33,329 nt of DNA from Myxococcales bacterium (GTDB lineage: Bacteria; Myxococcota_A; Polyangia; Polyangiales; Polyangiaceae), in NCBI GenBank assembly GCA_013297655.1, contig JAAFHV010000083.1:1-33329 (forward strand), given 5' to 3'. The notes under the pieces were generated by a model. The model worked only from the letters and a program-made list of their open reading frames with translations. It had not been told where the DNA came from and searched no databases. The position numbers and the translations under genes were made by a program. Positions within the stretch are counted from its first letter, which is position 1, and each line of letters opens with the position of its first letter. Below are positions 1-33,329 of the stretch, piece by piece.

Positions 1-178
1 GGGCAGGACCGGAAACCTCCTCGTCCAGGCGCTGGGCGAGCACGGCGCGACGGTGGCCACGTGCGACCATTGGCGCGCGACCTACCGCGTGGGCAAGGGC
101 GGGGGTAGGACGCTGCGGGTGAAGGACCTTCGCGAGCTTGGCGCGGATGAGGTGGACGCAGAGGGAGAGGTGCTGTGA
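1..178 (+). CDS. Hypothetical protein, C-terminal fragment (5' end outside window)
   Basis: An open frame enters from the left edge (first full codon at base 2) and gives 58 residues before a TGA at 176-178. Third codon positions are strongly G/C, as in neighbouring genes, which supports real coding. The fragment is mildly basic in the middle (a glycine-rich GKGGGR stretch) and acidic at the end (DEVDAEGEVL). I recognise no domain. Its stop overlaps the ATG of the next gene by one base (TGATG), so the plus-strand genes here look like one translation-coupled unit. The bases just before the stop (GGGAGAGG) double as a Shine-Dalgarno sequence for the next gene. Confidence 0.6.
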   Translation, partial: GRTGNLLVQALGEHGATVATCDHWRATYRVGKGGGRTLRVKDLRELGADEVDAEGEVL

Positions 179-645
179 TGGGAATCAGCATTACGATCGG
201 CAACGCAGTGCCGAAGATGGCAGACGAAGACGACGACCCGGACGACCGCTCGCCGCGGTGGGAGGTCGTTGGTGGAGAGTCGCCCGATGCCCCGTCGTTT
301 TTTGGTGAGGAGGCGAGCAGCACGCGCAGCCCGAGCTACGGGCAGTGGGCCCAGTTCTGCCGCTCCGTCGGCCTGGTCGGCCTCATGGGGGAAAACGGGA
401 CGCTCGTGCCATCGCACCCCGGCGTAGCTATCCTTCGCCCGTCGGACCTTGCAGCGGTCCGCGAAGCGCTCCACGCGTGGCGCGCGAGGCCATGGCCGAA
501 TCCGGAACGAATCGCGGGGTTCAACGAGTACGACGCCGAGACAGACCCGCGCCTAGACGGCAACCAAGCGCGTTTGCTCTGGCTCGAATTCTGGATCGAC
601 TGGGCGCTGAAAAACTGCGAGCATCCCGCGATGGGGAACACGTGA
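178..645 (+). CDS. Hypothetical phage protein
   Basis: A 155-residue soluble protein with no signal peptide or membrane segment. The N-terminus (MGISITIGNAVPK) is of a kind I associate with small conserved phage proteins of unknown role. It is followed by a very acidic stretch (EDDDPDD, residues about 18-24) and a C-terminal half rich in Trp and Arg. I chose the ATG at 178 because it follows a purine-rich GGGAGAGG and overlaps the upstream stop by one base; a GTG directly before it at 175 is the alternative. The 3' end overlaps the next gene (GTGA at 642-645). No function can be assigned. Confidence 0.65.
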   Translation: MGISITIGNAVPKMADEDDDPDDRSPRWEVVGGESPDAPSFFGEEASSTRSPSYGQWAQFCRSVGLVGLMGENGTLVPSHPGVAILRPSDLAAVREALHAWRARPWPNPERIAGFNEYDAETDPRLDGNQARLLWLEFWIDWALKNCEHPAMGNT

Positions 646-1256
646 TCGCCGCGCTCTTCGTCGCCATGGGAGGCGCTTACTACGAGCTCGCGGGCGTCGA
701 CCCTTGGGACGAGGAGCGCGACGCCCGAACGTATGCCGGGCCGGACGCCGTGGTGGCGCACCCGCCTTGCCAGCGCTGGGGCCGCTACTGGTTCGGCGGC
801 CCGAGCGTGAAGGTCCGCCGCGAGCTCGGCGCCGACGAGGGCTGCTTCGCCTCGGCTCTCGCCTCGGTGCGACGCTGGGGCGGCGTGCTGGAGCACCCGG
901 CACACACGCACGCGTGGGCCGCGTTCGGCCTGCCGCGTCCCGACCGGGCCGGAGGGTGGACCGAGGCGGACGCGCACGGCGGGCGTGCATGCCACGTGGA
1001 GCAGGGCCACTATGGCCACCGAGCCCGCAAAGCCACGTGGCTCTACGCGGTCTCGGCTGCCCCACTGCCTGCCCTGGCATGGGGCCCGAGCTCGGCACGC
1101 GCGCGCCTCGACGTGGGGTACCACTCCGCGCAGGAGCGGCGTGAGCGCCCGCGGGTGCTGGCCGAGCCGCGGCTTTCGGCCCGCGAGAACCTGGCCACCC
1201 CGCACGACTTCCGCGACGTGCTCATCGCCATCGCGCGCGGAGCTCACTCCACCTGA
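642..1256 (+). CDS. Small cytosine-C5 DNA methyltransferase-like protein
   Basis: A 204-residue protein starting at a GTG that overlaps the upstream stop (GTGA). What I see: PPCQ at residues 41-44 after a hydrophobic strand (DAVVAHPPCQRW), like the catalytic Pro-Cys loop (motif IV) of C5 methyltransferases; GGVLEHPA at 80-87, in the place of the ENV motif; and YGHRARKATWLY at 124-135, similar to the Q-R-R region (motif VIII). A glycine-containing strand and turn at 7-20 could be a shortened motif I. Proteins of this compact type occur in phages, usually as hypotheticals. It is about half the length of typical enzymes and lacks an obvious target-recognition domain, so it may be a minimal, non-methylating or modified-base enzyme. 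Its last 13 bases overlap the convergent minus-strand gene. Confidence 0.55.
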   Translation: MIAALFVAMGGAYYELAGVDPWDEERDARTYAGPDAVVAHPPCQRWGRYWFGGPSVKVRRELGADEGCFASALASVRRWGGVLEHPAHTHAWAAFGLPRPDRAGGWTEADAHGGRACHVEQGHYGHRARKATWLYAVSAAPLPALAWGPSSARARLDVGYHSAQERRERPRVLAEPRLSARENLATPHDFRDVLIAIARGAHST

Positions 1257-1780
1257 ACGCGATACGGCCGCAGCACGGACCATCCCACGCGACGAACGAG
1301 GCGTAACCCCTGGGAGTAATCCCCGGGGTACGTCTCGTCGTGGCTCGTGCGTCCGCGTTCGATCGGCTCGCCGGTGAGGAGGTGCCACCCGTAGAGGTCG
1401 AGGCGGCCATCGTGCAGCACGAAGTCCTTGCCAGTGCCGGAGAGGAGCCGGAAGTCACGGCCCGCGATTTGAGCCTCGACGCGTCGCCGGTGATCGGCGA
1501 TGGCCTCGGGGCTCTGTCCGTTGGCGTAGTCGTTCGGCACGCGGGTGAGGCGCCACGGGTCAAGGCGCACGTCCGATGCCCGCCAGATGGCCTCTACGAG
1601 GGACCGCGATGGGATCTCGCACTCCCACGCGTCGGCGGTCGCGAGCACGTCACGGAGGGCAATGGGCTGCACCATGACCGGCGCGACGAACCAATCCACG
1701 CCATCGCAGGGGACGACGGGCCACGTCTCGACGGGGCCCTCGGGGGATGTGAGGGAGCCGAGCGCGGCGATGGGCCTCAC
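1244..1780 (-). CDS. Conserved phage hypothetical protein next to the endolysin
   Basis: A 178-residue soluble protein and the last gene of the long minus-strand operon. The start is a GTG at 1780 that overlaps the endolysin stop (GTGA). The C-terminal half carries a run resembling a conserved motif I have seen in uncharacterised bacterial and phage proteins: LDLYGWHLLTGEPI followed by a His/Tyr/Asp-Tyr-Ser segment (HDETYPGDYSQGLRLV, residues about 145-162). The spaced His, Tyr and Asp residues look like an active or metal site, and the position after the endolysin would suit an accessory lysis or wall-acting role, but that is inference. No signal peptide or membrane segment is present. The gene ends head-on against the plus-strand gene with no visible hairpin terminator between them. 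Confidence 0.6.
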   Translation of the reverse strand: MRPIAALGSLTSPEGPVETWPVVPCDGVDWFVAPVMVQPIALRDVLATADAWECEIPSRSLVEAIWRASDVRLDPWRLTRVPNDYANGQSPEAIADHRRRVEAQIAGRDFRLLSGTGKDFVLHDGRLDLYGWHLLTGEPIERGRTSHDETYPGDYSQGLRLVRRVGWSVLRPYRVQVE

Positions 1781-2454
1781 GCGTCCTCGTCGTAGCGGTG
1801 GAAGGGCTCGCCCATGGCGAGGAGGTGCGTGGTCTCGCGATACGCAACCTCGTCGCGAACGGCCGCGCGCTGCGCGTTATTCCAATCGACGATGTGATCT
1901 CCGTGCGCCACGGATCCGATCGTGTTCTCGTTCGGCTCGACGGGCACGAGGTCGACCCAATCGGCCTCACGCATCCATTCGGCGTGGAGGTGCCGCATCG
2001 AGCCCGCGTACGCCTCGAGCGGGGCTGTGAAGTACCCGCGCCGCTTCAGCTCCGTCGCGAACGCGGTGGGGTCGCCGGAGAGCAGCGCGGGCCATGCGTT
2101 GTCGTACTTCCGACGCAGGAACGCGAGGTGATGCGCCATCCCTTCCGCGAGCGACGCGAACGCGCGGAACCACGTTTGCGGGTGCGGGGGTTGGAACGTG
2201 TGGAGGACGCCGTCGATGTACTCGGTGGTGTTCGGGAGCATGGTGAACGGCACGCCTGCCGCGGCCTGCGCGGGAGTGCATTTCACGTTGCCGATGTTGT
2301 TGTTCCAGCACGCGGATCCGCGCCCAGTCTCGAGCGCCCATTGCGCCCAGATGATGCCGGCGGCGGCGCGGGTGATCGACGGGTCGGCCTCGCGGATGGC
2401 GGCGGCTAGCTCGTCGGTCGTGCACGTGGTGCGGGTGAGGGGAACGGCGCCCAT
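1777..2454 (-). CDS. Endolysin, glucosaminidase (GH73-like)
   Basis: A 225-residue protein predicted to cut peptidoglycan glycan strands during lysis. Residues about 15-130 look like the lysozyme-like fold of FlgJ/GH73 N-acetylglucosaminidases: a helical start (TTDELAAAIREADPSI), then QWALETGRG with the probable catalytic Glu, NNNIGNVK typical of the family, a hydrophobic/aromatic core (TWFRAFASLAEGMAHHLAFL) and the GDPTAFATELKRRGYFT segment. There is no signal peptide, so export would need a holin. The C-terminal 70 residues are unassigned. The ATG at 2454 overlaps the upstream stop (TGATG); a TTG one codon earlier is less likely. The lipoprotein at 2779-3027 and the membrane proteins at 6128-6684 are likely lysis partners. 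Confidence 0.75.
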   Translation of the reverse strand: MGAVPLTRTTCTTDELAAAIREADPSITRAAAGIIWAQWALETGRGSACWNNNIGNVKCTPAQAAAGVPFTMLPNTTEYIDGVLHTFQPPHPQTWFRAFASLAEGMAHHLAFLRRKYDNAWPALLSGDPTAFATELKRRGYFTAPLEAYAGSMRHLHAEWMREADWVDLVPVEPNENTIGSVAHGDHIVDWNNAQRAAVRDEVAYRETTHLLAMGEPFHRYDEDA

Positions 2455-2618
2455 CAATCCTCCACCAGGTCAGGAAACTTGGCCTTGGCCCTGTCGCTCG
2501 CAAGAGACTCGATGGACGCGGCCAGCGCATCGTCGAGGCCTCCCCCGGTGGCGATCGATTCGCCCGCGGCGATGCCGGCCTTGAACAGCGCGAAGGCGAT
2601 TTGCTCGGCGAGGCTCAT
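2454..2618 (-). CDS. Small hypothetical protein
   Basis: A 54-residue protein, mostly one amphipathic helix followed by an acidic tail (FPDLVED). The N-terminal segment (MSLAEQIAFALFKAGIAAGESIATGGG) is mildly hydrophobic but too polar for a convincing membrane span. The ATG at 2618 overlaps the upstream stop (ATGA), so I reject a longer frame reading back to 2687. It sits between a lipoprotein cluster and the endolysin, so a lysis-accessory role is possible, but nothing in the sequence proves it. Confidence 0.55.
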   Translation of the reverse strand: MSLAEQIAFALFKAGIAAGESIATGGGLDDALAASIESLASDRAKAKFPDLVED

Positions 2619-2782
2619 GCCATCACCGTCACGCTCTGTACGTTGGCGTGCACGGTTACCACGGGCGCGCCCAACTCCTCCGACCACGTCACCGAATCGA
2701 CCGCGTAGCCCCGCGCCTCAGCCTCGCGGCGAGCGCCCTCGCATTGCTCTGCCTTCGTAGCCTTCTTCCGCTTTTTGCTCAT
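2615..2782 (-). CDS. Small basic hypothetical protein
   Basis: A 55-residue protein with a lysine-rich start (MSKKRKKATKAEQ), a helix rich in Glu and Arg, and a C-terminal stretch predicted as beta strands (APVVTVHANVQSVTVMA). The ATG at 2782 overlaps the stop of the lipoprotein gene (ATGA), and the stop overlaps the next start the same way. The basic N-terminus could bind nucleic acid or acidic lipid, but no family is recognised. Its size and junctions support a real coupled gene. Confidence 0.55.
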   Translation of the reverse strand: MSKKRKKATKAEQCEGARREAEARGYAVDSVTWSEELGAPVVTVHANVQSVTVMA

Positions 2783-3027
2783 GGCTTGCACCTCCCTCGG
2801 TACTCCCGGCCGTACTCCCTCGCGACGCGCACCCTGCACGCCACGTATTCCTGACACGTCTTGGCCCCCGACTCGCAAAGCTGGAGCTCACCCGCGTAGG
2901 CCGCCGCGTTGCTCGCTGGGGGCGGCAGGCATCCGGTCACGAGCCACGCGATCGCGGCCACGACGAACGCCAGCGCGCAGCATCCCAGGATGACGTTCCA
3001 AGCGGAGCGATCGGTGAACAGGATCAT
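2779..3027 (-). CDS. Small lipoprotein, possible outer-membrane spanin (Rz1-like)
   Basis: An 82-residue protein with a hydrophobic segment at residues about 10-31 ending in a lipobox-like LVTGC (Cys33), followed by a proline-rich LPPPAS and a short Cys-containing soluble part (four further cysteines). Small proline-rich lipoproteins near an endolysin are typical of Rz1-type o-spanins, which link inner and outer membranes at lysis in Gram-negative hosts. Against this, the signal is longer than usual and no Rz partner gene overlaps it. A cysteine-stabilised membrane protein is the alternative. It starts at the ATG at 3027 and overlaps the next gene by four bases. Confidence 0.5.
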   Translation of the reverse strand: MILFTDRSAWNVILGCCALAFVVAAIAWLVTGCLPPPASNAAAYAGELQLCESGAKTCQEYVACRVRVAREYGREYRGRCKP

Positions 3028-3036
3028 GCCATCACC

Positions 3037-3690
3037 TTAGCCCGGCCAGAACGGATTGACCAATGGAGCTACGCGTGCCGAGCGCGTATCCGGACCCACC
3101 ACGCGCGGCGACATCGCCCCCGGGTAGAGCGGAGCCACGCGCACGGCGAACGCGTCCACGGTCTGCACGTCCGGGTAGAACGAGGCCTCGAGCGGCGCGA
3201 CCCTGACGGAGAGGTCGAGCGCGATCGGAGGCTCGCCGATCCGCGCGTCGCCGGCCGTGCTCGGGGTGACCTCCCCGGCGCCCGTGCCGGTGATGAGGAC
3301 GGCGCCCGTGCCCGCCGTGGACGGGTCGATGATCCCCGCGCCCGTGCCGGCAACGCGCGACGTAGCGGTGCCGCTCGTGCCGGGCGTGATGGAGCCAGCC
3401 CCGACACCCGCCACTCGAACGCCGGCGCTGCCCGAGGTGGAAGGCGCGATCGTGCCGGCGCCCGTGCCCGCGACGCGGACGCCAGCCGCGCCGAGGGTCG
3501 CAGGCGTGACGGTGCCGGCACCGGTGCCCGCAACGCGGACGCCAGCCGCGCCGAGGGTCGCAGGCGTGACGGTGCCGGCACCGGTGCCCGCAACGCGGAC
3601 GGTCGCGGTGCCAGACGTGGCAGGGTCGATCGTGGCACTCCCGGTGCCAGTGATTCCCCCGCCAACCTGCAACGCGAGCAGAAGCGACAT
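3037..3690 (-). CDS. Tandem-repeat virion-type protein (seven 20-residue repeats)
   Basis: A 217-residue protein. After a short hydrophobic N-terminus (MSLLLALQVGGG) come seven consecutive 20-residue repeats of the pattern [V/I]xGTGAGxxxPxTxGxAxVR. Two of them are identical at the DNA level. The last third contains three spaced RVAPL motifs (VRVAPLEASFYP, VRVAPLYPGA, ARVAPLVNPFWP), a second type of repeat. The regular Gly/Thr/Val periodicity suggests stacked beta turns, as in fibre shafts or surface appendages. It lies between fibre-like genes and lysis genes. A strong GGAGGTGAT precedes the ATG at 3690. No named family is recognised; a structural, exposed role is inferred. Copy number could vary by slippage or recombination. 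Confidence 0.65.
   Translation of the reverse strand: MSLLLALQVGGGITGTGSATIDPATSGTATVRVAGTGAGTVTPATLGAAGVRVAGTGAGTVTPATLGAAGVRVAGTGAGTIAPSTSGSAGVRVAGVGAGSITPGTSGTATSRVAGTGAGIIDPSTAGTGAVLITGTGAGEVTPSTAGDARIGEPPIALDLSVRVAPLEASFYPDVQTVDAFAVRVAPLYPGAMSPRVVGPDTRSARVAPLVNPFWPG
3241..3660. repeat. Seven-unit 60-bp tandem repeat
   Basis: Seven units of exactly 60 bp run end to end in phase with the reading frame of the repeat protein. Units 3481-3540 and 3541-3600 are identical base for base, indicating a recent duplication or gene conversion, while the others are diverged. There are no unique spacers, so this is an intragenic coding repeat and not a CRISPR array. Confidence 0.95.
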
Positions 3691-3718
3691 CGACCATCAC
3701 CTCCGCTCGCGCGTGCCT

Positions 3719-5158
3719 TTATTGCCAGTACGATTCGACGCGGACCGTCCCGCGGAAGATTTCTGTCGCCGTCGCCGTGCCGATCGGGACCTTCAAAATG
3801 ATGTGGACGAACTCTCCCGGGTTGACCACCAAGGGCTCGAAGTTGGCGACCACGGGAGCCGCCACACCGCCGACCGGCGCCGCGACCTGGAGGGCCTGAA
3901 TGCCTAGCGCGATGCGGCGCGGCGCCTTCGTGGCCGCACCTTCCGCGGTGGCCAGAGAAACGGCCGTGGAGCCGATGCCCAGCGACCACTGTAGGACCGT
4001 TGCGGTAGTCGCGACCGCGACCACCGTGTTGAACGTGTCGATCGAGACGCCGGTGATGTAGAGCTGGCGCCCCGTGATGGCCGCCGTCGCTGCCGGCACC
4101 TGATAGGCGAAGAGCGCGAAGTCCGTTTCCGCTCCGGCCGGCGCCGCGAACTGGAATTGCCCGCCGAGGGTGGTGTAACCGGCAGCGGTGTTCGAGAGCG
4201 TCGCCGTCGCGGGGGCGGCAGAGTTGGCCATGTTGGCCGTCGAGCCCTGGGTCATACCCGAGGCGCCCTGGATGCCCATAAGGCCCATGCCGGCCATCTG
4301 CGCCGACCAGGGTTTGCTCGAGTGGAAGTCGGCAAGGCTGACCGTGATGTCAGACACGCGCACGCCGGTCGCCGTCGACGGCGCCGAGGCCTTGTTGTAG
4401 ACGCGGGCGGCGATGGGGGTAGACCCGCTAGCGAGCGGCTGCCCGTTCGCAGATGGGATCGCCAGCGTCGCCATAAGCACGTCGTCGATCCAGAATTCCA
4501 CCGTGCGCTCGCCAACAGCGACTAGGTATTTGTGCATCACGTTGAACGAAGGGAGCGCAGCAAATGCCGCGGTCGCCGTTTCGCTCGCGTTGTTGCACGC
4601 GACGCCGGTCATCACGCCATCGTTGATCCTGAAAAACACGCCATCGAGCAGCGCCGCCGTCGTCGCCGCGGCGACATCGAAGAAGCCGATTTCGATCACG
4701 GTGTTCGTGACGGGTACCGCGGTGTGGAGCGCCGTGACCTCGCCGTAAAGGGTGCCCGCGCCGTACACGGGATATCGTGCATACGACTTGAGCATCGCGC
4801 CCGTGGATAGGGTCGTGATGTTCGTGCCGTTCAGGAGCGCGCCGGATTGGTTGTTGACCACCGTCATGGTCGTGAGGATGTGCGCCCAGTTCCCCGAGTT
4901 CTGCGCCGCGGCGTTGAACGTCTCCGACATCAGCAGCGTATCGATGCCCGTGCGAAGTCGGTAATCGTTCGACGTCTCAGGGGACCTGAGGGTTACCGCG
5001 CCGGTAATGATCCCCGGGTCGTTCTCGGAGAACATCCGAACGCCGCCGATATTGGCCGGCGTTTGAGTGAGCGCGACGCATACGGGGTTGCCGTCCGCGT
5101 CCGCCTTAACTTCCGCGGTGAGACCAGACCCGCCGCCCTCGAATCGAATGCCGCCCAT
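3719..5158 (-). CDS. Large virion-surface/fibre-like protein with lectin-like segment
   Basis: A 479-residue protein rich in Ala, Thr, Gly and Val. Residues about 75-290 resemble a concanavalin/LamG-like beta sandwich: an ETFN opening strand, GVFFRINDG in the middle, and VEFWIDDVLMATL (220-232), which is typical of such folds. A glycine/methionine-rich linker follows (MAGMGLMGIQGASGM, about 287-301), then a second beta-rich domain ending in PGEFVHIILKVP. I have seen similar uncharacterised proteins in environmental phages, and I infer a receptor-binding or surface protein. It has a good AGGAGAG ribosome-binding site before the ATG at 5158. Its place at the 3' end of the fibre cluster fits. 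The exact location on the virion is unknown. Confidence 0.6.
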   Translation of the reverse strand: MGGIRFEGGGSGLTAEVKADADGNPVCVALTQTPANIGGVRMFSENDPGIITGAVTLRSPETSNDYRLRTGIDTLLMSETFNAAAQNSGNWAHILTTMTVVNNQSGALLNGTNITTLSTGAMLKSYARYPVYGAGTLYGEVTALHTAVPVTNTVIEIGFFDVAAATTAALLDGVFFRINDGVMTGVACNNASETATAAFAALPSFNVMHKYLVAVGERTVEFWIDDVLMATLAIPSANGQPLASGSTPIAARVYNKASAPSTATGVRVSDITVSLADFHSSKPWSAQMAGMGLMGIQGASGMTQGSTANMANSAAPATATLSNTAAGYTTLGGQFQFAAPAGAETDFALFAYQVPAATAAITGRQLYITGVSIDTFNTVVAVATTATVLQWSLGIGSTAVSLATAEGAATKAPRRIALGIQALQVAAPVGGVAAPVVANFEPLVVNPGEFVHIILKVPIGTATATEIFRGTVRVESYWQ

Positions 5159-5167
5159 GATGCTCTC

Positions 5168-5443
5168 CTAGGTCCAAACCCAGCGGACCTTAAACGTACC
5201 CGTCAGGGTCCATTCGCAGCTCGCGTAAATGGTGAATCCGGTTGCCGCCGTGGGGACCCCGCAGCGCAGAACGATGGGCACGATGGCGTGCTCTTCCAGG
5301 TTGTGATCGGCCGTGGTCTCGGCCATCAGGAACGCCTCGACGAACGACGTCGCCAGGATGGCGGCTTGGCCGGTGATCGCGAGCTCGGCGGTGTTCCCGC
5401 CAGGCCACGCGCCGAAGTCGATCGTGGCGACGTCCGTGGCCAC
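5168..5443 (-). CDS. Small beta-rich phage protein
   Basis: A 91-residue protein starting at a GTG (5443) that overlaps the TAG of the upstream gene by one base. The sequence alternates polar and hydrophobic residues (ATIDFGAWPGGNTAELAI, then FTIYASCEWTLTGTFKVRWVW), suggesting a compact beta sandwich ending on an aromatic strand. It has no signal or membrane segment. It is coupled to the next two upstream small beta proteins, and the three probably work together as virion or fibre-associated components. I recognise no named family. Confidence 0.55.
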   Translation of the reverse strand: MATDVATIDFGAWPGGNTAELAITGQAAILATSFVEAFLMAETTADHNLEEHAIVPIVLRCGVPTAATGFTIYASCEWTLTGTFKVRWVWT

Positions 5444-5835
5444 TACGCACCGCCCTGGGTGAACGTCTTGGCGGTGATGGTGACCTGCTGCCCGATCGCG
5501 ACGTTCACGTTGTCTACGATGATGTCGGCGGCGCTCGCTGCCACGGTGCCCTGTTCGTGGCACGTGGCGCCTGCCTTGATGCGGTAGTGCCCGAGCACGC
5601 CGGCCGCGGAGGCGTTCGCCTGCCACGTGCCTAGGAGCGACTTCACGCCCGAAGCGGCGGCGCCCATCCAGTCGGACGGGAGCGTCATGCTCACGAGGAG
5701 CGTTCCCGAGTCGGCCGTAGCGCACGTCGCCGGAGGCGCGCCGCTGCGCATCTCGAGCGTCGGCGACGGTCCAATCGTGGACTCGTATTGATCGGCCATC
5801 GCGTTGCGCACGGGGATCGAAAGCTGGACGGTCAT
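5443..5835 (-). CDS. Conserved phage structural-type hypothetical protein
   Basis: A 130-residue protein with the pattern MTVQLSIPVRNAMADQYES, LEMRSGAPPATCATADSGTLL, LPSDWM and a C-terminal VAIGQQVTITAKTF. This matches my memory of a widespread small phage protein usually left as hypothetical and found beside tail-fibre or neck genes. The middle (GTWQANASAAGVLGHYRIKAGATCHEQGTV) looks like an immunoglobulin-like or jelly-roll beta domain. The ATG at 5835 overlaps the upstream stop by four bases. Probably a virion component; exact role unknown. Confidence 0.6.
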   Translation of the reverse strand: MTVQLSIPVRNAMADQYESTIGPSPTLEMRSGAPPATCATADSGTLLVSMTLPSDWMGAAASGVKSLLGTWQANASAAGVLGHYRIKAGATCHEQGTVAASAADIIVDNVNVAIGQQVTITAKTFTQGGA

Positions 5836-6131
5836 CCGAATTCTCCTAGGACCTGCATGACAACGGTTTCGCTACGACGGGTCGCGCCCCCAGCGGTGCA
5901 GCGCACGTAGGCGCGCCACGCGCCCGCGCCGACGATGTCCGTCGACAGGGTCTCGTAATCGATCGTCACCTCGAGCGCCGACTGGGCGGTGATGGAGGCG
6001 ACGAATTCGGAGCGCGCACCCTGCGGCGACTCCACCACGATCACCGGGGCCGTCGCCGCGGACGGGTCGAACTCGTCGTTCGGGCCGAGCCGGAACCGGA
6101 TGATCTGCCCGGCGAGCCCCGAGTAAATCAC
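5832..6131 (-). CDS. Small beta-sandwich-like phage protein
   Basis: A 99-residue protein with alternating strands (GQIIRFRLGPND, APVIVVESPQG, LEVTIDYETL, GAWRAYVRCT, SETVVMQVLG) that read like an Ig-like or carbohydrate-binding fold. It has no signal or membrane span. It overlaps both neighbours by four bases. Together with 5168-5443 and 5443-5835 it forms a trio of small beta proteins between the membrane/lysis genes and the large fibre-like gene. A virion-surface or adaptor role is inferred from composition and context only. Confidence 0.55.
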   Translation of the reverse strand: MIYSGLAGQIIRFRLGPNDEFDPSAATAPVIVVESPQGARSEFVASITAQSALEVTIDYETLSTDIVGAGAWRAYVRCTAGGATRRSETVVMQVLGEFG

Positions 6132-6427
6132 GGCACGGCCCGCGCGGTTTGCACGACGTCATCGGAGACGGGGCGCCCATCCCGGTAGCACCCTGCGATC
6201 ATGACCGAGGCCATCGCCGCGCACGCGAGAATGGAGATCACGGAGAGCACGAGGGGGACCGGAGCGCGCGCACCTACGTAGGTCTGCGCCACGACGTGAC
6301 GCCGCGTGGCCTTCGCGTCGGCGGCGACGTCATCGAGCTTGGTCTCGAGGCGCATCGTGATGCGCACGAGGGTCTGCCTGTCTTGGTCGACCTGCGCCCG
6401 CCACACGGGGGTCGGCTCGTTGCTCAT
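6128..6427 (-). CDS. Coiled-coil protein with one membrane span, possible holin or spanin
   Basis: A 99-residue protein. Residues 1-50 form a charged, heptad-like helix (QDRQTLVRITMRLETKLDDVAADAKATRRHV), followed by one strong hydrophobic segment at about 56-80 (PLVLSVISILACAAMASVMIAGC), then a short polar tail. The design, a soluble coiled coil followed by one span, resembles XhlA-type and some class III holins, and also hypothetical phage membrane proteins in lysis cassettes. It overlaps the next membrane-protein gene by four bases. The Cys at the end of the span is not an N-terminal lipobox. Holin function is inferred, not shown. Confidence 0.5.
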   Translation of the reverse strand: MSNEPTPVWRAQVDQDRQTLVRITMRLETKLDDVAADAKATRRHVVAQTYVGARAPVPLVLSVISILACAAMASVMIAGCYRDGRPVSDDVVQTARAVP

Positions 6428-6684
6428 TTGTGGTCCCCCAAGGCGCTCGCGATGGACCGGAAAATCTCGGCCAGCGCCGACATGATGACGACCGTCAACG
6501 CGACGATTTCGGCGATGCGCGAACGCATCGCCTTGCGCTCGACCAGCGCCTCCCGCTTGTCGGCCTCCTCCTCGCGTCGTCGAAGCTCCGCCGCGTCGGT
6601 GACGTGGACCTCGCGCGGGGCGGGCACGGTGGGGACGACCGCGGCGAGCTCGCCGGACTTCGTTTTCGGGGGGCCTGGAAACAT
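6424..6684 (-). CDS. Single-span membrane protein, possible holin
   Basis: An 86-residue protein with a proline-rich start, a very charged helix (ELRRREEEADKREALVERKAMRSR, about 33-56) and a hydrophobic helix (IAEIVALTVVIMSALAEIF, about 57-75) near the C-terminus. It lies directly upstream of another coiled-coil plus single-span protein and overlaps it by four bases. The pair may form a holin/antiholin or holin/spanin set. It starts at the ATG at 6684 with CAGGAGCG upstream. A long hairpin (6711-6757) lies just before this gene and may separate it from the upstream fibre transcript. Confidence 0.5.
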   Translation of the reverse strand: MFPGPPKTKSGELAAVVPTVPAPREVHVTDAAELRRREEEADKREALVERKAMRSRIAEIVALTVVIMSALAEIFRSIASALGDHK

Positions 6685-6710
6685 GGTCGCTCCTGAGGGA
6701 ATAGTGGGCC

Positions 6711-6757
6711 GCGCAGCGCCGCGGGGGAGGGTGGGGAGGATACCCGCGGCGCTACGC
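6711..6757 (-). terminator. Long intergenic hairpin, possible terminator or processing site
   Basis: Arms at 6711-6725 and 6743-6757 are complementary over 15 positions with one C/T difference (a G-U pair in one orientation); the loop is 17 bases. It sits in the 86-bp gap between the zinc-ribbon gene (stop at 6771) and the membrane-protein gene (start at 6684), the longest clear gap inside the operon. There is no U-tract after the stem in either direction, so an ordinary intrinsic terminator is not proven. It could be an attenuator, an mRNA-stability stem or an RNase processing site. Confidence 0.5.
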
Positions 6758-6770
6758 TACCCGGGGGACG

Positions 6771-7031
6771 TCAGGCCGGCACGACGCGCCAGGCGATCTC
6801 GCCGCCAGGCACGGCCACTGGGATCAAGCGCTCGTCGGCGAGAGGCTCGACCGCGAGCTTGGTGGGGTCGGAATGCTGGGCGAGCTCGGTCAGGTGCCGG
6901 CCGCAGAGCACGTCGGAGCGCTGCCCGGGCCAGGTGTACCGGAATGACGCGGGCTCGTTGCACGAGGCGCACTTGGCGCGGGGGAGGCTGCGCTTCGTGG
7001 GCTCGGGCTCGGGGAGGGAATGGCTGCTCAT
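6771..7031 (-). CDS. Small zinc-ribbon-like protein
   Basis: An 86-residue protein. Residues about 17-48 hold a C-x2-C ... C-x2-H set (CASCNEPASFRYTWPGQRSDVLCGRHL), consistent with one zinc site. The rest is polar with no membrane span. The ATG at 7031 follows AGGAGATC and is preferred over a frame continuing further upstream. A related Cys/His pattern appears near the C-terminus of the protein at 30348-31130. Small proteins of this type are common in phages and their role is unknown. Here it separates the fibre genes from the lysis genes. Confidence 0.6.
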   Translation of the reverse strand: MSSHSLPEPEPTKRSLPRAKCASCNEPASFRYTWPGQRSDVLCGRHLTELAQHSDPTKLAVEPLADERLIPVAVPGGEIAWRVVPA

Positions 7032-7053
7032 GGTGGGATCTCCTAGCACGTGA

Positions 7054-8088
7054 TCAGAATTGCGGGTAGGCGATGAGCTTCCAGCGCGCGAGCGTCTGGA
7101 CATACATCAGCGTGTAATTCGTGCCCGCGACGGCGGGCGCGTTGCCATCGAGGCGGATCCGGTTCGCCGCGGTGCTGCCCGCGTTCTCGTCGTTGAGCGT
7201 GATGTTGCTGCCCACGGGGGAGACGAGGATCAGGATCCTGGACTTGCCCGACGCGGGCGCGGCGAACCCGTTGAACGTGGGATTCCCCGTGCAGTAAATG
7301 ACCGACGTGGTTCCGATCGCATAGTTGTTGAACGGCCCTGCGCCGGCCTCGGTGACCTGGTCGAGGTCGAGGCCCGTCAGCGTAGGGGTGATCGAAAACA
7401 CCGCGACGCCCGTGCCCGTCTCGTCGGTCAGCGCGGTGCGCAGGTTGGCGCTCGAGGGGGTCGCGAGGAACGTCAGGATGCCGGCCGCGGCCGAACTCGC
7501 GGCGCCGTTCATGGCCGACGCGGTGACCGTCATGAACCCGTCGCCGGTCGGTGCGGTGAACCCGCTCCCCCCGCCGAGGCTGCCCACATAGAGCCAGCGC
7601 GCTTGCGTGGTGTCGTAGACCAGGATCGCGATCTGGTTCGTGACGAGCGCGATGTTCGCCGAGCCAGGGAAGGCGAAGCGGTTGGTCGCGACCGAGGAGG
7701 CCGACCCGTGCACGAGCGTCAGCCCGCCAGCGCCGACCGCGTGGACGAGGAGCACGCGCCGCCCCGAGTCCGCGGCGATGCCCGTCCACGTGACGGCGCC
7801 CGCGTCGGTGACCCGCACGATGGTGTTGCTCCCGATCGTGACGTCGTTCTGCGAGCCAGCCAGCGCGTTGTTCTCGCTCGTGAGGCGGAGCACCGAGAGG
7901 ACCATCGCGGTCACGGTGGCGAGCGTCGCCGTCAGCGTGCCGGAGAGGCCCACGTCGGTGCTCTCCGTGGCCGCGTTGTCGGCGACGGTGAACGCGCTGG
8001 AGAAATTCAGCTTGCTACGCTGGCTCACCGCCGAGGTCGCGGCGAGAAGCGTGCGGTATCCGTACAGGAGGGTGTCGAGAGCAGACAT
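7054..8088 (-). CDS. Tail fibre-like protein
   Basis: A 344-residue protein of low complexity in Ala, Thr, Ser, Gly and Val. The N-terminal part (1-70) is followed by beta repeats around RVLLVHAVGAGGLTLVHGS and IAILVYDTTQARWLYVGS (about 111-170), a pattern common in phage fibre shafts, and GAAAGILTFLATPSSANLRTAL-type segments often seen in fibre and side-tail proteins. The C-terminal region ends with a strand-rich YTLMYVQTLARWKLIAYPQF. Its position just after a P2 gpI-like gene is the usual place for a tail fibre. The ATG at 8088 meets the upstream TAA at 8089 with no gap. Receptor specificity cannot be read from sequence. Confidence 0.65.
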   Translation of the reverse strand: MSALDTLLYGYRTLLAATSAVSQRSKLNFSSAFTVADNAATESTDVGLSGTLTATLATVTAMVLSVLRLTSENNALAGSQNDVTIGSNTIVRVTDAGAVTWTGIAADSGRRVLLVHAVGAGGLTLVHGSASSVATNRFAFPGSANIALVTNQIAILVYDTTQARWLYVGSLGGGSGFTAPTGDGFMTVTASAMNGAASSAAAGILTFLATPSSANLRTALTDETGTGVAVFSITPTLTGLDLDQVTEAGAGPFNNYAIGTTSVIYCTGNPTFNGFAAPASGKSRILILVSPVGSNITLNDENAGSTAANRIRLDGNAPAVAGTNYTLMYVQTLARWKLIAYPQF

Positions 8089-8991
8089 TTATGCGTCTCC
8101 CATCCAGCACCGAATGCCGTTGATCATCATGTTGGCGAGCGAGTTCGTTCCACCTTCATTGGTGAATACGAGCGAGTAGTTATACAGCGACAGGTCGATC
8201 AGGTTGTTCTGGTCGCAAGGCCCGCCAATCTCGTGGAGTACGTTGTAGGCGGCCAGCAGGCTCGTATCCACGAAAGGGCCGCCAGATCGTAGGTTCGCAG
8301 CCACGCCCGTTAGGGCGTGAGTGCGCATGATGTAGCCGGTTGGCATGAGCTGGGGTAGTCCCACGTGTGCCGCGTTCGGCGTGATCGTGACGTCGACGGA
8401 GAAGAGCGTGCACTTGTCGATCAGCGCGTCCGTGATGTCGTAAACGACATGGGTCCCCGAGGCGCCGGAGCCCGTGACGACCGTCAGGAATTGCAGGAAG
8501 CCGCGACCCACCAGCAGTGCGGCCGACGGGATCACCGTGCTGAGTGCCGGGTTGCTCGTGATCGTCACCACTGCCGACGCGCCCGGCAGCGGCCTCCCAG
8601 CATTCACCGTGCGATAGACCGAGGGCGGCGAGGCGCCAGACCCGGTAGCGCTCGAGACGCGCGAATATGCGTGCTCACTAACCCATCGGCCAGGGGTGAG
8701 ATCCGTGGCCGCGCAGAAGTAGGGCTCCTGGCCGTACGTGGCAGCGGTCAGGAACACGTAGATGCCGTATCCCACCACGTTCCGCACGAGCCCGTTGGTC
8801 GGCACGAGGATGGCCTTTAGCGCCGTGAGCGATGCCAGCTGGTCGAGCCGCAACGAGTCGAATTCGACGCCGTCGCCGAGCGGTTGGAAAACCTGGTTCA
8901 CGCTCGCGGCGGTGCGCTGGTCGATCAGATCCTGCGGCAGCGTCAGGCTCGCGGGGAGCCTGGTAGGAACGGGTGCATACGGTGTCGGCAT
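8089..8991 (-). CDS. Tail fibre/baseplate-associated structural protein
   Basis: A 300-residue protein with a proline-rich start, a helical region (LPQDLIDQRTAASVNQVFQPLGDG), a segment GYGIYVFLTAATYGQEPYFCAATDLTPGRW that is common in phage fibre head or anchor regions (residues about 73-102), and a long beta-rich C-terminal domain. It lies directly between the I-like tail gene and the fibre-like gene, so a fibre or distal tail role is likely. No signal or membrane span. No named domain is recognised beyond the fibre-like segment. Confidence 0.6.
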   Translation of the reverse strand: MPTPYAPVPTRLPASLTLPQDLIDQRTAASVNQVFQPLGDGVEFDSLRLDQLASLTALKAILVPTNGLVRNVVGYGIYVFLTAATYGQEPYFCAATDLTPGRWVSEHAYSRVSSATGSGASPPSVYRTVNAGRPLPGASAVVTITSNPALSTVIPSAALLVGRGFLQFLTVVTGSGASGTHVVYDITDALIDKCTLFSVDVTITPNAAHVGLPQLMPTGYIMRTHALTGVAANLRSGGPFVDTSLLAAYNVLHEIGGPCDQNNLIDLSLYNYSLVFTNEGGTNSLANMMINGIRCWMGDA

Positions 8992-9001
8992 GGGTCGAAT
9001 C

Positions 9002-9781
9002 CTAGGTAATGGGTCCCGTGAACATGGCGTTTTGCAAAGCCTGCCACGCGTAGGTGTCGCTTGTCCCGTTCGGGTTTGGCGGGCTCGCGTCGGTCGCCTC
9101 GAACAGCGAAGCGTCGAACGTCAGGATGATCTGGACGGTCTCGTGCGCGGCCTTCCAAAGTGTGACGATGCGCTGGAATTGGGCGCCCTCGGCCACGGTG
9201 GCGTCGCTGCCCCACGTGCCGCCGTCGCCCCACGCGCCGGGGGTTCCCCAGATGTCGACCACCCACGGGCCCGCGCTGGTGTCGATGATGACCCAGCCGC
9301 GCCACCATCGCGTCGTGAGCGCATCCCATACCCAGTTGTTGGGCGACGACTTCGTTTGCGTGAACTCGCCCGTGAGGCTCGGTCGCGACCACCAGACACC
9401 CGAGTTGGATACCGCACGTACGGGCACGGCGCCGCCCGCGTTCAGGTACGTTGCCGCGAGCTGGAGCTGGTTGATCAGTTCCTGAGGACCACCCGCCCCG
9501 CGGTGCGTATCGTGGGGAGTCGTGAGGCGAGCCGCGTACTGGTCATTGGTCTCGTCGATGTAGCGATCGAGCATCCGCTCCGCGCCCACGTAGGGCAGCG
9601 CCGACGATGAGAAGGCCGTCTCGCCCGGCATGTGCGCCTTCACGCCCTGCCGCGCGAGTTCCCAGAACGCATCACACTGGATCGCGATGGAGTAGAGCAG
9701 GCGCGCGCCGACGGTGTTCGTTAGCCACGGCGGGGCGATGCCCGCGACCGCGTCTCGGATGGTGCCGGCGATGCTGGCCAT
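9002..9781 (-). CDS. Tail protein I-like (baseplate/fibre attachment)
   Basis: A 259-residue protein. Its N-terminal half (PPWLTNTVGARLLYSIAIQCDAFWELARQGVKAHMPG, then GAERMLDRYIDETNDQYAARL) matches the helical look of phage gpI / Mu gp48-type proteins that sit between the baseplate wedge and the fibres. A very Trp-rich beta region follows (residues about 129-185). It follows the J-like gene with a TAATG overlap, the same order as J-I-H in P2-like phages. The assignment rests on the N-terminal pattern and gene order; the C-terminal part is unlike P2. Confidence 0.65.
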   Translation of the reverse strand: MASIAGTIRDAVAGIAPPWLTNTVGARLLYSIAIQCDAFWELARQGVKAHMPGETAFSSSALPYVGAERMLDRYIDETNDQYAARLTTPHDTHRGAGGPQELINQLQLAATYLNAGGAVPVRAVSNSGVWWSRPSLTGEFTQTKSSPNNWVWDALTTRWWRGWVIIDTSAGPWVVDIWGTPGAWGDGGTWGSDATVAEGAQFQRIVTLWKAAHETVQIILTFDASLFEATDASPPNPNGTSDTYAWQALQNAMFTGPIT

Positions 9782-11226
9782 TACACCCTCACCACGGTGA
9801 AGGAAGGCGCCACGGTGACCGTAGCGACGCCGTTCGCGGGGATGGAGAGGTCAGCGGCGGGGCTCGAAAGCGCCACGTTGGGGACGAGGCTCGTCCCGCC
9901 GAGCGCGTCGCGGATGGCCGCGCGGATCGTGTCCAGGTAGATGACCGTGCTCGTGCCGATGCCGCCGATGGGGACCGTGCTCGCGAGAGTGGAGATTGCC
10001 GTGCTCGCGATCGCGATGATGTCGGCGTCCGTGCGCGCCGCGGCGGTGCCGGTGACGGTGATGACGCCGACGACGGTAAGCGCCGTGGCCGTCGCCGAGA
10101 GCGTCGAGGCCGTGACGGTGAGGGGCACCGCGTTCGCTTGAATGCTCTTGTCGATCAGGTCGAGGTCAGAGTACCGGTACGCCGAGCCGGTCGCGCCACC
10201 GATGCCGTTGCCCGTCGAGCCGTTGAGCGTGAACGTATTCGCGCCGGTGACGGTGATGGTCCATTCACCGTTCGCCGCGGTGTTCACCAGGTGCCCATCG
10301 AGATAGACCGTGTCGTTGGTCGTGTACCCGTGAGCGGCGCCCATGGTGACGGCGATGGGGCTCGCGTTGGTGCTGCTCGCGATCGACTTGGCGACGTTGC
10401 CCGTGTAGTTCGGGGGCGTCGCGTAGGCGCCCGCGGCGTGCGCCACGTAGGTCGTCACCACGCCGGTGCTCGCGGACGTGACGCGCGTCGCTCGAGTGAC
10501 CGGGAGTTGCGGCGCCGTGCGCGATCCGCTCGTGACCGCGACCTGGTTCGCGCCGTTGATCGTCAGCGCGTTGTAGGTGTACGCGCCGCTCGGCCCGTCG
10601 ACGCTGATGGACGACCATTTCGCCTGACATCGGAGTACGAGTTCCGCGTTGCTCTCGGCGTCCGCGCCCACGGCGGCGGTGCTGTTCGAGCACGTGACGC
10701 CGACGATGGTGGTGACGACGGTTGTGATCGTGCCCACGCCGCTCGAGCCAGAAGCCCCCGCGACGTCGGCGACGAACGAGCCCGAGACGCTGCCCGCGCC
10801 CGCGGGAACGGTGAGGCTCGCGACGTTGGAATACCCGATGCTGCCGCGCGCGATGTGGAACGTTCCCGCCGCGTAGACCCCGCCAGGGCACGCCGCATCG
10901 GTGGTCAGCGTGACGTCACACGCGGCGTACGTGGCGGGGCGGCGCGAGGTCGACCACCCCGATTCCACGAGCGCGTCGAGCCAGCCTGGGCCGCCCTCGG
11001 GGGTGACGGATCCGGCAAGGGTGAGTAGCCCGCCGCGCGTGATCGTGGACGTGATCGAAAGCGTGTTCGCGATGCCGCTCGCGATCACTTCGAGAATGAC
11101 GCGCGAGGGCTGACCGCTCTGCCACGACGTGGTCGAGAGCCCGAGCGTCGCCGCTACGGACAGCATCGACGACATGACTTCGTCGGCGGTCACGGGGGTG
11201 ATGAGCGTGGAGATATCGAGCGGCAT
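9781..11226 (-). CDS. Baseplate J-like protein (Mu gp47 / P2 gpJ type) with inserted module
   Basis: A 481-residue protein forming part of the baseplate wedge. Typical features are an N-terminal region around residues 1-100, a middle with ESNAELVLRCQAKWSSISVDGPSGAYTYNAL (about 191-221) of the J family, and a C-terminal YLDTIRAAIRDALGG followed by a final beta domain. Residues about 283-352 hold a common phage beta module (SPIAVTMGAAHGYTTNDTVYL ... ANTFTLNGSTGNG) that looks inserted between strands of the J fold. The protein is longer than typical gpJ. The ATG at 11226 overlaps the stop of the gp25-like gene (TGATG), so I reject a longer upstream frame. Confidence 0.8.
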   Translation of the reverse strand: MPLDISTLITPVTADEVMSSMLSVAATLGLSTTSWQSGQPSRVILEVIASGIANTLSITSTITRGGLLTLAGSVTPEGGPGWLDALVESGWSTSRRPATYAACDVTLTTDAACPGGVYAAGTFHIARGSIGYSNVASLTVPAGAGSVSGSFVADVAGASGSSGVGTITTVVTTIVGVTCSNSTAAVGADAESNAELVLRCQAKWSSISVDGPSGAYTYNALTINGANQVAVTSGSRTAPQLPVTRATRVTSASTGVVTTYVAHAAGAYATPPNYTGNVAKSIASSTNASPIAVTMGAAHGYTTNDTVYLDGHLVNTAANGEWTITVTGANTFTLNGSTGNGIGGATGSAYRYSDLDLIDKSIQANAVPLTVTASTLSATATALTVVGVITVTGTAAARTDADIIAIASTAISTLASTVPIGGIGTSTVIYLDTIRAAIRDALGGTSLVPNVALSSPAADLSIPANGVATVTVAPSFTVVRV

Positions 11227-11609
11227 CAGGTCACCTGTAGGATCTCGACCGTGACGGCCGAGACTGCGAGGACGAGGGTGAACGTCTCGTCGCCGATCAG
11301 AATGGCGACCAGCGTAACGGTGAGGACGTCGAGCGCGAAGGTCACGGTGCACGTGGCGGAGCGGACGCGCTCATCCTTCTCGGCTTCTTGCGCGCACGAG
11401 GCTTGGATCTCGTCGATGTCGCGAGGGCCCACGTCGGCGCCGCACCACTGCGAGAGGTCGTAGCCGTAATTGGCATCGCCGATGAGGCGGCCGGTGGGGG
11501 TGATGAGGCGCCGGGCGATGGCCTCCGCAACGACGCGCTTCCCCGAGACCACGCCAAGGGTGGTATCGAGGTCGTCCACGAGGGAGAAGTCTTGGCCGTA
11601 GTCGGTCAC
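11226..11609 (-). CDS. Baseplate wedge protein, gp25/gpW-like
   Basis: A 127-residue protein starting at a GTG (11609) that overlaps the metalloprotease stop. The layout suits the gp25-like lysozyme-fold family of baseplate wedges: DYGQDFSLVDDLDTTLGVVSGKRVVAEAIARRLITPTGRLIGDANYGYDL, then a helix with IDEIQASCAQEAEKDERV, then strands (SATCTVTFALDVLTVTLVAILIGDETFTLVLAVS). It is followed at once by the J-like gene, as in Mu and P2. Confidence is moderate to high from pattern and order. Confidence 0.75.
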   Translation of the reverse strand: MTDYGQDFSLVDDLDTTLGVVSGKRVVAEAIARRLITPTGRLIGDANYGYDLSQWCGADVGPRDIDEIQASCAQEAEKDERVRSATCTVTFALDVLTVTLVAILIGDETFTLVLAVSAVTVEILQVT

Positions 11610-12097
11610 TGGGCCACCCCTTGGCAACGGTGCGCCTGGCATAGCGCGGCCCAATCCTCGGAAGTTGGGCCTCCCACGTCGACATTGGCGCTCATCAAAC
11701 GACCGTGCCCCCCCGCGTGGTCGAGGCCCATCGCGTGACCAAGTTCATGGGCAACAAATGGCGCGCTCTTCCCCCAGCGGCCGGCGACGAGGTGCACGAC
11801 CCTGCGCTTACCATCACTCGTCGTCGCCCAGGCGTACCATGCAGGGTTGTATGCGGCGATCGGGTGTGAGGGCTCGACGACCTCAACAAACACAACGCTC
11901 GGAGCGTCCTGGGCCTCGTCGTAGTCCGGCCCCGTCGTCCAGTCGACGTGCGCCGCCCAGAGTGAAGATCCGGTCAGCACGGCCTCGCGGTCGGACTCGG
12001 AAAGTCCCGACTGGAATCGGAGCTCGTAGCTCGCCCAAGGCGCGGGGGAAGCGCACGCGCCGAGCAGCGCCGCTAGGGTGATGAGTCTAGCAATCAT
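11606..12097 (-). CDS. Secreted zinc metalloprotease lipoprotein (matrixin-like)
   Basis: A 163-residue protein. The N-terminus is a lipoprotein signal (MIARLITLAALLGAC, lipid-modified Cys15). The body is a zincin: HELGHAMGLDH at 117-127 is the HExxHxxGxxH zinc motif of metzincins, and LMSANV at 134-139 fits the Met-turn. WAAHVDW (47-53) and VVHLVAGRW (100-108) resemble strands of matrixin or archaemetzincin-like proteases. Export and membrane anchoring in the infected cell are predicted. It sits between the spike-like and gp25-like baseplate genes and overlaps both by four bases, so it is expressed late with the tail. Targets could be host envelope or competing-phage receptor proteins, or a virion part; this is inference. 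Confidence 0.8.
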   Translation of the reverse strand: MIARLITLAALLGACASPAPWASYELRFQSGLSESDREAVLTGSSLWAAHVDWTTGPDYDEAQDAPSVVFVEVVEPSHPIAAYNPAWYAWATTSDGKRRVVHLVAGRWGKSAPFVAHELGHAMGLDHAGGHGRLMSANVDVGGPTSEDWAALCQAHRCQGVAQ

Positions 12098-12552
12098 GCC
12101 TTCGCCTTGCTCGTGCTGGAGGTGATGGTGCCCGATGCCGTCCCGCTGACCGTGCCGCCGCCGCCGCCCGTGACGGGGAGCGCAACGAGGGTAACCTCGA
12201 CCGCATCGCCTACGCGCCCGACGACGGCCATCCCGCCCGCGATGCGGGCCTCGTCCACGCCCGTGATCGAGAGCACGCGGGGCAGGGTGGGATTGCCGTC
12301 CAAAAACATGATGACGCACTCGGCGCCGCTGGTCCCCGTCGAGACCTCCCCCATCACGCCCGGCAGCACCGGCACGCGGAGGAGGGAGGGCAGGCCGAGC
12401 GTGGTCGACGCCGGCTCCGCGTCCACGGTGCCCAGCGTCGAGCCGCGCACCACGTAGCGATACGCGCCCAGGAACCGGAGCTCCGCGAGCTCGCCGCGCA
12501 CGAGCGTGCGGAACGCTGCCCACATGCGATCGAGGGGCGTGGGGGCGCTCAT
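12094..12552 (-). CDS. Baseplate spike/assembly protein (gp45/gpV-like)
   Basis: A 152-residue protein. After a helix (LDRMWAAFRTLVRGELAEL) come strands consistent with an OB fold (RYVVRGSTLGTVDAE, RVPVLPGVMGEVSTGTSGAECVIMFLDGNPTLPRVLSITG), including a GxxVxxGR-like segment (MAVVGRVGDAVEVTLV), then a Gly/Thr/Ser-rich tail. This is the look of gpV/gp45-type spike proteins that tip the tail tube. It lies in the right place, between hub proteins and wedge proteins, though two unrelated genes separate it from the hub. The start at 12552 overlaps the upstream stop (ATGA) with GGAGG just before it. Confidence 0.65.
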   Translation of the reverse strand: MSAPTPLDRMWAAFRTLVRGELAELRFLGAYRYVVRGSTLGTVDAEPASTTLGLPSLLRVPVLPGVMGEVSTGTSGAECVIMFLDGNPTLPRVLSITGVDEARIAGGMAVVGRVGDAVEVTLVALPVTGGGGGTVSGTASGTITSSTSKAKA

Positions 12553-12842
12553 GTGCCCTCCGGAAGCGCCGCGCGGTCGCCTGTTGCAAGCCACCGAAGG
12601 GCCTTCTCGATGTTCTCGCGAGTCGTCGGAGCGCCCATGATAATAGGCGCGTCCGTGCGCTTCTCGCCCCACAAAACCTCACCGTCCGCGCCGAGCCAGA
12701 TCGTGAGCTTTCGCTCTCCAGCCCAGCACTCGAAAAGCGGGTCGCCACTTCCGTCGATGCAGTGGTGCGGACTCGGAAAGCCAGCCTCTGCAAAGAGCGC
12801 GAGGACAGACTCGACAGTGAGCGGTTCCATCGTCGTGCTCAT
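12549..12842 (-). CDS. Hypothetical protein inside the baseplate cluster
   Basis: A 97-residue soluble protein: a helix (TVESVLALFAEAGFPSPHHCIDG), strands (PLFECWAGERKLTIWLGADGEVLWGEKR) and a final helix (TTRENIEKALRWLATGD). This alpha/beta pattern is that of a small cytoplasmic protein and not of a tail component. It is coupled to the DUF5664-like gene upstream and the spike-like gene downstream by four-base overlaps. I recognise no family. With its upstream neighbour it may be an accessory cargo pair. Confidence 0.6.
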   Translation of the reverse strand: MSTTMEPLTVESVLALFAEAGFPSPHHCIDGSGDPLFECWAGERKLTIWLGADGEVLWGEKRTDAPIIMGAPTTRENIEKALRWLATGDRAALPEGT

Positions 12843-13138
12843 GGGTAATACAGTTCGAGGAGGAAAAGGAGGTTGCAGGCCGCGTGCGCGATGTGGGGGA
12901 GGCCGCTCTTTGCGTCGCGCTCCTCACCCTTGGCGTGCGCAAAGACGTGCCGAAGGACCGCGTCCCAGTAGCGCGACTTGCCATCGGCGAGGGAGGCCCA
13001 CTGGTTCGCGCCGTCTCCGTATTCGCGCACCGCGTACTCCCGTACGGCGATGACGTGTTCCAACGCGCGGAACGGGAGGAGCGACGGGCGCTGCTTGCCC
13101 TCGTCGGACTTGATGACGACCGGTTTCGCTCGGCTCAT
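12839..13138 (-). CDS. DUF5664-like protein (dATP/dGTP pyrophosphohydrolase N-terminal-like)
   Basis: A 99-residue helical protein. The sequence PSLLPFRALEHVIAVREYAVREYGDG, then RYWDAVLRHVFAHAKGEERDAKSGLPHIAHAACNLLFLLEL, is the signature of the phage family known as DUF5664, which I recall being linked to dATP/dGTP diphosphohydrolases of the MazG-like all-alpha type. The Glu and Asp residues in the helices and the His of SGLPHIAHA would suit metal-dependent nucleotide handling. A role in shaping the dNTP pool is possible but not established for stand-alone members. It is oddly placed among baseplate genes. The ATG at 13138 overlaps the hub gene's stop. Confidence 0.75.
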   Translation of the reverse strand: MSRAKPVVIKSDEGKQRPSLLPFRALEHVIAVREYAVREYGDGANQWASLADGKSRYWDAVLRHVFAHAKGEERDAKSGLPHIAHAACNLLFLLELYYP

Positions 13139-13797
13139 TGTACGAGGACCTCGACTCTCAATTTGCCATCCTCCCCGAGGGTGATACCCGTGTGTGCGAT
13201 CGATAGCACATCGGGGAACGTCGGGCCCGCGAACGTGCGCCCCGGCATCCAATCCTGCGGCGCCTCGGTCGACACTCGCAGCCGCCCGTTGGCCCCGTCC
13301 CGCGACTCCACGGCGAAGGGCGAGGTGATCGGCCCCGTCGCTCGAGCGGACAGGTAGGTCACCCCGTCGAGGCCCACCCACCAAAGCGGCCCCCCCACGT
13401 CTCGCAGGACACGGACGGCCTGCGCCGCGGGGCGCGTGTAGTGCAGTCCCACCGTGGCCGTCGTGTCGAACCCCGCGACCGTCTCGCCGCACTCCCGCGC
13501 GACGTCGCCGAGCACCGTCGCGAGGCGCACGCCCGCCGCGTTGGCGTACCCCAGCGGCCCCACCGTCTGCCGCCATCCGCCGTAGCCACCCACGAGGCCC
13601 GCCCCGCGAGAGCCCGCGAGAACGCCCTGCCGCGTGACCGCGCAGACCATCGTCATCGGGCCGAGAACGAACGTCCCGCGCTCTGCGATCGTCTCGTCCG
13701 TGCCGAGGACGATGTCCGCGGCCGGCGCACCGTAGTAGGGGATCGAGACGTACGCCGACAGCACGCGCCGTCCGCCCCATGAGGCGTAGGTGGTCAT
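13135..13797 (-). CDS. Baseplate hub-like tail protein
   Basis: A 220-residue beta-rich protein that follows the post-tape-measure protein and precedes the spike region, where Mu gp44 or P2 gpD-type hub proteins lie. Visible features are strands such as YVSIPYYGAPAADIVLG, TFVLGPMTMVCAVTRQGVLAGSRGAGLVGGYGGWRQTVG, then AAGVRLATVLGDVARECGETV, and a WWVGLDGVTYLS strand. The pattern fits known phage hub-like hypotheticals; no classic motif proves it. The ATG at 13797 overlaps the upstream stop (ATGA), so a longer upstream extension is rejected. Confidence 0.6.
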   Translation of the reverse strand: MTTYASWGGRRVLSAYVSIPYYGAPAADIVLGTDETIAERGTFVLGPMTMVCAVTRQGVLAGSRGAGLVGGYGGWRQTVGPLGYANAAGVRLATVLGDVARECGETVAGFDTTATVGLHYTRPAAQAVRVLRDVGGPLWWVGLDGVTYLSARATGPITSPFAVESRDGANGRLRVSTEAPQDWMPGRTFAGPTFPDVLSIAHTGITLGEDGKLRVEVLVQ

Positions 13798-14357
13798 GGC
13801 TTTTGCGCCTGCGCGAGCAGCTCTGCGATTTGCTTTTGCTGCGCGTCGGCGATCGGATCGTCGCTGAGGGGATAGCGCCCCTCGACGGTCTCGGGGGCGA
13901 GCGGGTTTTTGGGACCTGTCGGCGTCACCGTCGCGTTCTTTTTGGGCGCCGGGACCCACTCGCGGAATGAGAACGACGCGACGTAGAGGCCCTTACCCTT
14001 GTGCGTGGGAGGGGTGAATTTGAGCGACACGACGTCGAGGACGCCGGTCGCCGAGACGCTCGGGTAATAGAGCTTGAGGGGGGACGCGGCCGTCTTGTCC
14101 GTGTTGTATCCGGCAGCCTTGGCGAACGCTTCCCACTCGTCAAAGTGGGTCGCCAGCCAAAGCGCGCACTCGAACGCTCCCTCAGCCAGCTCTTGCCCCG
14201 TGTGCGTCTGGCTCGCTTTCTTCGCGCCCTTCGCGGTCTTCGCGTCCCACTTCCACACTTGGTCCCATCCGGACACCGCGGTCACGATTCCCGGGTTGGG
14301 AATCGTGCCGAGCCGGAAGCGATGCCATGCCTCGGGGTAGTCGATCGGGTTGATCAT
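13794..14357 (-). CDS. Tail protein following the tape measure (distal tube/hub candidate)
   Basis: A 187-residue protein. The first part reads FRLGTIPNPGIVTAVSGWDQVWKWDAKTAKGAKKASQTHTGQELAEGAFECALWLATHFDEWEAF, a mix of short strands and helix, followed by VLDVVSLKFTPPTHKGKGLYVASFSFREWVP strands and a disordered Pro/Gln-rich tail. Its place straight after the tape measure and before the hub-like gene suggests a distal-tail or hub component such as a tail-tube connector. It overlaps both neighbours by four bases. No named family is recognised. Confidence 0.55.
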   Translation of the reverse strand: MINPIDYPEAWHRFRLGTIPNPGIVTAVSGWDQVWKWDAKTAKGAKKASQTHTGQELAEGAFECALWLATHFDEWEAFAKAAGYNTDKTAASPLKLYYPSVSATGVLDVVSLKFTPPTHKGKGLYVASFSFREWVPAPKKNATVTPTGPKNPLAPETVEGRYPLSDDPIADAQQKQIAELLAQAQKP

Positions 14358-16159
14358 GCGCCGAGCCCTTGCTGCGCCGCGACGCGCTCGAATAGGACGG
14401 TAACGGCTTGCTCCGTGAGCTCGGAGACGGAAGCGCTCGAGCCGCCCTGGATGACGATGGCGCCCGCCTCGACGGTGACGTTGACCCCGCCGCCGCCGCT
14501 TGCGCCCGGAGGTGCGCCCGGCATCGGAGCCGCCGCGACCGCCTCGACCGCCGACGTGGCCATCCCCGTGCTCGCGTTCTCGACCGCGCCGACGCTGCCA
14601 TCAAGGCCGAGCGCGACACCCTCGCCCATGTTGGCGCCGAACCCCGCCATGACGGTGGATGGGGAGTTGATGCCGAGGGCCGCCTTGAACGAGGAGCCCG
14701 CCTTGTCGGCGAGGTTCTTGACCGCGGCCACGACCTTCGCGCCGCCGTCCGTGATGCCCTGCACGAGACCGTTAATAAAGTCCATAGCGTACTTCGGGCC
14801 GTTTAGCGCCCAGTCTGCCATGACGTTGATCATCTCGTTTACGGCGACGCTGATAGCCACGGCCAGCGCGGCGATCATTGCGATCGTGATGACGACCGTC
14901 GCGATCAGTGCCCACCCGATGGCCATGAGTACCCCCATGACGATCCCCAGGGCCATCAGCCCGGCCTTTAGTTCCGCAATGATGGCGACGCCCTCTTCTG
15001 ACTCGGCAAACGCCTTGATCTGCGCTGCCACCTGCTTAAGCGCGATGTAGGCCTGCAATCCGTAGATAATCAGGTCTAGGAAGAAGCGCTTTACGTAGGG
15101 CACGCCCTTCGCCATCAGGTCGAAAACCTTCTGGAAGAAGGCGCCGATGCCGGCCTTGAGCGCCTGCCCGCTCGGGGTGGCCTGGTCGAGGATACCGAAG
15201 AGCGCCTTTACCTCTTTCAAAAACGGCTCGATCTTGATGTCCTCGAAGAACTTCCCGACCGACTCCTTCGCGCGCGCCCACATGTTGCCGAGGTCGAGCG
15301 CCGCATCCGCGACCGGATCCGCCCCCTTTTCCACGAGCGCGTTGGTGAGCGCGTCGCCGAATTTCTTCGCGTCGACGCTCCCGTTTTCGAGCTGCTTGGA
15401 GAGCGCCGCGGCCGAGAGACCCATGCGCTTCGCGACGTCATCGACCTTGAGCCCCATGCTCGCGAGCGAGCCGAGACCCTTGAGCGGAATCTTGAGCGCC
15501 TGCCCGGTCTGCTGGGCGGTGGCGATCTTTTTATACATCTGCTCGAACGCCTCGCCGCCGCCCTTGGCCATGGCCGAAGCGCTGACCGCCGCGAGCGTGA
15601 GGGCCTCGAGGTGGTCGGTCGACGTCGCGAACGCGCCGAAGCCCTGGGCCACCTTGGCGAGCTGGTCGCGCGTCTGCCCCGTAGCCTCGCCGAGTCGGTC
15701 GAACATCGCGACCGCGTCCTCGCCGGTACCCACGCCCTCGAGCAAGACATCGAAGAGCAGGATCATGTCGCCCTTCGCATCCGCCGCGGACAGCGCGAGG
15801 TTGATGCCTGCGAGCACGAGCGACGCCATCACGGCGCCTACCGCGAGGACCGCGGCGCCGAGCGCCTTCGCTCCGCTGAGCGCGAGTTCGCCCGCCTTCT
15901 CCATCGCGCCCGCGAAAGCCTTCGCCTCGACGTTCGCCTCGACGAGCGCGGGCGGCACGGCATCGATCGCACTCTTGTACGCGGCGACGTTGGCGGTGGC
16001 TTTCTGGAAGCCCTTCACGTCGCCGAGGGCAGACGCGCGCACGAGAGCAGCCTCCGCGGACGCGAGGCCCTTGGCCAGCACGGCAACCTCGTCGGCGGCC
16101 TTCTTCGCCTCCGCGCCGAGGTTGCCGTCCATGTTGATCGTCTCGGTGTAGACCGCCAT
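14354..16159 (-). CDS. Tail tape measure protein
   Basis: A 601-residue, mostly helical protein that sets tail length and is ejected with the DNA. It shows Ala/Lys/Glu-rich helices at the start, a hydrophobic stretch (about 80-125), GQTRDQLAKVAQGFGAFATSTDHLEALTLAAVSASAMAKGGGEAFEQMYKKIATAQQTGQ, which is typical of tape measures, several membrane-like segments in the middle (about 400-440), and the common C-terminal motif SSFKAALGINSPSTVMAGFGANMGEGVALGLDG. If helix length scales as usual, the tail would be roughly 90 nm. The ATG at 16159 overlaps the upstream stop (TGATG). Confidence 0.9.
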   Translation of the reverse strand: MAVYTETINMDGNLGAEAKKAADEVAVLAKGLASAEAALVRASALGDVKGFQKATANVAAYKSAIDAVPPALVEANVEAKAFAGAMEKAGELALSGAKALGAAVLAVGAVMASLVLAGINLALSAADAKGDMILLFDVLLEGVGTGEDAVAMFDRLGEATGQTRDQLAKVAQGFGAFATSTDHLEALTLAAVSASAMAKGGGEAFEQMYKKIATAQQTGQALKIPLKGLGSLASMGLKVDDVAKRMGLSAAALSKQLENGSVDAKKFGDALTNALVEKGADPVADAALDLGNMWARAKESVGKFFEDIKIEPFLKEVKALFGILDQATPSGQALKAGIGAFFQKVFDLMAKGVPYVKRFFLDLIIYGLQAYIALKQVAAQIKAFAESEEGVAIIAELKAGLMALGIVMGVLMAIGWALIATVVITIAMIAALAVAISVAVNEMINVMADWALNGPKYAMDFINGLVQGITDGGAKVVAAVKNLADKAGSSFKAALGINSPSTVMAGFGANMGEGVALGLDGSVGAVENASTGMATSAVEAVAAAPMPGAPPGASGGGGVNVTVEAGAIVIQGGSSASVSELTEQAVTVLFERVAAQQGLGA

Positions 16160-16386
16160 CACTGGCCACCCTTTCGCGCGTAGTAGGCTCGCTCGGCCGC
16201 GGTCATTCCGTCATCGCCCGGCGCGGTGGGGGGAGGCGCGGTGTTGCGGATCTTGGTCCGCGCGATGGCGCGCCACCAGATGAGCGACTCGGACACCAGC
16301 TCGCGGGCAGCGATGGCCTCGTCGCTCGAATCTCCGCGCATCATGCCCGCCAGGCCTTCGCCGAGCGCTACCGCGTCCCCCGCCAT
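16159..16386 (-). CDS. Downstream tail-chaperone frame (frameshift extension or small separate protein)
   Basis: A 75-residue frame if started at the ATG at 16386 (MAGDAVALGEGLAGMMRG ... AERAYYARKGGQ). The same frame stays open upstream into the end of the preceding gene, reaching 16491. That is the arrangement of lambda G/GT-type tail assembly chaperones, in which a -1 shift joins the two frames just before the tape measure. There is no good Shine-Dalgarno before the ATG, which favours frameshift expression. The residues (ARELVSESLIWWRAIARTKIR, PPPTAPGDDGMTAAERAYYA) suit the T part of such chaperones. A stand-alone small protein remains possible. Confidence 0.55.
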   Translation of the reverse strand: MAGDAVALGEGLAGMMRGDSSDEAIAARELVSESLIWWRAIARTKIRNTAPPPTAPGDDGMTAAERAYYARKGGQ

Positions 16387-16406
16387 ACGCTCGCGGAGGG
16401 CGCCGA

Positions 16407-16745
16407 CTATTTTCGGTGTTCGTCGATCACGCCACCGGAGAACTCGGTGAACGTGTCGCTCGTTAGCGCGGCCCCGGCGCTCGCGGGCCATCGCGCGATC
16501 TGCTGCTCCACTGCGCCGCGATCCGGATAGACCGTGATGGCGCGAAGGAGGAGGCGATTCGCCTCGAGCGTCTTGCCGCGCTTGACCTCCGCGGAGTAGC
16601 TCGAAAGCTCGTGCGCGGTGGGGCGACGGATGACGTAGACGAAGGGCGCTTTCTCGGGCCCGAGCAGCGCGGCGACGCCGTCATGCTCGGAGTCGAGAGC
16701 GGCGAGGCGCTCCTCGTCGGGGGGTAGTGTCGGCTCGAATTTCAC
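16407..16745 (-). CDS. Tail assembly chaperone candidate (G-like)
   Basis: A 112-residue soluble protein starting at a GTG (16745) that overlaps the stop of the small upstream gene. Features: an acidic N-terminus (LPPDEERLAALDSEHDGVAALLG), then APFVYVIRRPTAHELSSYSAEVKRGKTLEANRLLLRAITVYPDRGAVEQQIARWP, a pattern seen in tail chaperones and related proteins encoded between the tube and tape-measure genes. It ends at a TAG preceded by CGA-AAA; a -1 slip there would enter the next frame. Such proteins coat and recruit the tape measure during tail assembly. Confidence 0.65.
   Translation of the reverse strand: MKFEPTLPPDEERLAALDSEHDGVAALLGPEKAPFVYVIRRPTAHELSSYSAEVKRGKTLEANRLLLRAITVYPDRGAVEQQIARWPASAGAALTSDTFTEFSGGVIDEHRK
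16410..16416 (-). promoter_or_regulatory. Candidate -1 frameshift slip site
   Basis: On the coding strand the sequence CCGAAAA immediately precedes TAG, with AAA in the last sense codon. The -1 frame from this point is open to 16159. The site is not a canonical X-XXY-YYZ heptamer, because the P-site codon would re-pair imperfectly, so efficiency would be low or would need a stimulator. No clear downstream hairpin was identified by eye. Confidence 0.35.
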
Positions 16746-16951
16746 TTGGCCACCTCCTTCGCGACCATCGCGCGCACGGCGGCGTCCTTGGCCTCGAGCA
16801 GCTTGCGAAGAGCGACGGTGCGTTCGGGGTTCCGAGGCAGGGTGAGGACGTGGCGGGCCATCTCGGCGAACGGCGCACTCACGGCCTTAAGGTGGGGCGG
16901 CAGGTGCTCGAAGGCAAAGAACTGCTCGATGTGCTCGGTGACGTTGTCCAT
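16742..16951 (-). CDS. Acb2/Tad1-hairpin-like protein, candidate cyclic-nucleotide sponge
   Basis: A 69-residue all-helical protein: IEQFFAFEHLPPHLKAVSAPFAEMARHV, then TLPRNPERTVALRKLLEAKDAAVRAMVA. The aromatic-rich start, the LP(P)xHL turn, the [L]PRNPERTVALRKLLEAKDAAVRA helix and the size fit the family of small helical hairpins that includes Acb2, a phage protein that binds cyclic nucleotides and blocks CBASS and Thoeris signalling. That function is known for characterised relatives only; here it is inferred. It lies between the tube and chaperone genes, matching the habit of such genes to sit among structural genes. The ATG at 16951 is preceded by GAGGGAACC; the 3' end overlaps the next gene. 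Confidence 0.6.
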   Translation of the reverse strand: MDNVTEHIEQFFAFEHLPPHLKAVSAPFAEMARHVLTLPRNPERTVALRKLLEAKDAAVRAMVAKEVAK

Positions 16952-17023
16952 GGTTCCCTCGTTTGAAATGGTGCCGCGGGGGCCTCAGGTGGTCACCCCG
17001 CAGCACCACTCACCTAGCACGAA

Positions 17024-17512
17024 TCACGTCGGTTGTGCCAACGGCTCCGCGAGGTCGTCGAGGCCGCAGAACTTGATCTTCAACGGCTTCAAATCGATCT
17101 TCACGACCGAGGCATCAGCGCCCTGCGCGCCGCCCGATCCGCTCGAGTCGAAGTGGCATCCCAAGAGCTCGTCCGTCACCGTCTCGAACCCGTTCAGGCC
17201 CCACGTGATGAGCAGCGAAAACGGCGCGTCGCCGTACCCCGCGCCGAACGTGGAGAGGAGAAGGTTGAACTCGGCGCGGTAGCACTCCATCGAAGCGGAG
17301 TAGCTGTTCTCGCCGAGCGTCATCGCGATCGGATCGGGATGGTTCGCGCGCACCTCGCCGCGGTCGCGGGTGCGCTCGTAGTCGATGCTCTTGAGGAACA
17401 TCTTGATGTCCGGCACCTCGACCTCTGAACCCGTGCTTTTGAACACGAACTTCATGGACGAGAACGCGTGCCGGAGGCCGTTGATCAGGGGGAATTCGAG
17501 TACGTCGGTCAT
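17024..17512 (-). CDS. Tail tube protein
   Basis: A 162-residue protein directly downstream of the sheath, as in contractile-tailed phages. The sequence reads as the two-sheet tube fold with N-terminal LEFPLINGLRHAFSSMKFVFKSTGSEVEVPDIKMFLKSIDYERTRDRGEVRANHPDPIAMTLGENSYSASMECYRAEFNLLL; the 'G ... YSASMECYRAEF' strand is characteristic of tube proteins. The C-terminal third includes a SSGSGGAQGADAS loop and a VVKIDLKPLKIKF strand. Hexamers would stack inside the sheath to form the DNA channel. No signal or membrane span. Confidence 0.8.
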   Translation of the reverse strand: MTDVLEFPLINGLRHAFSSMKFVFKSTGSEVEVPDIKMFLKSIDYERTRDRGEVRANHPDPIAMTLGENSYSASMECYRAEFNLLLSTFGAGYGDAPFSLLITWGLNGFETVTDELLGCHFDSSGSGGAQGADASVVKIDLKPLKIKFCGLDDLAEPLAQPT

Positions 17513-17520
17513 GTTCTACC

Positions 17521-18996
17521 TCAGCTCGCGAGCCCGATGGTCGCGTTGATCTGGCGCACGTAGCCCTTGCCGTAGAGCGTCGCGGCGATGTTGACTTGCT
17601 CGGTCGTGCGCACGTTGTTGGTTCGGTCCACCACGACCACGACGCCGGGAGCGGACAGCATGCCCGTGTTCAGCATCTGCTCGTTCATGGCGTTACGTAT
17701 GCGCGTCTCGATTTGCTGGGCGGCGCCCTCGTCGATCGTGCCGTTCGTGTTGAGGGGGATGTCCTCGTTGATCTCGTCGGTGCCGAGCTGGGTGAGCAGC
17801 GTGCACCCGATGTCCATCACGATGCCCTTGGGGAGCAAGTTGAACACCGAGCCCGCGGGCGACATCAGGAACGGGTTACTGATGAAGAACCCCGGCTTGC
17901 CCTTGCGGGTGCGGCACGTCGTGAAGCGCGCGACGTCGAGCGAGGGGTTCGCCTCCTCGTCGTGGTAGATGAAACCATCCGTCGGGTCGTTGGTGGGGTC
18001 CACCACGATCTGAGGGAGAGCTCCGTCGCGAACGCGCGAGGCGAGGCGCTGGGCGGGGATGACCACCTGGCGGCACGCGAGCGCGAAGAGCGCGGGGCGG
18101 CGCATGATGGGCACGCCCGCGGCGGCGACGGGGTACTGCGAGGTCATGTTGTAGTACCCGCCCGTGGCGAGGATGCGCGGGGCAGACACCGCGGAGTAGT
18201 CGAGCGCGATCGCAGCGGACCACGTCGCCTCGGTTTCGCCCGCGCCGCCGTATGCCACGGGGAGGGCCGCGTCACGCGAGGCGATCATCGCTCGAGTGAA
18301 GTTGTCGCCGTTCGCCAACGTGGTGAGGTAGCCCGCGAGCGTGGTCGCGTTGGCGCCCGTCCACACGCCCTGAATCACCATGCCGCCCCAGCCGGTCACC
18401 GCGTACGGGGACGCGGCAAGCGCGACGAGCGCGGCCTGGACGCCAGCGGCGGCGGCAAGCGGCTCGGTGCAGCCGAACGTGTGCGTCGAGCCGAGGAGGA
18501 ACGTACCCGCCGCGAAGTTCAGGGTGAGGTTGGTTCCCGTGATCGCGTAGGTGTTCGCGGTGCCGAGGCTGATCTCGGGGCCGTAGGTGCGCCCCGCGTC
18601 GAGCGAGATCCGGATCCGGATCCCCGTCGTGCCGATGGTGCCCGCGGCGGTGCATAGGACCTTCACGAGGTAGGCGTCGAACGGCGCGCCCGTGACGGTG
18701 ACGACCGAGGTTCCGGCGCCGGTCGGCACCACCGCGGAAGCCACGCCGGCCGAAGTCGTCGCCGCCTTGCAGAAAAGGACCGTTCCGCCCGCGGCGATGA
18801 TCATCGCGGCGAGGTCCACGGACGGGCCGTACCCTACCGCGGTGGCGAGCGTGTTGGCATTGCGCGTAGCCACGACCGTTGCCGCGGTGCCGCCGCTGCA
18901 CGTGCCGACCACCACGACCACGCTCTGCACGGGGACCGACACCACGCCGGCGCCACCGTCCAAAACCGTCAATTCTACATTTCCACTGGGAGGCAT
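17521..18996 (-). CDS. Tail sheath protein
   Basis: A 491-residue protein and the largest of the tail-tube cluster. N-terminal GNVELTVLDGGAGVVSVPVQSVVVVVGTCSGG is a typical sheath opening. The middle contains a large insertion-like domain (about 90-190), and the C-terminal half has SAPRILATGGYYNMTSQYPVAAAG, FTTCRTRKGKPGFFISNPFLMSPAGSVF and a final helix-strand segment (EQMLNTGMLSAPGVVVVVDRTNNVRTTEQVNIAATLYGKGYVRQINATIGL) typical of the contractile sheath C-terminal domain. It polymerises around the tube and contracts on infection. The adjacent tube gene confirms the role. Confidence 0.85.
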   Translation of the reverse strand: MPPSGNVELTVLDGGAGVVSVPVQSVVVVVGTCSGGTAATVVATRNANTLATAVGYGPSVDLAAMIIAAGGTVLFCKAATTSAGVASAVVPTGAGTSVVTVTGAPFDAYLVKVLCTAAGTIGTTGIRIRISLDAGRTYGPEISLGTANTYAITGTNLTLNFAAGTFLLGSTHTFGCTEPLAAAAGVQAALVALAASPYAVTGWGGMVIQGVWTGANATTLAGYLTTLANGDNFTRAMIASRDAALPVAYGGAGETEATWSAAIALDYSAVSAPRILATGGYYNMTSQYPVAAAGVPIMRRPALFALACRQVVIPAQRLASRVRDGALPQIVVDPTNDPTDGFIYHDEEANPSLDVARFTTCRTRKGKPGFFISNPFLMSPAGSVFNLLPKGIVMDIGCTLLTQLGTDEINEDIPLNTNGTIDEGAAQQIETRIRNAMNEQMLNTGMLSAPGVVVVVDRTNNVRTTEQVNIAATLYGKGYVRQINATIGLAS

Positions 18997-18997
18997 A

Positions 18998-19588
18998 TCA
19001 GCACCCGGATCCTGTCTCGCCTGTCGAGGCGATGAATGTGTCGCTAGTCACCGGCGCCACGCCGGGGGGAGCGTATTGTGTCGAGGGGTCGAAGGGCAGC
19101 ATGCGATCGAGGACCGGCGTATCGAGCCAGGTCGTGAACACGAACTCTTGCCCGAGCGATCCGATGGGGCCCGCCTCGGTCCACGCGCCCCTGGTGTCGA
19201 TGCCGTGGTTCGGAACGATGCGTTGAAGGGCAGCCATCACCGCGTGATACAGCGCGCGGGTGAGGTCATACCCTCCGATGCCGCTTGCCGACTCGGAGCC
19301 GCCCCAACACCGCACCTCGAACGTCACGCGCTCCGTGTGGACCGCGAGCATCACGGCTTGCTGCCGGCGCTCCTCGGTGCCGAGGGTGGCGGACGCGCTC
19401 GAGAGGTCCGGTGCGGAAAACGTGGAGTCCGCGGGGCTGATGATGATGCGCGGCGGGCGCGACGCCTCGAACACGCGCGCCGGCCCGAACAGGATCGCGC
19501 CGTCCACGAGAGGGGGGTATCCGCCCGCCGCGAGGGCGGCGACCACGTCCGCGTTTAGCGCGGTGAGGAATTGAGCGAAGAGCGCCAT
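18998..19588 (-). CDS. Tail terminator / tail-completion candidate
   Basis: A 196-residue protein between a gpG-like morphogenesis gene and the sheath, where tail terminators lie. The N-terminal helix (FAQFLTALNADVVAALAAGGYPPLVDGAILFGP) is followed by strands (RIIISPADSTF, RVTFEVRCWGGSES) and a helix (YDLTRALYHAVMAALQRIVPN), a layout close to the gpU-like terminator fold (alpha/beta with a long helix). It probably caps the tail at the neck. Its ATG (19588) shares one base with the upstream TAA (TAATG). Assignment is mostly from context and fold look. Confidence 0.6.
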   Translation of the reverse strand: MALFAQFLTALNADVVAALAAGGYPPLVDGAILFGPARVFEASRPPRIIISPADSTFSAPDLSSASATLGTEERRQQAVMLAVHTERVTFEVRCWGGSESASGIGGYDLTRALYHAVMAALQRIVPNHGIDTRGAWTEAGPIGSLGQEFVFTTWLDTPVLDRMLPFDPSTQYAPPGVAPVTSDTFIASTGETGSGC

Positions 19589-20010
19589 TACTCGAGCGCC
19601 TTCTTGATGTTGTCGGACACAGCGTCAGCGATCGCCTCGCGCCACGCGGGGGCGATGCCGCCGCTTTGCGGGATGATCTGGCGCTGAACCATGTTCTTCG
19701 TGCCCGTGTTGTGGAAGTTGGCGGGGGAGTCGATCGTGATGTCGATGCCCGCCGAGGCCTTGGGCGTGACGCGGAGGGAGCCGCGCATCGCGCCCGTGTC
19801 CGTGAGGGGAGGCGCGCCGCGGTGCGGGTGACGTTTGATGGTGCTCGCCATGAGCGGGGCGAACGGGCGGCCGTACGGGTCAAGTCCCGCGTCGAGCGCG
19901 TCGTCGATCATCTCTGCGATACGTTCGGCGGCATCGCGTGACGCCTGCGAGGGCACGTCGGCGAGCGCGCGGAGAGTGCCGTTCAGGCGCTGCAATCCCT
20001 TGTAGGCCAC
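19588..20010 (-). CDS. Virion morphogenesis / tail-completion protein (Mu gpG-like)
   Basis: A 140-residue protein with a GTG start at 20010. It has a helical N-terminus (LNGTLRALADVPSQASRDAAERIAEMIDDALDAG), a PYGRPFAPLMASTIKRHPHRGAPPLTDTGAMRGSLRV core and HNTGTKNMVQRQIIPQSGGIAPAW, which is close to the HQxG...P.R..lp.... pattern of phage virion morphogenesis (gpG/gpS) proteins. Such proteins act at the head-tail joining step. The neighbours (gp36-like upstream, terminator-like downstream) agree. Confidence 0.75.
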   Translation of the reverse strand: MAYKGLQRLNGTLRALADVPSQASRDAAERIAEMIDDALDAGLDPYGRPFAPLMASTIKRHPHRGAPPLTDTGAMRGSLRVTPKASAGIDITIDSPANFHNTGTKNMVQRQIIPQSGGIAPAWREAIADAVSDNIKKALE

Positions 20011-20013
20011 GGG

Positions 20014-20409
20014 TCACCAGCCCCGCCGAAACGAGCTCACGACGACGGCGGAACCCTGGGAGGGCGTGGCAAGGGCGGGGGTCACGTCGAGATGGATCTC
20101 CCCACGCGATACGCCCTTGAGCCATGCCATCGCCTCCAGGTGACGGTTGAGGAGATTCACGTCCGCGCCGGCCGCGGGGTTGTATCCGCGAACCGAGAGG
20201 ACTTCGTACGTTGCGATCTTGCAGACCGCCTGTTTGAGGTCGGATCCCCACGTGGTGAGCGGCATCGCGTACCGCGAACGCATGAAGCCGTCCGCGATAC
20301 TCGATGCTGCCGTGAGCGCGTTCGTGAGCACGTCGGACGTGAGCGAGCCGAACGCCACGGCCGGCGCGCCGTACGTATACAGCTCGGCGATCGTGGCGTA
20401 CTGACTCAC
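20014..20409 (-). CDS. Head-tail connector, Mu gp36-like (DUF1320)
   Basis: A 131-residue protein. The start is a GTG at 20409 that overlaps the capsid stop (GTGA). ATIAELYTYGAPAVAFGSLTSDVLTNALTAASSIADGFMRSRYAMPLTTWGSDLKQAVCKIATYEVLSVRGYNPA matches the pattern of Mu gp36-type adaptor proteins: an N-terminal strand-helix, a helix with ASSIADGFMRSRYxxPL, and a helix with KxAxCxIAxYxLLxxRGxNP. It would connect the portal vertex with the tail. Position right after the major capsid gene is usual. A longer frame to 20553 lacks support. Confidence 0.8.
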   Translation of the reverse strand: MSQYATIAELYTYGAPAVAFGSLTSDVLTNALTAASSIADGFMRSRYAMPLTTWGSDLKQAVCKIATYEVLSVRGYNPAAGADVNLLNRHLEAMAWLKGVSRGEIHLDVTPALATPSQGSAVVVSSFRRGW

Positions 20410-21344
20410 GGCTTGCTCTTCAGCGCGAGGAACGGAAGGGTCACGTCCGCCACGCCTCGGCAGTCGATGCCGAAAAGGAACTGACGGTTGGAGAAGACGT
20501 TGTCGTCGTCCGGCTTGTTTTTGTACACGAACTGCGGCGCCTGACGCTGCCACCAGAGGAACGGCTTGATCGCCTTGCGATTGTCCAGGAGGTACCAGGC
20601 GGTGGGGTCGCTTTCGAGCTCGTCGATGACGAGCACTTCGGCGGCGCCCTTGTAGATGTTCGGCTCCGCGGCGACGTTGCCCGCGGCGCTCGAGCCCATC
20701 ACGAACGAGGCGAGGTAGTCGCTCGTCATGATGCGGTTCGCGACGTCCTCGAGCGAGGGCGGCACGACGAGGAGCGACGGGCGGATGCCCATCGGCTGAC
20801 CGTCACGGCCCTTGAATCCGCGCATCGCGGTTCGCGCGATACCGAAGTTCGGCGCGGTGAGCGCGAGCGCGAGGTTGTTGTCGTACGAGCCGAACGGGCC
20901 GCCCGTGCCCGCGTCGAGGTCGACGGGATGCGCGTCGTTGAAGAACGAGACGCCGTCGAACCCGGTCGGGTTGGCGAGGATGAGCTTTGCGATCTCGCGG
21001 TCGGCCCATTTCGCGGCCTGCTCGCCCATGAGCGAGACGGTCGGGCCGTAGAGCCCGAAAGTGTCGTCCTCGATGGCGTAGCGGTCCACGCCCACCGTCA
21101 ACTCGAACGGGTCTGGCGTCATGGTGCGGCCACGAAGCGCGACGTTGTTGATGTGGCGCGGGCCGACCCATTCGCGGAGGATCGGGATCTTGTCCATCCA
21201 GCCGTTCACGACGCTGGAGACGTTGCCGTACGTGGGCATCATGGCGAGCTTGGGAGCCCAAACCTCGGTCCCCTGGTAGGCCTGGGAGAAGGTGGCGCCG
21301 AAGCCGAAAAACATCGACGCGATGTTGGGGGGAGTGATTTCCAT
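20406..21344 (-). CDS. Major capsid protein, Mu gpT-like
   Basis: A 312-residue protein that builds the icosahedral shell. The start (MEITPPNIASMFFGFGATFSQAYQ) and KWADREIAKLILANPTGFDGVSFFNDAHPVD are hallmark segments of the Mu gpT family, followed by ALTAPNFGIARTAMRGFKGRDGQPMGIRPSLLVVPPSLE and NRKAIKPFLWWQRQAPQFV in the C-terminal half. The length is close to gpT (about 300). It lies downstream of the protease/scaffold and the decoration-like gene. There is no obvious N-terminal delta domain to be cleaved, consistent with a separate scaffold. Confidence 0.9.
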   Translation of the reverse strand: MEITPPNIASMFFGFGATFSQAYQGTEVWAPKLAMMPTYGNVSSVVNGWMDKIPILREWVGPRHINNVALRGRTMTPDPFELTVGVDRYAIEDDTFGLYGPTVSLMGEQAAKWADREIAKLILANPTGFDGVSFFNDAHPVDLDAGTGGPFGSYDNNLALALTAPNFGIARTAMRGFKGRDGQPMGIRPSLLVVPPSLEDVANRIMTSDYLASFVMGSSAAGNVAAEPNIYKGAAEVLVIDELESDPTAWYLLDNRKAIKPFLWWQRQAPQFVYKNKPDDDNVFSNRQFLFGIDCRGVADVTLPFLALKSKP

Positions 21345-21360
21345 GGTCGTTGTCCTCGGT

Positions 21361-22425
21361 TCAGAAGTTCACGACGACGACTTCGAGAGTCGAGATGTCG
21401 GCGACGTTGATGGTGCCCGCGGCGACGGTCGCGAAGACCGTGACGCTCGCGGTGCCGAGCGCGCCAGGGGTGGCGGCGCCGTTGGTGGCGTAGCTGATGG
21501 TGGATGCCGTGGTGTTTGCGACCTTGCGCGTGATGCCCACGAACGAGCGGGTCGCGCTCAAGATCGGGATGTTCGTGATCGCGAGGGTGCCGGCCACGAG
21601 GACCGCTTCGCGAACGACGCGACCCGGGTAGAACGCGGGATCGTCCGTGCCGACGGTGCCGGCCGCGGTGTTCTTCCACTCGGTGCCCGCGAACACGGTA
21701 CCGCCCGAAACGGAGAACCGCGCAGCGTACGCCGCGAGGGTGTCACCCGTGGAGAGGATGACGCGGGTCAGCGGGGCGGTGCCAGCGCCGACGACGCCGA
21801 CGATGTAGAGGCCGTTCTGCGCGGGGGTCGTCTGCGCGACGAGCGCGACGATGTTGCCCTCGACGTGGGTTAGGCCGTCCGTGTTGGTGTTCACGTTGAA
21901 GGCCGCGAGGCTCGCGACGTTGGCCGTCACGACGCCGTCCACGTTCAGGTCCAGCATGCCGCCGGGGAGCTCGCCGCCGTCGGAGAGCGAGGGCATTCCG
22001 ATCTCAACCGCGACCTGGCCGAACGTGTTCGACGACGCGTCGGCGTCGTACTTGACGATCTTGCCCGCGGGGGGGCGCGTGCCCGAACCGTCGGAGAGCG
22101 AGACCTCGTTGTCGAAAACGACGTACGCCATTTTCCCAACGCTGGTGATGCCGGCGCCGGCCATGGTGTAGAAAAACGCGCCCTTGCGGATGAGCACGTC
22201 GAGCGCGCCCGCCGAGCCGAAGCCCGCGGCGCTGGTGTTCGTCACGGTGCGCTCGGCGCGACCGAGGACGGTGAGCGCGCCGTTGGCGCTCGCGGGGACG
22301 GCGTAGCCCGACGCGTTGATCGCGACCAGGGTGCCGGCGTAAATGGTCGTCGCCGCGGCGACGGGGATCTGCATCAGATCGCCCTTCGCCTCGACAGTGT
22401 CACGGGAAACGGTTGCAGCTGCCAT
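21361..22425 (-). CDS. Capsid decoration-like protein fused to a fibre-type module
   Basis: A 354-residue protein. Residues about 1-142 resemble DUF2190-type decoration (cement) proteins: KGDLMQIPVAAATTIYAGTLVAINASGYAVPAS, LGRAERTVTN and GKMAYVVFDNEVSL are usual. The remaining ~210 residues contain a module common in fibre and surface proteins (LVAQTTPAQNGLYIVGVVGAGTAPLTR, then FAGTEWKN), followed by a Thr/Ala-rich beta stretch. DUF2190 proteins are usually about 110-150 residues, so this is two to three times longer. I infer a head surface protein carrying an extra exposed domain. It is between the scaffold and capsid genes. Confidence 0.7.
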   Translation of the reverse strand: MAAATVSRDTVEAKGDLMQIPVAAATTIYAGTLVAINASGYAVPASANGALTVLGRAERTVTNTSAAGFGSAGALDVLIRKGAFFYTMAGAGITSVGKMAYVVFDNEVSLSDGSGTRPPAGKIVKYDADASSNTFGQVAVEIGMPSLSDGGELPGGMLDLNVDGVVTANVASLAAFNVNTNTDGLTHVEGNIVALVAQTTPAQNGLYIVGVVGAGTAPLTRVILSTGDTLAAYAARFSVSGGTVFAGTEWKNTAAGTVGTDDPAFYPGRVVREAVLVAGTLAITNIPILSATRSFVGITRKVANTTASTISYATNGAATPGALGTASVTVFATVAAGTINVADISTLEVVVVNF

Positions 22426-22434
22426 GGTCGGACC

Positions 22435-23022
22435 TCAGTGCTTCGCCGCAGCGGCGGCCTTTTGTTTGGTGAACGCCTCGACCGAAAGGCCGAGCGCGCG
22501 GCGGACAACTTCGTCCGATGCGGAAAGTGTGGTGGCGTCCGCGGTCGGAGCCTTGGGGGCCGGGAGCGGCACGGGCGCGACGCCGGAAGCGGTGGCGAGG
22601 AAGCCGTCGAGGACCTTGCCGTCCACCGAGAGTGCCCAGGCTTTTTGCGCGGGGGCGAGCTTGCCGGCCTTGATCGCGCTCGCGACCTTGGCCTCGTGCG
22701 CCTTTTTCTTCCCGTCGCCTTCGAGCTTGGCGATGCGCGCGGAGAGGGTCTTCGCCTTCTTCGCCTCGGCGGCGAGAGCGTGGAGCGCTCCGATCTGCGC
22801 GGCGGGCGAACTCTGCCCGGTCAGCGAGCGGACCGCGGCGAGGATGTCGCGGCTCGAATGAGCGGAGGCTGCGGCGGCGGCCGGCTCTTCGTCGGCCTCC
22901 TCCTCCTCGTCGCCTTCGTCGGAGGGAGCCTCTTCGGTCTCGGCCTCCGCGTCGGGGTTCTCACCCTCGGCGTCGGGCTCGGTCTTCTCGTCCTCTGCCT
23001 TGGTGGTCTCTTCGTCTGCCAT
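22435..23022 (-). CDS. Nested scaffolding protein (internal in-frame start)
   Basis: The last 195 codons of the protease gene can be translated alone from the ATG at 23022 (residue 256 of the long form, MADEETTKAED). This ATG is preceded by GGAG with a six-base gap, a good Shine-Dalgarno, and lies exactly where the protease domain ends and the acidic scaffold begins. An ATG 12 bases earlier (23034) is less well placed. Mu (I/Z) and lambda (C/Nu3) make scaffold this way, so a free scaffold product is likely. The product would be very acidic and helical and would be removed from the prohead. Confidence 0.6.
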   Translation of the reverse strand: MADEETTKAEDEKTEPDAEGENPDAEAETEEAPSDEGDEEEEADEEPAAAAASAHSSRDILAAVRSLTGQSSPAAQIGALHALAAEAKKAKTLSARIAKLEGDGKKKAHEAKVASAIKAGKLAPAQKAWALSVDGKVLDGFLATASGVAPVPLPAPKAPTADATTLSASDEVVRRALGLSVEAFTKQKAAAAAKH

Positions 23023-23787
23023 GTTCGTCTCCATGCCCGTCAATCGGGCGATCAGTTGCGTTCGCGAGATCACCTCGTCGGCGAGCCCAGCATCCACCGC
23101 GTCTTGGCCCATGAGGCACGCGGCCTCGAGCGCTTGCACCTGCTCCGCGGTGAGCGGGCGCGACTCTGCGACGAGCCCGAAAAACTGCGCGCCGAGCTTG
23201 TCGATCGTGCCCTGCAACGTCGCGAGCGCGTCGTCGCTGAGAGGCACGCCAGGGTGCCCGTCCGCCTTGCGCGCGCCGGTCGTGAGCACCGCAACGCGTA
23301 TGCCTTCCTTGGCCATCAGCGCGGTGTATTCGGACACGACGCCGATCACGCCGACGCTGCCGACGCCGCCCGATTCGGGGACGGAGATGGTGCTAGCCAC
23401 GGTCGCGACCGCGTACGCCGCGGAGTACGCCGCCTCGTTGGCGAACGCGTGGACGACCTTGCCGTGCTTCGCTGCGAGCTCGCGCATCTCGTGGACGGCC
23501 GCGAAGCAGCCCGCGACGGTGCCGCCGCAAGAGTCGATGTCCAGGAGGATGGTGGACGCGTCCGTTTCGCACGCCGCGCGGAAGCGCGACACCACGTCAT
23601 CGTACCCGAGGCACCACCATGAGCCGCGTTGGTCGAGCGCGCCGTGGACGGTCACGATCGCGAGCGGTCCGATGCGTTCGGGGACGCTCGCGGATTCGAT
23701 CTCATCGAACAGCCAGCCGAAAGCCTCGGGTTTGATGGCGAGGGCCGAGCCTGCTCGAGCGGTGTAGCGGTGCGTGCGCGTCTTCAT
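22435..23787 (-). CDS. Head maturation protease (S49/SppA-like) with C-terminal scaffold
   Basis: A 450-residue protein. Residues about 40-250 form an S49-type protease: ILLDIDSCGGTVAG (79-93) as the oxyanion loop; AAYSAAY with the probable nucleophile Ser122; GGVGSVGVIGVVSEYTALMAKEGI and GARKADGHP with the likely catalytic Lys174. Residues from about 256 are a highly acidic, Glu-rich disordered stretch (about 256-310), then helices (LSARIAKLEGDGKKKAHEAKV) and a C-terminal capsid-binding-like tail, as expected for a scaffold. The Mu I/Z arrangement is analogous. The ATG at 23787 overlaps the portal stop by four bases. Confidence 0.85.
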   Translation of the reverse strand: MKTRTHRYTARAGSALAIKPEAFGWLFDEIESASVPERIGPLAIVTVHGALDQRGSWWCLGYDDVVSRFRAACETDASTILLDIDSCGGTVAGCFAAVHEMRELAAKHGKVVHAFANEAAYSAAYAVATVASTISVPESGGVGSVGVIGVVSEYTALMAKEGIRVAVLTTGARKADGHPGVPLSDDALATLQGTIDKLGAQFFGLVAESRPLTAEQVQALEAACLMGQDAVDAGLADEVISRTQLIARLTGMETNMADEETTKAEDEKTEPDAEGENPDAEAETEEAPSDEGDEEEEADEEPAAAAASAHSSRDILAAVRSLTGQSSPAAQIGALHALAAEAKKAKTLSARIAKLEGDGKKKAHEAKVASAIKAGKLAPAQKAWALSVDGKVLDGFLATASGVAPVPLPAPKAPTADATTLSASDEVVRRALGLSVEAFTKQKAAAAAKH

Positions 23788-25247
23788 GGTGCGGCTGGCT
23801 CCTCGTCCACAACCTCTTTGCCGACGAGCTCTGAGCCCTCGTCGCCCGGCAGCGGGGCCTCACCGAGGCGCGCGCGAATCTCGTTGCGGGTGAGCACTCC
23901 GGCCTGGAGGTGGTAGCCGAACACGGGCGGCTTATCCGCGGTGCCGGCCACGATCGGAAGCCGCACGCCGTAGTCTCGCGCGAGCAGCACCGGGTCGATG
24001 TTGATGCCCGCGTTCGCGAAGCTGGTGACCGAACGCGAGAGGCTCTCGAGGACCTTCGCGGCGGCCTCGTGGTCCTCGGTCACGCTGGTGTCGTGGCGGG
24101 TCAGCGGGACGGGGCGGCCGGCGCCGTAGTTCCATTCGACCCACGGGCGCGCGATCTGCGTCTGCACGTCCCACGCGAAGGTGCGGTCGTCGAATTCCAC
24201 GGCCGTTTGCTTCACATCAGCGTGAATGCGGGCCGCGGCTTGCGAGCCCTCCTTGACCTCGGTGGTCAGGTTCTGCCACTGCAACGTGAGGGTGATCGCC
24301 GTGTCGCATTTCGCGATCAGCGACATGAACCCCTGCCACGTGTTCGCGGTCGCCTCGAGGAGGTCGAGATCGAAGCCGGTGCCGTCGACGTTCTGCGGGA
24401 GCCGAACGACAGCCTCGTTCCCCATCGTGCGTAGGGCCGAGGTGAAGTCGTCTTTGTCGTCGACGTCGCCCACCATCGGGACCTTGGCGAGGATCATCGG
24501 CATGCCGTGCCGCTCGGAGTAACGAGCCCAATCGCGATAGGCGAACTGGCGCAGCATCCACGGCAGAGCGAGAGGGCGAACGGCGCCCCAAAGCCAGCCG
24601 CGATCGGCTCCGTACGGCGCGTGCAGGAACCACCGCCCATCGCCGGGGGTGACCTCGACCTCGCCGTCCATCGTCATCACGCGGTACGTGCGCGTAAACG
24701 TGTCGTACCGCGAGTACGTCGGGTGCCAAACGTGGATGTAGGGCTGCCACGGCGTGGACTCGGTGTCCCAGCGGAGTTCCGAAATGCAGAAGCCCATGCC
24801 GTGCACCCACCGCTTGACGTCGGCTTGCACGGCGGGAGGCGCGCACGCGAGCCACGCGGTTTCCCACGCGGCAAGAATCTCCGGGTCATCGCACTCGATG
24901 ATCGTGGGGAGGCCGAAGAGCGCGCCGACGCGCGAGCCGAGCGCGGCATGGATCCGGTCGTCGCCCGACATCGCATCCCAGAGGAGCGCCGACGCGGAGA
25001 ACTGCCCGGCCATGTGCGCCTCGAGAGCCTCACGCACGGCCGTTACGGGGTCCTCGCCGCGAAGCCAGTCGAGGCCGGTGGTCACCACCGGGAGGTCGCG
25101 GTACAGGATGCCCGCCTTGGAGCGGTCAGCCTTGGGCGGCACGGGCGCTTGGTACTGCCGGCCGTGCGCGTCATAAACCACGGGCGGCGCTGGCGTGACG
25201 CGAGTCACACCGGGGCCGGACAGCGGATCGTTGACGCGTGCCACCAT
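23784..25247 (-). CDS. Portal protein, Mu gp29-like (DUF935)
   Basis: A 487-residue protein forming the dodecameric DNA gate at one capsid vertex. Typical segments of the DUF935 family are seen: ALEAHMAGQFSASALLWDAMSGDDRIHAALGSRVGALFGLP, WFLHAPYGADRGWLWGAVRPLALPWMLRQFAYRDWARYSERHGMPMILAKVP and FMSLIAKCDTAITLTLQWQNLTTEVKEGSQAAARIHADVKQ. The start is uncertain: I prefer the ATG at 25247; in-frame GTG or TTG codons up to 25286 are possible. An eight-base-pair inverted repeat ends at the preferred start. It follows the large terminase, and the protease gene overlaps its end. No separate MuF-type (gp30) gene lies beside it. Confidence 0.85.
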   Translation of the reverse strand: MVARVNDPLSGPGVTRVTPAPPVVYDAHGRQYQAPVPPKADRSKAGILYRDLPVVTTGLDWLRGEDPVTAVREALEAHMAGQFSASALLWDAMSGDDRIHAALGSRVGALFGLPTIIECDDPEILAAWETAWLACAPPAVQADVKRWVHGMGFCISELRWDTESTPWQPYIHVWHPTYSRYDTFTRTYRVMTMDGEVEVTPGDGRWFLHAPYGADRGWLWGAVRPLALPWMLRQFAYRDWARYSERHGMPMILAKVPMVGDVDDKDDFTSALRTMGNEAVVRLPQNVDGTGFDLDLLEATANTWQGFMSLIAKCDTAITLTLQWQNLTTEVKEGSQAAARIHADVKQTAVEFDDRTFAWDVQTQIARPWVEWNYGAGRPVPLTRHDTSVTEDHEAAAKVLESLSRSVTSFANAGINIDPVLLARDYGVRLPIVAGTADKPPVFGYHLQAGVLTRNEIRARLGEAPLPGDEGSELVGKEVVDEEPAAP

Positions 25248-25276
25248 GTGCCAAGATGGCGTAGCGTGTTGGCACA
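25247..25276. promoter_or_regulatory. Inverted repeat at the portal start
   Basis: Arms TGTGCCAA (25247-25254) and TTGGCACA (25269-25276) are perfectly complementary over eight bases around a 14-base loop. In the minus-strand mRNA the 3' arm reaches the first base of the ATG of the portal gene, so folding could hide that start. A second, looser dyad (GTAGCG at 25261-25266 with CGCTAC at 25288-25293) overlaps it. It may regulate portal level or be an operator; there is no direct evidence for either. Confidence 0.35.
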
Positions 25277-25289
25277 CTGTGCGCAAGCG

Positions 25290-26783
25290 CTACATGCGTC
25301 GGGCCCCGAACGTCCACCCGTTGCGCCCGCCTGTGCCAGCCGACCCGAGCATCAGGCGATCGTGTGCCGCAACGAACGCGTCGATCTCGTCGTCGGTCGC
25401 GCCGTCCACGCCGGTAAAGCCTTTCACCATGCGGAGAAACGGGGCCGTCCAGGGTCGCCCGCCGAGCACGCGGATCCCCGCGCGGCGAGGCTCCCCGGGG
25501 TTTCGGATCTTGGGGCCGTTCCAGCGCGCGGCGGTGCGGCGAGCTCGCACGTATTTGTTGTATCGCGCGGGCATCACCTCGATGCGTAGAGCCTTCTCCC
25601 CGTCCTCGCCAGGGTCGCTCATGAGCGCCTGATAGCTCGCCACCTCGGGGCCGCTCGCGTACGCCGCCACGGGGGTCGAGGCTTCTTGCGTGGCGAGGTG
25701 CGCGCGGATGGTGGGCTTGGCTTCCTCGATGCCTTTGCGCGCGCCCCACACGAGCAAGACGTAGACGATGCCATCCGACCCGAGGCCGAGCAGCACGAGC
25801 GCGGATCGGTCTCCCTTGGCCCCCGCAGAGAACGCGAGGTCGGTCCCCCAGCACATGCGGATGATCGTGACGCCCGCGGGGATCGCATCGACCACCTCGC
25901 CATCATCGAACAGGCCCGAGCCCTTGGGCATGGGCCTGCCCTGGTAGAGGCTCCACCACGTGGACTCGCGGCCAGCGTCCACGAGCGCGGCCTTGACCCC
26001 GCGGAGCCACTCGAGCGTGCGCGGCGCCTGCTTGTCGGGGCCCCACGGACAGAGCGCGTGCTCGGCTCCGTGCTCGTCCACGCGGATCGCTTCGAGGTGC
26101 ACGTGCTCGTAGCCCTCGGCGATTTTCTTGCCGCTGAGGTCCTCCTCCACCCAGCGCGAGGCGACGATCATGATCGAGCCGAGGGGGGCCATGCGGGTCA
26201 TGATCTCGTCGGCAAACTTCGATTCGATCTGCTCGCGGTTCTCGGCGTCCTCCGCTTCCTGCGCGTTCTTGTATGGGTCGTCGAGGAACACGTGCGCGGC
26301 AGGGTTGCCGGTGATGTCGCCGTTACACGAGGTCGCGAGGAGCCCGCCCCCGGCCTCGGTCTCCCATTGGTGGATGGTGTTGAAGTCCGCTTTGATCTGC
26401 CCGCCGAATCGAAGGAAGATGGCTCGGATGCGGCGCGAGTGCTTCTCCGCCTTGCGCACGTCGTATGTAAGATACATGCATGCGCGCTCGGGATGGCGGA
26501 GCAGAATCCACGCGATGCCCCATTCGAGGATGGACGTCTTGCCGTGCTGCACGGGCGCATCGCACACGCCGCGGAGGTCCCCTTCTCTCCGCTCGGCGCG
26601 CTCGATCATCTCGGCGATGGGCGCGAGGTGCGTGGGCGCGTTGTAGTTCTCGCCGACCGCCTCGATCCACTCCAAAAGCGGAAGGCGCCACAGCTCTTCG
26701 TCGAGCTGCGGCGCCTTCGGTGTGTCGGTCACGTCGTCGAAATTTAGCTCGGTGCTACGGCCTGGTTTGCGTCGGGACGCCAT
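25290..26783 (-). CDS. terL: Terminase large subunit
   Basis: A 497-residue protein that drives DNA into the prohead and cuts it. The ATPase shows an atypical Walker A, APVQHGKTS (76-84), with strand ACMYLTYDVRKAEKHSRRIRAIF after it and Walker B VFLDDPYKN (165-173), then IMIVASRWVEEDLSG, the coupling-type motif. The nuclease half has WGTDLAFSAGAKGDRSALVLLG (312-333, probable metal-binding Asp315 and Asp325) and DDEIDAFVAAHDRL near the end (about 464-477). The family resembles Mu gp28-like enzymes. The ATG at 26783 is chosen; a GTG five codons earlier is possible. Confidence 0.9.
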   Translation of the reverse strand: MASRRKPGRSTELNFDDVTDTPKAPQLDEELWRLPLLEWIEAVGENYNAPTHLAPIAEMIERAERREGDLRGVCDAPVQHGKTSILEWGIAWILLRHPERACMYLTYDVRKAEKHSRRIRAIFLRFGGQIKADFNTIHQWETEAGGGLLATSCNGDITGNPAAHVFLDDPYKNAQEAEDAENREQIESKFADEIMTRMAPLGSIMIVASRWVEEDLSGKKIAEGYEHVHLEAIRVDEHGAEHALCPWGPDKQAPRTLEWLRGVKAALVDAGRESTWWSLYQGRPMPKGSGLFDDGEVVDAIPAGVTIIRMCWGTDLAFSAGAKGDRSALVLLGLGSDGIVYVLLVWGARKGIEEAKPTIRAHLATQEASTPVAAYASGPEVASYQALMSDPGEDGEKALRIEVMPARYNKYVRARRTAARWNGPKIRNPGEPRRAGIRVLGGRPWTAPFLRMVKGFTGVDGATDDEIDAFVAAHDRLMLGSAGTGGRNGWTFGARRM

Positions 26784-26799
26784 GCCCGGTTGTAGCACG

Positions 26800-26964
26800 T
26801 CAGCATGGGATCTCGTCCCACGGCACGAAGCCGGGCAGGACCACGATGAGCACCCCTTCCTCGCTCGGCGGTGCGGGCAGCGTCTCGGCCTCGTGGGTGT
26901 CGTGCTCGCGCTCGGGCGGGATGTTCGCGTCGGCGGCGTAGCGGGCGGGCTTATCGTCGTTCAT
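26800..26964 (-). CDS. Small acidic hypothetical protein
   Basis: A 54-residue protein, acidic and proline-rich (PPEREHDTHEAETLPAPPSEEG), ending in a hydrophobic strand (VLIVVLPGFVPWDEIPC). The ATG at 26964 overlaps the stop of the upstream gene by four bases, and GAGGAG lies in the last codons of that gene, a good Shine-Dalgarno. No family is recognised. It lies directly before the large terminase, so a packaging accessory role is possible from context only. Confidence 0.55.
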   Translation of the reverse strand: MNDDKPARYAADANIPPEREHDTHEAETLPAPPSEEGVLIVVLPGFVPWDEIPC

Positions 26965-27647
26965 GGCTTCTCCTCGGCTTGCTGCGCCTTCTTGGCGCGT
27001 CGGGTCTCCCATGCCTTTAATGCGGCGGCCGAGCGCTGTTCTGCCGTACGACCTCTGGACTGTCTTGCGCGCTGCTCATCTGCATCAGGGCCCGACCATC
27101 GCTTACGCGAGCAAGCAATGCCCCCGGCTCGCGCGGCCGCGCTCCGTCTCTCTGGCGTGATGGAAGCGACCCGCTGAATCGCTTCCGCGCTCCTTTGTGA
27201 TGGAGTCTTACATGCGTGCGCCCTCCGCGACGCCTCGGCAGTGCATACCCATGGCCCACCCCGGCGTGAGGATAGCTGATGTGGATCAAAAGCCTTCCTC
27301 GGAGGCCTAGTCCCGCATCCACAAGGGCACGCTGTCTGACGAAGACACCCCCCAAGCCTCGACAAGCAGAACCTAGGTATGCCACCTACCTTAGCCACGT
27401 CGACCGGCTTCCCGCAACGCTCACAAGGCACCTCCGTTGGCCGCTTCCCCTCGATGACCTCGACCTCGAGAGCCGTCACCTTCGCGAGCCCGCCGACCAG
27501 CTCGCGAACCGTCACGTCGCGAACGGGCGCGCCTGTCTCGCGGTCGTACGTGTGCACGCGCCGGCGAAGGGTCCGCTCGTCCATGCCGCGTACGATCGGA
27601 GCGACCAGCCCCGCCGCTTCCAAGCGCGCCCGCTCGTCATCGTCCAT
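26961..27647 (-). CDS. Zinc-binding, basic DNA-binding-type protein, small-terminase candidate
   Basis: A 228-residue protein. The N-terminal part is helical and mildly acidic (MDDDERARLEAAG, then RTLRRRVHTYDRETG, residues 1-60). Residues about 75-111 are Cys-rich: CERC (75-78), C94, C101, then CPCGC (107-111), which could form two zinc sites. The C-terminal 80 residues are very basic with repeats reminiscent of NUMOD3-like DNA-binding motifs (PSQRSAEAIQRVA, TPERRSAAARAGG, TAEQRSAAALKAWETRRAKK). Base composition is visibly less G+C-rich than its neighbours. It is upstream of the large terminase where a small terminase would be expected, but I do not see a known TerS domain, so this is inference. 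Confidence 0.55.
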   Translation of the reverse strand: MDDDERARLEAAGLVAPIVRGMDERTLRRRVHTYDRETGAPVRDVTVRELVGGLAKVTALEVEVIEGKRPTEVPCERCGKPVDVAKVGGIPRFCLSRLGGCLRQTACPCGCGTRPPRKAFDPHQLSSRRGGPWVCTAEASRRAHACKTPSQRSAEAIQRVASITPERRSAAARAGGIACSRKRWSGPDADEQRARQSRGRTAEQRSAAALKAWETRRAKKAQQAEEKP

Positions 27648-27786
27648 CGTCGTCCTCCCTCTCGTGCCGGTCGTGCACGCTGTCCAGTTCTTTTGCCATC
27701 GCGGCGATCGTATCCGCCTGCCACTGCGATCGTATGCAGACCGCAACGAAGAGGCCGAAAAGGAAAAGGTCCCAGCCGCTCATCAT
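27637..27786 (-). CDS. Small single-span membrane protein
   Basis: A 49-residue protein. Residues 3-19 are hydrophobic (SGWDLFLFGLFVAVCIR), followed by a charged helix (AAMAKELDSVHDRHEREDDDGR). It could be a membrane protein with a cytoplasmic coiled tail. Two ATGs (27786 and 27783) are possible; both overlap the upstream stop. It overlaps the next gene by 11 bases. Function is unknown. Very small but well coupled. Confidence 0.5.
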   Translation of the reverse strand: MMSGWDLFLFGLFVAVCIRSQWQADTIAAMAKELDSVHDRHEREDDDGR

Positions 27787-28010
27787 CGTGCCACCTCCAT
27801 CACGCGTCGGACCATCAGGCGCCGCCGCCATTCGTGCCCCCGCGGGTAGTGTCGTAGCAGGTCCGCGCGCAAAGTCTCGGCGCCATCGGCGTTGACGAAG
27901 CCCATGTCGAGGTAGGGCCGCGGACCATCGTAGATGGCCCACGTTCCCGGCTCGGCGGTCGGGTGGAGTAGGCCACGGTCGCGCGGCGCGTTGTTGCGTA
28001 TGCCCCTCAT
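27783..28010 (-). CDS. Hypothetical protein
   Basis: A 75-residue basic protein with an Arg-rich C-terminus (LRADLLRHYPRGHEWRRRLMVRRVMEVAR) and aromatic residues in the middle (TWAIYDGPRPYLDMGFVN). It has no signal peptide or membrane span. The ATG at 28010 overlaps the upstream stop by four bases. The strong positive charge suggests nucleic-acid contact, but no family is recognised. Confidence 0.5.
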   Translation of the reverse strand: MRGIRNNAPRDRGLLHPTAEPGTWAIYDGPRPYLDMGFVNADGAETLRADLLRHYPRGHEWRRRLMVRRVMEVAR

Positions 28011-28531
28011 CGAATCACCCGCACCCCTGCCACGCTCGCGCGGGTCCGCGCGGCGGGGCGTTTCTCCGTCCTCGCCCAGTCGACCACGAGACCGGCCTCG
28101 TTCATCGACACCACCAACCCCCTATCCCCGGGCCACACGAACGCGCTGCGCTGGTTTTTGCCCACGATGGCGCGACGGCCCACGTTCGATGCCGCGACGA
28201 GGGAGCCCACGACCAGTTCGGGGCGGAAGCACCTCCGGCACTCGAGCGGGTCGCCATCCTCCGGCTTGTGCTCGCTCGTCGCATCGAGCTTGCACGTCGG
28301 GCAGCGCCAGGACCACCAGCGATCGTTCTCCGTGCGCACCTGGTGCACGTCGTTCTCTTCCGCGGTGAGGTACCCGCACATCTCGTGCGCCTTGCCGATG
28401 CGCCACGGGACGATCCACGCGGGCGCGCGCGCCGGGATGGCCTCGCCGCACACGCGGCATGGTCCGCCTAGGTGCGCCGTTTCGAGGCGGGCCATGCGCC
28501 CGCTGCCCCAGTTCGGTGCCGGGGCCGTCAT
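28007..28531 (-). CDS. Multi-zinc-ribbon hypothetical protein
   Basis: A 174-residue protein with three Cys-pair sites: CRVCG (about 25-29), CPTC and CRRC further on, spaced as in zinc ribbons. The first half reads ARAPAWIVPWRIGKAHEMCGYLT, where a His and Cys complete the first site. The C-terminal part is beta-like (SLVAASNVGRRAIVGKNQRSAFVW, GLVVSMNEAGLVVDW), resembling a small SH3-like barrel. The ATG at 28531 overlaps the upstream stop. A DNA- or RNA-associated role is plausible; none is proven. Confidence 0.55.
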   Translation of the reverse strand: MTAPAPNWGSGRMARLETAHLGGPCRVCGEAIPARAPAWIVPWRIGKAHEMCGYLTAEENDVHQVRTENDRWWSWRCPTCKLDATSEHKPEDGDPLECRRCFRPELVVGSLVAASNVGRRAIVGKNQRSAFVWPGDRGLVVSMNEAGLVVDWARTEKRPAARTRASVAGVRVIR

Positions 28532-28722
28532 GTGTGCACCATCATCGCCTGGTCTAGCTCCGCGTCCATGGCCCGCTCGAGCGCCCGCAGCTCGCAGGCC
28601 TCTGCGCACCCCTCGGCCACGCTGCGGCGGCATGCGGGGCACACGAGGCGGCGTTGTCGGAGGACGGCAATAAGCGCGATTGCCGCGCCCACGATGGTCC
28701 GTGCGTTGGTGGTGACGATCAT
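28528..28722 (-). CDS. Small Cys-pair protein with hydrophobic N-terminus
   Basis: A 64-residue protein: a hydrophobic helix (TIVGAAIALIAVL, about 9-21), then CPAC at about 30-33 with two further Cys (45 and 49), which may bind one zinc, then an acidic helix. The N-terminal helix may be membrane-associated. The start at 28722 overlaps the upstream stop (ATGA). No family is recognised. Confidence 0.45.
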   Translation of the reverse strand: MIVTTNARTIVGAAIALIAVLRQRRLVCPACRRSVAEGCAEACELRALERAMDAELDQAMMVHT

Positions 28723-29279
28723 GGCGCCTTCACCTGCATCGCTACCGCCACGAGACCGATGCCCGGCACGGTTGCGTGGACGGGATCCATGATGTTGCCG
28801 AGGTCCATCCCCGTCCACACGGCATCGGGATACACCGCGGTCACGAGGTCAACGTACTGCGCATCAACCCGGTAGCGCCCCGATGCGCCCGACTTGGTTG
28901 GGGTGCGGCACACGCCCGCGTCGTCCTGCCATTCGATGGGGACACCGCGGAATGCGACCGCATCCGCAACGCGGAAGGCGGGCGAGGTCGGGAGCCCCTC
29001 CACTGCCGGTGTCGCGCGGAGCATCACCGCGCCGTCCGTCCACCACGCCACGCCCTCGTGCACGCACACGTAATTCTTGAAGCGCTTCTCTCCGATGTTC
29101 ATCGCTCGAAACGCTTCCTCCCAAGCGCCCAACCCGTTCGGCGCCGAGCCTGGCACAGCCTCAGCCTTCTCCTCGCAGTCGAACCCGGACGGGTCCATCT
29201 CGACCGCATGCAGCGCCGCCGCCTCGCAGTCGGCGACAACCATGTATTCCCGCGTGACCTTAAACATACGCATCGTCAT
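28719..29279 (-). CDS. Hypothetical protein, possibly sliding-clamp-like
   Basis: A 186-residue protein. After MTMRMFKVTREYMVVADCEAAALHAVEM come NYVCVHEGVAWWTDGAVMLRATP (about 70-92) and RYRVDAQYVDLVTAVYPDAVW (about 137-157), which read like the strand-turn-strand and helix pattern of DNA polymerase clamp-like proteins seen in some phages, where 'TDG' follows a strand and is followed by R/L residues. It is only about half the length of a bacterial beta clamp, so it might be a one-domain version. The neighbour is the RecT-type annealing protein, a DNA-metabolism gene. The assignment is tentative. Confidence 0.45.
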   Translation of the reverse strand: MTMRMFKVTREYMVVADCEAAALHAVEMDPSGFDCEEKAEAVPGSAPNGLGAWEEAFRAMNIGEKRFKNYVCVHEGVAWWTDGAVMLRATPAVEGLPTSPAFRVADAVAFRGVPIEWQDDAGVCRTPTKSGASGRYRVDAQYVDLVTAVYPDAVWTGMDLGNIMDPVHATVPGIGLVAVAMQVKAP

Positions 29280-30124
29280 CACTCCACCTCTTCCCCGGTC
29301 ACCACGACCGGCGCATCGCCCGCACCCACCAGCGACCGCAGCTCGGCAGCGCGCCGGCCTTGGAACCCTTCCGCGATTCTACCCTCCGCCCGCGCGTCGG
29401 CAATCTCGTCAGCCTCGATGGCCTTGGAGAGCAGCGCCGGGTCATGCAGGGACACCCGCGCCGTTTTGAACAAGCGGCGGATGGGGCACTTGCGCCGCAT
29501 CTCGTCCGTGTGGTTCCACCACGGGCCGGACTTGTATTTGTCCTTCTTTTTCCCGTCGTTCTCGAGGGTGTCCAGTTCCTCCCGGTCCATCACCGTGAAC
29601 GCGGGCACGCCACCGTGCCGGTAATGAATCACCGAGTAGGCCGCGACCACCTCGCCACGGACGCGCGTGACCCCCTTGCCGGGCTTGTGGAGGATGCGCG
29701 GGGAGGTGCCGAGCTCCCAGTCGAATTCGTCACCGGCGCGCACGAGCTCGGCGGCGACGAACGAGACGGCCGGGTCGAGGGACATCAGCTTGATCAAACC
29801 GCGGTACCCGGGGACGAACTGCGCTTCGCTCACCTGGCGCTTCGACGACCAGAACGGCACGAGGTACGCCTCCCCGAGCGGGGAGCCCAACTCGAGGCCC
29901 ACCTCCGCGGCCTGTACCATCGCGCGAACGATGGTGCGGGGGTCGCATTCGAGGAGCTTGGGGGTGCGCGACATCGCGTCCATGACGACTGCGATGAGCC
30001 GCGATGGGGTGAGGCCTCCCATGGCGGCGGGGATCACCTGGCCGAGCTTGGAGCGCTGCCCGTCGAGCATGTTGCCCAATTGGGTGTAGCGCTCGCGGGT
30101 GATGGCTAATGCGTTGTTGGTCAT
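29279..30124 (-). CDS. recT: RecT-family single-strand annealing protein
   Basis: A 281-residue protein that anneals single-stranded DNA during phage recombination or replication. Segments typical of RecT are present: RTIVRAMVQAAEVGLELGSPLGEAYLVPFW, QFVPGYRGLIKLMSLDPAVSFVAAELVRAGDEFDWELG, and PWWNHTDEMRRKCPIRRLFKTARVS (the K-x-x-I/P-R-R-x-x-K region). The C-terminal tail is acidic (GEEVE). The ATG at 30124 follows GAGGAGACC. No RecE or lambda-exo-type nuclease is visible in this window. It shares the operon with small DNA-type proteins on both sides. Confidence 0.9.
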   Translation of the reverse strand: MTNNALAITRERYTQLGNMLDGQRSKLGQVIPAAMGGLTPSRLIAVVMDAMSRTPKLLECDPRTIVRAMVQAAEVGLELGSPLGEAYLVPFWSSKRQVSEAQFVPGYRGLIKLMSLDPAVSFVAAELVRAGDEFDWELGTSPRILHKPGKGVTRVRGEVVAAYSVIHYRHGGVPAFTVMDREELDTLENDGKKKDKYKSGPWWNHTDEMRRKCPIRRLFKTARVSLHDPALLSKAIEADEIADARAEGRIAEGFQGRRAAELRSLVGAGDAPVVVTGEEVE

Positions 30125-30351
30125 GGTCTCCTCAGTTCTCGTGCTTTGGAATAAAGTCGGTCGGTGACGTGAATCACGTGTTCGGCGTCGCGGGTCCGTG
30201 CGGAGTCGTAGTGGTCCCCGATGTCGTCTGCGATCTGCCGCATGTCGTTGGCGTAGATGCGGCGAAGGGAAAGCTCGCGGTCGGTGGCAGAGTCCCACGC
30301 GGTGCACACGAGGCACTTGGTACCGTTCGGGCCGTTGGTGCAGGACGTCAC
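30121..30351 (-). CDS. Small Cys-pair hypothetical protein
   Basis: A 76-residue protein starting at a GTG (30351) that overlaps the upstream stop. The first 18 residues contain C4, C13 and C16 (CTNGPNGTKCLVC), a possible zinc site lacking a clear fourth ligand, followed by a long polar helix (ELSLRRIYANDMRQIADDIGDHYDSARTRD). It overlaps the RecT-like start by four bases. No family is recognised; a DNA-metabolism partner of RecT is possible from context. Confidence 0.5.
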   Translation of the reverse strand: MTSCTNGPNGTKCLVCTAWDSATDRELSLRRIYANDMRQIADDIGDHYDSARTRDAEHVIHVTDRLYSKARELRRP

Positions 30352-31130
30352 CGCGGCACCTTGGCGAGGGCGGCGGAGAGGGCAACGATGCGTGGCTCGA
30401 GAGCGACGGGAGTGTCGCGCTCTAGTGCGAGGCTATTGCCTTTGCTTGCGGCCTTCTTTGCAGCCTCGAACGAGCGGGCGGCGTGCTCGGCGCAAACGTT
30501 GTCGCTAGGGATCCCCCACATGCGATCGATGTGCGTTGCGGGTTTGCCGCACTCGTTGTGGACGCCGCTGTCATAGTACACGGATTCGTTGCACGGAGGC
30601 ACGAACGGGCGAGCCGCCTCTGCCACCTCCCGCAACGCATAGAGCTCTTCGAGCGCGGCGCTTAGGCGGTGCGAGTCGGCCGAGTTCATGACCGTGATGG
30701 CCTTGCCGTCGTGCGTGACCTCGGCGGGGCGGTAGCGGCATGCGGGGGCAGTGCCGCAGTGCTTTGTCACGTCCTCCCGCAACGCCCGCAGCTCCGCGTA
30801 CGCGGCAAGCGCCTCGTCCTGGTAGTAGTCAATCAGCGCCAGTATATTGTGCTCGCCCTGGCCGGCGTCGTCGAAGATCTTCAGTAGCCGGTCACGCTCG
30901 GCCCTCGCCGCCCTCAGCTCCGCGACGAGCGCGGGGAAGGCGTTGTGCAGGGCGGCGATGGTCTCGGCGGCGCGCAGAACAGTCCATTTGGCTTGGTTGT
31001 GAAACTCGAGAGCCACGCCGTACGTGCGCTCCTTGTGATAGTTCGCCACGTCGCGAAGTCCGCGCTGGCCGATGTCCTCGCGCCATTCCGCGTGTTTCGC
31101 TTCGAGTGCTTCGAGGTCTACGGGGTTCAT
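30348..31130 (-). CDS. Coiled-coil protein with C-terminal zinc-type site
   Basis: A 260-residue protein. The first 130 residues form long charged helices (LEALEAKHAEWREDIGQRGLRDVANYHKERTYG, AALHNAFPALVAELRAARAERDRLLK), probably a coiled coil. A central region holds CGTAPACRYRPAEV. Near the end a C...C...C-x2-H set (NECGKPATHIDRMWGIPSDNVCAEHA) resembles the ribbon in 6771-7031. The ATG at 31130 overlaps the upstream stop with GAGGAAGT before it. Function unknown. Confidence 0.55.
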   Translation of the reverse strand: MNPVDLEALEAKHAEWREDIGQRGLRDVANYHKERTYGVALEFHNQAKWTVLRAAETIAALHNAFPALVAELRAARAERDRLLKIFDDAGQGEHNILALIDYYQDEALAAYAELRALREDVTKHCGTAPACRYRPAEVTHDGKAITVMNSADSHRLSAALEELYALREVAEAARPFVPPCNESVYYDSGVHNECGKPATHIDRMWGIPSDNVCAEHAARSFEAAKKAASKGNSLALERDTPVALEPRIVALSAALAKVPR

Positions 31131-31417
31131 ACTTCCTCGTCTTCGGGGAACGTGATGCGGACTGTCGTTTGGCACGCGAGGCATAAATCGCCCCGCGTTT
31201 CGCTCGTGAGAATCGAGGTACTCACGTGCCCGTTGCCGCATCGGAACTTTCGGCGCTCGAACCAAGCGTCGGGAATTCCGAAGAAGAACGGCTCGCCAGT
31301 CTCAAGCGCGGCGCTGATGCGCGCACGAATCGGCGCGTACCACGCGTTCTCTGGCTTCGACTCCCACTCAATACCGCGCGGCTTGCGGTGGTGGTCGAGG
31401 TCTACGGGGGTGGTCAT
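31127..31417 (-). CDS. Hypothetical protein with possible zinc site
   Basis: A 96-residue protein. Middle segment: NAWYAPIRARISAALETGEPFFFGIPDAWFERRKFRCGNGHVSTSILTSETRGDLCLACQTTVRI. C-GN-G-H and CLAC (about 80-84) could form a C-x3-H/C-x2-C zinc site. The final residues (PEDEEV) provide GAGGAAGT, the ribosome-binding site of the next gene. The ATG at 31417 overlaps the upstream stop. No family is recognised. Confidence 0.5.
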   Translation of the reverse strand: MTTPVDLDHHRKPRGIEWESKPENAWYAPIRARISAALETGEPFFFGIPDAWFERRKFRCGNGHVSTSILTSETRGDLCLACQTTVRITFPEDEEV

Positions 31418-31641
31418 GGTTTGGGGTCCTCGTATCGCCCGTAAAAATCGATTCTCTGGGCTGCCCAGATGCGCACGACGCGAGTGAAGCCCTGCGGATC
31501 CATCACGTGCATGTCCTCGCCGCCGTCGAGAAAGGCGCGGTAGCAGGCCGCGTCGTCCTGGCACATGCGCTCCGCGTGGTTCTCCGCTGCGGCCTCGGAC
31601 ACGCCGCACCGATGGCAATGCCGCTCCGCCTGCCCACTCAC
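31414..31641 (-). CDS. Small Cys/His-rich hypothetical protein
   Basis: A 75-residue protein with CHRC at residues 9-12, then HAERMC (22-27) and C33, giving up to four Cys and several His, compatible with a zinc finger. The C-terminal part is beta-like (GFTRVVRIWAAQRIDFYGRYED). The start is a GTG (31641) overlapping the upstream stop, with GGAGGTG five bases before it. Function unknown. Confidence 0.5.
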   Translation of the reverse strand: MSGQAERHCHRCGVSEAAAENHAERMCQDDAACYRAFLDGGEDMHVMDPQGFTRVVRIWAAQRIDFYGRYEDPKP

Positions 31642-31958
31642 GCCCCCACCTCCGTGTCGTCAAACCCGGGCGCGCCGAGGCGCTTCGCCAGTTTGGTTAG
31701 CGTCTCGATGGCGAAGGCCGAGGACGCTCTATCCTCCGACGCCTCCCGCATCCGCTCTTCGTGAGCGTACCGCCCGAGGGCAATGCACCGACGCGCGCGC
31801 TTGAGTTCGGATTCGAGCGCGGAGACGCGCTCACGAAGAGCGGCGTTATCGTCCTCAAGTCGTCCGCGATAGGCCCCGCGTTCCGCCGCGGCCGCATGGT
31901 CAGCGGCGACACCTCGCGCCAAGCACCTTGAGCCTCTGGCGTATGCTGCGGCACCCAT
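31638..31958 (-). CDS. Coiled-coil hypothetical protein
   Basis: A 106-residue protein with a charged helix (RGRLEDDNAALRERVSALESELKRARRC, about 28-55) that has clear heptad character, and a second helix near the end (SSAFAIETLTKLAKRLG). The ATG at 31958 shares a base with the TAA of the upstream gene (TAATG). It ends in TEVGA, as does the protein encoded just upstream of it, because a 17-bp sequence is repeated at both gene ends. Confidence 0.5.
   Translation of the reverse strand: MGAAAYARGSRCLARGVAADHAAAAERGAYRGRLEDDNAALRERVSALESELKRARRCIALGRYAHEERMREASEDRASSAFAIETLTKLAKRLGAPGFDDTEVGA
31640..31656. repeat. 17-bp direct repeat, copy 1 (gene-end/RBS cassette)
   Basis: ACGCCCCCACCTCCGTG on the plus strand, identical to 31960-31976. 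On the minus strand it encodes the last residues TEVGA and contains GGAGGTG, the Shine-Dalgarno of the gene starting at the GTG at 31641. Confidence 0.9.
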
Positions 31959-32920
31959 TACGCCCCCACCTCCGTGAGCACCGCCTCGAGGGTGGCGCGG
32001 ACGTCGGAGGCGGGGACGCCTCGCTTGCTCTGCTCCGTGCCCGGAGCGAAGTTGTTGGCAGCGAGGGGCTCCTCGGTGCGACCTGCAGAAACGAAGTAGT
32101 TGCCGTCGGAGTCGATGGATAGGCCGATGTCCCATCCGCCCTTCACCGCCCTCTCCACGAGGCACACGGGGCGCTCCGGGCGCTCGGCGCGGACGCGGGT
32201 GGCGACGGCCTGGAGGCCCGCGAGTTCAAGGTCGACAGGATTGAGACCGTTCTCGGCCTTCTCGCGCGCGACATCCCAGGCGCGCAAGAGGTCGTGGGCC
32301 GTAGCGCGCGGCATCGTGCCCTCGTGGCGGGCGGCGCACGCGGAGTATCCGGCGCGCCAGAGTGCTCGACGTGCCGCACACGTGGTCAACGGTTCGCCGG
32401 CGTTTGTAGACTCCTCGATGGCGCGAAGGTCTCCCGCGCTCGGCTCCCCCTCCACCGGCGCGGTGAGGGCGGAGAGGCGGGCTTCGGCGGCGGCGAGCTT
32501 GGTGCGAAGGTGGTTAGTGGCATCGCGCTCGCCAGCGAGTCGCCCATTGACCGCCACTAACTCCGCCTCCGCCTTCTCGGCGCGGGCTTTCTCGGTGGTG
32601 AGGGCGGCGCGAAGGTCGAGGGCCTCGTGGTACAGCTTCTCGTGCTTGGCGCGCTCAGCATCGAGTTGCTCGACGCCGACCTTGGCAGCCGACTTCCACT
32701 GCTCGCGGGAGTCCTGAGTCAGCACGAGTTCGAGCGCGACCTTCTGCGTCTGCTCCACGTCGGCTGAGTCGAGCACCACCAACCCCACCGCCGCGCACGC
32801 CGCGCGGAGGTCGTCGGGGGTGCCCTCCCGGTAGCTGCCGTCAGCCTCGTTGCGTACGCCCATGGTCATCGTGACCTCGGGCCCGGGTACCTTCCATACG
32901 ATCGTCTTCGCCATCTTCAT
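31958..32920 (-). CDS. Coiled-coil hypothetical protein, first gene of the operon
   Basis: A 320-residue protein. N-terminal strands (KTIVWKVPGPEVTMTMGVRNE) are followed by a helix-turn (TPDDLRAACAAVGLVVLDSADVEQ) and a long coiled coil (about 57-150: QDSREQWKSAAKVGVEQLDAERAKHEKLYHEALDLRAALTTEKARAEKAEAEL). A second part (about 170-320) contains short Cys-bearing helices and ends with SDGNYFVSAGRTEEP. I chose the ATG at 32920, which is preceded by AGAGGAAG; the next ATG (32914) is an alternative. A reading frame open far upstream to 33178 has odd Gly/Trp composition and is rejected. Function unknown. Confidence 0.6.
   Translation of the reverse strand: MKMAKTIVWKVPGPEVTMTMGVRNEADGSYREGTPDDLRAACAAVGLVVLDSADVEQTQKVALELVLTQDSREQWKSAAKVGVEQLDAERAKHEKLYHEALDLRAALTTEKARAEKAEAELVAVNGRLAGERDATNHLRTKLAAAEARLSALTAPVEGEPSAGDLRAIEESTNAGEPLTTCAARRALWRAGYSACAARHEGTMPRATAHDLLRAWDVAREKAENGLNPVDLELAGLQAVATRVRAERPERPVCLVERAVKGGWDIGLSIDSDGNYFVSAGRTEEPLAANNFAPGTEQSKRGVPASDVRATLEAVLTEVGA
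31960..31976. repeat. 17-bp direct repeat, copy 2 (gene-end/RBS cassette)
   Basis: The same 17 bases as 31640-31656. It is at the end of the 320-residue coiled-coil gene and holds the Shine-Dalgarno of the gene starting at the ATG at 31958, with a longer gap to the start than copy 1. Confidence 0.9.
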
Positions 32921-33329
32921 CACCCACTTCCTCTCTGCCCCCATAGACGAGCCCCCCCTCCGCCTATTCACCCATCCCGTTAAGAACGACCAACTTTCCC
33001 ACCCACCCCAACCCCCCCCCCACGGCGTCACCACCCCTCCCCCAGCTACCCCCATAGCCACCCGACCGCACAAGCCCCGCCTACCCCCCGCCACGTCCCA
33101 GCAACGCCACATCTCACAACCCACCCTCCCAGCACCCCTCACTGCCAGCACACCACCCACGCACCACACAACCCTCACCCCCTTGTAGCTCTCCCTCTCC
33201 CTCCCCTCGGCCGCACCACCACGAGCTCGCCCATGCCAGGGCCACGAGCTCGAGCTCCCAGGCAGCCACCCACCTACCGCCCACCCAGAGCCCCCCCTCT
33301 CACCCCACGCCCAGAGCTCGCCCCCAAGA
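32921..33329. other. Gene-free, extremely C-rich (plus strand) leader/intergenic region
   Basis: About 409 bp with no convincing gene. The plus strand is very poor in G and rich in C with A and T, quite unlike the balanced coding DNA elsewhere. The minus strand (the coding strand of the operon) therefore carries many G-runs, for example opposite the C-runs at 33012-33021, 33034-33037, 33039-33043 and 33049-33053, enough for a possible G-quadruplex. It lies directly upstream of the first gene of the operon, so a promoter is expected, but no good -10/-35 pair stands out. It could also be an origin, a packaging region or a poorly assembled end. Confidence 0.6.
33219..33252. repeat. CCACGAGCTCG direct repeats
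   Basis: The 11-bp sequence CCACGAGCTCG occurs at 33219-33229 and 33242-33252, starts 23 bp apart. Its GAGCTC core appears twice more nearby (33252-33257 and 33314-33319). Four copies of a 6-bp palindrome in about 100 bp near the operon's upstream end may be a protein-binding site cluster, though chance in this skewed region cannot be excluded. Confidence 0.5.

Follow-up and report, generated by a model that had tools for sequence, protein, structure and literature searches.

Acb2 soaks up bacterial immune signals: it binds cyclic di- or trinucleotides and blocks CBASS. Acb2 has been described as two long antiparallel helices preceded by a short N-terminal one, and Tad1 as a protein with an N-terminal beta-sheet domain before its hairpin (PMC12043709). 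T4 Vs.4 is a protein shown to sequester cGAMP; Y8, H11, K23, R79 and F82 are named as its contacts to the ligand, and changes in the hexamer interface (L29, A66, A73, A77) are reported to abolish inhibition (PMC10097602). The change of T68 to Met is stated to lower binding (PMC12657230). T4 Acb2 is also reported to trigger Panoptes (PMC12657230, PMC12657218). The reference proteins used here were T4 Vs.4 (PDB 7uq2, phrog_717) and the Pseudomonas phage Acb2 p26 (PDB 8h2j, 8ixz). Pfam has one model for Acb2 and Tad1, PF24729 (Acb2_Tad1_hairpin), with a curated cut-off of 27 bits; T4 Vs.4 matches this model at 7e-20 and phrog_1454 at 7e-4.

The locus considered here is a gene of 69 codons in the window, by which we mean the whole stretch of 33,329 nucleotides that was analysed, from a Myxococcales bacterium. 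It stands among tail genes in the order sheath, tube-like gene, 69-residue gene, then small genes and the tape measure:

17521-18996: tail sheath, DUF2586 (7.9e-17) and phrog_907
17024-17512, minus strand: tail-tube-like gene, the upstream neighbour, so named from its place after the sheath
16966-17012, limits approximate, minus strand: strong RNA hairpin, placed in the gap of 72 bases that separates the tube-like gene from the Acb2-like one
16742-16951, minus strand: putative Acb2/Tad1-hairpin-like protein of the phrog_1761/phrog_5120 family, ATG to stop, 69 residues
16407-16745, minus strand: gene of 112 codons with a GTG start, without family match
14354-16162: tape measure, phrog_58 at 2.7e-14

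The 69-residue gene exists as the sequence-only reading had described it, with the LPPHL turn and PRNPERTVALRKLLEAKDAAVRA (residues 39-61) found letter for letter, and a GAGGG lies 4 bases upstream of its ATG. Its end overlaps the GTG start of the 16407-16745 gene by 4 bases. From its position the product of the latter would be a tail assembly chaperone. This gene and the one at 16159-16491 (minus strand) share 85 bases but are read in different frames, with the second gene in -1, an arrangement known from tail assembly chaperones whose synthesis involves a frameshift; inspection by eye just before the first stop of the pair found no canonical slippery heptamer. In PHROGs the tube-like gene is best matched, weakly, by a head protein (E 0.014). 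The RNA hairpin has a minimum free energy of -40.8 kcal/mol, and one shuffled sequence in 200 does as well (z -3.41); a scan for a terminator-like T run or a promoter-like site found neither at this place; it could be an RNA-processing or attenuation element. Two further genes of the window, both on the minus strand, should be mentioned. A tail-module protein of 313 residues (12839-13780) carries a dATP/dGTP diphosphohydrolase N-terminal domain (PF18909, 1.2e-21) at residues 224-310, the rest being without a Pfam match at E <= 1. A protein of 450 residues with an SppA/ClpP-like protease domain (22435-23787) adjoins a portal-like gene and is perhaps the prohead protease.

Two PHROG families, both without an assigned function, are matched by the window protein: phrog_1761 (3e-25) and phrog_5120 (8.5e-18). 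It has no match in Pfam at E <= 1 (PF24729 included), nor any in PADLOC or NCBIfam. The family is widespread. A match at E <= 1 occurs in 322 of 50,697 phage records, and in 187 of these it spans 80% of the query or more; in IMG/VR at least 585 relatives were found at tblastn E <= 1e-3 among the 600 stretches examined, and in species genomes 191 of 349 stretches hold a relative. With so many relatives the gene is far more than a chance reading frame. The 80 listed of these 191 stretches come from genomes as different as those of Alphaproteobacteria, Vibrio, actinobacteria, planctomycetes and cyanobacteria; in a sample of the host's own phylum the family is rare (3 of 188 genomes, that of the window included). 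Among the phage records listed the annotation is either hypothetical or the name of something unrelated. The relative in Ochrobactrum phage vB_OspP_OH (MT028492), for instance, is called an anti-TRAP domain-containing protein, a name that perhaps belongs to an added part of the protein rather than to the hairpin-like domain. In titles and openings of abstracts on Acb2 and sponges, few of them from subscription papers, the family is not named, nor did its motif or its PHROG numbers lead to a mention.

For comparison of profiles the family was represented by a set A1, which consists of the window protein and 61 of 80 loci of IMG/VR relatives (19 were left out by eye, with no strict rule), and by a set of 76 sequences in which A1 is joined by 14 annotated phages picked by hand for variety from the 322 records. 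In the alignment of this larger set F12, H16, A32, E43, the five residues R49 to E53 (R49, K50, L51, L52, E53), K55, D56 and R60 are invariant in 76 of 76, and the third helix is nearly frozen. Some relatives have N-terminal extensions of 58 to 91 residues before the hairpin (loci L009 and L310, which hold the same protein, L037, L356, L065 and L079); the extensions comprise several unrelated-looking sequences, and their start codons are uncertain. The idea that the one in L009/L310 is a Tad1-like beta domain was dropped for now because comparison with Pfam gave nothing, that with the PDB nothing meaningful, and that with phage proteins a single weak match. A Tad1-type N-terminal beta-sheet domain was likewise not found in the window protein, which has 69 residues and only helices in its model.

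Four other sets were used: A2, the PF24729 type (46 of 80 loci kept); p26 (75 of 80, the five left out being cut by contig ends); Vs.4 (31 of 35); and A5, marked by FEYLKPT (33 distinct sequences of 56, with 8 cut or partial ones left out and the remainder identical). The A5 set, from loci L385 to L440, is a family of small proteins strongly related to the PF24729 type.

The sequence-only reading had assigned the window protein to the Acb2/Tad1 hairpin family and had named a profile search as the check. Searched directly, the likeness stays below threshold: PF24729 is touched by 2 of 62 relatives in a list at E <= 10, the best at 0.062. In phage records this model was tried on six, one of which, Vibrio phage martha 12B12, gave a sub-cut-off match (20545-20649, E 0.0035) lying exactly over its family gene at 20533-20739. 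No PF24729 candidate was obtained in the record of L385, itself clearly homologous to A2, so the Pfam model looks narrow. Against p26 and Vs.4 the family scores no better than many shuffled profiles do (12 and 21 of 60 reach its score; 12 and 13 of 40 in a second run), and searches of PDB sequences with phmmer and with the A1 profile brought up nothing beyond weak similarity to helical chains that are unrelated or designed.

The connection is found instead through intermediate families. In lists at E <= 10, phrog_1454 is matched by 53 of the 62 family members (best 5.9e-5; the window protein itself 0.13), and apart from it and their own families no PHROG family is matched by more than five of them. 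In the other direction, lists with the same limit show all 46 members of A2 matching phrog_1454 and 27 of them phrog_1761 (best 8.8e-4). In hhalign the 76-sequence family aligns with A2 at probability 69 and E 4.5e-5. Smaller runs of column shuffles against A2 had given 0 of 60 and 0 of 40 as good; since a larger run gave 2 of 500, our confidence in this link alone was lowered. It should be noted that the decoy control for this comparison had only four real decoy families, which score at most 10.9 against the family. The bridging family A5 is matched at probability 81 and E 1.2e-5, none of 200 shuffles being as good, and the alignment begins at the aromatic start and keeps its register until it is inside the third helix. 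A5 in turn matches A2 at probability 98 and E 1.1e-14 (0 of 200 shuffles), and A2 matches both Vs.4 and p26 with none of 60 shuffles as good in either case. A pooled profile of A2, p26 and Vs.4 lowers the hhalign probability to 10 (0 of 40 shuffles).

The profiles were also run against 5,399 open reading frames from the loci of relatives, among which the family has 148 members in all. With the A2 profile the family takes 128 of the best 148 places and 86 of the 148 members outscore every shuffled copy; the two best reading frames outside the family, an A5 protein and a hairpin-like protein, outrank most of it. With the pooled profile one member of 148 lies above the best shuffled copy. The Vs.4 and p26 profiles put no family member above the best unrelated reading frame, and the family takes only 27 and 14 of the best 148 places. 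The hairpin-like protein just mentioned, the second best outside the family (15.6 bits), is divergent and is encoded in locus L063 at about 4720-4989 on the plus strand, directly upstream of the family gene. The phage of locus L016 has an A5 protein about 3 kb from its family gene. These two cases, and there are only two, give hints of sets of sponges.

The model of the window protein has a mean pLDDT of 92.5 and helices at residues 7-12, 19-35 and 42-68, and judged on this order of helices, one short and two long, the predicted fold would be that of Acb2. In BFVD a protein named for the Acb2/Tad1 hairpin domain stands at rank 6 (E 0.022, probability 1.00), below the five closest relatives, and six rows so named are among the best 50 of 238. 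Against the PDB, Foldseek gave no match at E <= 0.001, and neither the best 50 of its 81 rows nor the best 50 rows of VIA contain Acb2, Vs.4 or Tad1. As a control we used a model of a PF24729-type protein, L096. For this one Foldseek puts Vs.4 first (E 0.44, probability 0.97), and VIA lists Vs.4, Acb2 and Tad1 (Z 4.4 to 6.5) in among helical chains that are unrelated. As only the control lists these three, of the two proteins it is that of the window which lies more distant from them, and it is thus a more remote cousin of the known sponges.

The claimed kinship with Acb2 and Tad1 was thus upheld by way of A2, A5, the PHROG families and the predicted structures, but not as a direct match. Homology of the window protein to the Acb2/Tad1 hairpin superfamily is supported on these profile comparisons through A2 and A5, and we regard it as very probable. 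The best reading is that phrog_1761/phrog_5120 forms a sister family of the Acb2/Tad1 hairpin and is not a member by the Pfam threshold.

What the protein might do was judged from the residues that correspond to the contacts of Vs.4, mapped via alignments to the A2 profile, which are possibly off by one residue near the first turn. Y8 of Vs.4 falls on the aromatic residue 14 (Y in 60 of 76, F in 10) and R79 on R60 (76 of 76). K23 falls on S25, a Ser in 75 of 76, at a position which is K or R throughout the Acb2-type sets (31 of 31, 75 of 75 and 46 of 46). F82 corresponds to an aliphatic residue in the family; the p26 relatives have Ala here in 73 of 75 and so does A2. H11 has no placeable counterpart, the invariant H16 standing two and not three residues past the aromatic one. 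T68 corresponds to R49, and the printed rows of A5 also have Arg. The interface alanines A66, A73 and A77 of Vs.4 fall on A47 (65 of 76), A54 (74 of 76) and A58 (67 of 76). The simplest reading of this alignment is a pocket which would be related to that of Vs.4 and would take a changed ligand; because two or three of its contacts are not those of Vs.4, something other than 3'3'-cGAMP may be the ligand.

The explanation we prefer takes the product for a small phage cargo protein that shares its ancestry with the Acb2/Tad1 hairpin domain yet stands in a family of its own. By a confident prediction it most likely folds into a short N-terminal helix and two long helices. Since Ala47, Ala54 and Ala58 align with the interface residues Ala66, Ala73 and Ala77 of Vs.4, it would probably form a hexamer through the second and third helices. 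A cyclic or other signalling nucleotide would probably be bound between subunits by means of aromatic residue 14 and Arg60, and the signal would thereby be kept from the defence effector of the host. This best explanation rests on the homology, the fold and the two contact residues that are kept. If the homology is granted, function as a sponge is likely; for the whole reading, a hexameric sponge of a nucleotide immune signal related to Acb2/Tad1 and with a changed pocket, our confidence is moderate and somewhat on the favourable side. A stronger version, in which the family would be a separate and unrecognised class of immune-signal sponge with a pocket for a signal other than 3'3'-cGAMP and cA3, is a tentative proposal which we would rather bet against, and the same applies to the pocket it would have, built from aromatic 14, His16, Ser25, Arg49, Lys55, Asp56 and Arg60.

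The rival which survives best keeps the ancestry and the fold of the Acb2/Tad1 hairpin and lets the protein bind another protein or a different small molecule, for example as inhibitor of a host enzyme. The replacement of the pocket Lys/Arg by Ser speaks for it, as does the invariant block of R49 to E53, K55 and D56 which separates the family from A2, and no direct match exists to the functionally proven Acb2 proteins. The aromatic and Arg contacts are kept, however, and a surface that stays constant in phages of very different hosts would suit a constant small ligand better than varied proteins. We hold this rival to be unlikely.

The sequence-only reading had further argued from the tail genes around it that the protein is made together with the virion. 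A second rival is that the product is a tail morphogenesis protein, either a chaperone or a minor part of the virion. Its place between the tube-like and tape measure genes and the 4-base overlap with the next gene of the tail module agree with this. The neighbours were checked for 14 annotated phage relatives chosen for variety. One of the 14 stands among tail genes, with a minor tail protein gene on either side and lysis genes nearby, and this speaks for the rival too. The others do not show a conserved place in the tail module: one lies beside genes of nucleotide metabolism, some in head or terminase contexts (one flanked by a major capsid and a head-tail adaptor gene, one following a putative small terminase gene, and others), some in lysis contexts (between two lysin A genes, after a holin, and others), and further ones in stretches of mostly unassigned genes. 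In Myxococcus phage Mx4 a sheath related to that of the window is found at 30.8 kb and the family gene at 46.6 kb, beside a putative endolysin; the two are thus about 15 kb apart. We also compared 11 proteins from the tail region of the window with 177 loci, nearly all with relatives and reaching up to about 6 kb to each side (one carries a PF24729-type gene instead). The sheath, the tube-like gene and the two genes following it had no match there; a single match was found for the tape measure (4.7e-5), and three weak matches for the gene at 20014-20553. The gene order among tail genes hence stands as first described, but with only 1 of 14 annotated relatives in such a place the step from it to production with the virion is a weak one, and for the same reason the gene looks like cargo of the phage and not a part of the tail. 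A role in tail morphogenesis is in our opinion improbable.

A third rival, that short amphipathic helices with much Ala, Leu and Glu have come to resemble Acb2 by convergence, is improbable as well. The 2 of 500 column-shuffled profiles as good against A2, the lack of a direct match to Vs.4 or p26 and the middling Z against many unrelated chains, helical hairpins being common, point that way. Against it stand the A5 alignment, which stays in register as described above and is equalled by 0 of 200 shuffles, the PHROG matches in both directions, the 86 of 148 members that beat all shuffled copies with the A2 profile, and the hairpin-like character of the two best unrelated-looking reading frames for that profile.

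A domain search of the host assembly (546 contigs) for SMODS, ThsB TIR and Cas10 palm domains found none of them. This neither supports nor excludes a sponge function, since the phage may meet other hosts and the draft is possibly incomplete. If the family does sequester a nucleotide signal, hundreds of phage genes would gain a function at once and it would show which defence these phages meet; if it is a separate class as well, it would point to a signalling defence, or a variant of the signal, outside the reach of the known sponges. The strictly conserved surface makes the prediction of a sponge sharp and cheap to check.

Set beside the described proteins, the window protein resembles p26 in being small and helical and in having, close to where the last helix ends, an Arg that is conserved (75 of 75 in the p26 set); in contrast, the KIKGYRDLSQEE start of the p26 relatives is absent from the window family, and there is no direct profile match between the two. 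T4 Vs.4 is longer, 88 residues against 69, the hairpin of the window protein being the shorter one; K23 and F82 are not kept and a direct profile match is again lacking, whereas the aromatic contact and Arg79 are kept and three alanines of the hexamer interface align, by the mapping through A2. The A5 family (L016 and relatives), whose function is putative too, keeps the second-helix Arg and has MWVNVAITR in the third helix, unlike the window family; it is nevertheless the best profile match of that family, with an F-x-Y start, an LPxGPDK-type turn as in the distant members and, in the printed rows, an Arg aligned with R49. From the PF24729 type (A2, phrog_1454) the window family differs by RKLLEAKD and VRA where A2 has TKLEEAVMWANAAIAR, by the Ser which replaces the invariant second-helix Arg of A2 and by a score below the Pfam cut-off. 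The two have the same size and the same layout of helices, their profiles are akin both directly and via A5, and they share the conserved order F..Y, A, P, E, A, K-L-x-E-A.
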